Positions 1-41,122 of a stretch of DNA of 41,122 nucleotides are shown in pieces. Positions within the stretch are counted from its first letter, which is position 1. Each line of letters starts with the position of its first letter. Both the position numbers and the translations under genes were made by a program. Source of the stretch: Ruminococcus sp. GTDB taxonomy: Bacteria; Bacillota; Clostridia; Oscillospirales; Ruminococcaceae. The DNA is taken from contig JAFXDK010000052.1 of the NCBI GenBank assembly GCA_017521805.1, forward strand, positions 1 to 41,122, given 5' to 3'. A model generated the notes under the pieces. That model saw only the letters and a program-made list of their open reading frames with translations, made no database searches and was not told the origin of the DNA.

Positions 1-1
1 C

Positions 2-337
2 ACTACCACCACAACAAGAACCACAACTACAACAAGCACAACAACAACCACTACCACCACAACAAGACCCACAACTACAACAAGCACAACGACAACCACT
101 ACCACCACAACAAGAACCACAACTACAACAAGCACAACAACAACCACTACCACCACAACAAGACCCACAACTACAACAAGCACAACAACAACCACTACCA
201 CCACAACAAGAACCACAACTACAACAAGCACAACGACAACCACTACCACCACAACAAGAACTACAACTACAACAAGCACAACGACAACCACTACCACCAC
301 AACAAGACCCACAACTACAACAAGCACAACGACGACT
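2..337 (+). repeat. 48-bp coding tandem repeat, seven copies
   Basis: Seven back-to-back 48-bp units start at 2, 50, 98, 146, 194, 242 and 290. Each encodes 16 residues of pattern TTTTTR(T/P)TTTTSTTTT. The seventh codon alternates ACC, CCC, ACC, CCC, ACC, ACT, CCC, which suggests past duplication of a 96-bp pair. Copies differ only at a few positions such as ACA/ACG. The array continues out of the left edge, so the true copy number is unknown. Confidence 0.95.
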
Positions 338-1042
338 TCGACTACTACAATAATTACAACATCAACTACTACAAATACTATGATTGCTATTGTAAATATA
401 AATAAAATTGAGCCCAGTGGCTCTTATGTAAAAGGTGCTTTGTTAAACTTAAAGGGAATTGACAGCAAAGGAAATATAATTAAATTTACAGAGGGTGCTG
501 TTGAAGTAGATGATGATGCTGATTTAATAAACGGTGTAGGAGAAAGTATTGTGTGGATAAGCGGCAGCAGCACAGCCAAAGTGAAGTTAACTGACGGCAC
601 ATATATTCTTCAGGAACAAATTGCACCTGATGGATACAAATTATCGGAAGACATTGTATTTATAATCTATAATGGTCAAATAATGTTAAATGGTTCAAAC
701 GTTGATTCCATTAATATGATTGATAAGCCTGTTCCTGTAATAACAATAACTACTACAACAGTAAGTACTGCGCCAAGTACTACAACAAGTACAACACCGC
801 CTGCAATTGAACACCCTGTTATTCGTGGTGATGTTAATGAAGACGGAATAGTTGACGCTTCTGATGCTTCATGTGTCCTTGCAGCATATGCAAAAATCCA
901 GACAGGCGGAGAAAGTACACTTACAGATACACAGACCAAAGCAGCAGATGTAAATAATGACAGAGTTGTCGACGCTTCTGACGCTTCAAAGATTCTCGCT
1001 TATTATGCGGCAATTTCTACCGGTCAAAAACCAACATGGTAA
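2..1042 (+). CDS. Secreted dockerin protein with Thr-rich linker and Cna-B/SpaA-like domain (5' truncated)
   Basis: The frame is open from base 2 to the stop at 1040-1042, so this is the C-terminal 346 residues of a larger protein whose start lies before the window. Order: about 125 residues of nearly pure Thr with regular Arg, Ser and Pro; a domain of about 100 residues (about 405-720) with the ending ILQEQIAPDGYKL typical of SpaA/Cna-B-like prealbumin folds; a second short Thr linker; and a C-terminal type I dockerin (about 827-1030). The dockerin has two calcium loops, DVNEDGIVDASDAS and DVNNDRVVDASDAS. The second loop has Arg where Gly is usual. Dockerins bind cohesins on scaffoldins, so the protein is probably part of a cellulosome or cell-surface complex. 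An internal ATG at 380 is not a real start because the repeat is in the same frame. The catalytic or binding module is outside the window. Confidence 0.9.
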   Translation, partial: TTTTTRTTTTTSTTTTTTTTTRPTTTTSTTTTTTTTTRTTTTTSTTTTTTTTTRPTTTTSTTTTTTTTTRTTTTTSTTTTTTTTTRTTTTTSTTTTTTTTTRPTTTTSTTTTSTTTIITTSTTTNTMIAIVNINKIEPSGSYVKGALLNLKGIDSKGNIIKFTEGAVEVDDDADLINGVGESIVWISGSSTAKVKLTDGTYILQEQIAPDGYKLSEDIVFIIYNGQIMLNGSNVDSINMIDKPVPVITITTTTVSTAPSTTTSTTPPAIEHPVIRGDVNEDGIVDASDASCVLAAYAKIQTGGESTLTDTQTKAADVNNDRVVDASDASKILAYYAAISTGQKPTW

Positions 1043-1046
1043 TAAC

Positions 1047-1081
1047 AAGCCTCGTCGAAATTTAACGACGAGGCTTATTTT
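1047..1081 (+). terminator. Intrinsic terminator of the dockerin gene
   Basis: An 11-bp perfect stem (1047-1057 with 1066-1076, AAGCCTCGTCG and its complement) has an 8-nt loop and is followed by ATTTTATT. It begins 4 bases after the stop codon. Confidence 0.85.
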
Positions 1082-1237
1082 ATTGCTCTACCAATTAACT
1101 CTTGAAGAATTATATGAAGCTTGGGAGCAAAAGGCAAGGAAGAATACCGCAGGAATACTGTCGTATTACAAGGTATTCTGACGTAGAATTTTACTTTCCA
1201 AGCAAAAAAAATTTCAAGAGTTAGTTGGGGGAGCAAT
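1082..1237. mobile_element. Palindromic MITE-like element A
   Basis: A 156-bp element with 25-bp terminal inverted repeats (1082-1106 and 1213-1237; 22 of 25 match) beginning ATTGCTC. The interior is also roughly palindromic, with GAATACC...GGTATTC nested around a central hairpin. The 12-bp core ATACTGTCGTAT (1155-1166) lies at the dyad centre. There is no ORF. A related terminal sequence occurs at 7041-7065 with 22 of 25 identity to the right end, so the family is repeated within the window. It was probably mobilised in trans, but no transposase is present to confirm this. Confidence 0.75.
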
Positions 1238-1587
1238 ATCATTATGTCAGATTTGTCTATTGTGTTTTCTTTCAGATAAACAGATATAAGGATAGTTACA
1301 TCTTCAAGTATATATGTATTTCTCGCTCGCAATAATAAATTTCGTATATAATTGTAGGCTATTTAATATATTTGATACAATTTTTTAAAACAACAGCAGA
1401 CAAATCTGAAATCGAAGTTTTCAACAATGAAAAATGTTTGTATTTATCCGCATATTGCACAAAATTCAATGTTTATAATTATGCATGTATCCAAACTTTT
1501 CAAAAATTTTTTAAAATGCAACGTTTTTCCGTTGCAAAAAGCCTCATTTCAGCCTATATATGGAAGGGGTTTTTATTCAGAGAACTA

Positions 1588-1747
1588 ATACCAATCCCTG
1601 AAACAACAGTAGACAAATCTAATGGCATAAATGCTGCATGTCGTCGTTGGACTTCCTCACCATACGACAGTATGCTTTCGTCGTCCGCCTTGACATACAT
1701 CATTTCTGCTCATCATCTTTGTCTACTAACATTTTAGGGATTGGTAT
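1588..1747. mobile_element. Palindromic MITE-like element B
   Basis: A 160-bp element bounded by ATACCAATCCCT and its inverse. The terminal repeats extend about 30 bp (25 of 30 match), and weaker dyad symmetry continues inward. The core ATACGACAGTAT (1662-1673) is centred exactly on the midpoint and is the reverse complement of the core of element A. Copies of AGACAAATCT also occur at 1398-1407 (plus) and 1249-1258 (minus), so the stretch 1238-1587 may hold older fragments of the same kind; otherwise I see nothing in that AT-rich stretch. The 121-aa ORF over this element is not a gene. Confidence 0.7.
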
Positions 1748-1775
1748 AAAAATACACTGTTTAAAAACACGCCTA

Positions 1776-1804
1776 TAGACAAGCAAAAGATTTTATAGTA
1801 TAAT
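1776..1804 (+). promoter_or_regulatory. Sigma-A promoter of the two-component genes
   Basis: TAGACA (1776-1781), 17-bp spacer, TATAAT (1799-1804), followed by a ribosome site AAAGGAG about 25 bases downstream. It lies 28 bp beyond element B. Confidence 0.75.
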
Positions 1805-1841
1805 AAATCTATGTAAAAAACATATCCGAAAGGAGATTATT

Positions 1842-2531
1842 ATGAAATACAAATGTCTTGTAGTTGATGACGAAAAAGACCTTGCCGATTCCATTGCCGA
1901 ATATTTCAATATGTTCGATGTCCCCACATTCTGCGTATATGACAGCGATTCATGTATGGAATTTTTTAAGGAAAATCAAGCGGAGCTTATACTTCTCGAT
2001 ATAAACTTAGGTGAAAATTCAGGATTTGAGCTGTGCAAAAAAATCAGAAAAGAAATGAATATCCCCATATTCTTCATAAGTGCCCGTTCAAGCGAGGACG
2101 ATATGATTATTGCCCTCAATATCGGCGGAGATGATTACATCTGCAAACCATTTTCTTTGGGCGTACTATGCGCAAAAGTCAAAGCCGTATTGAAACGCTA
2201 TGAAGAAAGCAATATTGAAAAATCTGAAATAATCAGATTTAGCGATGTTGAAATCGATTTAAGTACAAGAACGGTGAAAAAAAGCGGTGAAATGATAAAA
2301 CTGAAATCAATGGAGTACAAGCTTCTCGCCTATCTTATAAAAAATCCAAACCGCGTAATTGACAAAAATGAGTTGTTTGATAACGTCTGGGAGGATAAAT
2401 TTACAAGCGACGGTACTCTCAACGTGCATATAAGGCATTTACGGGAAAAGCTTGAAGAAAATCCCAATGAACCGCAGTTTATACAGACTGTATGGGGTAC
2501 AGGATATATATTCCAAAAGGATAGCCTATGA
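1842..2531 (+). CDS. OmpR/PhoB-family response regulator
   Basis: A 229-residue regulator. The receiver domain (about 1-120) has the acidic pair at D9-D10, phosphoacceptor D53 in LILLDINL, S80 and K102 (CKPF). The C-terminal winged-helix domain (about 130-226) ends with the typical IQTVWGTGYIF. It presumably receives phosphate from the kinase encoded next, whose start overlaps its stop by 4 bases (ATGA), indicating translational coupling. The AAAGGAG site before 1842 supports the start. A likely target is the transporter operon downstream, where TTAAG half-sites precede the promoter. Family assignment is firm; the stimulus is unknown. Confidence 0.93.
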   Translation: MKYKCLVVDDEKDLADSIAEYFNMFDVPTFCVYDSDSCMEFFKENQAELILLDINLGENSGFELCKKIRKEMNIPIFFISARSSEDDMIIALNIGGDDYICKPFSLGVLCAKVKAVLKRYEESNIEKSEIIRFSDVEIDLSTRTVKKSGEMIKLKSMEYKLLAYLIKNPNRVIDKNELFDNVWEDKFTSDGTLNVHIRHLREKLEENPNEPQFIQTVWGTGYIFQKDSL

Positions 2532-3802
2532 AAAAGAAAAATTTAATATTATTTTTAATTCTCCTCATAATTATCAACGGTATATCCGCATTTATTGTTA
2601 TGAGCGAATGTAAGGAAAGTGCCCGACTTGATACAATTCAGATAAACGAAGCAATTTACACCGCCGCAGAAAACTGGAACAGCCTTTCTTCTGAAAAAGC
2701 TGATATTATTGAAAGTCCCTATGATTTCGATTATGCAGTAATTGACCGCAATGATAATCTGCTTATGACAACCTATAAGGATATACCCACATCTGTTGTA
2801 GATGCTTCTGCTGAACGCTGCACTATAAGGGCAATTGAATCAGATAAGGAAATAATCGGCTGGCTGATTATTCCAAATGACGCAAGGAGAATAATTTCTA
2901 ACAAGCAGAAAAGCATAATTATAACATCTCTTATAACAAATTTAATCGTCATTATTCTTATATTAGCTTATTATTTGTACCTTAACCGCAAGATTATCAG
3001 ACCTTTTGAAAAGCTGAAAAGATTTGCCGCAAATGTTGCAAGAGGTGAGCTTGATATTCCTCTTGATATGGATAAAAGTAATATTTTCGGTGATTTTACT
3101 GAAAGCTTTGACCTTATGCGTACTGAACTTGCGGCTTCAAAAGAGCGTGAACGGCTTGCAAATATAAGTAAACAGGAGCTTGTGGCACAGCTTTCACACG
3201 ATATAAAAACTCCCGTAGCCTCTATTACAGCTATTTCCGAAGTTATGCAGGTTACTGCAAATGACGAAAAACAGCAGGAAAAGCTCACACGAATCATCGA
3301 AAAAGCAAATCAGATTGACAAGCTTATAACCGACCTTTTCAATTCCACAATGGAAGAACTGAATCAGCTTCATGTTGAAATATCAGATGTAAGCAGCGAT
3401 GAAATTACGGAACTAATCGAATCAAGCGATTTCAAAAAGCAGATTTCAAAGCTTGATATACCCGATTGTATTGTATCTGCGGACAAGCTTCGTCTTGGAC
3501 AAGTTTTTGATAATATAATTTTCAACTCATACAAATACGCAGATACATCTATTGAAGTATCCACTGAAATTGATAATGATTTTCTTGTAATAAAAATCTC
3601 CGATTTTGGCGAAGGTGTGCCAGATGAAGATTTGCCGCTTATTATGAAAAAATTCAGGCGCGGTTCAAATTCCAACGGCAAAAGCGGCAGCGGATTGGGA
3701 TTATACATATCTGCACAGCTTATTGAAAAAATGGGCGGAAGTATCAGCTGTTACAATACAGAAAAGGGATTTTGCACAGAATTAAGAATTTTGATGTCAT
3801 AA
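2528..3802 (+). CDS. Membrane sensor histidine kinase
   Basis: A 424-residue kinase. TM1 is about 5-25, an extracytoplasmic sensor about 26-127, TM2 about 128-152, followed by a HAMP-like linker. The HisKA box is QLSHDIKTP with phosphoacceptor H224. The ATPase domain has an N box (N329, N333), a G1 box DFGEGV (359-364) and a G2 box GSGLGL (387-392). The roughly 100-residue external loop separates it from the short-loop BceS-type kinases that also sit beside ABC transporters, so direct ligand sensing is more likely than sensing through the permease. It overlaps the regulator gene by 4 bases. The ligand is unknown. Confidence 0.93.
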   Translation: MKKKNLILFLILLIIINGISAFIVMSECKESARLDTIQINEAIYTAAENWNSLSSEKADIIESPYDFDYAVIDRNDNLLMTTYKDIPTSVVDASAERCTIRAIESDKEIIGWLIIPNDARRIISNKQKSIIITSLITNLIVIILILAYYLYLNRKIIRPFEKLKRFAANVARGELDIPLDMDKSNIFGDFTESFDLMRTELAASKERERLANISKQELVAQLSHDIKTPVASITAISEVMQVTANDEKQQEKLTRIIEKANQIDKLITDLFNSTMEELNQLHVEISDVSSDEITELIESSDFKKQISKLDIPDCIVSADKLRLGQVFDNIIFNSYKYADTSIEVSTEIDNDFLVIKISDFGEGVPDEDLPLIMKKFRRGSNSNGKSGSGLGLYISAQLIEKMGGSISCYNTEKGFCTELRILMS

Positions 3803-3856
3803 TTAAGGAACTGTTAAGAATCAGATAAAGACAGTTAAGAAAATAAAAAGTATAAT
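3803..3856 (+). promoter_or_regulatory. Promoter with phased TTAAG half-sites, candidate response-regulator operator
   Basis: TTAAG occurs at 3803, 3814 and 3835, with ATAAAG at 3825-3830 in between. The half-sites are about 10-11 bp apart, on one face of the helix. A promoter overlaps: weak -35 AAGACA (3828-3833), 17 bp, TATAAT (3851-3856). A poor -35 overlapped by direct repeats is the usual layout for activation by an OmpR-type regulator. Binding by the regulator encoded at 1842 is an inference. Confidence 0.65.
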
Positions 3857-3905
3857 AAAAATACAGGCTGATGCTTGTAAATTTATTGGATACGGAGTAA
3901 CAGTT

Positions 3906-4667
3906 ATGAGCAAAAAAGTATTGATTAAAACTGAAAAGCTGTGCAAAACCTTTTCAAACGGCGGCTTACAGCAGCATATTATTAAAAATCTTGACCTTGA
4001 AATATATGAAGGGGATTTCACTGTAATTATGGGTTCATCAGGTGCAGGGAAGTCAACGCTGTTGTACGCGCTTTCAGGAATGGACAAGCCTACTCTGGGA
4101 AAAATCACTTTTTCGGGTGATATTATTTCCGATTATTCCAGCGATAAGCTTGCAATATTCCGCAGAAAACACTGTGGCTTTGTGTTTCAGCAGATTCACC
4201 TTATGGATTCCATGAGTATTATGGATAACGTCCTCAGCGCAGGACTTCTCACAGGGCAAAAGAAAAAAGAGCTTATCGAAAAATCAAAAAAACTCTTTGC
4301 AAAAGTTGGACTTGATGAAAAGCTGCAAAAGAAATTCCCCTCTCAGCTTTCGGGAGGTGAAACTCAGCGAGCAGGCATTGTAAGGGCAGTTATAAACTCT
4401 CCAGATGTAGTATTTGCTGATGAGCCTACAGGGGCGCTTAACAGCTCAAACAGCGACGCGGTTCTTGATATATTGTCTGAAATAAGCAATGAGGGACAAT
4501 CTGTCGTTATGGTTACTCATGATATGAAATCGGCAAGACGCGGAAACAGAATAATATACGTCAAAGACGGTACAGTGTGCGGTGAATGTGACCTCGGAAA
4601 ATATGTAAGCGGCGATAAAGAGCGTCACGAAAAGCTCCGTACATTCCTTAAAGAAATGAACTGGTAA
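3906..4667 (+). CDS. ABC transporter ATP-binding protein (MacB/LolD/BceA-like)
   Basis: A 253-residue ATPase. Walker A is GSSGAGKS (43-50), the Q-loop is VFQQ, the signature is LSGGE near 148, and Walker B is VVFADEPTGA followed by the H-loop in VMVTHD. The AFRR/FQQ/DEPTGAL pattern is typical of ATPases that pair with FtsX-type permeases, as in MacB, LolD and BceA. The permease follows after 11 bases. Substrate cannot be read from sequence; such systems handle peptides, lipoproteins or mechanotransmission. The gene has its own promoter 50 bp upstream, carrying a putative operator for the adjacent regulator. Confidence 0.93.
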   Translation: MSKKVLIKTEKLCKTFSNGGLQQHIIKNLDLEIYEGDFTVIMGSSGAGKSTLLYALSGMDKPTLGKITFSGDIISDYSSDKLAIFRRKHCGFVFQQIHLMDSMSIMDNVLSAGLLTGQKKKELIEKSKKLFAKVGLDEKLQKKFPSQLSGGETQRAGIVRAVINSPDVVFADEPTGALNSSNSDAVLDILSEISNEGQSVVMVTHDMKSARRGNRIIYVKDGTVCGECDLGKYVSGDKERHEKLRTFLKEMNW

Positions 4668-4678
4668 GGAGTGCGGAT

Positions 4679-7015
4679 ATGAATAAAATTATTAATCTGA
4701 TTAAATCAAACATCAGAAAAGATGCAAAACAGACTATTTCATTCTTTTTTATTATAATATTTGCCTCTGCACTGCTTTATATAGGCTTTATCACTGCAAG
4801 AGGCTATCAATCGCTCTGGGAAACAAAAATAAAAGAGCACGATACACCCCATATTCTCTCAGTTGTTGAAAGCAAGGATACAAATGCTATTAATGAATGT
4901 CTTGACAATGTGACAGGAGTTGCGGAATATTCCTATACTGATATGATTCATACAGTTATTACAAATGAAGTCCGCGGAGATGACAATATAGGAGATATTC
5001 TTTTTCAGCCCTACAGCAATTTTGGTGTATGCGATAATCCCGGAATGGTGGAATTATCGGAAAATACCTACAAAAATGCAATATATCTTCCTATTGTATG
5101 CAAATATTACTGGGATTCCGAGCTTGATACGGAATTCAAATGCACCATAGGCGAAGAAGAATACACCTTTATGGTTGCAGGCTTTTTCGAGCGAATGATG
5201 ACAGGCGGAAATGGCGTATACAGATATTCAATGTTTGTAAATAATGAAGATTATGAAAGAATTTCAGCAAATCCAACATCTCACAACAACACAGCATATT
5301 TTATAAAATTAGATGAAAACGAAGATGATGCGAAAATTTCCGTCCGCATAACAAAAGAATTTGGAAAAAAAGAAATCACCACATTTAATATTTTAAGAAG
5401 TGATGCCGAATTTGCAAGAATGCATCTCCCTGATATACTTTCTTCTGTAATGATTGCTTTTTCTCTTATTGCGGTAGTTATAACCCTGCTTGTAATTAAT
5501 TTCAGGATTTCAAACAGCATTGAACAGGATATAAAAAATATCGGCGTGCAAAAGGCTTTAGGCTATACAAGTATACAGATAAGACTTGCAATTATTCTGC
5601 AATTTGCATTAGTAACAGCAGCAGCTTCTGCAATTGGTATCAGCCTTACTTATCTGGTATTACCTGCATGGGAGCAGATTATCAGAACAGAGGCACTCTG
5701 CATCTGGGAATACGGAATCGACTGGTTTTGCGTTATGGCTACAGCCGGCTTGCTTACATTTGCGGCAATTGCGGTGTCATTTTTCTCTACAAGAAGAATT
5801 AATGAATTACAGCCTGTTACAGCGTTAAGACAGGGCTTGAATGTTCATAATTTCAGAAAAAATCATTTTCCCCTTGATAAGTCAAAAGGCTCACTGGGTA
5901 TACTTCTTCCATTTAAGGCAATATTCCACTGGGGCAAGCAAAGTGTACTCCTTATGGTTATGATGATTGCAATTGGCTTTACAACAGCATTTGTAATAGC
6001 TTTCGGATATAATGTCATTTTTGATGATTCACGTATGATGAGACTGCTATCTTCAAATCACGAAAATGCTACGGTTTTCATTACTGATGATAATATAATT
6101 CCTGAAATTGCCGCAATGGACGAGGTTGAAAAGGTTTACAGATATAATTCAGAAATGGCGGCGGCTATAGGTGATTATCAGGTGATTCTTGAATCTGCCG
6201 ATGATTACAGTGATTTCAGTTTTGACGGAATTTATGAAGGCAGGGCGCCTAAATATGACAACGAGATAGTCATATCCGGTAATATAAAAAAGCATCTTAA
6301 AGTTGAATTGGGGAAAGAAATAGAAGTCAGCTGCGGTGCATATACAGAAAAGTTCCTTATTGTAGGATTGACGCAGACCACATCATCAATGGGCTGGGGT
6401 TGTTATATCACAGAGGAAGCAAGAATAAACCGCCTGCATATTCCGCTGAATTATACTCATTTGTGCGTTGACCTTAAAGGCGGAATAGGAAGCGGATATG
6501 CAGACAGTACAGATGAATTTATCACAAAGCTCAAGGATAAATATAAAGAAAAGATTACAGGTGCTATAAATGTAGATTTCACGCTGTATGAGGATAACTC
6601 GCTTCTTGCTATGATGCAAGGAATTGTATTTGTTTTTGCAGTTCTGATACTGCTTTTTGTAACGCTTATCATAAATCTGATTATCAAAACAGTAACCGTA
6701 AGACGACAGCACGAATTCGGCATACAAAAGGCTATTGGTTTCACAAGCAGACAAATCAGATGGCAGCTTGCAACAGAAACTATGTCTGTTTCTGTAGTCG
6801 GAAATATAATAGGTGCAATTCTTGGCTGTTATTTCACAAATAAAATTGTGTCATTGATTTTCAGCAGATTCGGCGTAATGAAAGCGGATTTTCTTGTGCC
6901 TGTTTCCGTGGGGATTGTTTCGGTTATCGGTCTTGCAGTATTCATTTTCACAATAACCTACCTTGTATCGGGAAATACAAGAAAAATTTCGGCTTACAAG
7001 CTGATTTGCGAATAA
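4679..7015 (+). CDS. FtsX-family ABC transporter permease with two FtsX repeats
   Basis: A 778-residue membrane protein with about eight TM segments in two repeats. TM1 is about 18-40, then an external domain, then TMs near 253-275, 304-328 and 347-367. TM5 is near 420-446, then a second external domain, then TMs near 645-668, 703-726 and 743-765. Each TM block carries the FtsX signature IGVQKALGYTS or FGIQKAIGFTS. This 1+3, 1+3 plan resembles a fused LolC/E-type pair and differs from BceB (ten TMs, one large loop). It forms a transporter with the preceding ATPase; substrate is unknown. The ribosome site AAGGAG precedes ATG 4679. Confidence 0.9.
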   Translation: MNKIINLIKSNIRKDAKQTISFFFIIIFASALLYIGFITARGYQSLWETKIKEHDTPHILSVVESKDTNAINECLDNVTGVAEYSYTDMIHTVITNEVRGDDNIGDILFQPYSNFGVCDNPGMVELSENTYKNAIYLPIVCKYYWDSELDTEFKCTIGEEEYTFMVAGFFERMMTGGNGVYRYSMFVNNEDYERISANPTSHNNTAYFIKLDENEDDAKISVRITKEFGKKEITTFNILRSDAEFARMHLPDILSSVMIAFSLIAVVITLLVINFRISNSIEQDIKNIGVQKALGYTSIQIRLAIILQFALVTAAASAIGISLTYLVLPAWEQIIRTEALCIWEYGIDWFCVMATAGLLTFAAIAVSFFSTRRINELQPVTALRQGLNVHNFRKNHFPLDKSKGSLGILLPFKAIFHWGKQSVLLMVMMIAIGFTTAFVIAFGYNVIFDDSRMMRLLSSNHENATVFITDDNIIPEIAAMDEVEKVYRYNSEMAAAIGDYQVILESADDYSDFSFDGIYEGRAPKYDNEIVISGNIKKHLKVELGKEIEVSCGAYTEKFLIVGLTQTTSSMGWGCYITEEARINRLHIPLNYTHLCVDLKGGIGSGYADSTDEFITKLKDKYKEKITGAINVDFTLYEDNSLLAMMQGIVFVFAVLILLFVTLIINLIIKTVTVRRQHEFGIQKAIGFTSRQIRWQLATETMSVSVVGNIIGAILGCYFTNKIVSLIFSRFGVMKADFLVPVSVGIVSVIGLAVFIFTITYLVSGNTRKISAYKLICE

Positions 7016-7019
7016 TAAT

Positions 7020-7086
7020 ATTGCTCCACCATAAGAAGTTATTGCTCCCTCAACCAACTTTTGAATCTTGCCTTTGAAGCAATAAC
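7020..7086. repeat. Fragment of the element A family
   Basis: Bases 7041-7065 match the right terminal repeat of element A (reverse complement of 1213-1237) at 22 of 25 positions. A shorter piece, ATTGCTCCACC, starts at 7020. The arms GTTATTGCT (7038-7046) and AGCAATAAC (7078-7086) are perfect inverted repeats. It looks like a deleted or solo end lying just after the permease stop codon, where it may also serve as a transcript 3' end. Confidence 0.6.
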
Positions 7087-7140
7087 ATTTTGAGAATCAG
7101 CATAACAACGGCTTTCTATGAATTTTTTGGAACTGTTTTG

Positions 7141-7169
7141 TTGACTTTCAGCGGTTTATTTGTTATAAT
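7141..7169 (+). promoter_or_regulatory. Sigma-A promoter of the 7201 gene
   Basis: TTGACT (7141-7146), 17 bp, TATAAT (7164-7169). It fixes the start of the next gene downstream, because the ORF otherwise extends upstream to 7090, before the promoter. Confidence 0.85.
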
Positions 7170-7200
7170 TAAAACATATTATAGCAAAGGGGGTGAATCT

Positions 7201-7794
7201 ATGGGAAGATTTTTTACATCAACGCAGATATATAATCCGAAACAGCTTGACCGAGACGGATTCAAGGCGTATTTCTGCGAAAAAATGAAACAAGGGGGCT
7301 ATGAGGTATGCGAGGCGGATTGTGCTGAGTTATCCTACGTGCTTGTTTTCACGGACAACTGCAAATGGGTAACAATAAGCTCCGAAGCCTATGAACAGGG
7401 CAATCGTACTTCACAGGCAGATACTGCACGAATTGCAAAAATGCTTGGAACATACTGTGTTAATACCATTGTCATTGACAGCGACTGTGCAATGCTTAAC
7501 CTCTATGACAATAAAGGCAATATGACAGATACGGCAGTTATGGGGCGCGCTGACGACTACCTCGGAGATGATATCCCTGCACCTGCAAAAGCTTTATGGG
7601 AACAGTTTGTTTCAGATGACAGCACATGGGAGAAGTTTATGTCAGTTATACAGGGGGATTATGTCTTTGTAGAGGACGGATTATCTGAACTTGCCCCTGT
7701 TATTGAAATGGACAGCGAAAATATTCTTTTTGAATATGAGGACGCTGATGAAAACGACGAGAACTTCTGTTATCTGTCGTTCAGTAAAGCGTAA
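7201..7794 (+). CDS. Uncharacterised cytoplasmic protein
   Basis: 197 residues from ATG 7201. The longer frame beginning at 7090 starts upstream of a perfect promoter, and AAAGGGGGTG sits just before 7201. I do not recognise the family. The protein is soluble, with no signal peptide or TM, and is acidic, especially the C-terminus (FEYEDADENDENF). It has several Trp and Cys residues and aromatic-rich segments. It is transcribed alone, between its own promoter and a terminator, and next to a Fur-family gene that has a separate promoter. No function is proposed. Confidence 0.8.
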   Translation: MGRFFTSTQIYNPKQLDRDGFKAYFCEKMKQGGYEVCEADCAELSYVLVFTDNCKWVTISSEAYEQGNRTSQADTARIAKMLGTYCVNTIVIDSDCAMLNLYDNKGNMTDTAVMGRADDYLGDDIPAPAKALWEQFVSDDSTWEKFMSVIQGDYVFVEDGLSELAPVIEMDSENILFEYEDADENDENFCYLSFSKA

Positions 7795-7849
7795 TTCAAA
7801 AAAGAAAAAAGCTCAAATCCTACGGCATCCCCCTTAAATAACTGCGCAA

Positions 7850-7884
7850 GCCCCTTACAGAATCATCTGCAAGGGGCATTTTCA
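7850..7884 (+). terminator. Intrinsic terminator after the 7201 gene
   Basis: GCCCCTTACAG pairs with CTGCAAGGGGC (one G-U pair) around a 6-nt loop and is followed by ATTTTC. Confidence 0.75.
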
Positions 7885-7890
7885 CAGCAC

Positions 7891-7940
7891 TTGACAAAAA
7901 TCGCTATAAATGATAAAATATTGATATAATATATTTATCG
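7891..7940 (+). promoter_or_regulatory. Promoter of the Fur-family gene with overlapping AT-rich dyad
   Basis: TTGACA (7891-7896), 17 bp, TAAAAT (7914-7919). An imperfect inverted repeat running from TGATAAAATAT (7911) to ATATTTATCG (7940) overlaps the -10. It loosely resembles Fur-family operators and would suit autoregulation, but the match is weak. Confidence 0.6.
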
Positions 7941-7949
7941 GGTGATTAT

Positions 7950-8372
7950 ATGAAAAAAGATTCGGGTTATAATACCGCACAAAAGGAAAAGCTTCTCGAC
8001 TATCTCATAAATAATAAGGACAAGCACACCAGCGCGCAGGAAATCGACAATTTTCTCCGTTCTGTCGGCTCTCCTGTGGGTATGGCGACTATTTACCGCC
8101 AACTTGACCGCCTTGTTGAAGCAGGAACTGTCCGCAAATTCGTAATCGACGGCAAAACAAGCGCCTGCTATCAGTACATCGAAAACGAAAAGGAGTGTCA
8201 GGAGCATTTCCACCTGAAATGCCGAAGCTGCGGAAAGCTGATACATCTCAACTGCAATCGGCTTATGGACATAAACAACCATATCGCACAGCACCACGGC
8301 TTTATCATTGATCCCTCACAGACCGTTTTTTACGGCAGCTGCTCGGATTGCATCGGCTTATCAGAGGAATAA
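7950..8372 (+). CDS. Fur-family metal-responsive repressor (Fur/Zur/PerR type)
   Basis: A 140-residue protein. The N-terminal winged helix contains VGMATIYRQLDRLVEAGTV, the diagnostic Fur-family recognition region (about 43-61). The C-terminal metal-binding domain has HFH (86-88) and two CxxC pairs, C91/C94 and C131/C134, which form the structural zinc site in this family. The HH at 115-116 may contribute to metal sensing. Sequence alone does not say whether the cofactor is Fe, Zn or Mn, or whether it senses peroxide; the strong Cys4 site and short N-terminus would fit Zur or PerR as well as Fur. Transcribed singly from its own promoter. The last 43 bases overlap a small antisense ORF. Confidence 0.9.
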   Translation: MKKDSGYNTAQKEKLLDYLINNKDKHTSAQEIDNFLRSVGSPVGMATIYRQLDRLVEAGTVRKFVIDGKTSACYQYIENEKECQEHFHLKCRSCGKLIHLNCNRLMDINNHIAQHHGFIIDPSQTVFYGSCSDCIGLSEE

Positions 8373-8455
8373 ACCTTGACCTCATCCGTTTCCTCGCCGC
8401 TGTCTGTTAAATTTGTCGGTCTGGGAATGTATATTTTCATATCTTCATCTGCCAT
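8330..8455 (-). CDS. Possible 41-aa acidic small protein, convergent with the Fur gene
   Basis: A minus-strand ORF of 42 codons running from ATG at 8455 down to TAA at 8332-8330. A strong ribosome site GAGGTGAGG lies 4-12 bases before the ATG. The N-terminus reads MADEDMKIYIPRPTNLTD, followed by an acidic stretch (SGEETDEV). The 3' third overlaps the end of the Fur-family gene on the other strand. It is too short to judge by composition, and no clear promoter or terminator was found. The ribosome site and sensible codons over the part outside fur are the only support. Confidence 0.45.
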   Translation of the reverse strand: MADEDMKIYIPRPTNLTDSGEETDEVKVYSSDKPMQSEQLP

Positions 8456-8506
8456 TTTCCTCACCTCGTTGATATTATTCCTCAATGAAAAGGAATTATT
8501 CAAACT

Positions 8507-9007
8507 ATGAAAATTTTTAAAACCCTGCTGACTGTTATTGCGGCAGATATACTTTCACTTTTTATCGGATTAACTCTTGCAGGCTCATCAACCGTGATAT
8601 TCCGCGTAATATCGGCAATCTGCACTGTTGGAATCCTTGTTTGCGTGCTGGGAAATTTCGCTGCAAAAACAGCCTTGGCGGATATAAAATCCGCACGGCT
8701 CAGCAAGAAAAAGCTCTCCCCTGCCATGCCTTTGATTATGAGTATTTCCGCTTCATTTCCCGCAGTTTGCAGTTGGCTGATACTGAGATATTCCCATATA
8801 GATTTTTATCGCTGGCATAAAATTATAAACGGGTATTTTATCCAGATTTACAATTTTATAAATCCTGATGCGTCCTCTGCGGCACTGACTTCAAAAGAAA
8901 TAACAGCTATGTTTCCACTTGCGTTTGTACCTGCGGCTGTATTCCTTGCAGGATATTATATCACTTATTTCAAAGAAAGAGAGGCTAATCATGCCGTCAA
9001 ACAGTAG
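8507..9007 (+). CDS. Uncharacterised small integral membrane protein
   Basis: 166 residues with about four hydrophobic segments: TMs near 5-25 and 30-53, one near 75-93 and one near 135-153. It ends in a short charged tail. AAAAGGAATT lies upstream of ATG 8507. The stop overlaps the start of the next gene (8991), so the two are translationally coupled and probably work together. I do not recognise the family. Confidence 0.75.
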   Translation: MKIFKTLLTVIAADILSLFIGLTLAGSSTVIFRVISAICTVGILVCVLGNFAAKTALADIKSARLSKKKLSPAMPLIMSISASFPAVCSWLILRYSHIDFYRWHKIINGYFIQIYNFINPDASSAALTSKEITAMFPLAFVPAAVFLAGYYITYFKEREANHAVKQ

Positions 9008-9425
9008 AAATCTTGAACCGTCTGAACTTTTGAATTTATACTGGAGTTATTATCAGCTCCATGCTGACCAGCGAATGAAAATTACTGAGCTTTTCATCAC
9101 CGTTGAAACAATTCTTTTTGGCGTTTACGCCGCCATGTTCGGAGAAAATCTCTCTCTTATGCTGATTATATCCATTGCGGTATTTATTATCGGGCTGATT
9201 TGTTACTTTCTCGATGTCAGGTCAACTATGCTGCTCCACGACTGCCGTGTTGCAATCAGAGAAATCGAAAGCCGTTTTATGCCAAATTATTCTCAGAATA
9301 TGCGGCTTTTCACCTGTGTTAAAAAGCACGAGGGACTTATAAAATTTTCAAAGCTTATCCGTTCATGCTATCTCTCCGTAAGTCTTGCCGGAATAGCTAT
9401 GATTATTATTTCTGTTTTAGCGTAA
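8991..9425 (+). CDS. Uncharacterised 2-3 TM membrane protein (possibly RipA-like)
   Basis: 144 residues from ATG 8991. The frame opens earlier at 8919, but AGAGAGG just before 8991 and the small overlap with the upstream gene support this start. A polar N-terminus contains YWSYYQLHADQR, followed by a TM near 28-45, a second near 53-72 ending in DVRS, an amphipathic cytoplasmic region and a last TM near 124-143. The Y..Y...A.QR motif before paired helices loosely recalls the RipA-type small membrane protein family; this is a weak recollection. It forms a two-gene unit with 8507. Confidence 0.75.
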   Translation: MPSNSRNLEPSELLNLYWSYYQLHADQRMKITELFITVETILFGVYAAMFGENLSLMLIISIAVFIIGLICYFLDVRSTMLLHDCRVAIREIESRFMPNYSQNMRLFTCVKKHEGLIKFSKLIRSCYLSVSLAGIAMIIISVLA

Positions 9426-9427
9426 TT

Positions 9428-9453
9428 AAAGCCTGCCGATTTTGGCAGGCTTT
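9428..9453. terminator. Bidirectional terminator between convergent genes
   Basis: AAAGCCTGCC pairs with GGCAGGCTTT around GATTTT. The A tract on one side and T tract on the other allow it to end both the plus-strand 8991 gene and the minus-strand permease gene at 9458. Confidence 0.85.
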
Positions 9454-9457
9454 ATAT

Positions 9458-10621
9458 TTATGCATTGACAATTCTTTCATTTTCAAAAAGTCTGCCAACC
9501 ACAAAAACTGCAATTGCTGAAAACACAACATTTACAGCACATGTTATTATCACGAAGGTAGATGAATAATCGCATACAATGATATCATGCATTACAACCA
9601 TTGTGTTCCATGCAGGTATGCAAGCATTTATCATTCCCAGTTTATCAACTGTTTCTCCAAAACTTTCCACCATTGTAAGCATGCTTGCAATCATAAGAAT
9701 CATCATAAATACAGGCGCTACGGTTGTAGCTTGCTTTACGTCCTTAGCTAATGTAGAAAGAATAAGAAGTATTCCCGCAAGTGCAAATACAGCTGTTATC
9801 GTAACACCGAAAAGGAGCAGATATTCTGAAAAACTGTAAGAAATGCTTTCTGTGGCTCCTGTTGATTTTGCCAGCTTGGGTAATGAACCTGCCATACCTA
9901 AAAATGCAGATATACCGCCTATAATTGCCGCAATAAATACGCAGAGGGACTTACCTGCTGCAATAGCGCTTCTTTTTACAGGTGTAATTAGCATAGTATT
10001 TAAAAAGCCCCGTTCCTTATCCCCTGCTACAGACTCTGCGGCAAGATTCATACAGACCATAAATACGGACATAAGTATCATTGTCGGCAATAGTATTCCA
10101 AGCATTTTCTTTACAAAGTAATTTTCGTCGCCGTAATCATAATCAATATCAGTATCAGAATTTATTGTGAAAACCTTTGGCTGAAATGCATTGAGAGATT
10201 CCAAAGTCATATTATATAGCATTGCAGAATCAGATTTCTCTGAATTGTACCATATCTGAACGTCTGAAAGCTCTGTTTCTCCTGTCTCCACAATTGCAAA
10301 ATCATCGGGAAATACAACAAGCAAATCACATTTCTTTTCGGAAATCTGATTTTTTATAGAATCGATTTCCAGTTCTGTTGAATTAATTCCAAGCTCTGAA
10401 AAAACTTCCATCATATATTCAGGTGCGTTTATACAGTATGCAGTATAGTCTTTGTTGTCTGTTCCGCTTGTGCTTTCACTCATTGTTGACATAAGCATAG
10501 CATAACCAGATACTATTATAAAAGGCAACAGTATAATCTGGACTAAAATCATCTTATCAGAAAAACAGGATTTCAGTTCTTTTTTTGTAATTGCAAGTAT
10601 ATCTTTAATCATTTGGTTCAT
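9458..10621 (-). CDS. ABC-2 type transporter permease (NatB-like)
   Basis: 387 residues. TM1 is about 24-44, followed by a long extracytoplasmic domain (about 45-170). A C-terminal bundle of five TMs includes LLPTMILMSVFMVCMNL, then the cytoplasmic signature ESVAGDKERGFLNTMLITP, which is typical of NatB/YhaP-type exporters. Its ATG overlaps the stop of the ATPase gene by 4 bases. With that ATPase it forms an exporter. In characterised NatAB the role is sodium or drug efflux, but substrate specificity is not readable here. Confidence 0.9.
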   Translation of the reverse strand: MNQMIKDILAITKKELKSCFSDKMILVQIILLPFIIVSGYAMLMSTMSESTSGTDNKDYTAYCINAPEYMMEVFSELGINSTELEIDSIKNQISEKKCDLLVVFPDDFAIVETGETELSDVQIWYNSEKSDSAMLYNMTLESLNAFQPKVFTINSDTDIDYDYGDENYFVKKMLGILLPTMILMSVFMVCMNLAAESVAGDKERGFLNTMLITPVKRSAIAAGKSLCVFIAAIIGGISAFLGMAGSLPKLAKSTGATESISYSFSEYLLLFGVTITAVFALAGILLILSTLAKDVKQATTVAPVFMMILMIASMLTMVESFGETVDKLGMINACIPAWNTMVVMHDIIVCDYSSTFVIITCAVNVVFSAIAVFVVGRLFENERIVNA

Positions 10622-11385
10622 TCTCCTTTATGTTCCTTGTAAATATCATAGAAAGCGTCTTCAAGAGAACGTCCATTTCTGATATTTTCAATAGTATCAT
10701 TTTCAACAATTTTACCGTCAATGATAATTGCCGCACGGTCACAAATCTTTTCAACAAGGTCGAAAAGATGAGTTGATATAATTACGCATTTACCCTCTGC
10801 TTTCATCTGTAAAATAAAATCACGGACTTCTCTCGCGGCAATTATATCAAGACCATTTGTCGGCTCATCAAAGATGATAAAATCGGGATTGTGAATAACT
10901 GAAATAACAAGGGAAACTTTCTGGCGCATACCTTGTGAAAGCTTGCTTATCTTTGTTTCAGCAAAAGCGGATATACCAAAGTTTTCAAACAATTCTTTCT
11001 TTCGCTTTTTTGCAGTTTCAGCAGGAATATGATAAAGCTCTGCGAAGAAATCATACATTTCATCTGCTGTTGATTTCATATCAAGCTTTAAATCAGTGGT
11101 GAGAAACGAGAACTCAGAACGTATATCTGTAGGATTTTCAACAACACTTTTATCGTTGTAGAATACATCACCGCTGTCAGGCTTAATAAGAGTTGAGAGC
11201 ATTCTCATAGTTGTGGTTTTTCCTGCGCCGTTAGGTCCTAAAAGTCCGAAAACTTCACCTGAATTTGCTGTAAAGCTGATACCATTTACCGCAGTCTTTT
11301 TACGGTCTTTCAGGTTAAGTGCCTTTCTCTGCTTTTCACTTACCTGAAATGTTTTCACTAAATTTTCTGCACGTAATCTCTTCAT
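10618..11385 (-). CDS. ABC transporter ATP-binding protein (NatA-like)
   Basis: 255 residues. Walker A is GPNGAGKT (50-57), the signature is LSQGMRQ, Walker B is FIIFDEPTNGLD, and the switch region is IISTHLFD. The insertion DVFYNDKSVVENPTDIRSEF after Walker A and the LSQGM signature are typical of NatA/DRA-type ATPases that energise ABC-2 exporters. It lies between an XRE regulator (17-base gap) and the NatB-like permease (4-base overlap), in the order regulator, ATPase, permease on the minus strand. Confidence 0.92.
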   Translation of the reverse strand: MKRLRAENLVKTFQVSEKQRKALNLKDRKKTAVNGISFTANSGEVFGLLGPNGAGKTTTMRMLSTLIKPDSGDVFYNDKSVVENPTDIRSEFSFLTTDLKLDMKSTADEMYDFFAELYHIPAETAKKRKKELFENFGISAFAETKISKLSQGMRQKVSLVISVIHNPDFIIFDEPTNGLDIIAAREVRDFILQMKAEGKCVIISTHLFDLVEKICDRAAIIIDGKIVENDTIENIRNGRSLEDAFYDIYKEHKGE

Positions 11386-11402
11386 AATTTAAACCTTTCA
11401 TA

Positions 11403-12014
11403 TTATCTTTTAAATTTTCGTTTACAACGCGTGGTCTTTTTGCAATGCGGACATTCAAAATGAGCTGAAAATGGAGTTACTGTAATAACACCCTTTAAGT
11501 AGGTTTTACCACTTGGGGTAAATGTAGTTTGACATTCAGTACATTCAAAATAACCCGCTTTGCTGTCAACTGTTGAACCCAATACAATTCCTAATATTGC
11601 AGTGATAATCGCTGAAATTATTAAACTTGCATCATCTTCAATATTAAGATTTTCATAAGCAACCACACTGCAGTTCAAACCTACAGCTATTCCAGACATT
11701 AAGAATATCGCTCCTGCCGTCAGCAATCTTTTTATGTTTGTTTTTTTCTCGCCGAGGATGTTTACGATATTTTCTTCAGCTTTCTTCTTATATTCCTCAT
11801 TGGAAAGCTTTTCACCAGAAAGCAGTTCATTTACGCTTATGTCAAGAATTTCACACAGCGGCATCATAAGTGATACATCAGGCATTCCCTTTCCCGTTTC
11901 CCACTTTGAAATTGTTCTGTCACTGACAAGCAACTCGTCAGCAAGTTGACGTTGTGTCATCCCTTTAGCTTTTCTCAACTGCGAAATGAACTGTCCTATT
12001 TTTATCTGATCCAT
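11403..12014 (-). CDS. Membrane-anchored XRE regulator with C-terminal zinc ribbon
   Basis: 203 residues. The N-terminal HTH_3 domain (about 6-62) has the pattern RKAKGMTQRQLADELLVSDR. A linker and two TM segments follow (about 98-117 and 128-146), then a C-terminal cytoplasmic tail with CTEC and CPHC pairs, a probable zinc ribbon. This architecture suggests a repressor tethered to the membrane. It is the first gene of the NatAB-like operon and is a likely regulator of it. The ribosome site GGAGG precedes ATG 12014. No convincing -35 partner was found for the TATACT about 30 bases upstream. Signal unknown. Confidence 0.85.
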   Translation of the reverse strand: MDQIKIGQFISQLRKAKGMTQRQLADELLVSDRTISKWETGKGMPDVSLMMPLCEILDISVNELLSGEKLSNEEYKKKAEENIVNILGEKKTNIKRLLTAGAIFLMSGIAVGLNCSVVAYENLNIEDDASLIISAIITAILGIVLGSTVDSKAGYFECTECQTTFTPSGKTYLKGVITVTPFSAHFECPHCKKTTRCKRKFKR

Positions 12015-12133
12015 TATATTGACCTCCTTTGATTTCAGTATATCATAAATTCAAAAAAATGGAACACACGCACCGTAGAAACTTTAAAAAATCGAACTCT
12101 ACTATACGTGGAGTGCGTTATATAGCCAAATAG

Positions 12134-12565
12134 TTACATTTTCTTTTTATAATATGTTCCTACTGCAACCGTTATAATTACGCCCACTATCATATCAATT
12201 GCAAGGGTTATGCTTACAACCTCGCTGATAAATCCGCTGATAATTACAGCAATCGCTGTCAGATAGAGTGAAATAAGACTTGAAGTCTGCATTGTTTTCT
12301 TAGCTATTTCAATATTTCGTTCATCCGTTTCCTCTATGTAACGCTTTTTGAGCTGTTCCTCATTATGAAGAATAACATATGTACTGACAAGTGAAAAAAT
12401 TGCTGTGACCATTAATGCTGAAAACACGCCTGTCACCAGTCCCTGTGAAAATTCACTGCCTCCTTTGACAAGAAATTGCACAGTGAAAAATACAATCGGC
12501 ATAGTAAGACACTTAAATATACTGATTTTAAACTTATTTTCATACTTTTTTCTGAACTCTTTCAT
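12134..12565 (-). CDS. Small integral membrane protein of an XRE-linked operon
   Basis: 143 residues with about four TM segments (near 17-34, 42-66, 98-116 and 119-137). A central cytoplasmic motif reads EETDERNIEIAKKT. The DER..I..K motif between helix pairs is characteristic of a group of small Firmicutes membrane proteins usually encoded beside XRE regulators (DUF2178-like; family name uncertain). Last gene of a three-gene minus-strand operon, 12 bases after the regulator. Function unknown. Confidence 0.8.
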   Translation of the reverse strand: MKEFRKKYENKFKISIFKCLTMPIVFFTVQFLVKGGSEFSQGLVTGVFSALMVTAIFSLVSTYVILHNEEQLKKRYIEETDERNIEIAKKTMQTSSLISLYLTAIAVIISGFISEVVSITLAIDMIVGVIITVAVGTYYKKKM

Positions 12566-12577
12566 AATTTAATCTCC

Positions 12578-12784
12578 TTATAAATTTTCGTCGCCCTCAA
12601 AGATAAAAAGCTCCTCTATCGTCATACCGAAGAATTGTGCAGCTTTGTGGGCAAGTGTTAATGATGCGTTATATCTCCCGTTTTCAAGGGAAATAATCGT
12701 TTGTCGGGTAACGCAAAGAGCATCTGCAAGCTCCTGCTGTGTTACTTTACGGCTTTTTCTCAATTCCTGTATTTTGTTTTTCAC
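12578..12784 (-). CDS. Short XRE-family repressor
   Basis: 68 residues, essentially one HTH_3 domain: IQELRKSRKVTQQELADALC, then TRQTIISLENGRYNASLTLA. The start is taken as GTG 12784 because GGAAGGGAGGAC lies 7 bases before it. A longer frame to 12835 begins inside the upstream gene with no ribosome site. The gene overlaps the end of 12747-12983 by 38 bases. It is the probable binder of the three TTTACAT motifs in the operon promoter, giving autorepression. Confidence 0.88.
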   Translation of the reverse strand: MKNKIQELRKSRKVTQQELADALCVTRQTIISLENGRYNASLTLAHKAAQFFGMTIEELFIFEGDENL

Positions 12785-12983
12785 AAATTTTGTCCTCCCT
12801 TCCGCTGCTATACACCAGTACAACAGCGACTGCAACGCCTATTGTAAGCCACGGAAATGCAGCTTCGGTAAATTCTGCAAATGCACCGCCGATATGACTG
12901 CTGCTCAAACGGAGTATAAGTGCGGCAGTTATAAAAACAGTTCCGATATTTCTTACAATACTTTTGCCTTTTTGATTAAGCAT
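12747..12983 (-). CDS. Small two-TM membrane protein, first gene of the XRE operon
   Basis: 78 residues. Two hydrophobic segments (about 11-27 and 42-59) flank a short loop, and the tail is charged. AAAGGAG lies 6-12 bases before ATG 12983, and a perfect promoter is 45 bases upstream, so this is a genuine gene despite its size. It overlaps the repressor gene by 38 bases. I do not recognise the family. Confidence 0.75.
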   Translation of the reverse strand: MLNQKGKSIVRNIGTVFITAALILRLSSSHIGGAFAEFTEAAFPWLTIGVAVAVVLVYSSGREDKICEKQNTGIEKKP

Positions 12984-13006
12984 AATAATTCTCCTTTCAA
13001 ATTGAT

Positions 13007-13070
13007 GTAAAGTTCACCTTACATTTATAGTATAGCACACTTTACATTATTTGTCAAGTAAACTTTACAT
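13007..13070 (-). promoter_or_regulatory. Promoter with three 23-bp-spaced operator motifs
   Basis: On the minus strand, TTGACA (13057-13052), 17 bp, TATACT (13034-13029). TTTACAT or CTTACAT (plus-strand reading) occurs at 13064, 13041 and 13018, exactly 23 bp apart: upstream of the -35, in the spacer and downstream of the -10. The first is part of a perfect dyad, GTAAACTTTAC (13058-13068). The layout would block polymerase at every step. The repressor at 12578 is the natural candidate ligand. Confidence 0.8.
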
Positions 13071-13103
13071 GTTTTTTAAAAAAATTTTTTCGGATAAAAA
13101 AAT

Positions 13104-13281
13104 ACACCTTATCAGAGGTGTCAGACTGTAGAAAAAGGCATATTGTATAACGGACACGGCACGCCGTGTCCCTACAAAACGGCTATTTTACGTTGCACGA
13201 TGTAGGGTCACGGCGTGCCGTGACCGCAATTTCGGAACGAAATTCACGTTTTTCAACAATCTCACACCTCATCAGAGGTGT
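13104..13281. repeat. Composite palindromic intergenic element
   Basis: Two 18-bp hairpin units, ACACCTTATCAGAGGTGT (13104-13121) and ACACCTCATCAGAGGTGT (13264-13281), bracket two 20-bp near-perfect palindromes, GGACACGGCACGCCGTGTCC (13152-13171) and GGTCACGGCGTGCCGTGACC (13206-13225). The inner pair is arranged as inverted copies that also share the adjacent CCCTACA/TGTAGGG. No ORF. The rubrerythrin terminator (22417-22445) reuses the same GGGACACGG arm. It is likely a short non-autonomous repeat of the host genome. Confidence 0.65.
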
Positions 13282-13301
13282 ACAATTATTAGCGGCTCCC
13301 A

Positions 13302-13958
13302 TTAATCAATCGACGGAATCCCCATTTCAGTATCGGGAGAAACTTTGTAATCAGAAAATCGGTAGTCGTTTATAGGTTTTATTTTCTTGTTTTCTTCCTC
13401 ATATGCAAGAAAAGTCATAGTCAGAGGAATAAAATAGGGATATCCTGCATCGCCCTTTATAGCATTATGGGAATTACGCAATATTTTTATTAAAATAAGA
13501 TTTATAACAAGAGGAACAAGATTAACAAAATTAAACAGGGCTGTAAAAATCATTATAGCCGTAGAAAGTTTAAGATAAAACAGCTTTTTATAGAAAATAA
13601 AATAAAAATACATAGCATATCCTAACACAACTCCGATTAGGCACACAAGCACACTGCGAGTAGTCGCGTATACAAGTGAGAGTTTTTCTCCGTGGATAAA
13701 ATCAAATGAATCAAAAGCATATGTGAAAAGTATCACAGCAATCAGCGCCACAACATTAAAGAAAAATCCCACCCAGAAATCATGGACATAGACCTCTCGC
13801 TTTTTTTGCATTTCAAGCATATGGTCGTTGAAATCGTGCACTTCCTTGTACATCTTGTCCGATGTGATATTTATACTGTTTGAACTTATATTTTCGATTG
13901 TAATATAATCAAGCTCATCAAGGCTGATTTTTTTATTATAGTAATTGTTTAATCTCAT
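13302..13958 (-). CDS. Uncharacterised membrane protein with four TM segments
   Basis: 218 residues. A polar N-terminal region of about 60 residues precedes TM segments near 62-82, 94-116, 123-143 and 144-160, then a polar C-terminal tail. AAGGAGG lies before ATG 13958. The gene is monocistronic on the minus strand, with a perfect promoter just upstream. No family recognised. Confidence 0.75.
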   Translation of the reverse strand: MRLNNYYNKKISLDELDYITIENISSNSINITSDKMYKEVHDFNDHMLEMQKKREVYVHDFWVGFFFNVVALIAVILFTYAFDSFDFIHGEKLSLVYATTRSVLVCLIGVVLGYAMYFYFIFYKKLFYLKLSTAIMIFTALFNFVNLVPLVINLILIKILRNSHNAIKGDAGYPYFIPLTMTFLAYEEENKKIKPINDYRFSDYKVSPDTEMGIPSID

Positions 13959-13981
13959 AGCAATGCCTCCTTATTATTTAT

Positions 13982-14010
13982 ATTATAAGACTATATTCAT
14001 ATTTTGTCAA
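13982..14010 (-). promoter_or_regulatory. Sigma-A promoter of the 13302-13958 gene
   Basis: Minus strand: TTGACA (14010-14005), 17 bp, TATAAT (13987-13982). Confidence 0.85.
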
Positions 14011-14148
14011 TAGTTTTGTAAACATTTGAGTAATACATATTAAATGCCTTTCATTCCAAAATTGTAGATTTCACCAAACAGCCTACAGCATTACTATAAT
14101 TTTACAATCAATAGCTGAAAGCTAACGACTTTAATCTCAAATTTGCTA

Positions 14149-14177
14149 TTTACAAAACAATAAAAATATGCTATAAT
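14149..14177 (+). promoter_or_regulatory. Sigma-A promoter of pth-mfd
   Basis: TTTACA (14149-14154), 17 bp, TATAAT (14172-14177), 32 bases before the pth start. Confidence 0.8.
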
Positions 14178-14209
14178 AAGCTGATAAATATTGAATTGGA
14201 GCGATAAAT

Positions 14210-14836
14210 ATGAGTATTTTTGATGTGTTCGACAGAATTTCGCAGAATTCGCACACTTCACAAGGTAAAATAGAATATATAATAGCAGGTCTGGGCAATC
14301 CGGGTATGCAGTACGAGGGAACTCGCCATAATGCAGGATTCTGCACTCTTGATACACTTGCATCACAAATGGGCGAGAGCATCAGCCGCCTTAAATTCAA
14401 GGGCAAAACAGCCGAGGTAAATATAAACGGCGTCCGCTGTCTGCTCCTTGAACCTACAACATATATGAACAACAGCGGCGAATCCGTTGTACAGGCGCTT
14501 GAATTCTACAAGCTCAGCACCGACCGCCTTATCGTTGTATACGATGACATATCCCTTGACCCCGGTAAACTGAGAATCCGCAGAAAAGGCAGTCACGGCG
14601 GTCATAACGGAATCCGCAGTATCATCGAGCTTACAGGCAAAGACGATTTTCCGCGCATAAAAATGGGCGTAGGCAAAAAACCACACCCAGATTATGACCT
14701 TGCAAAATGGGTTCTGGGCAAATTCAGCAAGGAGGATTCCGAAAAATTCAAATCCGCCGCTGAAAATGCCTGCAAATGTATTAAGCTTATGGTGCAGGGC
14801 AAAACAGACGAAGCTATGAATAAATTCAACTCATAG
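14210..14836 (+). CDS. pth: Peptidyl-tRNA hydrolase
   Basis: 208 residues. Cleaves peptidyl-tRNA released prematurely from ribosomes, recycling tRNA. The family core begins with IIAGLGNPG (about 24-32), and GTRHNAGF carries the catalytic His (H40; N30 in GNPG also lines the site). Further conserved blocks are TYMNNSGE, VYDDISLDPGKLRIR and GSHGGHNGIRSI. The protein has about 20 extra N-terminal residues compared with typical Pth (catalytic His near 20), but no better start codon is available and TTGGAG precedes ATG 14210. mfd follows after 9 bases; the pth-mfd order is common in Firmicutes. Confidence 0.96.
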   Translation: MSIFDVFDRISQNSHTSQGKIEYIIAGLGNPGMQYEGTRHNAGFCTLDTLASQMGESISRLKFKGKTAEVNINGVRCLLLEPTTYMNNSGESVVQALEFYKLSTDRLIVVYDDISLDPGKLRIRRKGSHGGHNGIRSIIELTGKDDFPRIKMGVGKKPHPDYDLAKWVLGKFSKEDSEKFKSAAENACKCIKLMVQGKTDEAMNKFNS

Positions 14837-14845
14837 GAGCGTTAA

Positions 14846-17800
14846 ATGAAGCTTTTCAGTAACATTTTCAGTGAGCTTTCGGGATTTAAAAGTATTCTCG
14901 AATGTCTTGAAAAAAACATTTCCCCTGTCTCCGTGACAGGACTTTCCCATATACACAGAGCCAGCCTTGTTTCCGCACTTGTCGGAAACAGGGTTAATCT
15001 TGTTGTTACGGGTACAGAGGCAGAGGCAAAAAAACTCTGCGACGATGTAAATATGATGACAGGCAGGGAATCCGCTGTTCTTTTTCCCTCAAGAGAACAG
15101 GTTTTCACTCCTGTTGACAGTTCTAACCATGAATACGAATATATGCGTATTTCCGCACTTTCAAGAGCCGCGCGAAATAACTGCGATGTGATATGTGCAA
15201 GCATTGAAGCTGTAATGCAGCCTGTTATCCCTCCTGATATACTTATTTCATCGGCAATTGAAATATCCGCAGGAGACACCATAGACCGCGATAAACTTTG
15301 CCTTGACCTTGCAAAATGCGGATATCAGCGCTGCGAAAAAGTTGAGGGCGCTTCACAGTTTTCCGTCAGAGGAAGTATTATCGACATATTCCCTGTTCAG
15401 TCGGATAAGCCTGTCCGTATCGAACTGTGGGACGATGAAATTGAAAGCATTGCGGAATTTGATACGGATTCCCAGCGCCGTTCAGATACACCTATTGACA
15501 AACTGGAAATCTCCCCTGCCAGCGAGCTTTTGTGCGAGGGTGAACTGCTTGCACAGCGTCTTGATGCACTCTTGAAAAAGGTACGCGGAAAGCGCATGGA
15601 GCTTGTCCGCACACACCTCGGTGCAGATGTTCACCGCTTGAATTCCGGAGAAATCCTCCCCCACGGCATGAAGTATTACAGCCTTGCATATGAGGGACTT
15701 TCAACAGTTTTTGACTATATTGACGGTGCAGTGCTTTTCAGCGATTATTCCAACATAGCTGAAGCCGCAAACGGTATAACCACACGTTTCAATGAAGATG
15801 TAAAAATTCTCATTGACGAGGGACAGCTTTGTAAAGGACTTGACAATCTTATTGTGGAATTGCCGCAAATTCAGCTTATAGCCGAGAAAAAATGCTGTTT
15901 CTATATCAGCACGTTTTTACAAGGCGGTGAGCGTATTGACTACCGCCGCATTATAAGCTTTGAAGCCATGCAGACGGCTTTGTGGGGCGGTGAACTGAAA
16001 CCTCTTATTGAAGATATGTCAGACTATATCCGACAGGGATACAAAGTTCTGCTCTGCGCAGGAAGCGCAAAAACTCTCCCTATCATCAAGCAGGATCTGG
16101 AAGCTGAAAACATCCCTTGTGATATCGCAAATGAAGAATCTGTCCTTCACAAAGGCAGAGTATGCCTTATTTCAGGAGGGCTCAGCGGCGGATTTGAGTT
16201 CCCCGAAACAAAGGCAGTTCTTATCGCTCAGGGACTTTCAATGGATTCAAAATCCACCAGAGCGAGAAAGAAGAAAAAGCCGAAATCCGAGGAAATCCGT
16301 AGTCTTTCTGATATTACCGAGGGTGATTTAGTCGTACACAGCAGTCACGGTATCGGACGATTTATCGGCATACGCAAGCTGGAATTTGACGGTGTTACCA
16401 AGGACTACATAACAATACAGTACGCAGGTACAGATAAACTTTATATCCCCGTAACACAGCTTGATATGGTATCAAAGTATATCGGTCCGAGAGACGATAC
16501 GGGAGTTAAGCTGACAAAACTCAGTTCAGGAGAATGGCAGAGGAAAAAAAGCAATGTAAAACGTGCCGTAAAGGACATGGCACAGGAGCTTATTGCTCTT
16601 TATGCCAAGCGTGAAAAAAGCGAGGGATTTGCCTTTTATCCCGATGATGAGATACAGCACGACTTTGAAAATCGTTTCCCCTACGTTGAAACCGACGACC
16701 AGCTGACAGCAATTGCTGAAATTAAGGCAGATATGGAGCGTATTCGCCCTATGGAGCGCCTCCTTTGCGGAGATGTAGGCTTCGGCAAGACAGAAGTCGC
16801 TTTCCGTGCGGCTATGAAATGCGTACTTGCAGGCAAACAGTGTGCTATCCTCGCGCCTACGACGGTTCTTGCATTTCAGCATTATCAGACGGCTCTCCGC
16901 AGATTCGAGCAATTTCCTGTTAATGTGGAACTACTCAGCCGATACCGCACTCCGAAACAACAGGCTGAAATCATAAAAAAGCTGAAACAGGGACGAATTG
17001 ACATACTCATAGGCACACACAAAATCATTCAGAAAAGCGTCGTTTTCAACGATTTGGGACTTGCCATAATCGACGAGGAACAGCGTTTCGGAGTTGCTCA
17101 CAAGGAAAAATTCAAGGAAAGCTTTTCGGGAGTTGATGTGCTTATGCTGTCGGCTACCCCTATCCCCCGCACGCTGAATATGGCTATGAGCGGTATACGC
17201 GATATGTCTGTTCTTGAAGAACCGCCACAGAATCGCTATCCCGTACAGACCTATGTTATTGAGTACAACACGGCAACCATTATTCAGGCTATTGTCAGGG
17301 AGCTTCGCCGCGGCGGTCAGGCATACTATATCCACAACAGAGTTGAAACCATAGTATCATGCACCGCTAAATTGCAGGAAATGCTCCCCGAAGCCCGTAT
17401 AGCTTACGCCCACGGTCAGATGAATCAGGAAGAGCTTTCGGATATATGGGAACAGCTTGTAGAGCACGAAATTGATATACTTGTCTGCACCACAATTATT
17501 GAAACAGGTGTTGACGTACCAAACGTAAATACCCTTATTATCGAGGATTCCGACCGACTCGGACTTTCTCAGCTGTATCAGCTTCGCGGACGCGTAGGAC
17601 GTTCAAACCGTCGCGGCTATGCCTATTTTACATATAAACGTGACAAAGTACTGACGGAAATAGCCACAAAGCGTCTCAACGCAATGAAAGAATTTACACG
17701 ATTCGGCAGCGGATTCAGAATTGCTCTACGCGACCTTGAAATACGCGGTGCAGGAAGTATTCTCGGCGGCAGTCAGCACGGTCACATGGAAGCTGTGGGA

Positions 17801-18307
17801 TATGATATGTATTTACAGCTTCTCTCAGAGGCTATAACCGAGGAAAAGGGTGAAAAGCCTGAAAAAATCCCTGAGTGCCTTGTAGATATCCAGATTGACG
17901 CGCATATCCCCGAAAAATACATTTCAAGCCTTAATCAGCGAATTGAGATATACCGCAGAATTATGACAGTAAGAACGGACGAGGACAAATTCGAACTGAT
18001 TGACGAGCTGATTGACCGTTACGGCGAACCTCCGCGCTCAGTTGTGGGACTTGTGGAAGTCTCACTTATACGAAACAAGGCGGCACATCTTGGAATCACT
18101 GAAATATCACAGAAAAACGGACAGATGTATTTCTATACCCAATATCTTACTGTTGACCAGATAGCCGCACTTTCCACCGCGTACAAGGGAAAAATCACCT
18201 TTAACGGTTCAGGAAAATCCTATGTTTCCGTGAAGATTATGCCCAAAATCAGCGCATTTGATATGATGAAAGAGGTTATCGATACAATTGATAAGGCTAA
18301 AAGATAA
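14846..18307 (+). CDS. mfd: Transcription-repair coupling factor
   Basis: 1153 residues, the normal family length. Mfd displaces RNA polymerase stalled at DNA lesions and recruits UvrA. In order: an N-terminal UvrB-homology region (SRASLV..., SREQVFTPVDSS, GSIIDIFP); the RNA-polymerase-interacting CarD-like domain beginning DLVVHSSHGIGRFIGI (about residue 495); a superfamily 2 translocase with Walker A GDVGFGKTEVAFRA (about 642) and IIDEEQRFGV (about 739); motif VI QLRGRVGRS; and the C-terminal TRCF domain. AGGAG precedes ATG 14846, 9 bases after pth. A weak hairpin (18310-18327) without a T tract follows the stop. Confidence 0.97.
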   Translation: MKLFSNIFSELSGFKSILECLEKNISPVSVTGLSHIHRASLVSALVGNRVNLVVTGTEAEAKKLCDDVNMMTGRESAVLFPSREQVFTPVDSSNHEYEYMRISALSRAARNNCDVICASIEAVMQPVIPPDILISSAIEISAGDTIDRDKLCLDLAKCGYQRCEKVEGASQFSVRGSIIDIFPVQSDKPVRIELWDDEIESIAEFDTDSQRRSDTPIDKLEISPASELLCEGELLAQRLDALLKKVRGKRMELVRTHLGADVHRLNSGEILPHGMKYYSLAYEGLSTVFDYIDGAVLFSDYSNIAEAANGITTRFNEDVKILIDEGQLCKGLDNLIVELPQIQLIAEKKCCFYISTFLQGGERIDYRRIISFEAMQTALWGGELKPLIEDMSDYIRQGYKVLLCAGSAKTLPIIKQDLEAENIPCDIANEESVLHKGRVCLISGGLSGGFEFPETKAVLIAQGLSMDSKSTRARKKKKPKSEEIRSLSDITEGDLVVHSSHGIGRFIGIRKLEFDGVTKDYITIQYAGTDKLYIPVTQLDMVSKYIGPRDDTGVKLTKLSSGEWQRKKSNVKRAVKDMAQELIALYAKREKSEGFAFYPDDEIQHDFENRFPYVETDDQLTAIAEIKADMERIRPMERLLCGDVGFGKTEVAFRAAMKCVLAGKQCAILAPTTVLAFQHYQTALRRFEQFPVNVELLSRYRTPKQQAEIIKKLKQGRIDILIGTHKIIQKSVVFNDLGLAIIDEEQRFGVAHKEKFKESFSGVDVLMLSATPIPRTLNMAMSGIRDMSVLEEPPQNRYPVQTYVIEYNTATIIQAIVRELRRGGQAYYIHNRVETIVSCTAKLQEMLPEARIAYAHGQMNQEELSDIWEQLVEHEIDILVCTTIIETGVDVPNVNTLIIEDSDRLGLSQLYQLRGRVGRSNRRGYAYFTYKRDKVLTEIATKRLNAMKEFTRFGSGFRIALRDLEIRGAGSILGGSQHGHMEAVGYDMYLQLLSEAITEEKGEKPEKIPECLVDIQIDAHIPEKYISSLNQRIEIYRRIMTVRTDEDKFELIDELIDRYGEPPRSVVGLVEVSLIRNKAAHLGITEISQKNGQMYFYTQYLTVDQIAALSTAYKGKITFNGSGKSYVSVKIMPKISAFDMMKEVIDTIDKAKR

Positions 18308-18430
18308 TATTTGTGGGATATCACAAAAATTCCAGTTCATTATTGTATGGTATTACTCTTTTATATTTTTCCGTTTTATGTTAAAATAATCTTATAGGCT
18401 ATCGTTTATGACTATGAGGAGATAATTAAT

Positions 18431-19267
18431 ATGGATTTAAAAAGATTAATCACGGTATTAACCGCTATGACAATTACAGCCGCATTTACAGGCTGTGCAA
18501 ATGAAGAAAAAAAAACAGAACCTGAAACCTCAAAGCCTGTGGAAACTACCGTAGCTCCCACTGAGGAAATCACGGAAGCTCCCACGGAAGAAGTAACAGA
18601 GGAGGAGCTTATACCCCCATCTCCTGCTGAATGTGACGATCCCAACGCCATAACCTTTGACGACGGGGATTTCAGCTTTGCTCAGCCTAAGCTTGATGAT
18701 GTTGATTCCGCTCAGGGACTTCTTTCAGTTGAGGAAATTCAGGGCAATAAAATGCTCCGTTTCAACGATGCAGGTACAAACTTTGTGGACGGTACAGTTC
18801 AGAAGATTATGTTTGATGCCGCAAAGCTGCTCACTCCCGAAAATCTTGCAAAAGTGCGCTCCATTGAAATGGACGTATACGCAGACGCTACAGCCGATAA
18901 TTTCAAGAACGATAATGGCGAAAATGTTATGGCTCCCGGCTGGATTGGCGGCGGCGGCGGCGCTAACGTTGCCGACGATGTATGGTATGAATTTGCAGAA
19001 TGGGACGGCGGCGAGTACAACTTTGAAATGTCAGGAGCTGTTCACGTTGAATTTAAATTTCTCCTTGCTCTTGGCGGTCAGTGTTGGAATGAGACCATGG
19101 AAGAAGCCACATTCCAGATTATGCGCTGGGGTGCTCAGAGTGAGGGTAATTTCTACGTTGATAATTTAGTTTTCAAGGACGAGGAGGGCAATTCCCTGCC
19201 TATTGATAAGGCGACTCCCACTGAAGAGCCTACAGAAGTTATTATGCCTGGAGATATGGCGAGATAA
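18431..19267 (+). CDS. Secreted lipoprotein with carbohydrate-binding-like beta-sandwich
   Basis: 278 residues. Lipoprotein signal peptide with lipobox AFTGC (about residue 22), then a Glu/Thr/Pro-rich spacer (about 25-65). A beta-rich domain (about 70-260) opens with FDDGDFSF and closes with GNFYVDNLVFKDEEGN. That ending, FYVDNL.F, is common in galactose-binding-like and CBM-like folds of surface glycan-binding proteins. It contains an unusual poly-Gly run (GWIGGGGGAN). GAGGAG precedes ATG 18431. It lies just upstream of the cellobiose phosphorylase, which has its own promoter, so a role in displaying or capturing cello-oligosaccharides is plausible but only inferred from position and fold pattern. 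Confidence 0.75.
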   Translation: MDLKRLITVLTAMTITAAFTGCANEEKKTEPETSKPVETTVAPTEEITEAPTEEVTEEELIPPSPAECDDPNAITFDDGDFSFAQPKLDDVDSAQGLLSVEEIQGNKMLRFNDAGTNFVDGTVQKIMFDAAKLLTPENLAKVRSIEMDVYADATADNFKNDNGENVMAPGWIGGGGGANVADDVWYEFAEWDGGEYNFEMSGAVHVEFKFLLALGGQCWNETMEEATFQIMRWGAQSEGNFYVDNLVFKDEEGNSLPIDKATPTEEPTEVIMPGDMAR

Positions 19268-19280
19268 TTTTAAAAAGCTA

Positions 19281-19342
19281 TTGCATTATTATATAAAAAA
19301 TGATATAATATAATAACATGTAAAAATAGCCGTATAAACGGC
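19281..19342 (+). promoter_or_regulatory. Promoter and leader hairpin of cellobiose phosphorylase
   Basis: TTGCAT (19281-19286), 17 bp, TATAAT (19304-19309). The 45-base leader holds a small hairpin GCCGT/ACGGC (19329-19342) ending 1 base before the ribosome site AAAGGAG (19344-19350). Confidence 0.75.
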
Positions 19343-19360
19343 AAAAGGAGAATGAAAAAT

Positions 19361-21775
19361 ATGAATTACGGACATTTCGACCTTGCGAACAAGGAATATG
19401 TCATCACAAATCCCGCAACACCTGCACCATGGGCGAACTATCTCGGCGATCCCGAATACGGCGCTATGATTTCAAACAATGCCGCAGGCTACAGCTTCGT
19501 TAAATCAGGAGCTAACGGACGTGTATCACGTTTCCGCTTCAATTCCGAAATGGCGCTCCCCGGCCGTTACATCTACATCAGAGACAATGAGGCTAACGAT
19601 TACTGGTCTGCTTCATGGCAGCCTGTAGGCAAGCCCCTTGATAAGTATAAGTCCGAGTGCCGCCACGGTACTGCTTATACAGTTATTTCCGCTGAATATA
19701 CAGATATCAAGTCAGAGGTGACATATTACGTTCCCTACGGCAAGACATACGAGGTATGGCGCGCTAAGGTTACAAATAATTCCGATAAGGAAAGAAAGCT
19801 GTCTGTTTTCGGCTTCGTTGAGTTCACAAATGAGCCCAATTACGAGCAGGACCAGATTAATCTCCAGTACACCCTTTTCATCACACGTACAAGCTTTGAG
19901 GAAAACAAAATCATTCAGCATATGAATGAAAATACAGGCTTTGATGAAAACGGCTATAACGGCAGTGAGAGATTCTTCGGCATGGTCGGTCAGGAAATCT
20001 CAGGCTATAACGGTTCTCTCAGCAACTTTATCGGACCTTACAGAACATTCTCAAATCCCATTGCTGTTGAAAACGGCAAGTGCGACGGCGTTATGAACTA
20101 TAACTCCAACTCCTGCGGTGCACTCCAGAGTGATATTACCCTTGCTCCCGGCGAAACTAAGGAATTTATATACATCATGGGACAGAAAACAGATGCCGAG
20201 GCTACTGCTATTCTCAACGAGTACAAAGTTGCAGGTAAGGTTGACGCAGAAGTTCAGCAACTTAAAGATTACTGGCATGGTCAGCTTTCAAACTTCTCCG
20301 TTGAAACTCCCTCTGATGAGTTCAACAATATGATTAATGTATGGAATGCTTATCAGTGCTTCATCACATTTATCTGGTCAAGAGCCGCTTCATTCATCTA
20401 CTGCGGTCTCAGAAACGGCTACGGCTACCGTGACACAGTTCAGGATATTCAGGGTATTATCCACCTTGACCCCGAAATGGCAGCTGAAAAAATCCGCTTC
20501 ATGCTGTCTGCTCAGGTAAGCAACGGCGGCGGACTTCCCCTTGTAAAGTTCACACATGATGCAGGTCACGAGACATGCCCCGATGAAAACGACGAAAACA
20601 GCGTATACGCAAAGGAAACAGGACATCCCTCATACCGTGCGGACGACGCTCTTTGGCTGTTCCCCACAATTATGAAGTATATCGGCGAAAGCGGTAACAA
20701 GGGCTTCCTTGACGAAGTTATCACATATGCCGAAGAGGGCGGCGGAGAGGCTACAGTATACGAGCATCTCAAGAACGCTATTCGCTTCTCTATGGAGCGT
20801 CTTGGCGACCACGATATGCCTGCTGGTCTCCACGCTGACTGGAACGACTGTCTCCGTCTGGGAGCAAAGGGCGAATCCACATTCGTTGCATTCCAGCTCT
20901 ACTACGCTATGACAGCTATCAAGGAAATGGCTGTATTAAAGAATGATACAGATTATATCGCATATATCGACGAGGTACAGGCAAAGCTTGCCGACGCTCT
21001 TGAAAAGTGCTGGGATGAGGACAGATTTATCCGTGGTATCCGCGAAAACGGCGATATCGTAGGTGCAAAGAATGACCCCGAGGCTAATATGTGGCTCAAT
21101 CCTCAGTCATGGAGCGTAATCTCACGCTTCGCATCTGAGGAACAGGCTGAAAAGGCTATGAACAGCGTTTACAATATCCTCAATACACCTTACGGCGCAA
21201 AGCTTCTTGACCCACCTTACAAGTATCATCACTTCAAGGGCGCGCTGATGCAGGTATTCAACCTTGATACAAAGGAAAACGGTGGTATCTTCTCACAGTC
21301 ACAGGGCTGGCTGATTCTTGCAGAAGCCCTTATGGGACACGGCAACCGTGCATTTGAATACTTCATGGAGACTGCTCCTGCTGCTATGAATGATAAGGCT
21401 GAAATCCGCGTACTTGAGCCATATGTACACGGTCAGTTCACTGAGAGTAAGGCTTCACCCTATGAGGGACGTTCACACGTTCACTGGCTTACAGGAACAG
21501 CTTCAACTGTTATGGTTGGCTGTGTTGAGGGTATCTGCGGTATGCGTCCTGACGCTGACGGACTGACAATCGCTCCCTCTATTCCATCTGATTGGGATAG
21601 CTTTAAAATTACAAAGATGTTCAGAGGAAAGAAACTCAATATTGTTGTGGACAACTCCGCACACGTTGAAAGCGGCGTAAAATCTGTAACTCTCAACGGC
21701 GAGGCACTTGACGGAAACTACATCTCCGCAGTTAAACTTGCAGATGTAAATGATATTAAAGTCATTCTCGGATAA
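19361..21775 (+). CDS. cbpA: Cellobiose phosphorylase, glycoside hydrolase family 94
   Basis: 804 residues. Cleaves cellobiose with phosphate to glucose 1-phosphate and glucose in the cytoplasm, saving ATP for cellulose degraders. No signal peptide. The start MNYGHFDLANKEYVITNP, the glycine-rich QDIQGIIHLDPE block and GLHADWNDCL (about 489-498) carrying the catalytic Asp (D493 in ADWND) are family hallmarks. Length is near that of known cellobiose phosphorylases (about 810). ATG 19361 is chosen over in-frame ATG 19352 because AAAGGAG ends only 1 base before the latter and 10 before the former. Codon use is that of a highly expressed gene. Cellodextrin phosphorylase is less likely because those enzymes are longer. 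The symbol is by analogy. Confidence 0.93.
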   Translation: MNYGHFDLANKEYVITNPATPAPWANYLGDPEYGAMISNNAAGYSFVKSGANGRVSRFRFNSEMALPGRYIYIRDNEANDYWSASWQPVGKPLDKYKSECRHGTAYTVISAEYTDIKSEVTYYVPYGKTYEVWRAKVTNNSDKERKLSVFGFVEFTNEPNYEQDQINLQYTLFITRTSFEENKIIQHMNENTGFDENGYNGSERFFGMVGQEISGYNGSLSNFIGPYRTFSNPIAVENGKCDGVMNYNSNSCGALQSDITLAPGETKEFIYIMGQKTDAEATAILNEYKVAGKVDAEVQQLKDYWHGQLSNFSVETPSDEFNNMINVWNAYQCFITFIWSRAASFIYCGLRNGYGYRDTVQDIQGIIHLDPEMAAEKIRFMLSAQVSNGGGLPLVKFTHDAGHETCPDENDENSVYAKETGHPSYRADDALWLFPTIMKYIGESGNKGFLDEVITYAEEGGGEATVYEHLKNAIRFSMERLGDHDMPAGLHADWNDCLRLGAKGESTFVAFQLYYAMTAIKEMAVLKNDTDYIAYIDEVQAKLADALEKCWDEDRFIRGIRENGDIVGAKNDPEANMWLNPQSWSVISRFASEEQAEKAMNSVYNILNTPYGAKLLDPPYKYHHFKGALMQVFNLDTKENGGIFSQSQGWLILAEALMGHGNRAFEYFMETAPAAMNDKAEIRVLEPYVHGQFTESKASPYEGRSHVHWLTGTASTVMVGCVEGICGMRPDADGLTIAPSIPSDWDSFKITKMFRGKKLNIVVDNSAHVESGVKSVTLNGEALDGNYISAVKLADVNDIKVILG

Positions 21776-21787
21776 TAAGCTAATATT

Positions 21788-21816
21788 CAATACCGTGCAT
21801 AAAATGTGCGGTATTG
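21788..21816 (+). terminator. Hairpin after cellobiose phosphorylase
   Basis: CAATACCG pairs with CGGTATTG around TGCATAAAATGTG (partly paired inside). It is followed by TTATATAA, not a strong T tract, so termination may be incomplete. Confidence 0.5.
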
Positions 21817-21854
21817 TTATATAATAATCTATATGTACCAAGGAGGTAATAATA

Positions 21855-22406
21855 ATGTCAGAAGCTAAAAAAACAAAATATGCAGGTACTCAGACTGAAA
21901 AAAATCTTCTCGCTGCATTTGCAGGTGAATCTCAGGCAAGAAATAAGTACACATATTTCGCATCAAAGGCTAAGAAAGAGGGATACGAACAGATAGCTGC
22001 CCTTTTCCAGAAAACAGCTGATAATGAAAAAGAACACGCTAAAATGTGGTTCAAGGAGCTGAATGGTATCGGCACAACTGCTGAGAATCTCGCTGCTGCT
22101 GCCGACGGTGAAAATTACGAGTGGACAGATATGTATGAAGGATTTGCAAAAACTGCCGAAGAAGAGGGCTTTACAGAGCTTGCCGCAAAATTCAGAGCAG
22201 TAGCCGCAATTGAAAAGCATCATGAGGAGCGTTACCGCGCACTTCTTAAAAATGTAGAAACAGCACAGGTATTTGAGAAATCCGAGGTTAAGGTATGGGA
22301 GTGCCGCAACTGCGGTCATATCGTAGTGGGCACAAAATCACCCGATATATGCCCTGTATGCGCACATCCTCAGGCATTTTTCGAGATTCACGCTGAGAAT
22401 TATTAA
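21855..22406 (+). CDS. rbr: Rubrerythrin
   Basis: 183 residues. An oxygen and peroxide defence protein of anaerobes that reduces hydrogen peroxide at a diiron site. An N-terminal four-helix ferritin-like domain (about 10-140) carries the Glu/His ligands, including [23 protein letters not shown] and [10 protein letters not shown]. The C-terminal rubredoxin-like domain has CRNCG (about 150-154) and CPVCAHP. Length matches classical rubrerythrin (about 190). AAGGAGG lies 9 bases before ATG 21855. Followed by a strong terminator. It may be transcribed from a weak promoter within 21797-21825 or by read-through from the phosphorylase gene. Confidence 0.96.
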
Positions 22407-22416
22407 TATAACCCAA

Positions 22417-22453
22417 AGGGACACGGCAATTTAAACCGTGTCCCTGTTTTTTT
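22417..22453. terminator. Strong intrinsic terminator, convergent genes
   Basis: AGGGACACGG (22417-22426) pairs with CCGTGTCCCT (22436-22445), followed by GTTTTTTTA. It ends rubrerythrin and abuts the stop of the minus-strand esterase gene. The stem matches an arm of the palindromes at 13152-13225. Confidence 0.88.
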
Positions 22454-23873
22454 ATTTTTGAGGAAGTTCTGATATCATCTTTGCATCATATTTCTGTATA
22501 GTAAGCGCATCAGCGGCTGTTATACCATTCGTGCCGTCAACATCGCCATTGACTGTGCCCTGCTCGGAAAGTCCATATTTATCATTGTTTCCCAGAGCCT
22601 GCAAAATCGCCGTAGAATCGGCAATTGTTACCTTGCCGTCACAATTAGCATCACCGTAGAGAATATCCGAAACTGTTGTTGTTTCTGTTGTAGTTGATGA
22701 TGTCGTAGTTGTAGTAGTTGTTGTTGTGGCTGGCTCTGTAGGCTCGGTAACATCAGAGGAATCCACTGTGTAAACCGTTTCATACATAAGTCTTGCCCAC
22801 TCCTCACGCATTGCCGCATATCCAACATCTGAGGGATGAACACCGTCTCCGCTGAGATAATCGGGATTTTCTGATAAGAATTTCTCAAAATCAGGACCTT
22901 TTACAATTTTATCCCCATATTCCTCGTAAAGGCGCTCAATTTCGGCATTATAAAGGGGTACGTTATTCATTACATCCTCGTTTGATGAACCGGGAATCTT
23001 TGGCAGTACAGGTATTTTTCCTGCGGCAAGTATAGCATCAATCATATACTTTGTATTGCTGTAATATTCTTTAGTGCCGTTTGGATTGCCCCAGCAGTCA
23101 TTTGTACCGTAAGCAAGGCTGACATATTTAGCATGGGAGGTTTTAAGCCAGCGGTCAATATTTTCCTTGCCGTCAATACTGCGAATACCGCCGATACCGC
23201 CGTTTTCCTGAATGGGAAAATAACGGCTGTCAATGGTGTTAATATGAGCTGCAAAACCTGTACCATAGCAGTTATTCATACCGCCTGCGGTTATGGAATC
23301 ACCCAAAAACAGCCAACTGTCAGAAACTCCTTCGCTTACATTGTGGATATCGAAATTAATGCTTGCCTGCTTGCCGCTTTCGTCGTCGGCTTTTTCGATA
23401 TTAAGGCGAATCCAGTTGTATTTCTCCATGTTTACGAGATGCTGTCGTGAGCTGAGAGTATTACCTGTAACTGTTTCAACAATTTCCCAGTTATCCTCAG
23501 GATACGCGCCGCCCTCAGCCGCATTGACTTCGATAGTATAGTCGGAAGGCTCCATATTGCGACTTTTGTAATTGCCGATATAGTCGTATGAACTGGTATT
23601 GTACCACACAGCAATAATCTGCTTTTTCTGTTCTGCGGGAACTGCGGAAAGGTCATATGCTATGTAGTCAGGGGAAGTCAGAAAGCAGAATGAAAAATAA
23701 TGCTCATCATTTGCCGCAGTAGGCTGACTTGCCTTTCCCGAATATACGGGGCAGTTCCTGCTGATTACAGGGTTAGGTGTAACCTTTGCATAGGTTGTTA
23801 ATGTGCTTAAAGATACAATTGTAGCAGCAGCTGCTGTAACTGCAGAAAGCACTTTTTTGATTGACTTGCTCAT
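22452..23873 (-). CDS. Secreted SGNH/GDSL esterase with C-terminal dockerin
   Basis: 473 residues. Signal peptide (about 1-29); an N-terminal beta-rich module (about 35-178); an SGNH hydrolase domain (about 185-365) with GDSITAGG (nucleophile S193), YGTND (N258 block) and DGVHP (D343, H346); a Thr/Glu linker with an unbroken Thr run; and a type I dockerin (about 407-470) with loops DANCDGKVTIAD and DVDGTNGITAAD. It is probably a cellulosomal deacetylase acting on acetylated hemicellulose such as xylan (CE-type), though substrate is inferred. Its dockerin specificity positions differ from the DASDAS type in the other two dockerin proteins here. GAAAGGAG precedes ATG 23873. Confidence 0.93.
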   Translation of the reverse strand: MSKSIKKVLSAVTAAAATIVSLSTLTTYAKVTPNPVISRNCPVYSGKASQPTAANDEHYFSFCFLTSPDYIAYDLSAVPAEQKKQIIAVWYNTSSYDYIGNYKSRNMEPSDYTIEVNAAEGGAYPEDNWEIVETVTGNTLSSRQHLVNMEKYNWIRLNIEKADDESGKQASINFDIHNVSEGVSDSWLFLGDSITAGGMNNCYGTGFAAHINTIDSRYFPIQENGGIGGIRSIDGKENIDRWLKTSHAKYVSLAYGTNDCWGNPNGTKEYYSNTKYMIDAILAAGKIPVLPKIPGSSNEDVMNNVPLYNAEIERLYEEYGDKIVKGPDFEKFLSENPDYLSGDGVHPSDVGYAAMREEWARLMYETVYTVDSSDVTEPTEPATTTTTTTTTSSTTTETTTVSDILYGDANCDGKVTIADSTAILQALGNNDKYGLSEQGTVNGDVDGTNGITAADALTIQKYDAKMISELPQK

Positions 23874-23933
23874 TGATAAAAAAGCTCCTTTCGATTAATT
23901 AATTTATCCCTTAAACAATATATCTGCTAATTA

Positions 23934-23962
23934 ATTATATCACATATTATTTTATTATTCAA
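23934..23962 (-). promoter_or_regulatory. Sigma-A promoter of the esterase gene
   Basis: Minus strand: TTGAAT (23962-23957), 17 bp, TATAAT (23939-23934). The leader to ATG 23873 is about 55 bases. Confidence 0.75.
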
Positions 23963-24093
23963 GAGGATTTTATGTATTTGATTGTAAATTCAACTATTTT
24001 TTCATAAAATGATACCTAAAATATTAGAATGTAAGAATGTAAGGATGATAAACAGCTTTTCCTGCTGTAACATGAAATGATATCAAATATTAT

Positions 24094-24122
24094 TTGACTT
24101 TTTTATTTAAATATGGTATAAT
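24094..24122 (+). promoter_or_regulatory. Sigma-A promoter of 24153-25193
   Basis: TTGACT (24094-24099), 17 bp, TATAAT (24117-24122). The 130 bases between this and the divergent esterase promoter are AT-rich and show nothing else. Confidence 0.85.
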
Positions 24123-24152
24123 GTGCAAAACAAATAGTATGGAGGCGATTTT

Positions 24153-24503
24153 TTGAAATCCAAGATTAGTTATTGGCTGAATTTATTATGGTCATGTATT
24201 GTAGCATTTACATTTCCGATATGTTTTGGCTTGATTTATCTAAATTTAACTGGATACGCCAAGGGATACAGCTATAATTTAGGCGGTGAAAAGGATATTT
24301 CGGTTTTGCTGGGAGTTATTGAACTGATAATATGGCTTGTTTTTGCATTGCCGTCTAATTTATATGTCTTTTCAAAAACGAAGAAAAATGGCAGAAAATA
24401 TCTGTATATGCTTATTGCCTTGTATGTAATTCTTGCTGTTGGATGTATTTTTCTTACAGGTGGATTCGCCGCATATACCAAAGGTGTATTTAACATCGAA
24501 TAA
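24153..24503 (+). CDS. Small membrane protein, three to four TMs
   Basis: 116 residues starting with TTG 24153; GGAGG lies 7 bases before it and no ATG is better placed. Hydrophobic segments lie near 8-31, 47-70 and 82-104. No conserved motif recognised. It shares a promoter with the CPBP protease 18 bases downstream, so it may be a partner of that protein. Confidence 0.7.
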   Translation: MKSKISYWLNLLWSCIVAFTFPICFGLIYLNLTGYAKGYSYNLGGEKDISVLLGVIELIIWLVFALPSNLYVFSKTKKNGRKYLYMLIALYVILAVGCIFLTGGFAAYTKGVFNIE

Positions 24504-24521
24504 AACGCAGGAGGAAATAAC

Positions 24522-25193
24522 ATGAAAAAATATCTAATTATGACATCAGTTCTTGCATTCTCCATAATAGTCTGCCTTATTGACGCTGTTTTACAGCCAA
24601 ACTATTTTGTAAAAATCCCAATAAAAATAATATTTTTCTTAGCATTGCCAATGCTGTTTTTTATAAAAAACAAAAGCGATTTCAAGGATTTTAAATCCCT
24701 TTTCGTATTCAGAAAAAAGGGTATTCTGAAAGCCTTTTTGTTAGGAATCGCCGTATATACTGTGATTTTATCGGGATATCTGCTTACAAAAAATATATTT
24801 GATTTTTCAAATGTAACATCAAGCCTGACCGAAGGTATGGGGATTACAGCGGATAATTTTATTTACGTATCCCTGTATATATCCCTTATGAATTCATTTT
24901 TAGAGGAATTCTTTTTCAGAGGATACGGATTTATGACGCTGAAGAAACATACATCTCCTAAAATCGCCTATATTTTCAGTTCAGCAATATTTGCAATTTA
25001 TCATATAGGCATGTTATTAGATATGTTCAGTATCGGTGTATTACTGCTGCTGATGTTCGGGCTGATAGCAGGCGGTTGTATATTCAACTATCTTAATGAA
25101 CGCAACAATAGTATATATCCCTCTTGGTTTGTGCATATGTTTGCCAATTTTGCAATTAATACCGTAGGATTTATTTTGTTCGGGATAATATAA
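24522..25193 (+). CDS. CPBP (Abi/CAAX) family intramembrane metalloprotease
   Basis: 223 residues with about seven hydrophobic segments. The family's diagnostic motifs are present: EEFFFRG (E128, E129, R133), the second motif with H161 (AIYHIGML) and H205 in the last conserved block (WFVHMFANF). In bacteria such proteins are linked to bacteriocin immunity or maturation and to peptide processing; no bacteriocin gene is visible nearby. AGGAGG precedes ATG 24522. Second gene of a two-gene operon. Confidence 0.9.
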   Translation: MKKYLIMTSVLAFSIIVCLIDAVLQPNYFVKIPIKIIFFLALPMLFFIKNKSDFKDFKSLFVFRKKGILKAFLLGIAVYTVILSGYLLTKNIFDFSNVTSSLTEGMGITADNFIYVSLYISLMNSFLEEFFFRGYGFMTLKKHTSPKIAYIFSSAIFAIYHIGMLLDMFSIGVLLLLMFGLIAGGCIFNYLNERNNSIYPSWFVHMFANFAINTVGFILFGII

Positions 25194-25256
25194 ATTCATC
25201 TTAACATTGCAGAATAATCATTTTTAATGGATTACAATTTCCGTTTCAACAAACTC

Positions 25257-25286
25257 TTGACTTTGCTTTGAAATATATGATATAAT
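25257..25286 (+). promoter_or_regulatory. Promoter of the amino-acid ABC operon
   Basis: TTGACT (25257-25262), 18 bp, TATAAT (25281-25286). Confidence 0.75.
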
Positions 25287-25319
25287 AGATGTATTATTGA
25301 ATAAAGGTAGGTTTTTACT

Positions 25320-26102
25320 ATGAAAAAGATTTTATCAACAACTGTGGCGGCGCTTGCTTGCCTTACATTTTTTACAGGCTGCGGCGGAACAAAGGAAAAT
25401 ACCGTACATACAGCCGATGACCTGAAAAACAAGAAAATCGGCGTTCAGTTGGGCACTACCGGTGACGCTCTTGCGGGAGATGTTGAGGGCGCTACTGTTG
25501 AACGTTACAAGAGAGGTGCCGATGCTATTCAGGCTCTCAAACAGGGAAAAATTGACGCTGTAATCATCGACAACGAGCCAGCTAAGGTATTCATCGAAAA
25601 AAATGAGGGACTTCAGATTCTTGACGAGGAATTTGCAGTTGAGGAATATGCAATCGCGCTCAAAAAGGGAAACACAGAACTGACAACCGCTATAAACGAC
25701 GCTCTTGCCGAACTTAAGGCTGACGGTACTCTTGAAAATATCGAAAAAAACTGGATTGGCGAGGAATATGGCAAGTATCCCTATGAATCCCCTGAGGGTA
25801 CGGAATATCCTAACGGCACTCTTATAATGGCTACAAATGCGGAGTTTCCTCCTTATGAATTTCTTGAAAATCAGGAAGTAGCAGGCTTTGACGTTGATAT
25901 GATGACAGCCGTATGTGATAAGCTTGGCTACGAGCTTGAAATCGAAAATATTGCTTTCGATTCCATTATTGCATCTGTAAACAGCGGAAGAGCTGACGTT
26001 GGCGTTGCTGGTATGTCCGTAACCGAGGACAGACTGAAAAACGTTGATTTCACCGACGCTTATACAACTTCAACTCAGGTTATCATCACAAGAGCAGACT
26101 GA
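25320..26102 (+). CDS. Amino-acid ABC transporter substrate-binding lipoprotein, apparently circularly permuted
   Basis: 260 residues. Lipoprotein signal with C21 (FFTGC). The domain is SBP_bac_3, but its halves are in swapped order. Residues 32-147 correspond to the usual second half (ADDLKNKKIGVQLGTTGD, then RYKRGADAIQALKQGKIDA, to LAELKADGTLENIEKNWIGE). Residues 166-258 correspond to the usual first half (GTLIMATNAEFPPYEF, then VAGFDVDMM, FDSIIASVNSGRADV, ending DFTDAYTTSTQVII). An 18-residue linker joins the old C- and N-termini. Together they make one complete two-lobed binding protein. The downstream permease and ATPase indicate a polar amino acid importer (Gln/His/Cys class; exact substrate unknown). 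Confidence 0.88.
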   Translation: MKKILSTTVAALACLTFFTGCGGTKENTVHTADDLKNKKIGVQLGTTGDALAGDVEGATVERYKRGADAIQALKQGKIDAVIIDNEPAKVFIEKNEGLQILDEEFAVEEYAIALKKGNTELTTAINDALAELKADGTLENIEKNWIGEEYGKYPYESPEGTEYPNGTLIMATNAEFPPYEFLENQEVAGFDVDMMTAVCDKLGYELEIENIAFDSIIASVNSGRADVGVAGMSVTEDRLKNVDFTDAYTTSTQVIITRAD

Positions 26103-26118
26103 TAAGGAGTAACATATA

Positions 26119-26820
26119 ATGGGATTCATAAACAGCTTTAAAGACTCATTTTATGAGAATTTTATTGCAGAAGACAGGTGGAGATACCTTACAGACGGTC
26201 TGAAAAATACTCTTTTAATAACAATTCTTGCTGTAATTATCGGTATTATTCTCGGATTTATCGTTGCAATTATCAGAGCAACCCACGATAAAACAGGAAA
26301 GATGAAAATTCTCAATTTTCTCTCAAAGATATACCTGACAGTTATCCGCGGAACTCCTGTGGTTGTTCAGCTTTTGATAATATATTTCGTAATTTTCGGC
26401 TCTGTAGATATCAGCAAAATATTTGTAGCCGTACTTGCATTCGGACTTAATTCGGGCGCTTACGTTGCAGAAATCGTCCGCTCAGGTATAATGTCTATCG
26501 ATAACGGTCAGTTTGAGGCAGGTTCAAGCCTTGGTCTGAGTTACCGCCAGACTATGACGAATATAATACTTCCGCAGGCTTTCAAAAATGTACTTCCTGC
26601 CCTTGCAAATGAATTTATTGTATTACTTAAAGAAACATCTGTTGCAGGATATATAGCAATCGCTGACCTTACAAAAGGCGGAGATACTATTATCAGCCAG
26701 ACCTTTAACCCGTTCCTGCCCTTAATCGCAGTAGCGTGCATATATCTTGTAATGGTAATGTTCCTTACACATCTAATTACAAAGCTTGAAAGGAGACTTG
26801 CAAAAAATGATAAGCGTTAA
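26119..26820 (+). CDS. Amino-acid ABC transporter permease (HisM/GlnP type)
   Basis: 233 residues with about five TMs: one near 27-50, a pair near 80-105, and later ones near 190-215. The cytoplasmic EAA loop is [20 protein letters not shown]. The motif RGTPVVVQL is typical of His/Gln/Glu permeases. AAGGAG precedes ATG 26119, 16 bases after the binding-protein stop. Only one permease is encoded, so it probably acts as a homodimer. Confidence 0.94.
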
Positions 26821-27532
26821 AAATCTTAACAAGTCTTTTGGCGAGCTTCACATCCTGAAAGATATTAATGAGGAAATCCACAAGGGTGAAAAGGTTGTAA
26901 TCATAGGTCCGTCGGGCTCGGGAAAAAGCACATTCCTCCGCTGTCTTAACCTTATGGAAACTCCTACATCGGGCGAAATCTTTTTTGAGGACGTAGATAT
27001 CACAAAGGCAAGTATAAAAGAGGTTAATTTTCTGAGAAGAAAAATGGGAATGGTTTTTCAGCATTTCAATCTCTTTCCGCATCTTACAATAAAGAAGAAT
27101 ATCACCCTTGCCCCCATAAAACTGGGAATTATGACAAAGGAAGAAGCCGACAAGAGAGCCATGGAACTCCTTGAAAAAGTCGGACTTGCTGACAAAGCTG
27201 AGCATTATCCAACGCAGATTTCAGGCGGTCAGAAGCAGAGAATTGCCATTGCACGTTCTCTTGCCATGAATCCTGAGGTTATGCTTTTCGATGAGCCAAC
27301 TTCGGCGCTTGATCCCGAAATGGTCGGAGAGGTTCTCAATCTTATGAAAGAGCTTGCAGATGATGGTATGACAATGGTTGTGGTAACTCACGAAATGGGC
27401 TTTGCCCGTGAGGTTGCTTCCCGTGTTATGTTCATGGAGAACGGAAGAATTCTTGAACAGGGCGAGCCTGAGACTTTCTTCGGAAATCCACAAAATCCGC
27501 GTTTAAAAGAATTTTTGTCAAAGGTATTGTAG
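26807..27532 (+). CDS. Polar amino-acid ABC transporter ATP-binding protein (GlnQ-like)
   Basis: 241 residues from ATG 26807. The frame opens at TTG 26786, but AAAGGAG at 26789-26795 serves 26807. Walker A is GPSGSGKS, then FQHFNLFPH, signature ISGGQKQR, Walker [17 protein letters not shown] and the H-loop [10 protein letters not shown], all characteristic of GlnQ/HisP ATPases. The gene overlaps the permease stop by 14 bases, indicating coupled translation. Confidence 0.95.
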
Positions 27533-27545
27533 TATTTGTATCATG

Positions 27546-27576
27546 AAAAAATGCACCCCGAAAGGTGCATTTTTTC
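27546..27576 (+). terminator. Terminator of the amino-acid ABC operon
   Basis: AAAAATGCACC pairs with GGTGCATTTTT around CCGAAA and ends in a T run. Confidence 0.9.
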
Positions 27577-27589
27577 AGCTTTTACAGCA

Positions 27590-27617
27590 AAAAGGTCTGC
27601 CCGAAAGCAGACCTTTT
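27590..27617 (-). terminator. Terminator of tsf
   Basis: AAAAGGTCTGC (27590-27600) and GCAGACCTTTT (27607-27617) form an 11-bp stem with a 6-nt loop. Read on the minus strand it is followed by a T, and it lies 18 bases past the tsf stop. Confidence 0.8.
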
Positions 27618-27634
27618 ATTATAGTATAATTCAA

Positions 27635-28552
27635 TTACTTAATCATCTTAGCAACTTCGTCAGCGAGGTTATCTTCCTTCTTCTCAACGCCTTCGCCTCT
27701 CTCGTAACGAACAACGTCAGTTACAGCGATTGTGCCGCCAAGGTTCTTAGCCTCTGCATCAACATAACCCTGAACGCTGAGCTTGTCATCCTTAACGAAT
27801 GACTGCTCAAGGAGGCAGTTCTCAGAGTAGTACTTGTTGATCTTACCGTTGATGATGCCTTCCTTAACTTTCTCAGGCTTGGATGCCATCTTAGGATCCT
27901 CTGCCATCTGAGCGAGCATGATCTCCTTTTCCTTCTCAACAACCTCAGCGGGAACATCCTCACGACAGAGATAAGGAGCGTTAAGAGCTGCGGACTGCAT
28001 AGCAACATCCTTACCGATAGCTGCAACAGCGTCTGCGTCAAGCTCTGTATCCATCTTTACGAGAACACCGATGCTGCCGCCGTTGTGGATGTAAGAAGCA
28101 AGCTTACCCTCCATTCTAACGAAACGACGGATAACGATATTCTCTCTAATCTTCATACCAGCAAGCTCAGTAAGAACATCGCCGATTGTAGCTGTACCGC
28201 CGCTGATAACCTCAGCCTTGAGAGCCTCAACATCAGCAGGATTCTTCTCAATAATTGTATTAGCAACGCCTGCAACAAAGTTCTTGATATCGTCTGTGTT
28301 AGCAGCGAAGTCTGTCTCTGTGTTTACTTCGAGGAGTACGCCAACATTGCCGTTTACAACAGCTGTAACGATACCCTCAGCAGCAGCTCTGCCGCTCTTC
28401 TTAGCCTGTGTAGCAAGACCTTTTTCTCTGAGGAACTCAATAGCCTTGTCCATATCGCCGTCGTTGGCTTCGAGAGCCTTCTTACAGTCCATCATGCCAA
28501 CGCCTGTAGCGCTCATAAGTTCTTTAATCTCTGCAACGGAAACCTTTCCCAT
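27635..28552 (-). CDS. tsf: Elongation factor Ts
   Basis: 305 residues. The nucleotide exchange factor for EF-Tu. The N-terminal UBA-like domain reads IKELMSATGVGMMDCKKAL. The EF-Tu-contacting motif is TETDFAANTDDIKNF (about 78-92), and the dimerisation and C-terminal modules follow. Strong codon bias fits high expression. TAGGAGG lies before ATG 28552. It follows rpsB in the usual order, with an 84-base gap containing a terminator-like hairpin. Confidence 0.97.
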   Translation of the reverse strand: MGKVSVAEIKELMSATGVGMMDCKKALEANDGDMDKAIEFLREKGLATQAKKSGRAAAEGIVTAVVNGNVGVLLEVNTETDFAANTDDIKNFVAGVANTIIEKNPADVEALKAEVISGGTATIGDVLTELAGMKIRENIVIRRFVRMEGKLASYIHNGGSIGVLVKMDTELDADAVAAIGKDVAMQSAALNAPYLCREDVPAEVVEKEKEIMLAQMAEDPKMASKPEKVKEGIINGKINKYYSENCLLEQSFVKDDKLSVQGYVDAEAKNLGGTIAVTDVVRYERGEGVEKKEDNLADEVAKMIK

Positions 28553-28590
28553 TGTTATTACCTCCTAAAATAATTTATTATATAATCCGC

Positions 28591-28618
28591 AAAAACCCGA
28601 ACATAATATTCGGGTTTT
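28591..28618 (-). terminator. Attenuator-like hairpin between rpsB and tsf
   Basis: AAAACCCGAA (28592-28601) pairs with TTCGGGTTTT (28609-28618). On the minus strand a T run (TTTTT) follows. Partial termination here would lower tsf relative to rpsB. Confidence 0.7.
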
Positions 28619-28636
28619 CACTTGAATGATTCTTAA

Positions 28637-29386
28637 TTATTCAGCATCTGCCTCTTCAGCTGCCGCTTCCTCAGCGGGAGCCTCAACAGCCTCAGCAGCG
28701 TCGTCGCCCTGTCTGCCTTCGATAACAGCGTTAGCGATTGTACCAGCGATGAGCTTTACAGCACGGATAGCATCATCGTTACCGGGGATAACGTAATCAA
28801 CCTCATCGGGATCGCAGTTTGTATCAACGATAGCAACAATCGGGATGTTGAGTTTCTTAGCCTCAGCAACAGCAATCTTTTCCTTGCGGGGGTCTACGAT
28901 AAAGAGAGCTGCAGGGAGCTTCTTCATTGTCTTGATACCGCCGAGGAACTTCTCAAGCTTCTCAATCTCGAGGTTGAGCTTAACAACTTCCTTCTTGGGG
29001 AGAAGATCGAATGTGCCGTCCTCTTCCATTGTATGAAGCTGCTCAAGTCTCTTGATACGAGTCTGAATTGTCTTGAAGTTAGTGAGCATACCGCCCAGCC
29101 ATCTTGCATTTACATAGTGAGCACCAGCGCGTGTAGCCTCTTCCTTAACGGAATCGCCAGCCTGCTTCTTTGTACCTACGAAAAGAACCTCGCCGCCCTC
29201 TGCTGCGATGTCGCGAACGAACATGTAAGCCTCTTCGAGCTTCTTTACAGTCTTCTGAAGGTCGATGATGTAGATACCATTTCTCTCTGTGAAGATGTAT
29301 GGTGCCATTTTGGGGTTCCAGCGTCTTGTCTGGTGTCCGAAGTGAACGCCTGCTTCAAGAAGCTGTTTCATTGAAACTACTGCCAT
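28637..29386 (-). CDS. rpsB: 30S ribosomal protein S2
   Basis: 249 residues. Starts [20 protein letters not shown] with RRWNPKM, the S2 signature. The second signature is [20 protein letters not shown]. The C-terminal tail is Ala/Glu-rich (about 228-249), a common low-complexity extension. AAGGAGG precedes ATG 29386. Expressed from a strong promoter through a structured leader. Confidence 0.98.
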
Positions 29387-29494
29387 TGTGGTAGTCCTCC
29401 TTAAAATTGGTTATTATTAATCCTCCGCAGAACTTATCTCACGTGCCACGTCCGCAGACGCACCGACCCGCAAAAATCCTGCGTGTGAATTGCC
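29387..29494 (-). ncRNA. Structured 5' leader of rpsB, candidate ribosomal-protein leader
   Basis: The transcript begins near 29494 and runs about 108 bases to the rpsB start. It contains short GC-rich pairings: CGCA/TGCG around GGATTTT, then GTGC...GCAC enclosing GTC-TGCG-GAC with a UNCG-like loop. Ribosomal protein operons often carry autoregulatory leaders. I do not recognise a named Rfam family, so the regulatory role is inference. Confidence 0.4.
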
Positions 29495-29499
29495 TTATA

Positions 29500-29528
29500 A
29501 TTATACCATATTCCCACAAATTTGGCAA
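29500..29528 (-). promoter_or_regulatory. Sigma-A promoter of rpsB-tsf
   Basis: Minus strand: TTGCCA (29528-29523), 17 bp, TATAAT (29505-29500). It lies immediately after the stop codon of the YlmC-like gene. Confidence 0.85.
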
Positions 29529-29531
29529 TAG

Positions 29532-29819
29532 CTATCCAAACAAACTTTTAAAACACCAAAATTTATTTTTTGTGCATTTTGCCGCAGATGAATCTACAAG
29601 TATAGTATCATTGCCTATAACTTTCACGCAATCACAGGGCAGCTCCACGTCATTCTCCTTGCCGAAAAGCCCGAATAATCGATATCCGCCGTATATTATC
29701 AGTGATATTATCTCTGATTTTTCAGTATCCATACGCACATCGTCAATATAGCCAAGGCGTTCCCCTGTTTTAACGTCTATGACTTCTTTTCGCTTAATTT
29801 CGTCAAGACTGCATATCAT
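29532..29819 (-). CDS. YlmC/YmxH family PRC-barrel protein
   Basis: 95 residues. A PRC-barrel-like domain with SLDEIKRKEVIDVKTGERLG, then DDVRMDTEKSEI and RLFGLFGKENDVELPCDCV, the pattern of the YlmC/YmxH sporulation-associated family of Firmicutes. Biochemical role unknown. AAAGGAG precedes ATG 29819. Genes of this family occur in spore formers and in some non-sporulating relatives, so the gene does not prove sporulation. Confidence 0.88.
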   Translation of the reverse strand: MICSLDEIKRKEVIDVKTGERLGYIDDVRMDTEKSEIISLIIYGGYRLFGLFGKENDVELPCDCVKVIGNDTILVDSSAAKCTKNKFWCFKSLFG

Positions 29820-29876
29820 ATCTCCGTACTCCTTTTTCTACAGGATATGACATTATGCTTGGCAGATATGCAAAAG

Positions 29877-29901
29877 CGCCGCACAAAACATGCGGCGTTT
29901 C
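29877..29901 (-). terminator. Terminator of the 52-aa gene
   Basis: CGCCGCA/TGCGGCG stem around CAAAACA, followed on the minus strand by CTTTTGC. It lies 10 bases after the stop at 29911. Confidence 0.7.
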
Positions 29902-29910
29902 TGCTATTTA

Positions 29911-30069
29911 TTATTCATCATCGTCTTTTTTATTCTTAACCGCAATTACAGAAGATACAACAGCTATAACAACAGCAAGACCAACAATAAGAACAAGGGG
30001 TATCACAGGGAATCTGTCTCCCGTTGCAGGTGAAGCAAGTGCAAGTGCAAGAATTGATAACATATCCAT
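29911..30069 (-). CDS. 52-aa single-TM protein with sortase-like PATGD motif
   Basis: A minus-strand ORF of 53 codons, too short for usual ORF cut-offs. It starts MDMLSILALALASPATGDRF, then a hydrophobic helix (about 21-43), then KNKKDDDE. The PATGD, hydrophobic stretch and charged tail copy the layout of an LPxTG cell-wall sorting signal, but there is no preceding protein and the tail is acidic after three Lys. GGGAGGAC lies 7 bases before ATG 30069; an in-frame ATG at 30087 has no ribosome site. It has its own perfect promoter (30121-30149), a leader hairpin (30092-30107) and a terminator, so it is very likely a real gene. Confidence 0.75.
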   Translation of the reverse strand: MDMLSILALALASPATGDRFPVIPLVLIVGLAVVIAVVSSVIAVKNKKDDDE

Positions 30070-30120
30070 AATTTTTTGTCCTCCCATGAAGTAATGCGGT
30101 ATTTTTTACCGTTGTGTTAC

Positions 30121-30149
30121 ATTATACCACATATCACATCATTTGTCAA
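30121..30149 (-). promoter_or_regulatory. Sigma-A promoter of the 52-aa gene
   Basis: Minus strand: TTGACA (30149-30144), 17 bp, TATAAT (30126-30121). The leader of about 44 bases includes the hairpin CGGTA-AAAAA-TACCG. Confidence 0.85.
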
Positions 30150-30152
30150 ATA

Positions 30153-31145
30153 TCATTCAAAAAAGTAAAACATCGGTATCTCAGTGCCGCCCGTAGAGCT
30201 GTACGCATAGTACTCCAGCACCCGACTTGCATCGGAAGAATCCACCGCGCCGCTTTTGTCAATATCAGCCCGAGCAGTCTGTTCTCCGCTGAATCCGCTT
30301 TGTCTGCCCGTGGAAAGTGCAGCATATTCCTTAAGAATATCTGTAGCATCTGAGGAATCAACAGAACCGTCGCCGTTTACATCGCCGTAATCAACAATTT
30401 CCACAAAGGAAAAGCCGTTTGCGACTGCATATTCATATGCAGCTGTTTCTTTATATCCGTAGATTGTCGAATCAATTCTTATGTAATTCGGATAATAATA
30501 AGCATATCCAAGAGCATGTTCGCCGATTTCTGTTACAGAGGCGGGAATTATAATGCGTTTCAGACTGTACATATTCAATGCTGCCGTACTTTCGATAGTC
30601 TTTACACCATTTTCAAAAATCAGTGTATCAACATCGTAGCAACCGTGAAAAGCATGGTCAACAATTGTTTCAACTCCTCCGCCAACTGTAATTTCGTCAA
30701 GAGATATACAAAGCTGAAACGCACATTCACCGATAGTTTTTACATTTGTCAGATTAATCTTTTCAAGAGAGTGACAGGTCGTAAAAGCATATAAGTTGAT
30801 TTTTTCAAGCTCATAAGGGAAATTTATATTTTTAAGATTTCTGCATGAAGCAAATGCCTTATAATCGATTTCCTTTACAGTATTCGGAAGAACAACATCG
30901 GTTATTGTCTGATTATCCTCAAAAACACATTTACCTATAGCTGTAACGTTTTTGCCGTCTATTTTTTCCGGAATTACAACCTGCGCATCTTCTCCGTTAT
31001 ATTCCTCTATGGTAATATTGCCGTCATCGCCTACGGAATAGGTAAAATCTCCATATGTCATCCAGTCCTCCGCATTAACGGGAAATGCCGATAAAGCTTT
31101 CATGGAAATCAGCATACCTGTAATCAACGAAAGAAATTTCTTCAT
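30153..31145 (-). CDS. Secreted BspA-like leucine-rich-repeat protein with dockerin
   Basis: 330 residues. Signal peptide (about 1-25). About six LRR_5/BspA-type repeats of the form AF..C..L..I..P..V..I follow (about 50-245), e.g. YKAFASCRNLKNINFP. A C-terminal type I dockerin (about 255-320) has loops DVNGDGSVDSSDAT and DIDKSGAVDSSDAS. The LRR part usually mediates protein or surface binding and not catalysis, so this is probably an adhesion or structural component of the cellulosome. The dockerin has the same DxSDAS pattern as the protein at the left edge, suggesting the same cohesin partner. AAAAGGAG precedes ATG 31145. Confidence 0.92.
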   Translation of the reverse strand: MKKFLSLITGMLISMKALSAFPVNAEDWMTYGDFTYSVGDDGNITIEEYNGEDAQVVIPEKIDGKNVTAIGKCVFEDNQTITDVVLPNTVKEIDYKAFASCRNLKNINFPYELEKINLYAFTTCHSLEKINLTNVKTIGECAFQLCISLDEITVGGGVETIVDHAFHGCYDVDTLIFENGVKTIESTAALNMYSLKRIIIPASVTEIGEHALGYAYYYPNYIRIDSTIYGYKETAAYEYAVANGFSFVEIVDYGDVNGDGSVDSSDATDILKEYAALSTGRQSGFSGEQTARADIDKSGAVDSSDASRVLEYYAYSSTGGTEIPMFYFFE

Positions 31146-31157
31146 AATATTCTCCTT

Positions 31158-32597
31158 TTAAAATCTGAAATCACGCTCGCCGTTTCTGATTTTGTCAAGA
31201 TAATCCAGAGCTTTTTCACGGCGCTTTTCATCAGGAACTTTCTGAATCTCGCGGTCTATAAGCGCCTCTCCGATTTTTCTTGTCTCAGAACTTGCATAGT
31301 CCTGTAAATACTCCTGCAATGTCAGCAGAGCATTTGGATGACAGCAATTCTGAATCTGTCCCACCTTGCAGAGTGCCATAAATCTGTCACCTGTACGTCC
31401 CTCGCGATAGCAGGCAGTACAGAATGAGGGAATATATCCGCCCTCCATAAGCCACTTTACAACCTCGTCAAGAGTACGCTGGTCAGATACATCAAACTGC
31501 TCTGTATCGTGAGGTCTTTCCTCATTTGCATATCCGCCTACGGATGTTCTTGAACCGCCTGAAATCTGTGATATACCAAGTTTAAGAACTTTTTTACGGC
31601 ATTCTTCGCTCTCTCTTGTGGAGATAATCATACCTGTATAAGGCACAGCGATTCTGATACAAGCAATAATTTTAGCAAAAGTATCATCATCAATGCCGTT
31701 GTCAAACTGTGTGGGGTCAATATCGGAAGCTCTTTTCAGACGAGGAACGCTGATAGTATGCGGACCAACACCGTGAACAGCTTCGAGATGCTCAGCGTGC
31801 ATGAGAAGTCCTGCAAATTCATACTTGTATTTGTCAAGTCCGAACAGTACGCCAAGACCTACATCATCAATACCGCCCTCCATTGCTCTGTCCATAGCCT
31901 CCGTGTGATAAGCATAGTTGTGCTTTGGTCCGGCAGGGTGAAGCTCCTCATAGCTTTCCTTGTGATATGTCTCCTGAAAGAGAATATATGTTCCGATTTC
32001 AGCCTCCTTCAGCTTGCGGTAGTTTTCAACAGTTGTTGCGGCAATGTTGACATTTACACGTCTGATAGCGCCATTCTTGTGCTTGATAGAGTAAATCGTC
32101 TTAATGCAATCAATGATATACTCAATAGGATTGTTTACAGGGTCCTCACCTGCTTCAATAGCAAGACGCTTGTGTCCCATATCCTGAAGCGCAATAACTT
32201 CTTTTTCAACCTCAGCCAATGTCAGCTTTTTACGTGGAATTTCCTTATTCTGAATATGATAAGGGCAGTATACGCACTGATTTACACAATAATTTGAGAG
32301 ATACAGCGGCGCAAACATTACGATTCTGTCGCCGTAGAAATTTTCCTTTATCTCATTGGCAAGAGCGTAAATTTTCTCAGTCATTTCGGGGATATCGCAG
32401 GCAAGAAGAACGCTTGCGTCCCTGTGTGAAAGTCCTGCACACTCCACTCCCCTGCCTGTCTTTTTAGGACGGGCTTTTTCAAGGATTTCCTCAATAAGCG
32501 CTCTGTTACTCTTATTAGCCTCAGCATATTCAAGAGTTTCAAGTATTTCCTCGTGATTTATAAATTCCTCAGCTTTTAAAGATTTTACATTATACAT
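31158..32597 (-). CDS. hydG: [FeFe]-hydrogenase H-cluster radical SAM maturase HydG
   Basis: 479 residues. HydG cleaves tyrosine to make the CO and cyanide ligands of the hydrogenase H-cluster. The radical SAM cluster motif is C104-x3-C108-x2-C111 (CVNQCVYC). The C-terminal auxiliary cluster motif C393-x2-C396-x22-C419 matches HydG and separates it from the related ThiH. Length is normal (about 470). It follows a TM1266-type gene by 13 bases on the same transcript. HydE, HydF and the hydrogenase itself are not in the window. Indicates hydrogen-evolving fermentation. Confidence 0.96.
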   Translation of the reverse strand: MYNVKSLKAEEFINHEEILETLEYAEANKSNRALIEEILEKARPKKTGRGVECAGLSHRDASVLLACDIPEMTEKIYALANEIKENFYGDRIVMFAPLYLSNYCVNQCVYCPYHIQNKEIPRKKLTLAEVEKEVIALQDMGHKRLAIEAGEDPVNNPIEYIIDCIKTIYSIKHKNGAIRRVNVNIAATTVENYRKLKEAEIGTYILFQETYHKESYEELHPAGPKHNYAYHTEAMDRAMEGGIDDVGLGVLFGLDKYKYEFAGLLMHAEHLEAVHGVGPHTISVPRLKRASDIDPTQFDNGIDDDTFAKIIACIRIAVPYTGMIISTRESEECRKKVLKLGISQISGGSRTSVGGYANEERPHDTEQFDVSDQRTLDEVVKWLMEGGYIPSFCTACYREGRTGDRFMALCKVGQIQNCCHPNALLTLQEYLQDYASSETRKIGEALIDREIQKVPDEKRREKALDYLDKIRNGERDFRF

Positions 32598-32610
32598 ATC
32601 TACTTTCCTC

Positions 32611-32859
32611 CTATTTCTTTGATATTGCGGCTTTTACCGATACACCGCTAATATGTCCCATCTTTCCTGTAAGACAGCTTATTTTGTCGGGAGATGCGTC
32701 AACAGCTACGGATATAACGGAAACTCCACGTTCCCTGTATGGTATACCCATTCTGCCAATGATTATTTCATTGAATTCGTGCAGAACTCTGTTGACATCG
32801 TCAACAGCTGATATATCGTCAATTACAATTGCCGCTACTGCTATTCTTTTTTCTTCCAT
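32611..32859 (-). CDS. TM1266-type iron-only hydrogenase system protein
   Basis: 82 residues from ATG 32859. The frame extends to 32901, but GGGAGGG directly before this ATG and the leader terminator upstream decide the start. An ACT-like alpha-beta fold: EKRIAVAAIVIDD, then NEIIIGRMGIPY, then VSVISVAVDASPDKIS and LTGKMGHISGVSVKAA. This is the small putative regulator family usually found beside hydrogenase maturation genes (TM1266 family; named iron-only hydrogenase system regulator). Biochemical role is not established. First gene of the operon with hydG. Confidence 0.88.
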   Translation of the reverse strand: MEEKRIAVAAIVIDDISAVDDVNRVLHEFNEIIIGRMGIPYRERGVSVISVAVDASPDKISCLTGKMGHISGVSVKAAISKK

Positions 32860-32872
32860 ACTCCCTCCCAAT

Positions 32873-33002
32873 AAAAAAGCCCCACAGATATAGCGGGGCA
32901 TAAATTCTCAGCATACTCCGACGACTGACAGAAAAAATGACTTCACTTTCAGAAAATCAGAAATTGTGTAATGCCGATAACGGAATAAATCCCGCTGCCC
33001 GC
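32873..33002 (-). promoter_or_regulatory. Leader with intrinsic terminator before the TM1266-hydG operon (candidate RNA switch)
   Basis: The transcript starts near 33002. About 105 bases later it reaches a hairpin, GCCCCGC (32899-32893) with GUGGGGC (32885-32879), 7 bp with a 7-nt loop and followed by six U, that is, a complete terminator in front of the first gene. The 5' part of the leader holds GCGGGCA (about 33001-32995), which can pair with UGCCCCGC of the terminator's own 5' arm (one bulge) and so could form an antiterminator. I recognise no known riboswitch or T-box signature in it. Confidence 0.6.
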
Positions 33003-33008
33003 ACTTAC

Positions 33009-33037
33009 ATTATATCACTTTGTTAAACCTGTGTCAA
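33009..33037 (-). promoter_or_regulatory. Sigma-A promoter of the TM1266-hydG operon
   Basis: Minus strand: TTGACA (33037-33032), 17 bp, TATAAT (33014-33009). Confidence 0.88.
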
Positions 33038-33131
33038 ATAAAAAAGTTATACAAAACTAACATTTTGCAATCATAACAAAATATACATAATTAAGTCACA
33101 AAAATTTTATATTAATCATTATTCTTCCCTC

Positions 33132-33160
33132 TTGAAATTCTTACAAAAAACTGCTATAAT
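33132..33160 (+). promoter_or_regulatory. Sigma-A promoter of the OPT-PqqD operon
   Basis: TTGAAA (33132-33137), 17 bp, TATAAT (33155-33160). A 60-aa frame that begins at 33132 starts inside this promoter and is not a gene. Confidence 0.75.
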
Positions 33161-33166
33161 TATAAG

Positions 33167-33428
33167 GTATTATATGCTGTTATGGTCGACGCAGAGTATT
33201 AAAACGTTGTTTAACTGCGCAAAATTTCCGAATTATTGCCAGAAATACGGAACTTGTGTCGCTTTCGCCGATAACGGACAACCATTTACGACCAAAAGCA
33301 GTACCGCATTTTGAAACTGTATTATAATTATCTGCACAATTATTACTACACTTTCAAACAAAAAACAAGCTTATAATTACGTCAAACTGAATCAGGACGT
33401 AAAATCACAAAGCAGATTGGAGACGATG
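33167..33428 (+). promoter_or_regulatory. Long structured 5' leader of the OPT transporter gene
   Basis: About 260 untranslated bases. Visible hairpins: CGCAG...CTGCG (about 33190-33219) enclosing TTAAAAC/GTTTAA; TTCCG...CGGAA (about 33227-33253); and a perfect 7-bp stem TTACGTC/GACGTAA (33377-33402) just before the ribosome site. No convincing ORF and no T-run terminator was found. It may be a cis-regulatory RNA. Confidence 0.45.
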
Positions 33429-35375
33429 ATGGAAAACAAAACAAAAGAATTCAAACCCTACATACCCGCGGATAAGGTAACTCCCGAACTTACCTTTACT
33501 TCAATATTAATGGGTATACTTCTCGCCATTATTTTCGGCGCGGCAAACGCTTATTTGGGATTAAGAGTTGGTATGACCGTTTCAGCATCTATTCCTGCGG
33601 CAGTTATTGCCATGGGCGTTATCAGAGTTCTTCTCAAAAGAAACTCAATTCTCGAAAGCAACCTTGTCCAGACTATTGGCTCAGCAGGTGAATCCCTTGC
33701 GGCAGGTACTATATTCACGCTTCCTGCTCTTTTCCTCTGGGCAAAGGACGGTGTTACGGACAAGCCGGGAATCATTGAAATTACACTTATTTCTCTTATC
33801 GGCGGACTTCTTGGTATATTTTTCATGGTTCCCCTCAGAAATGCTCTTATCGTAAAAGAGCATGGAACGCTCCCCTATCCCGAGGGTACAGCATGTGCTG
33901 AAATCCTCCTTGCAGGCGAAAACGGCGGCGCAAGCGCTTCAACCGTATTTGCAGGCATGGGATTTGCAGCTATATTCAAGCTTATAATTGACGGATTAAA
34001 GGCTGTACCAGGCGAAGTTGCTTTCAGAGTTAAAGGTTTTGCCGGTGAAATCGGTACTCAGATATATCCTGCTGTAATGAGCGTAGGTTATATCTGCGGA
34101 TTCAGAATTTCCTCCTACATGTTCTCAGGCGGTGTTCTCAGCTGGCTTGTACTTATTCCCCTTATCGTTCTTTTCGGCGAGAACGTTGTTATGTACCCCA
34201 GCACAGAAGCTTCTATCGGCGAAATTTTCGCGGCAGAGGGCGCTTCTGGTATTTGGAGCAACTATGTACGCTATATCGGCGCAGGAGCTCTTGCAGCAGG
34301 CGGTATTATCAGCCTTGTAAAGTCACTTCCCCTTATCATCCGCACATTCAGAGACGCTATCAAGAGTATGGGCGATAAATCAGGTGTAAAGTCCAATGAC
34401 AGAACATCTCAGGATATCAATATAAAGGTAGTTATCGGTGCTATCGTTATACTCACACTTCTTGTATGGCTTATCCCCGCAATTCCCGTTACACTTCTCG
34501 GTGCATTTATTATCGTAGTATTCGGCTTCTTCTTCGCAACAGTTTCTTCAAGAATGGTTGGCCTTGTAGGAAGCAGTAACAACCCTGTTTCAGGTATGGC
34601 TATTGCTACCCTCCTTCTTTCTACACTTATACTTAAAATTACAGGTCAGAGCGGCGCAACAGGCATGACAGCTGCAATCGCTATCGGTTCTGTTATCTGC
34701 ATCGTTGCTGCTATTGCAGGTGATACATCTCAGGACCTCAAAACAGGCTATATTCTTGGTTCTACACCTAAGAAACAGCAATACGGCGAAATCATCGGTG
34801 TTGTTGCAGCTGCTCTCACTATCGGTGCTACTCTTTATCTTCTTGACAACGAAATGGGCTTCGGTTCAAGCGACCTCCCTGCTCCTCAGGCAACTCTTAT
34901 GAAGATGATTGTTGAGGGTGTTATGAGCGCTGATCTCCCATGGAATCTTGTATTCATCGGTGTGTTCATCGCAGTACTCATTGAAGTTATCGGCATTCCC
35001 GTTCTTCCTTTCGCTATCGGTGTTTATCTCCCAGTTCATCTTAACGCTTGTATTATGGTAGGCGGCATTATCCGCCTTATCTTCGACAAGATGAAAACTG
35101 ATAAAATTGGCGAACAGCGCAAAAAGGACATTATCAACGACGGTATCCTTTTCAGCTCAGGCATGATTGCAGGTGAGGGTCTTGTAGGCGTTCTCATTGC
35201 TCTTCTTGCTGTATTTGAAATCGATAAGGTTATCGATATTTCAGGTATGATAAATCTTCCCGAATGGGCTTCAACAGCTTCAAGCCTTGTATTGTTCGCA
35301 CTTATCATACTCTCACTTCTGAAATTTTCAATTTGGAAAAAGCCTGCAAAGGTGACTAAATCCAATGAAAAGTAA
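33429..35375 (+). CDS. OPT-family oligopeptide transporter
   Basis: 648 residues from ATG 33429. TTG 33417 and ATG 33426 are in frame, but TTGGAG gives proper spacing (6 bases) only to 33429. About 15 TMs. OPT-family features include PELTFTSILMGILLAI, then NAYLGLRVGMTVSASIPAAV near the N-terminus, AEILLAGE, and the GEGLVGV segment near the C-terminus. OPT proteins import oligopeptides or metal chelates with protons. Codon use suggests high expression. Its last 11 bases overlap a PqqD-like gene, so the two are translated together. Confidence 0.92.
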   Translation: MENKTKEFKPYIPADKVTPELTFTSILMGILLAIIFGAANAYLGLRVGMTVSASIPAAVIAMGVIRVLLKRNSILESNLVQTIGSAGESLAAGTIFTLPALFLWAKDGVTDKPGIIEITLISLIGGLLGIFFMVPLRNALIVKEHGTLPYPEGTACAEILLAGENGGASASTVFAGMGFAAIFKLIIDGLKAVPGEVAFRVKGFAGEIGTQIYPAVMSVGYICGFRISSYMFSGGVLSWLVLIPLIVLFGENVVMYPSTEASIGEIFAAEGASGIWSNYVRYIGAGALAAGGIISLVKSLPLIIRTFRDAIKSMGDKSGVKSNDRTSQDINIKVVIGAIVILTLLVWLIPAIPVTLLGAFIIVVFGFFFATVSSRMVGLVGSSNNPVSGMAIATLLLSTLILKITGQSGATGMTAAIAIGSVICIVAAIAGDTSQDLKTGYILGSTPKKQQYGEIIGVVAAALTIGATLYLLDNEMGFGSSDLPAPQATLMKMIVEGVMSADLPWNLVFIGVFIAVLIEVIGIPVLPFAIGVYLPVHLNACIMVGGIIRLIFDKMKTDKIGEQRKKDIINDGILFSSGMIAGEGLVGVLIALLAVFEIDKVIDISGMINLPEWASTASSLVLFALIILSLLKFSIWKKPAKVTKSNEK

Positions 35376-35733
35376 AAACAAAGGCGAAAATTTTGTTGAA
35401 AAAATTCCCGTTAAAAATCAGGAAATAAAATGGTCAGTTGAAGATGATGGACTTGTTACACTGCATATAGAAAATAAGGGAATTGCCAACAAAATCGCCC
35501 AGAAACTTATTAAAAAGCCGAAGATTTCTCATATTCATCTCGATGAAATGGGAAGCTTCATATGGCTTCAGATTGACGGAGAAAAAACTGTTTTTGACAT
35601 TGGTAAACCCGTAGAGGAACACTTCGGCGAAAAGGCTCTGCCCCTTTACGAAAGACTTTCAATGTTCATACGAACACTTGAAACCAACAATTTTATCACC
35701 TGCAAATCAGCAGAAACTCCGCCTGACAAATAA
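35365..35733 (+). CDS. PqqD-like (RRE-type) protein coupled to the OPT transporter
   Basis: 122 residues. The segment IHLDEMGSFIWLQIDGEKTVFDIGKPVEEHFG (read as two parts: LDEMGSFIWLQIDGEKT and VFDIGKPVEEHFG) matches the PqqD winged-helix pattern (LN..G..IW..idG..t...i...l...f). PqqD domains act as RiPP recognition elements that bind precursor peptides. Here no precursor peptide or radical SAM enzyme is nearby. A basic N-terminal region of about 30 residues (KGIANKIAQKLIKKPKIS follows at about 38-55) extends beyond classical PqqD (about 90 aa). It overlaps the OPT gene by 11 bases without a strong ribosome site of its own. Confidence 0.8.
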   Translation: MKSKNKGENFVEKIPVKNQEIKWSVEDDGLVTLHIENKGIANKIAQKLIKKPKISHIHLDEMGSFIWLQIDGEKTVFDIGKPVEEHFGEKALPLYERLSMFIRTLETNNFITCKSAETPPDK

Positions 35734-35747
35734 TTAACGTTATACTT

Positions 35748-35767
35748 TTCTGTCAATGACGACAGAA
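35748..35767 (+). terminator. Hairpin between the PqqD-like gene and guaA
   Basis: TTCTGTC-AATGAC-GACAGAA is a perfect 7-bp stem, 15 bases after the stop at 35733. There is no T tract after it, so it may be an mRNA 3'-end stabiliser or a weak terminator. No clear guaA promoter was found; TATATAT at 35772 is the only -10-like run. Confidence 0.4.
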
Positions 35768-35817
35768 TCGGTATATATATCCCGGCTTCATTCTTCGCCG
35801 TTAAAGGAGGAAATATT

Positions 35818-36798
35818 ATGGATTCAAACAAAAGACCAGAAACAATGGCACGTATCACTACGCCTGAACTGGCTTCCGCGTTCATAGATGAACAGGTTGC
35901 CGCTATCAGAGCTCAGGTAGGCGATAAAAAGGTTCTGCTCGCTCTATCAGGAGGCGTTGACAGCTCTGTTGTTGCGGCTCTGCTTATCAAGGCTATCGGC
36001 AAGCAGCTGGTGTGCGTCCACGTTAATCATGGACTTATGCGTAAGGGAGAAAGTGAGCAGGTTATTGAAGTATTCAAGAATCAGCTTGACGCTAACCTTA
36101 TTTACATCGACGCTACTGACCGTTTCCTCGATCTTCTCGCGGGTGTTGAGGCTCCCGAAAAAAAGCGTAAAATTATCGGCGGCGAATTTATTAAGGTATT
36201 CGATGAGGAAGCAAGCAAACTTGAGGGCATCTCTTTCCTCGCACAAGGTACTATTTATCCCGACATTCTCGAGAGCGACGGCGTAAAGGCTCACCACAAT
36301 GTTGGAGGTCTCCCTGAGGATATGCAGTTTGAACTGGTTGAACCTATCAAGCTCCTTTACAAAGATGAAGTCCGCGTTGTTGGTAAGGCTCTTGGCCTCC
36401 CTGCTGAAATGGTTGACCGTCAGCCATTCCCAGGTCCAGGTCTTGGTGTAAGATGTCTCGGCGCTATTACTCGTGACCGTCTTAACGCTCTCCGCGAAGC
36501 TGATGCTATCCTCCGCGAAGAATTCGACATCGCAGGTCTTAATCAGACTGTTTGGCAGTACTTCATCGCTGTTCCCGATATGAAGAGCGTTGGTGTAAAG
36601 AACGACAAGAGATATGAGGGTTGGCCCGCTATTATCCGAGCTGTCAATACTACTGACGCTATGTCTGCTACTATAGAGGAAATCCCCTACGCGCTCCTCC
36701 ACAAGATTACTTCTCGTATCACTGCCGAAGTTGAGGGTATTAACCGTGTTCTCTATGACCTCACTCCTAAGCCTGTTGGCACTATTGAGTGGGAATAA
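35818..36798 (+). CDS. guaA: GMP synthase, ATP-pyrophosphatase/dimerisation part only
   Basis: 326 residues. Converts XMP to GMP using ATP and ammonia. Present: the PP-loop LALSGGVDSS (42-51), the HGLMRKGE block, GTIYPDILES, then RQPFPGPGLGVRC and the C-terminal dimerisation domain ending TPKPVGTIEWE. Absent: the N-terminal class I glutaminase (about 190 residues) of standard 510-525-aa GuaA. This is the architecture of the archaeal-type subunit B (GuaAb), so either a separate glutaminase is encoded elsewhere or ammonia is used directly. AAAGGAGG precedes ATG 35818. Codon use, especially after 36300, is that of a highly expressed gene. An integrative element begins just beyond its stop. Confidence 0.93.
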   Translation: MDSNKRPETMARITTPELASAFIDEQVAAIRAQVGDKKVLLALSGGVDSSVVAALLIKAIGKQLVCVHVNHGLMRKGESEQVIEVFKNQLDANLIYIDATDRFLDLLAGVEAPEKKRKIIGGEFIKVFDEEASKLEGISFLAQGTIYPDILESDGVKAHHNVGGLPEDMQFELVEPIKLLYKDEVRVVGKALGLPAEMVDRQPFPGPGLGVRCLGAITRDRLNALREADAILREEFDIAGLNQTVWQYFIAVPDMKSVGVKNDKRYEGWPAIIRAVNTTDAMSATIEEIPYALLHKITSRITAEVEGINRVLYDLTPKPVGTIEWE

Positions 36799-36856
36799 TA
36801 ACAGACCCCACACAAACGGCTTAACCACGCTGTTTTCTGTTATTAGGGCAGAAAAA

Positions 36857-36878
36857 TGGCAACGTTTTGGCAACATTT
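36857..36878. repeat. TGGCAAC direct repeats, possible integrase arm sites
   Basis: TGGCAACGTTT and TGGCAACATTT are adjacent 11-bp direct repeats (36857 and 36868), 59 bases after the guaA stop. Also here, AATAACAG (36797-36804) and CTGTTATT (36837-36844) are inverted. Short direct repeats near an att site are typical arm-type integrase sites; binding is inferred. Confidence 0.4.
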
Positions 36879-36895
36879 GAATTATTCTAAAAATT

Positions 36896-36933
36896 AAGAG
36901 CTATCTGATTTTGATAATCGGATAGCTCTTTTG
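36896..36933. terminator. Bidirectional terminator between guaA and the element's minus-strand operon
   Basis: AAGAGCTATC pairs with GATAGCTCTT, with T-rich DNA on the plus side and A-rich on the other. Confidence 0.8.
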
Positions 36934-36955
36934 CTTTGTGTATAAATAAGAGTAA

Positions 36956-37774
36956 TTACTGTATTCTGTCTCGCCCTTTATAAATTCGACCAGTATGATT
37001 CGATGTAATATGTTGTTTAACAATTTCTATTTCACGAATATACTCTTTCTTTGCTTCATCAGACAATTCTTTGAGTTGTCCTGTAGGTTTACTTTCAGAA
37101 ATAATCGCTAACGCATTGTAAAGTTCAATAAATTCATCATAATTCTTATTCAAAGAATACAATGTAGAATTATTAAATAAAGAGTCAGTAGATCCTAGTA
37201 AATTTCGAGTTAGCCCATTTAGCTTTAGCTTTGTAAGCAATATTGCAATTTCCTCATTGCATTGAAATAGTATAGGTGCGTTTAGACAGTCTTGTAAGTC
37301 TTTCTCTAAATTTAAATAAGCTTTTGCGAATTCCTCTCTTAAATTGATAAAAGAACGATTCGCATATCCTTCGCTCGGGTCTGTATAGTAAATAGTTTCC
37401 ATCGAATATTGAATCTTATCATCGTTAATGGTTGCGAAACTTTTAAGCTGAGGAAAAAAGAGCTCAATGGTTGAAAATGTCTTTTTTAAATACGGTCGCA
37501 AAATAGTTAAAGCTTTTTGCTCTTGGTATTTTTTGTGTTTTATATCATACACTCGCATAATCCAAGCAATAAAAAATGCAGATGCCAAACTTGCAAACAC
37601 ACCACACATACCAAGAACAAACCCATGTTTGGGTGTGCCTACATCCTCTGCAAAGCAAATTACAAATAGAATTATGAAAATTAATGTAGTAACTGCTGTT
37701 GCTACAGCAAGAAATATATTCATCCCATCCCAAATGGTAACTGTAAAATTTATGTTTTGTTTTTTCTTCATCAC
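36956..37774 (-). CDS. Element-borne membrane protein with two N-terminal TMs
   Basis: 272 residues. GTG 37774 has GGAGG 8 bases before it; ATG 37771 is the next codon and equally possible. TM1 is about 18-42 and TM2 about 51-70, followed by a roughly 200-residue cytoplasmic, helix-rich domain. AT-rich and low in codon bias compared with its neighbours, as expected for transferred DNA. It follows the XRE repressor by 3 bases and is co-transcribed. I do not recognise the family. A two-TM plus cytoplasmic domain plan is seen in surface exclusion, abortive infection and SLATT-type effectors, but none can be claimed. Confidence 0.7.
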   Translation of the reverse strand: MMKKKQNINFTVTIWDGMNIFLAVATAVTTLIFIILFVICFAEDVGTPKHGFVLGMCGVFASLASAFFIAWIMRVYDIKHKKYQEQKALTILRPYLKKTFSTIELFFPQLKSFATINDDKIQYSMETIYYTDPSEGYANRSFINLREEFAKAYLNLEKDLQDCLNAPILFQCNEEIAILLTKLKLNGLTRNLLGSTDSLFNNSTLYSLNKNYDEFIELYNALAIISESKPTGQLKELSDEAKKEYIREIEIVKQHITSNHTGRIYKGRDRIQ

Positions 37775-37777
37775 AAC

Positions 37778-38308
37778 TTATTCCTCCGTTATTTTTTCGA
37801 GAGTTTCAACGAGCATATCACTCAACTCTTGCGACACACCAATCTTATGCCATTCACCGGAAGTATCAAGCTCAGGATAGTGATAACGCCAGCGGTCATA
37901 TTCCTCTTTTGTGATTTCTTCATTTCGGAACTTATCAGCTTCTTTCTGCCACGCTGTAAAGAGCTTTACCATTTGCGGATATTCCATTCCGCTATTCTTA
38001 TCAAGTCGGATACACACCTCATCATTGAGTGTATCAATACGGAAACCATATAAATCCTCAAGAGCAAAGAGCGTGTGCATAAGTCCGATATAGCTCTCTA
38101 TGTTCGGAACATCAAGCGCTGCAGGAGAAACGTCGAGAGTTTTCGCTATTTCCTTTGTCAGCTCTGCCTTTGGTGTTCTTGTTCCCGACTCATACTGTGC
38201 AAGTCTGATGTCTGCTGTTTTCTCTGGAAAGCCAACAGCCATACCGAGCCATTTCTGTGTCATTCCACGAAGATTGCGGATAAATCTAATTCTTTCGCCG
38301 ATAGCCAT
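37778..38308 (-). CDS. XRE-family repressor of the integrative element
   Basis: 176 residues. The N-terminal HTH_3 (about 5-62) reads RIRFIRNLRGMTQKWLGMAV with ADIRLAQYESGTRTPKAEL. The C-terminal region (about 70-170) is a helical domain common in regulators of Clostridia conjugative elements. CAGGAGTG precedes ATG 38308. It is divergent from excisionase-integrase, with TTAAAC-type operators covering both promoters, so it is the probable control switch of the element and autoregulated. Confidence 0.88.
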   Translation of the reverse strand: MAIGERIRFIRNLRGMTQKWLGMAVGFPEKTADIRLAQYESGTRTPKAELTKEIAKTLDVSPAALDVPNIESYIGLMHTLFALEDLYGFRIDTLNDEVCIRLDKNSGMEYPQMVKLFTAWQKEADKFRNEEITKEEYDRWRYHYPELDTSGEWHKIGVSQELSDMLVETLEKITEE

Positions 38309-38379
38309 ATTTTTTCACTCCTGTTTTGTTAATGGTCAGATGATAATGAAAATAATCACTTTATGCTCATTATAAGAAC

Positions 38380-38436
38380 CTGTCAAGCATCGGGTAGTAT
38401 TTTCTTCGAAAATCTCCACCCTCTCCTACTTGACAG
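38380..38436 (-). promoter_or_regulatory. Long three-segment hairpin in the repressor leader
   Basis: CTGTCAAG (38380-38387) pairs with CTTGACAG (38429-38436), GGGT (38392-38395) with ACCC (38418-38421) and ATTTTC (38399-38404) with GAAAAT (38408-38413). It lies in the roughly 155-base untranslated leader of the XRE gene and would fold in RNA or as a DNA cruciform. Function unknown; no T tract follows on either strand. Confidence 0.5.
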
Positions 38437-38469
38437 AACCTTGAAATGGGTGTAAATAATTTTAAACCC

Positions 38470-38599
38470 ATTATAGCATATATGTTTAAGATAGTCAAGA
38501 TAATTTAAACAAAAAAGTTTAAGGAATTTTCGAAAAGGGGTTGACATAAACAAATATGTTTAGTATAATAGGGATGCAGACTTAAACAAAATAGTTTAT
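38470..38599. promoter_or_regulatory. Divergent promoters and TAAAC-AAAnnn-GTTTA operator array
   Basis: Plus promoter: TTGACA (38541-38546), 17 bp, TATAAT (38564-38569). Minus promoter: TTGACT (38498-38493), 17 bp, TATAAT (38475-38470). Three 18-bp dyads share the pattern TAAACAAAnnnGTTTA: 38505-38522, 38546-38563 (filling the plus spacer) and 38582-38599. A half-site, GTTTAA (38484-38489), sits in the minus spacer. The XRE repressor at 37778 is the likely ligand, giving control of both directions. Confidence 0.85.
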
Positions 38600-38621
38600 A
38601 TAGCAGAAAGGAGGGTTGCGA

Positions 38622-38825
38622 ATGAGCAATAACACTTTTATGAAAGTGGAGGAGGTTGCAGAGATTCTCGGAATTTCAAAATCCTACGCTTACAAAATTG
38701 TTCAGAAGCTCAACGATGAGCTGAAAGAAAAAGGCTTCCTGACAATTTCAGGACGTGTAAACAAGAAGTATTTTATGGAAAGAGTGTACTACGGTACACC
38801 TGACAGCACAGAAAGGAATGATTAA
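38622..38825 (+). CDS. Excisionase-like HTH protein
   Basis: 67 residues from ATG 38622 (AAGGAGGG 7 bases before; TTG 38616 is in frame but too close). A MerR/HTH_17-type winged helix: FMKVEEVAEILGISKSYAYK, then IVQKLNDELKEKGF, then a basic end. Small proteins of this kind next to an integrase act as recombination directionality factors. Its stop is immediately followed by the integrase ATG (TAAATG). Confidence 0.85.
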   Translation: MSNNTFMKVEEVAEILGISKSYAYKIVQKLNDELKEKGFLTISGRVNKKYFMERVYYGTPDSTERND

Positions 38826-39917
38826 ATGTCAGTTTACAAGGACGGAAAAACAAATACTTGGCGTGTAATATACCGCTACACAGACTGGAAAGGAGAGAAA
38901 AAGCAAACGCAGAAGCGTGGTTTTCAGACCAAACGAGAAGCACAGGCCTGGGAGCGTGAGCAGCTTAACAAAATAGCAGGCGACCTTGATATGAACTTTG
39001 CAAGCTTCATTGAAACCTATTCTGCTGATATGAAAAGCAGAATCAAGGAAAACACCTGGCACACTAAAGAGCATATTATCCGCACGAAAATCCTGCCCTA
39101 TTTTTCAAGCCGACCTATCAATGAAATTCAGCCGAAAGATATTATTGCTTGGCAGAATGAAATGATAAACTCGCTTGATAATCACGGCAAGCCTTACTCT
39201 CCTGTGTATCTGAAAACACTACACAATCAGCTATCGGCAATCTTCAACCACGCTGTCAAGTTCTATGGCTTATCTTCAAATCCTGCCGCAAAGGTCGGTA
39301 ATATGGGTAAAGCAAAATCAAAGGAAATGCAGTTCTGGACGCAAGATGAATACAAGAAATTTTCCTATGAAATGATGGACAAACCTGTTTCATTCTATGC
39401 CTTTGAAATGCTTTACTGGTGCGGTATCCGAGAGGGCGAACTGTTGGCATTAACACCTGCTGATTTCGACTTTGAGCGTGGCACTGTATCAATCACGAAA
39501 TCCTATCAACGAATTGAACGCCGTGATGTTATCACAGACCCTAAAACAGCAAAGAGCAATCGAGTTATAAAAATGCCAGATTTTCTTGTTGAGGAAATTC
39601 AGGAATATATCTCGCAGCTTTATGGAATTAAAGGCACTGACAGGCTTTTTGAGATTACAAAAAGCTACCTCAAGCGTGAAATGGAACGTGGGTCAAAAGC
39701 GGCTGGCGTAAAGAAAATCCGTATCCACGATTTACGCCATTCTCATATTTCCCTTTTAATCGAAATGGGATTTTCGGCGGTTGCGATAGCTGACCGAGTA
39801 GGGCACGAAAGCATTGACATCACCTATCGTTACGCGCACCTCTTCCCCAGCACGCAAATCGAAATGGCAGACAAATTAAGTACAATCAGAAACGGAGGAA
39901 TTGAAAATGTCAGCTAA
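38826..39917 (+). CDS. int: Tyrosine recombinase (site-specific integrase)
   Basis: 363 residues. The N-terminal AP2-like arm-binding domain (about 1-45) reads YKDGKTNTWRVIYRYTDWKG. The core-binding SAM-like domain is about 58-160. The catalytic domain has R202 (CGIREGEL), H301-x-x-R304 (HDLRH), H327 (VGHES) and nucleophile Y336 (YRYAHL), so the full R-H-R-H-Y set is present and the enzyme should be active. It integrates and excises the element. Close in plan to phage and Tn916-type integrases. Confidence 0.95.
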   Translation: MSVYKDGKTNTWRVIYRYTDWKGEKKQTQKRGFQTKREAQAWEREQLNKIAGDLDMNFASFIETYSADMKSRIKENTWHTKEHIIRTKILPYFSSRPINEIQPKDIIAWQNEMINSLDNHGKPYSPVYLKTLHNQLSAIFNHAVKFYGLSSNPAAKVGNMGKAKSKEMQFWTQDEYKKFSYEMMDKPVSFYAFEMLYWCGIREGELLALTPADFDFERGTVSITKSYQRIERRDVITDPKTAKSNRVIKMPDFLVEEIQEYISQLYGIKGTDRLFEITKSYLKREMERGSKAAGVKKIRIHDLRHSHISLLIEMGFSAVAIADRVGHESIDITYRYAHLFPSTQIEMADKLSTIRNGGIENVS

Positions 39918-40233
39918 AAACGTAGACAAATACAACCGATTCAGAAGTATAACCGTAGGTTTTAGAGTATCACCCGAAGAATTCGACGAACTTAACCGTG
40001 CCGTTGCCTTGTCGGGACTCCCGAAACAAGAATACTGCTATCGCAAATGTATGAACCGTGATGTTGTCGTTCAGGGCAATCCGAGGGTTTACAAGCAACT
40101 GAAAATCAATCTTGAAATGGTGCTGTCGGAGCTGAAACGCATTGAAAATGGTGCAAAAATTAACGCCGAACTGCTTGAAACGATACGGCTCATCAACACC
40201 ACGCTCTATGGCTTGAAAGGAGAACGCGAATGA
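39907..40233 (+). CDS. MobC-like relaxosome accessory protein
   Basis: 108 residues from ATG 39907; the frame also opens at TTG 39901, but ACGGAGG gives the right spacing to 39907. It overlaps the integrase end by 11 bases. The ribbon-helix-helix-like start ITVGFRVSPEEFDELNRAVA and LPKQEYCYRKCMNR is typical of MobC/relaxosome proteins of Firmicutes mobilisable elements. The C-terminus is a coiled helix (about 60-105). It suggests a relaxase gene and oriT further right. Confidence 0.8.
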   Translation: MSAKNVDKYNRFRSITVGFRVSPEEFDELNRAVALSGLPKQEYCYRKCMNRDVVVQGNPRVYKQLKINLEMVLSELKRIENGAKINAELLETIRLINTTLYGLKGERE

Positions 40234-41122
40234 CTGTAAAAGAAGAAATGACCACTCCCGTTGCACCTGTTGGCGCAGGTGCGGAGCAGTCATCTCAAAA
40301 TCAATCTACAAGTATTATACCAGAAATCAACGAGGATTTCAATACCTCTGATGACTTTTTTCAGCAGATGATGAATCCTTACTACCTCAAAACCGTTTCA
40401 ATGAACGAGCTTTACGAAACCGTGTTCCAGAGCAGACCGCCGATTATTGACGGTCTGTTATATCCGGGCGTGTATCTTTTTGTTGGTGCACCGAAGTTTG
40501 GCAAGAGTTTTCTTATGGCACAGCTTGCCTACCACGTCAGCAAGGGTGAGCCCCTTTGGAATTACGCCGTTCATAAAAGTGATGTGCTGTATCTTGCTCT
40601 TGAAGATAACTACGAAAGAATTCAGAAACGTTCTTACCGAATGTTCGGAACGGAAAGCATTGATAATCTTCGCTTCGCCGTTATGGCAAATACAGTTGAT
40701 GGCGGTCTTGAAAAGCAGTTGGAGGGATTTCTCCATCAGTATCCTGACACAAGACTTATCATCATTGACACCTTGCAGAAAGTCCGTGAGGCAAGCAACG
40801 AGTGCAGTTACGGCAACGATTATCAGGTTATTGCAAGGCTGAAACAGTTTGCTGATAGCCGAGGTATCTGTATGTTGATTGTTCATCACACACGCAAGCA
40901 GAAAGCGGACGATTCCTTTGATATGATTTCGGGAACGAACGGTTTGCTCGGTGCGGCGGACGGAGCGTTTCTGTTGAAAAAAGAAAAGCGCACAGAAAAT
41001 TCTGCAACGCTTGAAATTTCAGGACGTGACCAGCAAGACCAGAAGCTGTACCTTGTCCGCAATGCGGAAAAGCTTTCTTGGGAGTTGGAGCGTGTTGAAA
41101 CGGAGTTATGGAAAGAACCGCC
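40230..41122 (+). CDS. RepA-like AAA ATPase (3' truncated by window end)
   Basis: Starts at ATG 40230, overlapping the previous stop by 4 bases (ATGA), and stays open to the last base; 297 codons are visible. After a disordered N-terminus (about 1-50), the RecA-like core has Walker A GAPKFGKS (86-93), YLALEDN, Walker B RLIIIDTLQKV and VHHTRKQ, followed by SGTNGLLGAADGAFLL. This is the AAA_25/RepA helicase-like family found in integrative and mobilisable elements and plasmids, where it supports replication of the excised form. Confidence 0.88.
   Translation, partial: MTVKEEMTTPVAPVGAGAEQSSQNQSTSIIPEINEDFNTSDDFFQQMMNPYYLKTVSMNELYETVFQSRPPIIDGLLYPGVYLFVGAPKFGKSFLMAQLAYHVSKGEPLWNYAVHKSDVLYLALEDNYERIQKRSYRMFGTESIDNLRFAVMANTVDGGLEKQLEGFLHQYPDTRLIIIDTLQKVREASNECSYGNDYQVIARLKQFADSRGICMLIVHHTRKQKADDSFDMISGTNGLLGAADGAFLLKKEKRTENSATLEISGRDQQDQKLYLVRNAEKLSWELERVETELWKEP

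Follow-up and report, generated by a model that had tools for sequence, protein, structure and literature searches.

The gene at 25320..26102 of the window, by which we mean the whole 41,122-nt stretch of DNA analysed here, encodes an amino-acid-binding protein of the SBP_bac_3 family in which the two halves of the domain stand in swapped order. We hold with considerable confidence that the product is a working binding lipoprotein of a polar-amino-acid ABC importer, that its chain became circularly permuted, most likely by way of a tandem array, and that this happened more than once in Clostridia. The order of the halves, their completeness, the conserved linker, the purifying selection, the permease and ATPase operon and the wide occurrence are all read directly from the sequences. 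A circular permutation at this position had been proposed in the first-pass annotation, and profiles from Pfam and NCBIfam, solved chains from the PDB and HMMs built from linear relatives only bear it out in coordinates and in kind. The features of the operon are collected below.

Table. Coordinates of the binding-protein gene, its parts and the neighbouring transporter genes in the window
Feature	Position	Strand	Remarks
Promoter-like site TTGACT-18-TATAAT, TG preceding the second hexamer	25257..25286	+	Adjoins the 5' side of the operon; 11/12 consensus positions, consensus match only (10 sites in the region against 6.6 expected)
RBS-like AAAGGTAGG	25303..25311	+	8 bases 5' of the ATG; from sequence, consensus match only
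Circularly permuted amino-acid-binding lipoprotein gene	25320..26102	+	260 aa; ATG at 25320, stop at 26100-26102
Signal peptide and lipobox-like site	25320..25382	+	Predicted lipidation at Cys21; from sequence
Canonical second half, residues 30-147	25407..25760	+	Most of lobe 2, second hinge crossing, C-terminal helices of lobe 1; linear-only HMM
18-residue linker, residues 148-165	25761..25814	+	Joins the canonical C- and N-termini
Canonical first half, residues 166-260	25815..26099	+	Start of lobe 1 with the MATNAEFPPYEF strand, AGMSVTEDR motif, first hinge strand, first strand of lobe 2; linear-only HMM
Amino-acid ABC importer permease	26119..26820	+	PF00528 E 1.2e-21; TIGR01726 75.7 bits (cut-off 42.2)
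GlnQ-like ABC importer ATPase	26786..27532	+	PF00005 E 5.3e-39; listed from TTG, overlapping the permease

Homology to SBP_bac_3 extends over both halves of the profile, and the canonical order, in which the first half precedes the second in one chain, is not the order of this protein, which has each half once. The Pfam profile (PF00497) matched the 260-aa protein at E 1.2e-38 (132.3 bits, cut-off 26.4) in two stretches, the better of which placed residues 168–260 on profile positions 1–93. The best stretch of NCBIfam TIGR01096 set residues 165–260 on positions 23–119, that of PRK11260 set residues 25–149 on positions 137–263, and the alignment with AncQR (PDB 4zv1) paired residues 27–148 with chain positions 107–233 and residues 164–258 with positions 8–103. 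Against a linear-order profile of 217 positions, made from 40 normally ordered relatives, the native chain aligned in two stretches, residues 26–147 on 94–215 and then 167–259 on 1–93 (292.9 bits in total), whereas the same chain rotated in silico aligned in a single stretch over positions 1–215 with 314.5 bits. One shuffled control chain gave no match to this profile at E up to 1000. With HMMs built from linear relatives only, the second-half model was covered from 2 to 119 of its 121 positions by residues 30–147 (168 bits) and the first-half model from 1 to 92 of 93 by residues 166–257 (134.5 bits). Since both half-models are covered almost fully and once each, nothing of note is missing from or duplicated in the protein, and in this respect, as in the length of the 18-residue linker, the first description stands. 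Linear relatives among loci L074–L112 share 49–68% identity with both halves, and the second gene in L084 shares 41–42%.

Neither two incomplete domains nor a collinear match to a known family in normal order, the results that the annotation had named as speaking against a permutation, turned up in the sequence comparisons. Among the 60 best of 171 solved chains, a single stretch spans the query collinearly; it lies in the tandem SBD1-SBD2 of GlnPQ (6h30) and runs from the second half of SBD1 into the first half of SBD2, as is to be expected of a permuted protein. The possibility that the gene is a partial view of a tandem protein was rejected, the frame holding each half once and having its own signal peptide. 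These results also carry a warning for annotation: the rotated order is masked when the SBP_bac_3 profile matches in two parts, or when another permuted protein matches over its full length.

The break had been placed at the inter-lobe hinge, which is not exact. Residue 259 aligns with chain position 96 of E. coli GlnBP, an index that we take to be the mature numbering. In the accessible part of a study of this protein, the hinge includes residues 85–89 and the small lobe comprises 90–180 (PMC13229503). It follows that about 8 residues at the end of the window protein map to lobe 2 and that the chain retains both crossings of the hinge. Judging from sequence, the protein would adopt the usual two-lobe Venus flytrap fold, with lobe 1 as a single continuous piece and lobe 2 carrying both chain ends. 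An L-amino acid would be bound between the lobes and handed to the permease, and the lipid anchor would sit on lobe 2 and not beside the first, ligand-binding strand of lobe 1. The annotation had raised the possibility that a permutation might alter the engagement of the permease.

The gene heads a normal permease-ATPase operon, as had been described. The permease, a homologue of the permease segment found in fused relatives, starts 16 bases past the stop codon of the binding-protein gene. Both partners are of the same transporter class, with TIGR01726 above its cut-off for the permease and NF007027 GlnQ as the best family match of the ATPase at 331 bits, below the equivalog cut-off of 379. 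Directly 5' of the operon lies a gene for a CAAX-type membrane protease (Rce1-like; 24522-25193, +). Elsewhere in the window, a GDSL esterase that carries a dockerin type I domain at its C-terminus (22452-23873, -) points to a cellulosome-type fibre degrader.

Comparison with relatives indicated purifying selection. dN/dS of the window gene was 0.062–0.10 in the five pairs with computable dS, and pN/pS was 0.18 in a sixth pair with saturated dS. In the one pair that was split by region, the window gene and L033, dN was 0.051 in the second half and 0.038 in the first, with dS at 1.19 and 0.78 respectively; the two halves are about equally constrained. An alignment of 34 permuted proteins, consisting of the window protein and 33 of the 41 loci L033–L073, contained 40 invariant columns; D84, T46, G48, N173, F176, G231 and R238 are invariant in all 34, and C21 is conserved in at least 90%. 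A lipobox-like Cys was also present in 48 of 49 unfused rows having the break point of the window protein, hereafter CP1. D84 aligns with the DN motif of AncQR and R238 with its TEER motif, and we take this Asp and this Arg to be conserved contacts of the alpha-amino acid; by alignment, the window protein retains both positions. The best NCBIfam equivalogs were those for cystine (140 bits, cut-off 312) and glutamine (117 bits, cut-off 303), and because these scores are far below the cut-offs we name no ligand. As a further clue to the ligand, a riboswitch or T-box was sought, and no Rfam family reached its gathering score anywhere in the window. Taken by its sequence features, the protein most likely works as the binding lipoprotein of an amino-acid ABC importer.

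The search of gut Firmicutes for the same order, which had been suggested as a check, found it widely. A match spanning both halves in permuted order occurs in 44 of 125 genomes of the genus, counted by match span among matches listed down to E 3.6e-48 and including G027 (two contig pieces) and G096 (in-frame TAG). The isolate genome R. bromii YE282 carries a permuted gene (L059), and the one-contig genomes G240 and G307 have a permuted match by span. A pseudogene or a misassembly was ruled out by the dN/dS values together with the many genomes, the isolate and one-contig genomes included. BLAST of both halves sorted the first 112 loci into 71 permuted and 41 linear, several of these being the same record twice, L002 and L003 being one gene, and L017 being broken by a stop. 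This last locus (G096:C192) belongs to a permuted relative, and its in-frame TAG means that the copy is broken or that the sequence contains an error. Any match was found in 205 of 396 genomes of the family sample, 249 of 394 of the order sample, 147 of 391 of the class sample and 80 of 348 of the phylum sample; the family, order and class samples overlap and their totals include linear and array matches, and because the query was permuted the set is biased to permuted forms, so the totals are not the share of permuted genes. Among the matches listed, permuted genes are present in the family, order and class samples, and the form extends to other families and orders; outside the class the permuted order was confirmed for L195, L210, three CP3 loci and the L200 array.

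The permutation proposed in the annotation is a real one; it is not isolated, being one of several within the family. Half-models and reading of the sequences revealed at least four break points, all of which map to lobe 2, and among the set seen none of the cuts appears to fall in lobe 1. CP1b proteins start at model position 9–11, the cut falling after the first helix of lobe 2 and before its next strand, and carry that helix at the chain end (L233–L237; L157 is similar). In CP3 the cut lies between about 25–27 and 28–32 in model positions (L209, L212, L220). In CP2 it lies in mid lobe 2, between about 62–69 and 64–74, giving the order second-half tail, first half, second-half start (L188–L194, L223–L226, L228–L232 and the second gene of L234). 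L231 is additionally fused to its permease, and L234 holds a CP1b gene and a CP2 gene within one 4.8-kb stretch. With identical rows removed, 240 units comprised 137 CP1, 5 CP1b, 17 CP2, 3 CP3 and 63 linear units, along with 11 linear-array and 4 permuted-array units, L157 being counted in CP1 and four frames being skipped (L017 in two pieces, L208 and L221). The linker measures 13–26 residues in the CP1–CP3 rows, except in L210 (35) and L235 (27), and linkers differ between clades. Within the main CP1 clade, a linker motif PYxSPEGxEYxNG, which the window protein has along with many relatives, and an N-terminus PANTVxS are shared.

Ten permuted frames of the unit set extend by 235–237 further residues, and the permease model matches the fused frames. 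Of 20 long frames picked from listings, 18 have the second half at the start and the first half last before the rest of the chain. L244–L248 and L250–L262 contain one to five binding units of permuted phase fused to a permease, with C for the second half and N for the first, and the longest frame reaches 1550 aa (L247). A single CN unit is found in L253 and L261; L257 has an extra weak first-half match of 8 bits inside its second C. In the remaining two cases, L249 is spread over two separate frames and the contig end truncates L243. In L245 (1146 aa) ABC-ATPase motifs can be read in the same chain as the binding units and the permease, which would put a whole importer half in one polypeptide. 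Linear arrays also exist (L163, L166–L168 and L205).

Linear and permuted-phase arrays fused to the permease in relatives are the basis on which we propose that the permutation proceeded through a tandem array of binding domains, the outer parts of which were then lost. Permutation by duplication with tandem intermediates is a model described in the available part of PMC3320104. The permuted order also appears to have arisen more than once in the family-3 binding proteins of Clostridia. Since the break points differ, separate events are needed under any tree. A tree was built from 85 binding domains set in canonical order, after 39 of 124 rows had been dropped for long branches or by thinning; on it CP1 needs 7 changes, of which the starred branches force 5, and CP2 needs 4, with the bootstrap not settled for either count. 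AU tests on this tree rejected CP1 as one clade (p 1.3e-5), CP2 as one clade (p 4.9e-5) and all permuted rows on one branch side (56 against 29 rows; p 6.6e-34). The permease itself is not permuted, and on its quick tree, after 28 of 114 rows had been dropped for long branches or by thinning, all permuted rows on one branch side (61 against 25) were likewise rejected (p 5.5e-47). Tree support is mixed, with many inner forks open, and if linear and permuted paralogues recombined with each other inside the halves, the outcome could look like repeated origin.

Those open forks leave some room for a single ancient permutation behind all CP1 proteins, from which the linear and other orders were derived, or after which partner exchange or gene conversion scrambled the trees, so that permutation itself would be rare. 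The main CP1 clade does look like one event, because its linker motif and N-terminus are shared. We nevertheless consider a single origin for all CP1 unlikely: the CP1, CP1b, CP2 and CP3 cuts need separate events anyway, both trees and CP1 and CP2 taken alone give the AU rejections above, and the linkers change from clade to clade. A different objection concerns folding, since the second half of one molecule might pair with the first half of another in a domain-swapped dimer or chain, much as a halved tandem protein would. The one collinear solved relative among those 60 chains is indeed the GlnPQ tandem, and in (CN)n arrays normal folding would be open to the inner N-C pairs, with only the end halves needing a partner. 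A single CN chain cannot do so, having no N-to-C continuity for the usual folding. A short conserved linker is what is expected of a loop joining neighbouring termini, and the lengths given above and the motif conserved in the main clade therefore count against swapping, which we judge distinctly improbable.

The same order of halves would also result if neighbouring SBP genes were fused and their outer parts lost, in which case the protein would be a chimera of halves from two different binding proteins and not one permuted protein. The nearest linear row does differ by half, being L084 for the first and L080 for the second. The best identities of the two halves are nearly equal, at 65 and 64%, and the halves rank 30 linear relatives much alike: Spearman rho is 0.74 for the window protein, with a median of 0.80 over 55 CP1 rows (range -0.10 to 0.91) against 0.83 over the 30 linear rows (range -0.39 to 0.94), although some rows, such as L195 at 0.16, agree poorly. 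A chimera of two families is disfavoured by this agreement, and the chimeric reading in general seems very improbable. Least credible of all, to the point of being almost negligible, is a decaying, functionless remnant of a tandem binding protein. One relative (L017) with its in-frame TAG is the observation on its side; dN/dS of 0.06–0.10, the 40 invariant columns in 34 proteins, the intact signal peptide and operon and the presence in 44 of 125 genomes by match span oppose it, and the selection test refutes it in practice.

The permuted lipoprotein resembles the SBP_bac_3 proteins of polar amino-acid uptake (GlnH, TcyJ/FliY, ArtJ, AncQR) in its lipobox, its permease-ATPase operon and its invariant binding-site motifs, and differs from linear members in the rotated halves, in having the chain ends and lipid anchor in lobe 2, and in its continuous lobe 1. 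A close parallel is TpMglB-2 (Tp0684), which the available text of PMC4990184 describes as a permuted type I binding protein, 'Type Ic / Cluster Bc', that binds D-glucose. Like the window protein, it is permuted relative to its parent SBP family, and according to the same text it is a naturally permuted, membrane-tethered ABC binding protein that is also found in gut Gram-positives. It differs in having the type I (cluster B) sugar-binding fold, whereas type II/family 3 is at issue here, and in features of its own, namely a fourth hinge crossing gained, an insertion, and 13% identity of its permuted part to the canonical part; one topology is described for it in what is accessible of PMC4990184, against several here. 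For the window protein, Pfam and NCBIfam matches at E up to 1 were to SBP_bac_3 and other families, none of them to MglB or type I sugar-binding proteins. Crystal structures of permuted halves of a type I ribose-binding protein exist, as the accessible part of PMC9815098 indicates. An engineered permuted GltI was dropped as a precedent, the available portion of PMC6819510 giving no sign of it. Among the papers listed in searches of the open PMC literature, we found no natural permutation of family-3/type II amino-acid binding proteins. TpMglB-2 (type I) is already in print as a natural permutation, and what is found here is several permuted orders of family 3.

The tandem SBD1-SBD2-permease of GlnPQ belongs to the same domain family and likewise has an array of binding domains fused to a permease (PMC8025302, accessible part; PDB 6h30), and is a likely intermediate type. 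Its phase before the permease is linear, (N-C)n, as far as that source describes it, in contrast to the permuted phase (C-N)n with up to five units found here. The window protein itself has a single permuted domain and a separate permease gene, and not two linear SBDs fused to a permease. DNA methyltransferases likewise occur in several permuted orders with documented duplication intermediates (Jeltsch 1999 and Bujnicki 2002, as cited in the part of PMC3320104 available); their fold is unrelated, whereas the present case is a two-lobe hinge protein, and the break points found here map to one lobe.

As a possible cause of the topology of TpMglB-2, the authors of that study bring up strain from the tether close to the binding site, in the available text of PMC4990184. 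The distance from the lipobox-like Cys to the first conserved residue was compared in rows that have such a Cys and are neither fused nor part of an array. Its median was 7.5 residues for 72 permuted rows, about half the 17 found for 25 linear ones (Mann-Whitney p 4e-7, a value that is too small because the rows share ancestry). The pattern found no Cys in a further five linear and two permuted rows, which were dropped; among these, at least the linear L076 has a Cys missed by the pattern and a short tether, against the trend. The direction of the difference fits the idea of a topology that spares the binding site tether strain, at least as that idea is set out in the part of PMC4990184 seen. 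Our opinion is evenly divided on a broader proposal, by which the flytrap was re-cut at at least four places in lobe 2 through growth and contraction of arrays that lay beside the permease or were fused to it, and the permuted forms were favoured for moving the tether off the first strand, in convergence with TpMglB-2. If this is true, the family-3 binding proteins of Clostridia would be a natural laboratory of circular permutation, and they would have converged with an unrelated class of SBP. One well-studied fold, used in studies of hinge motion and in biosensors, exists here in related genes in linear form, in at least four permuted forms and in permuted-phase arrays. With this variety, natural proteins allow three questions to be put to the test: at which points a hinge protein can be cut, whether its topology is driven by tethering, and whether tandem arrays are the route of permutation.
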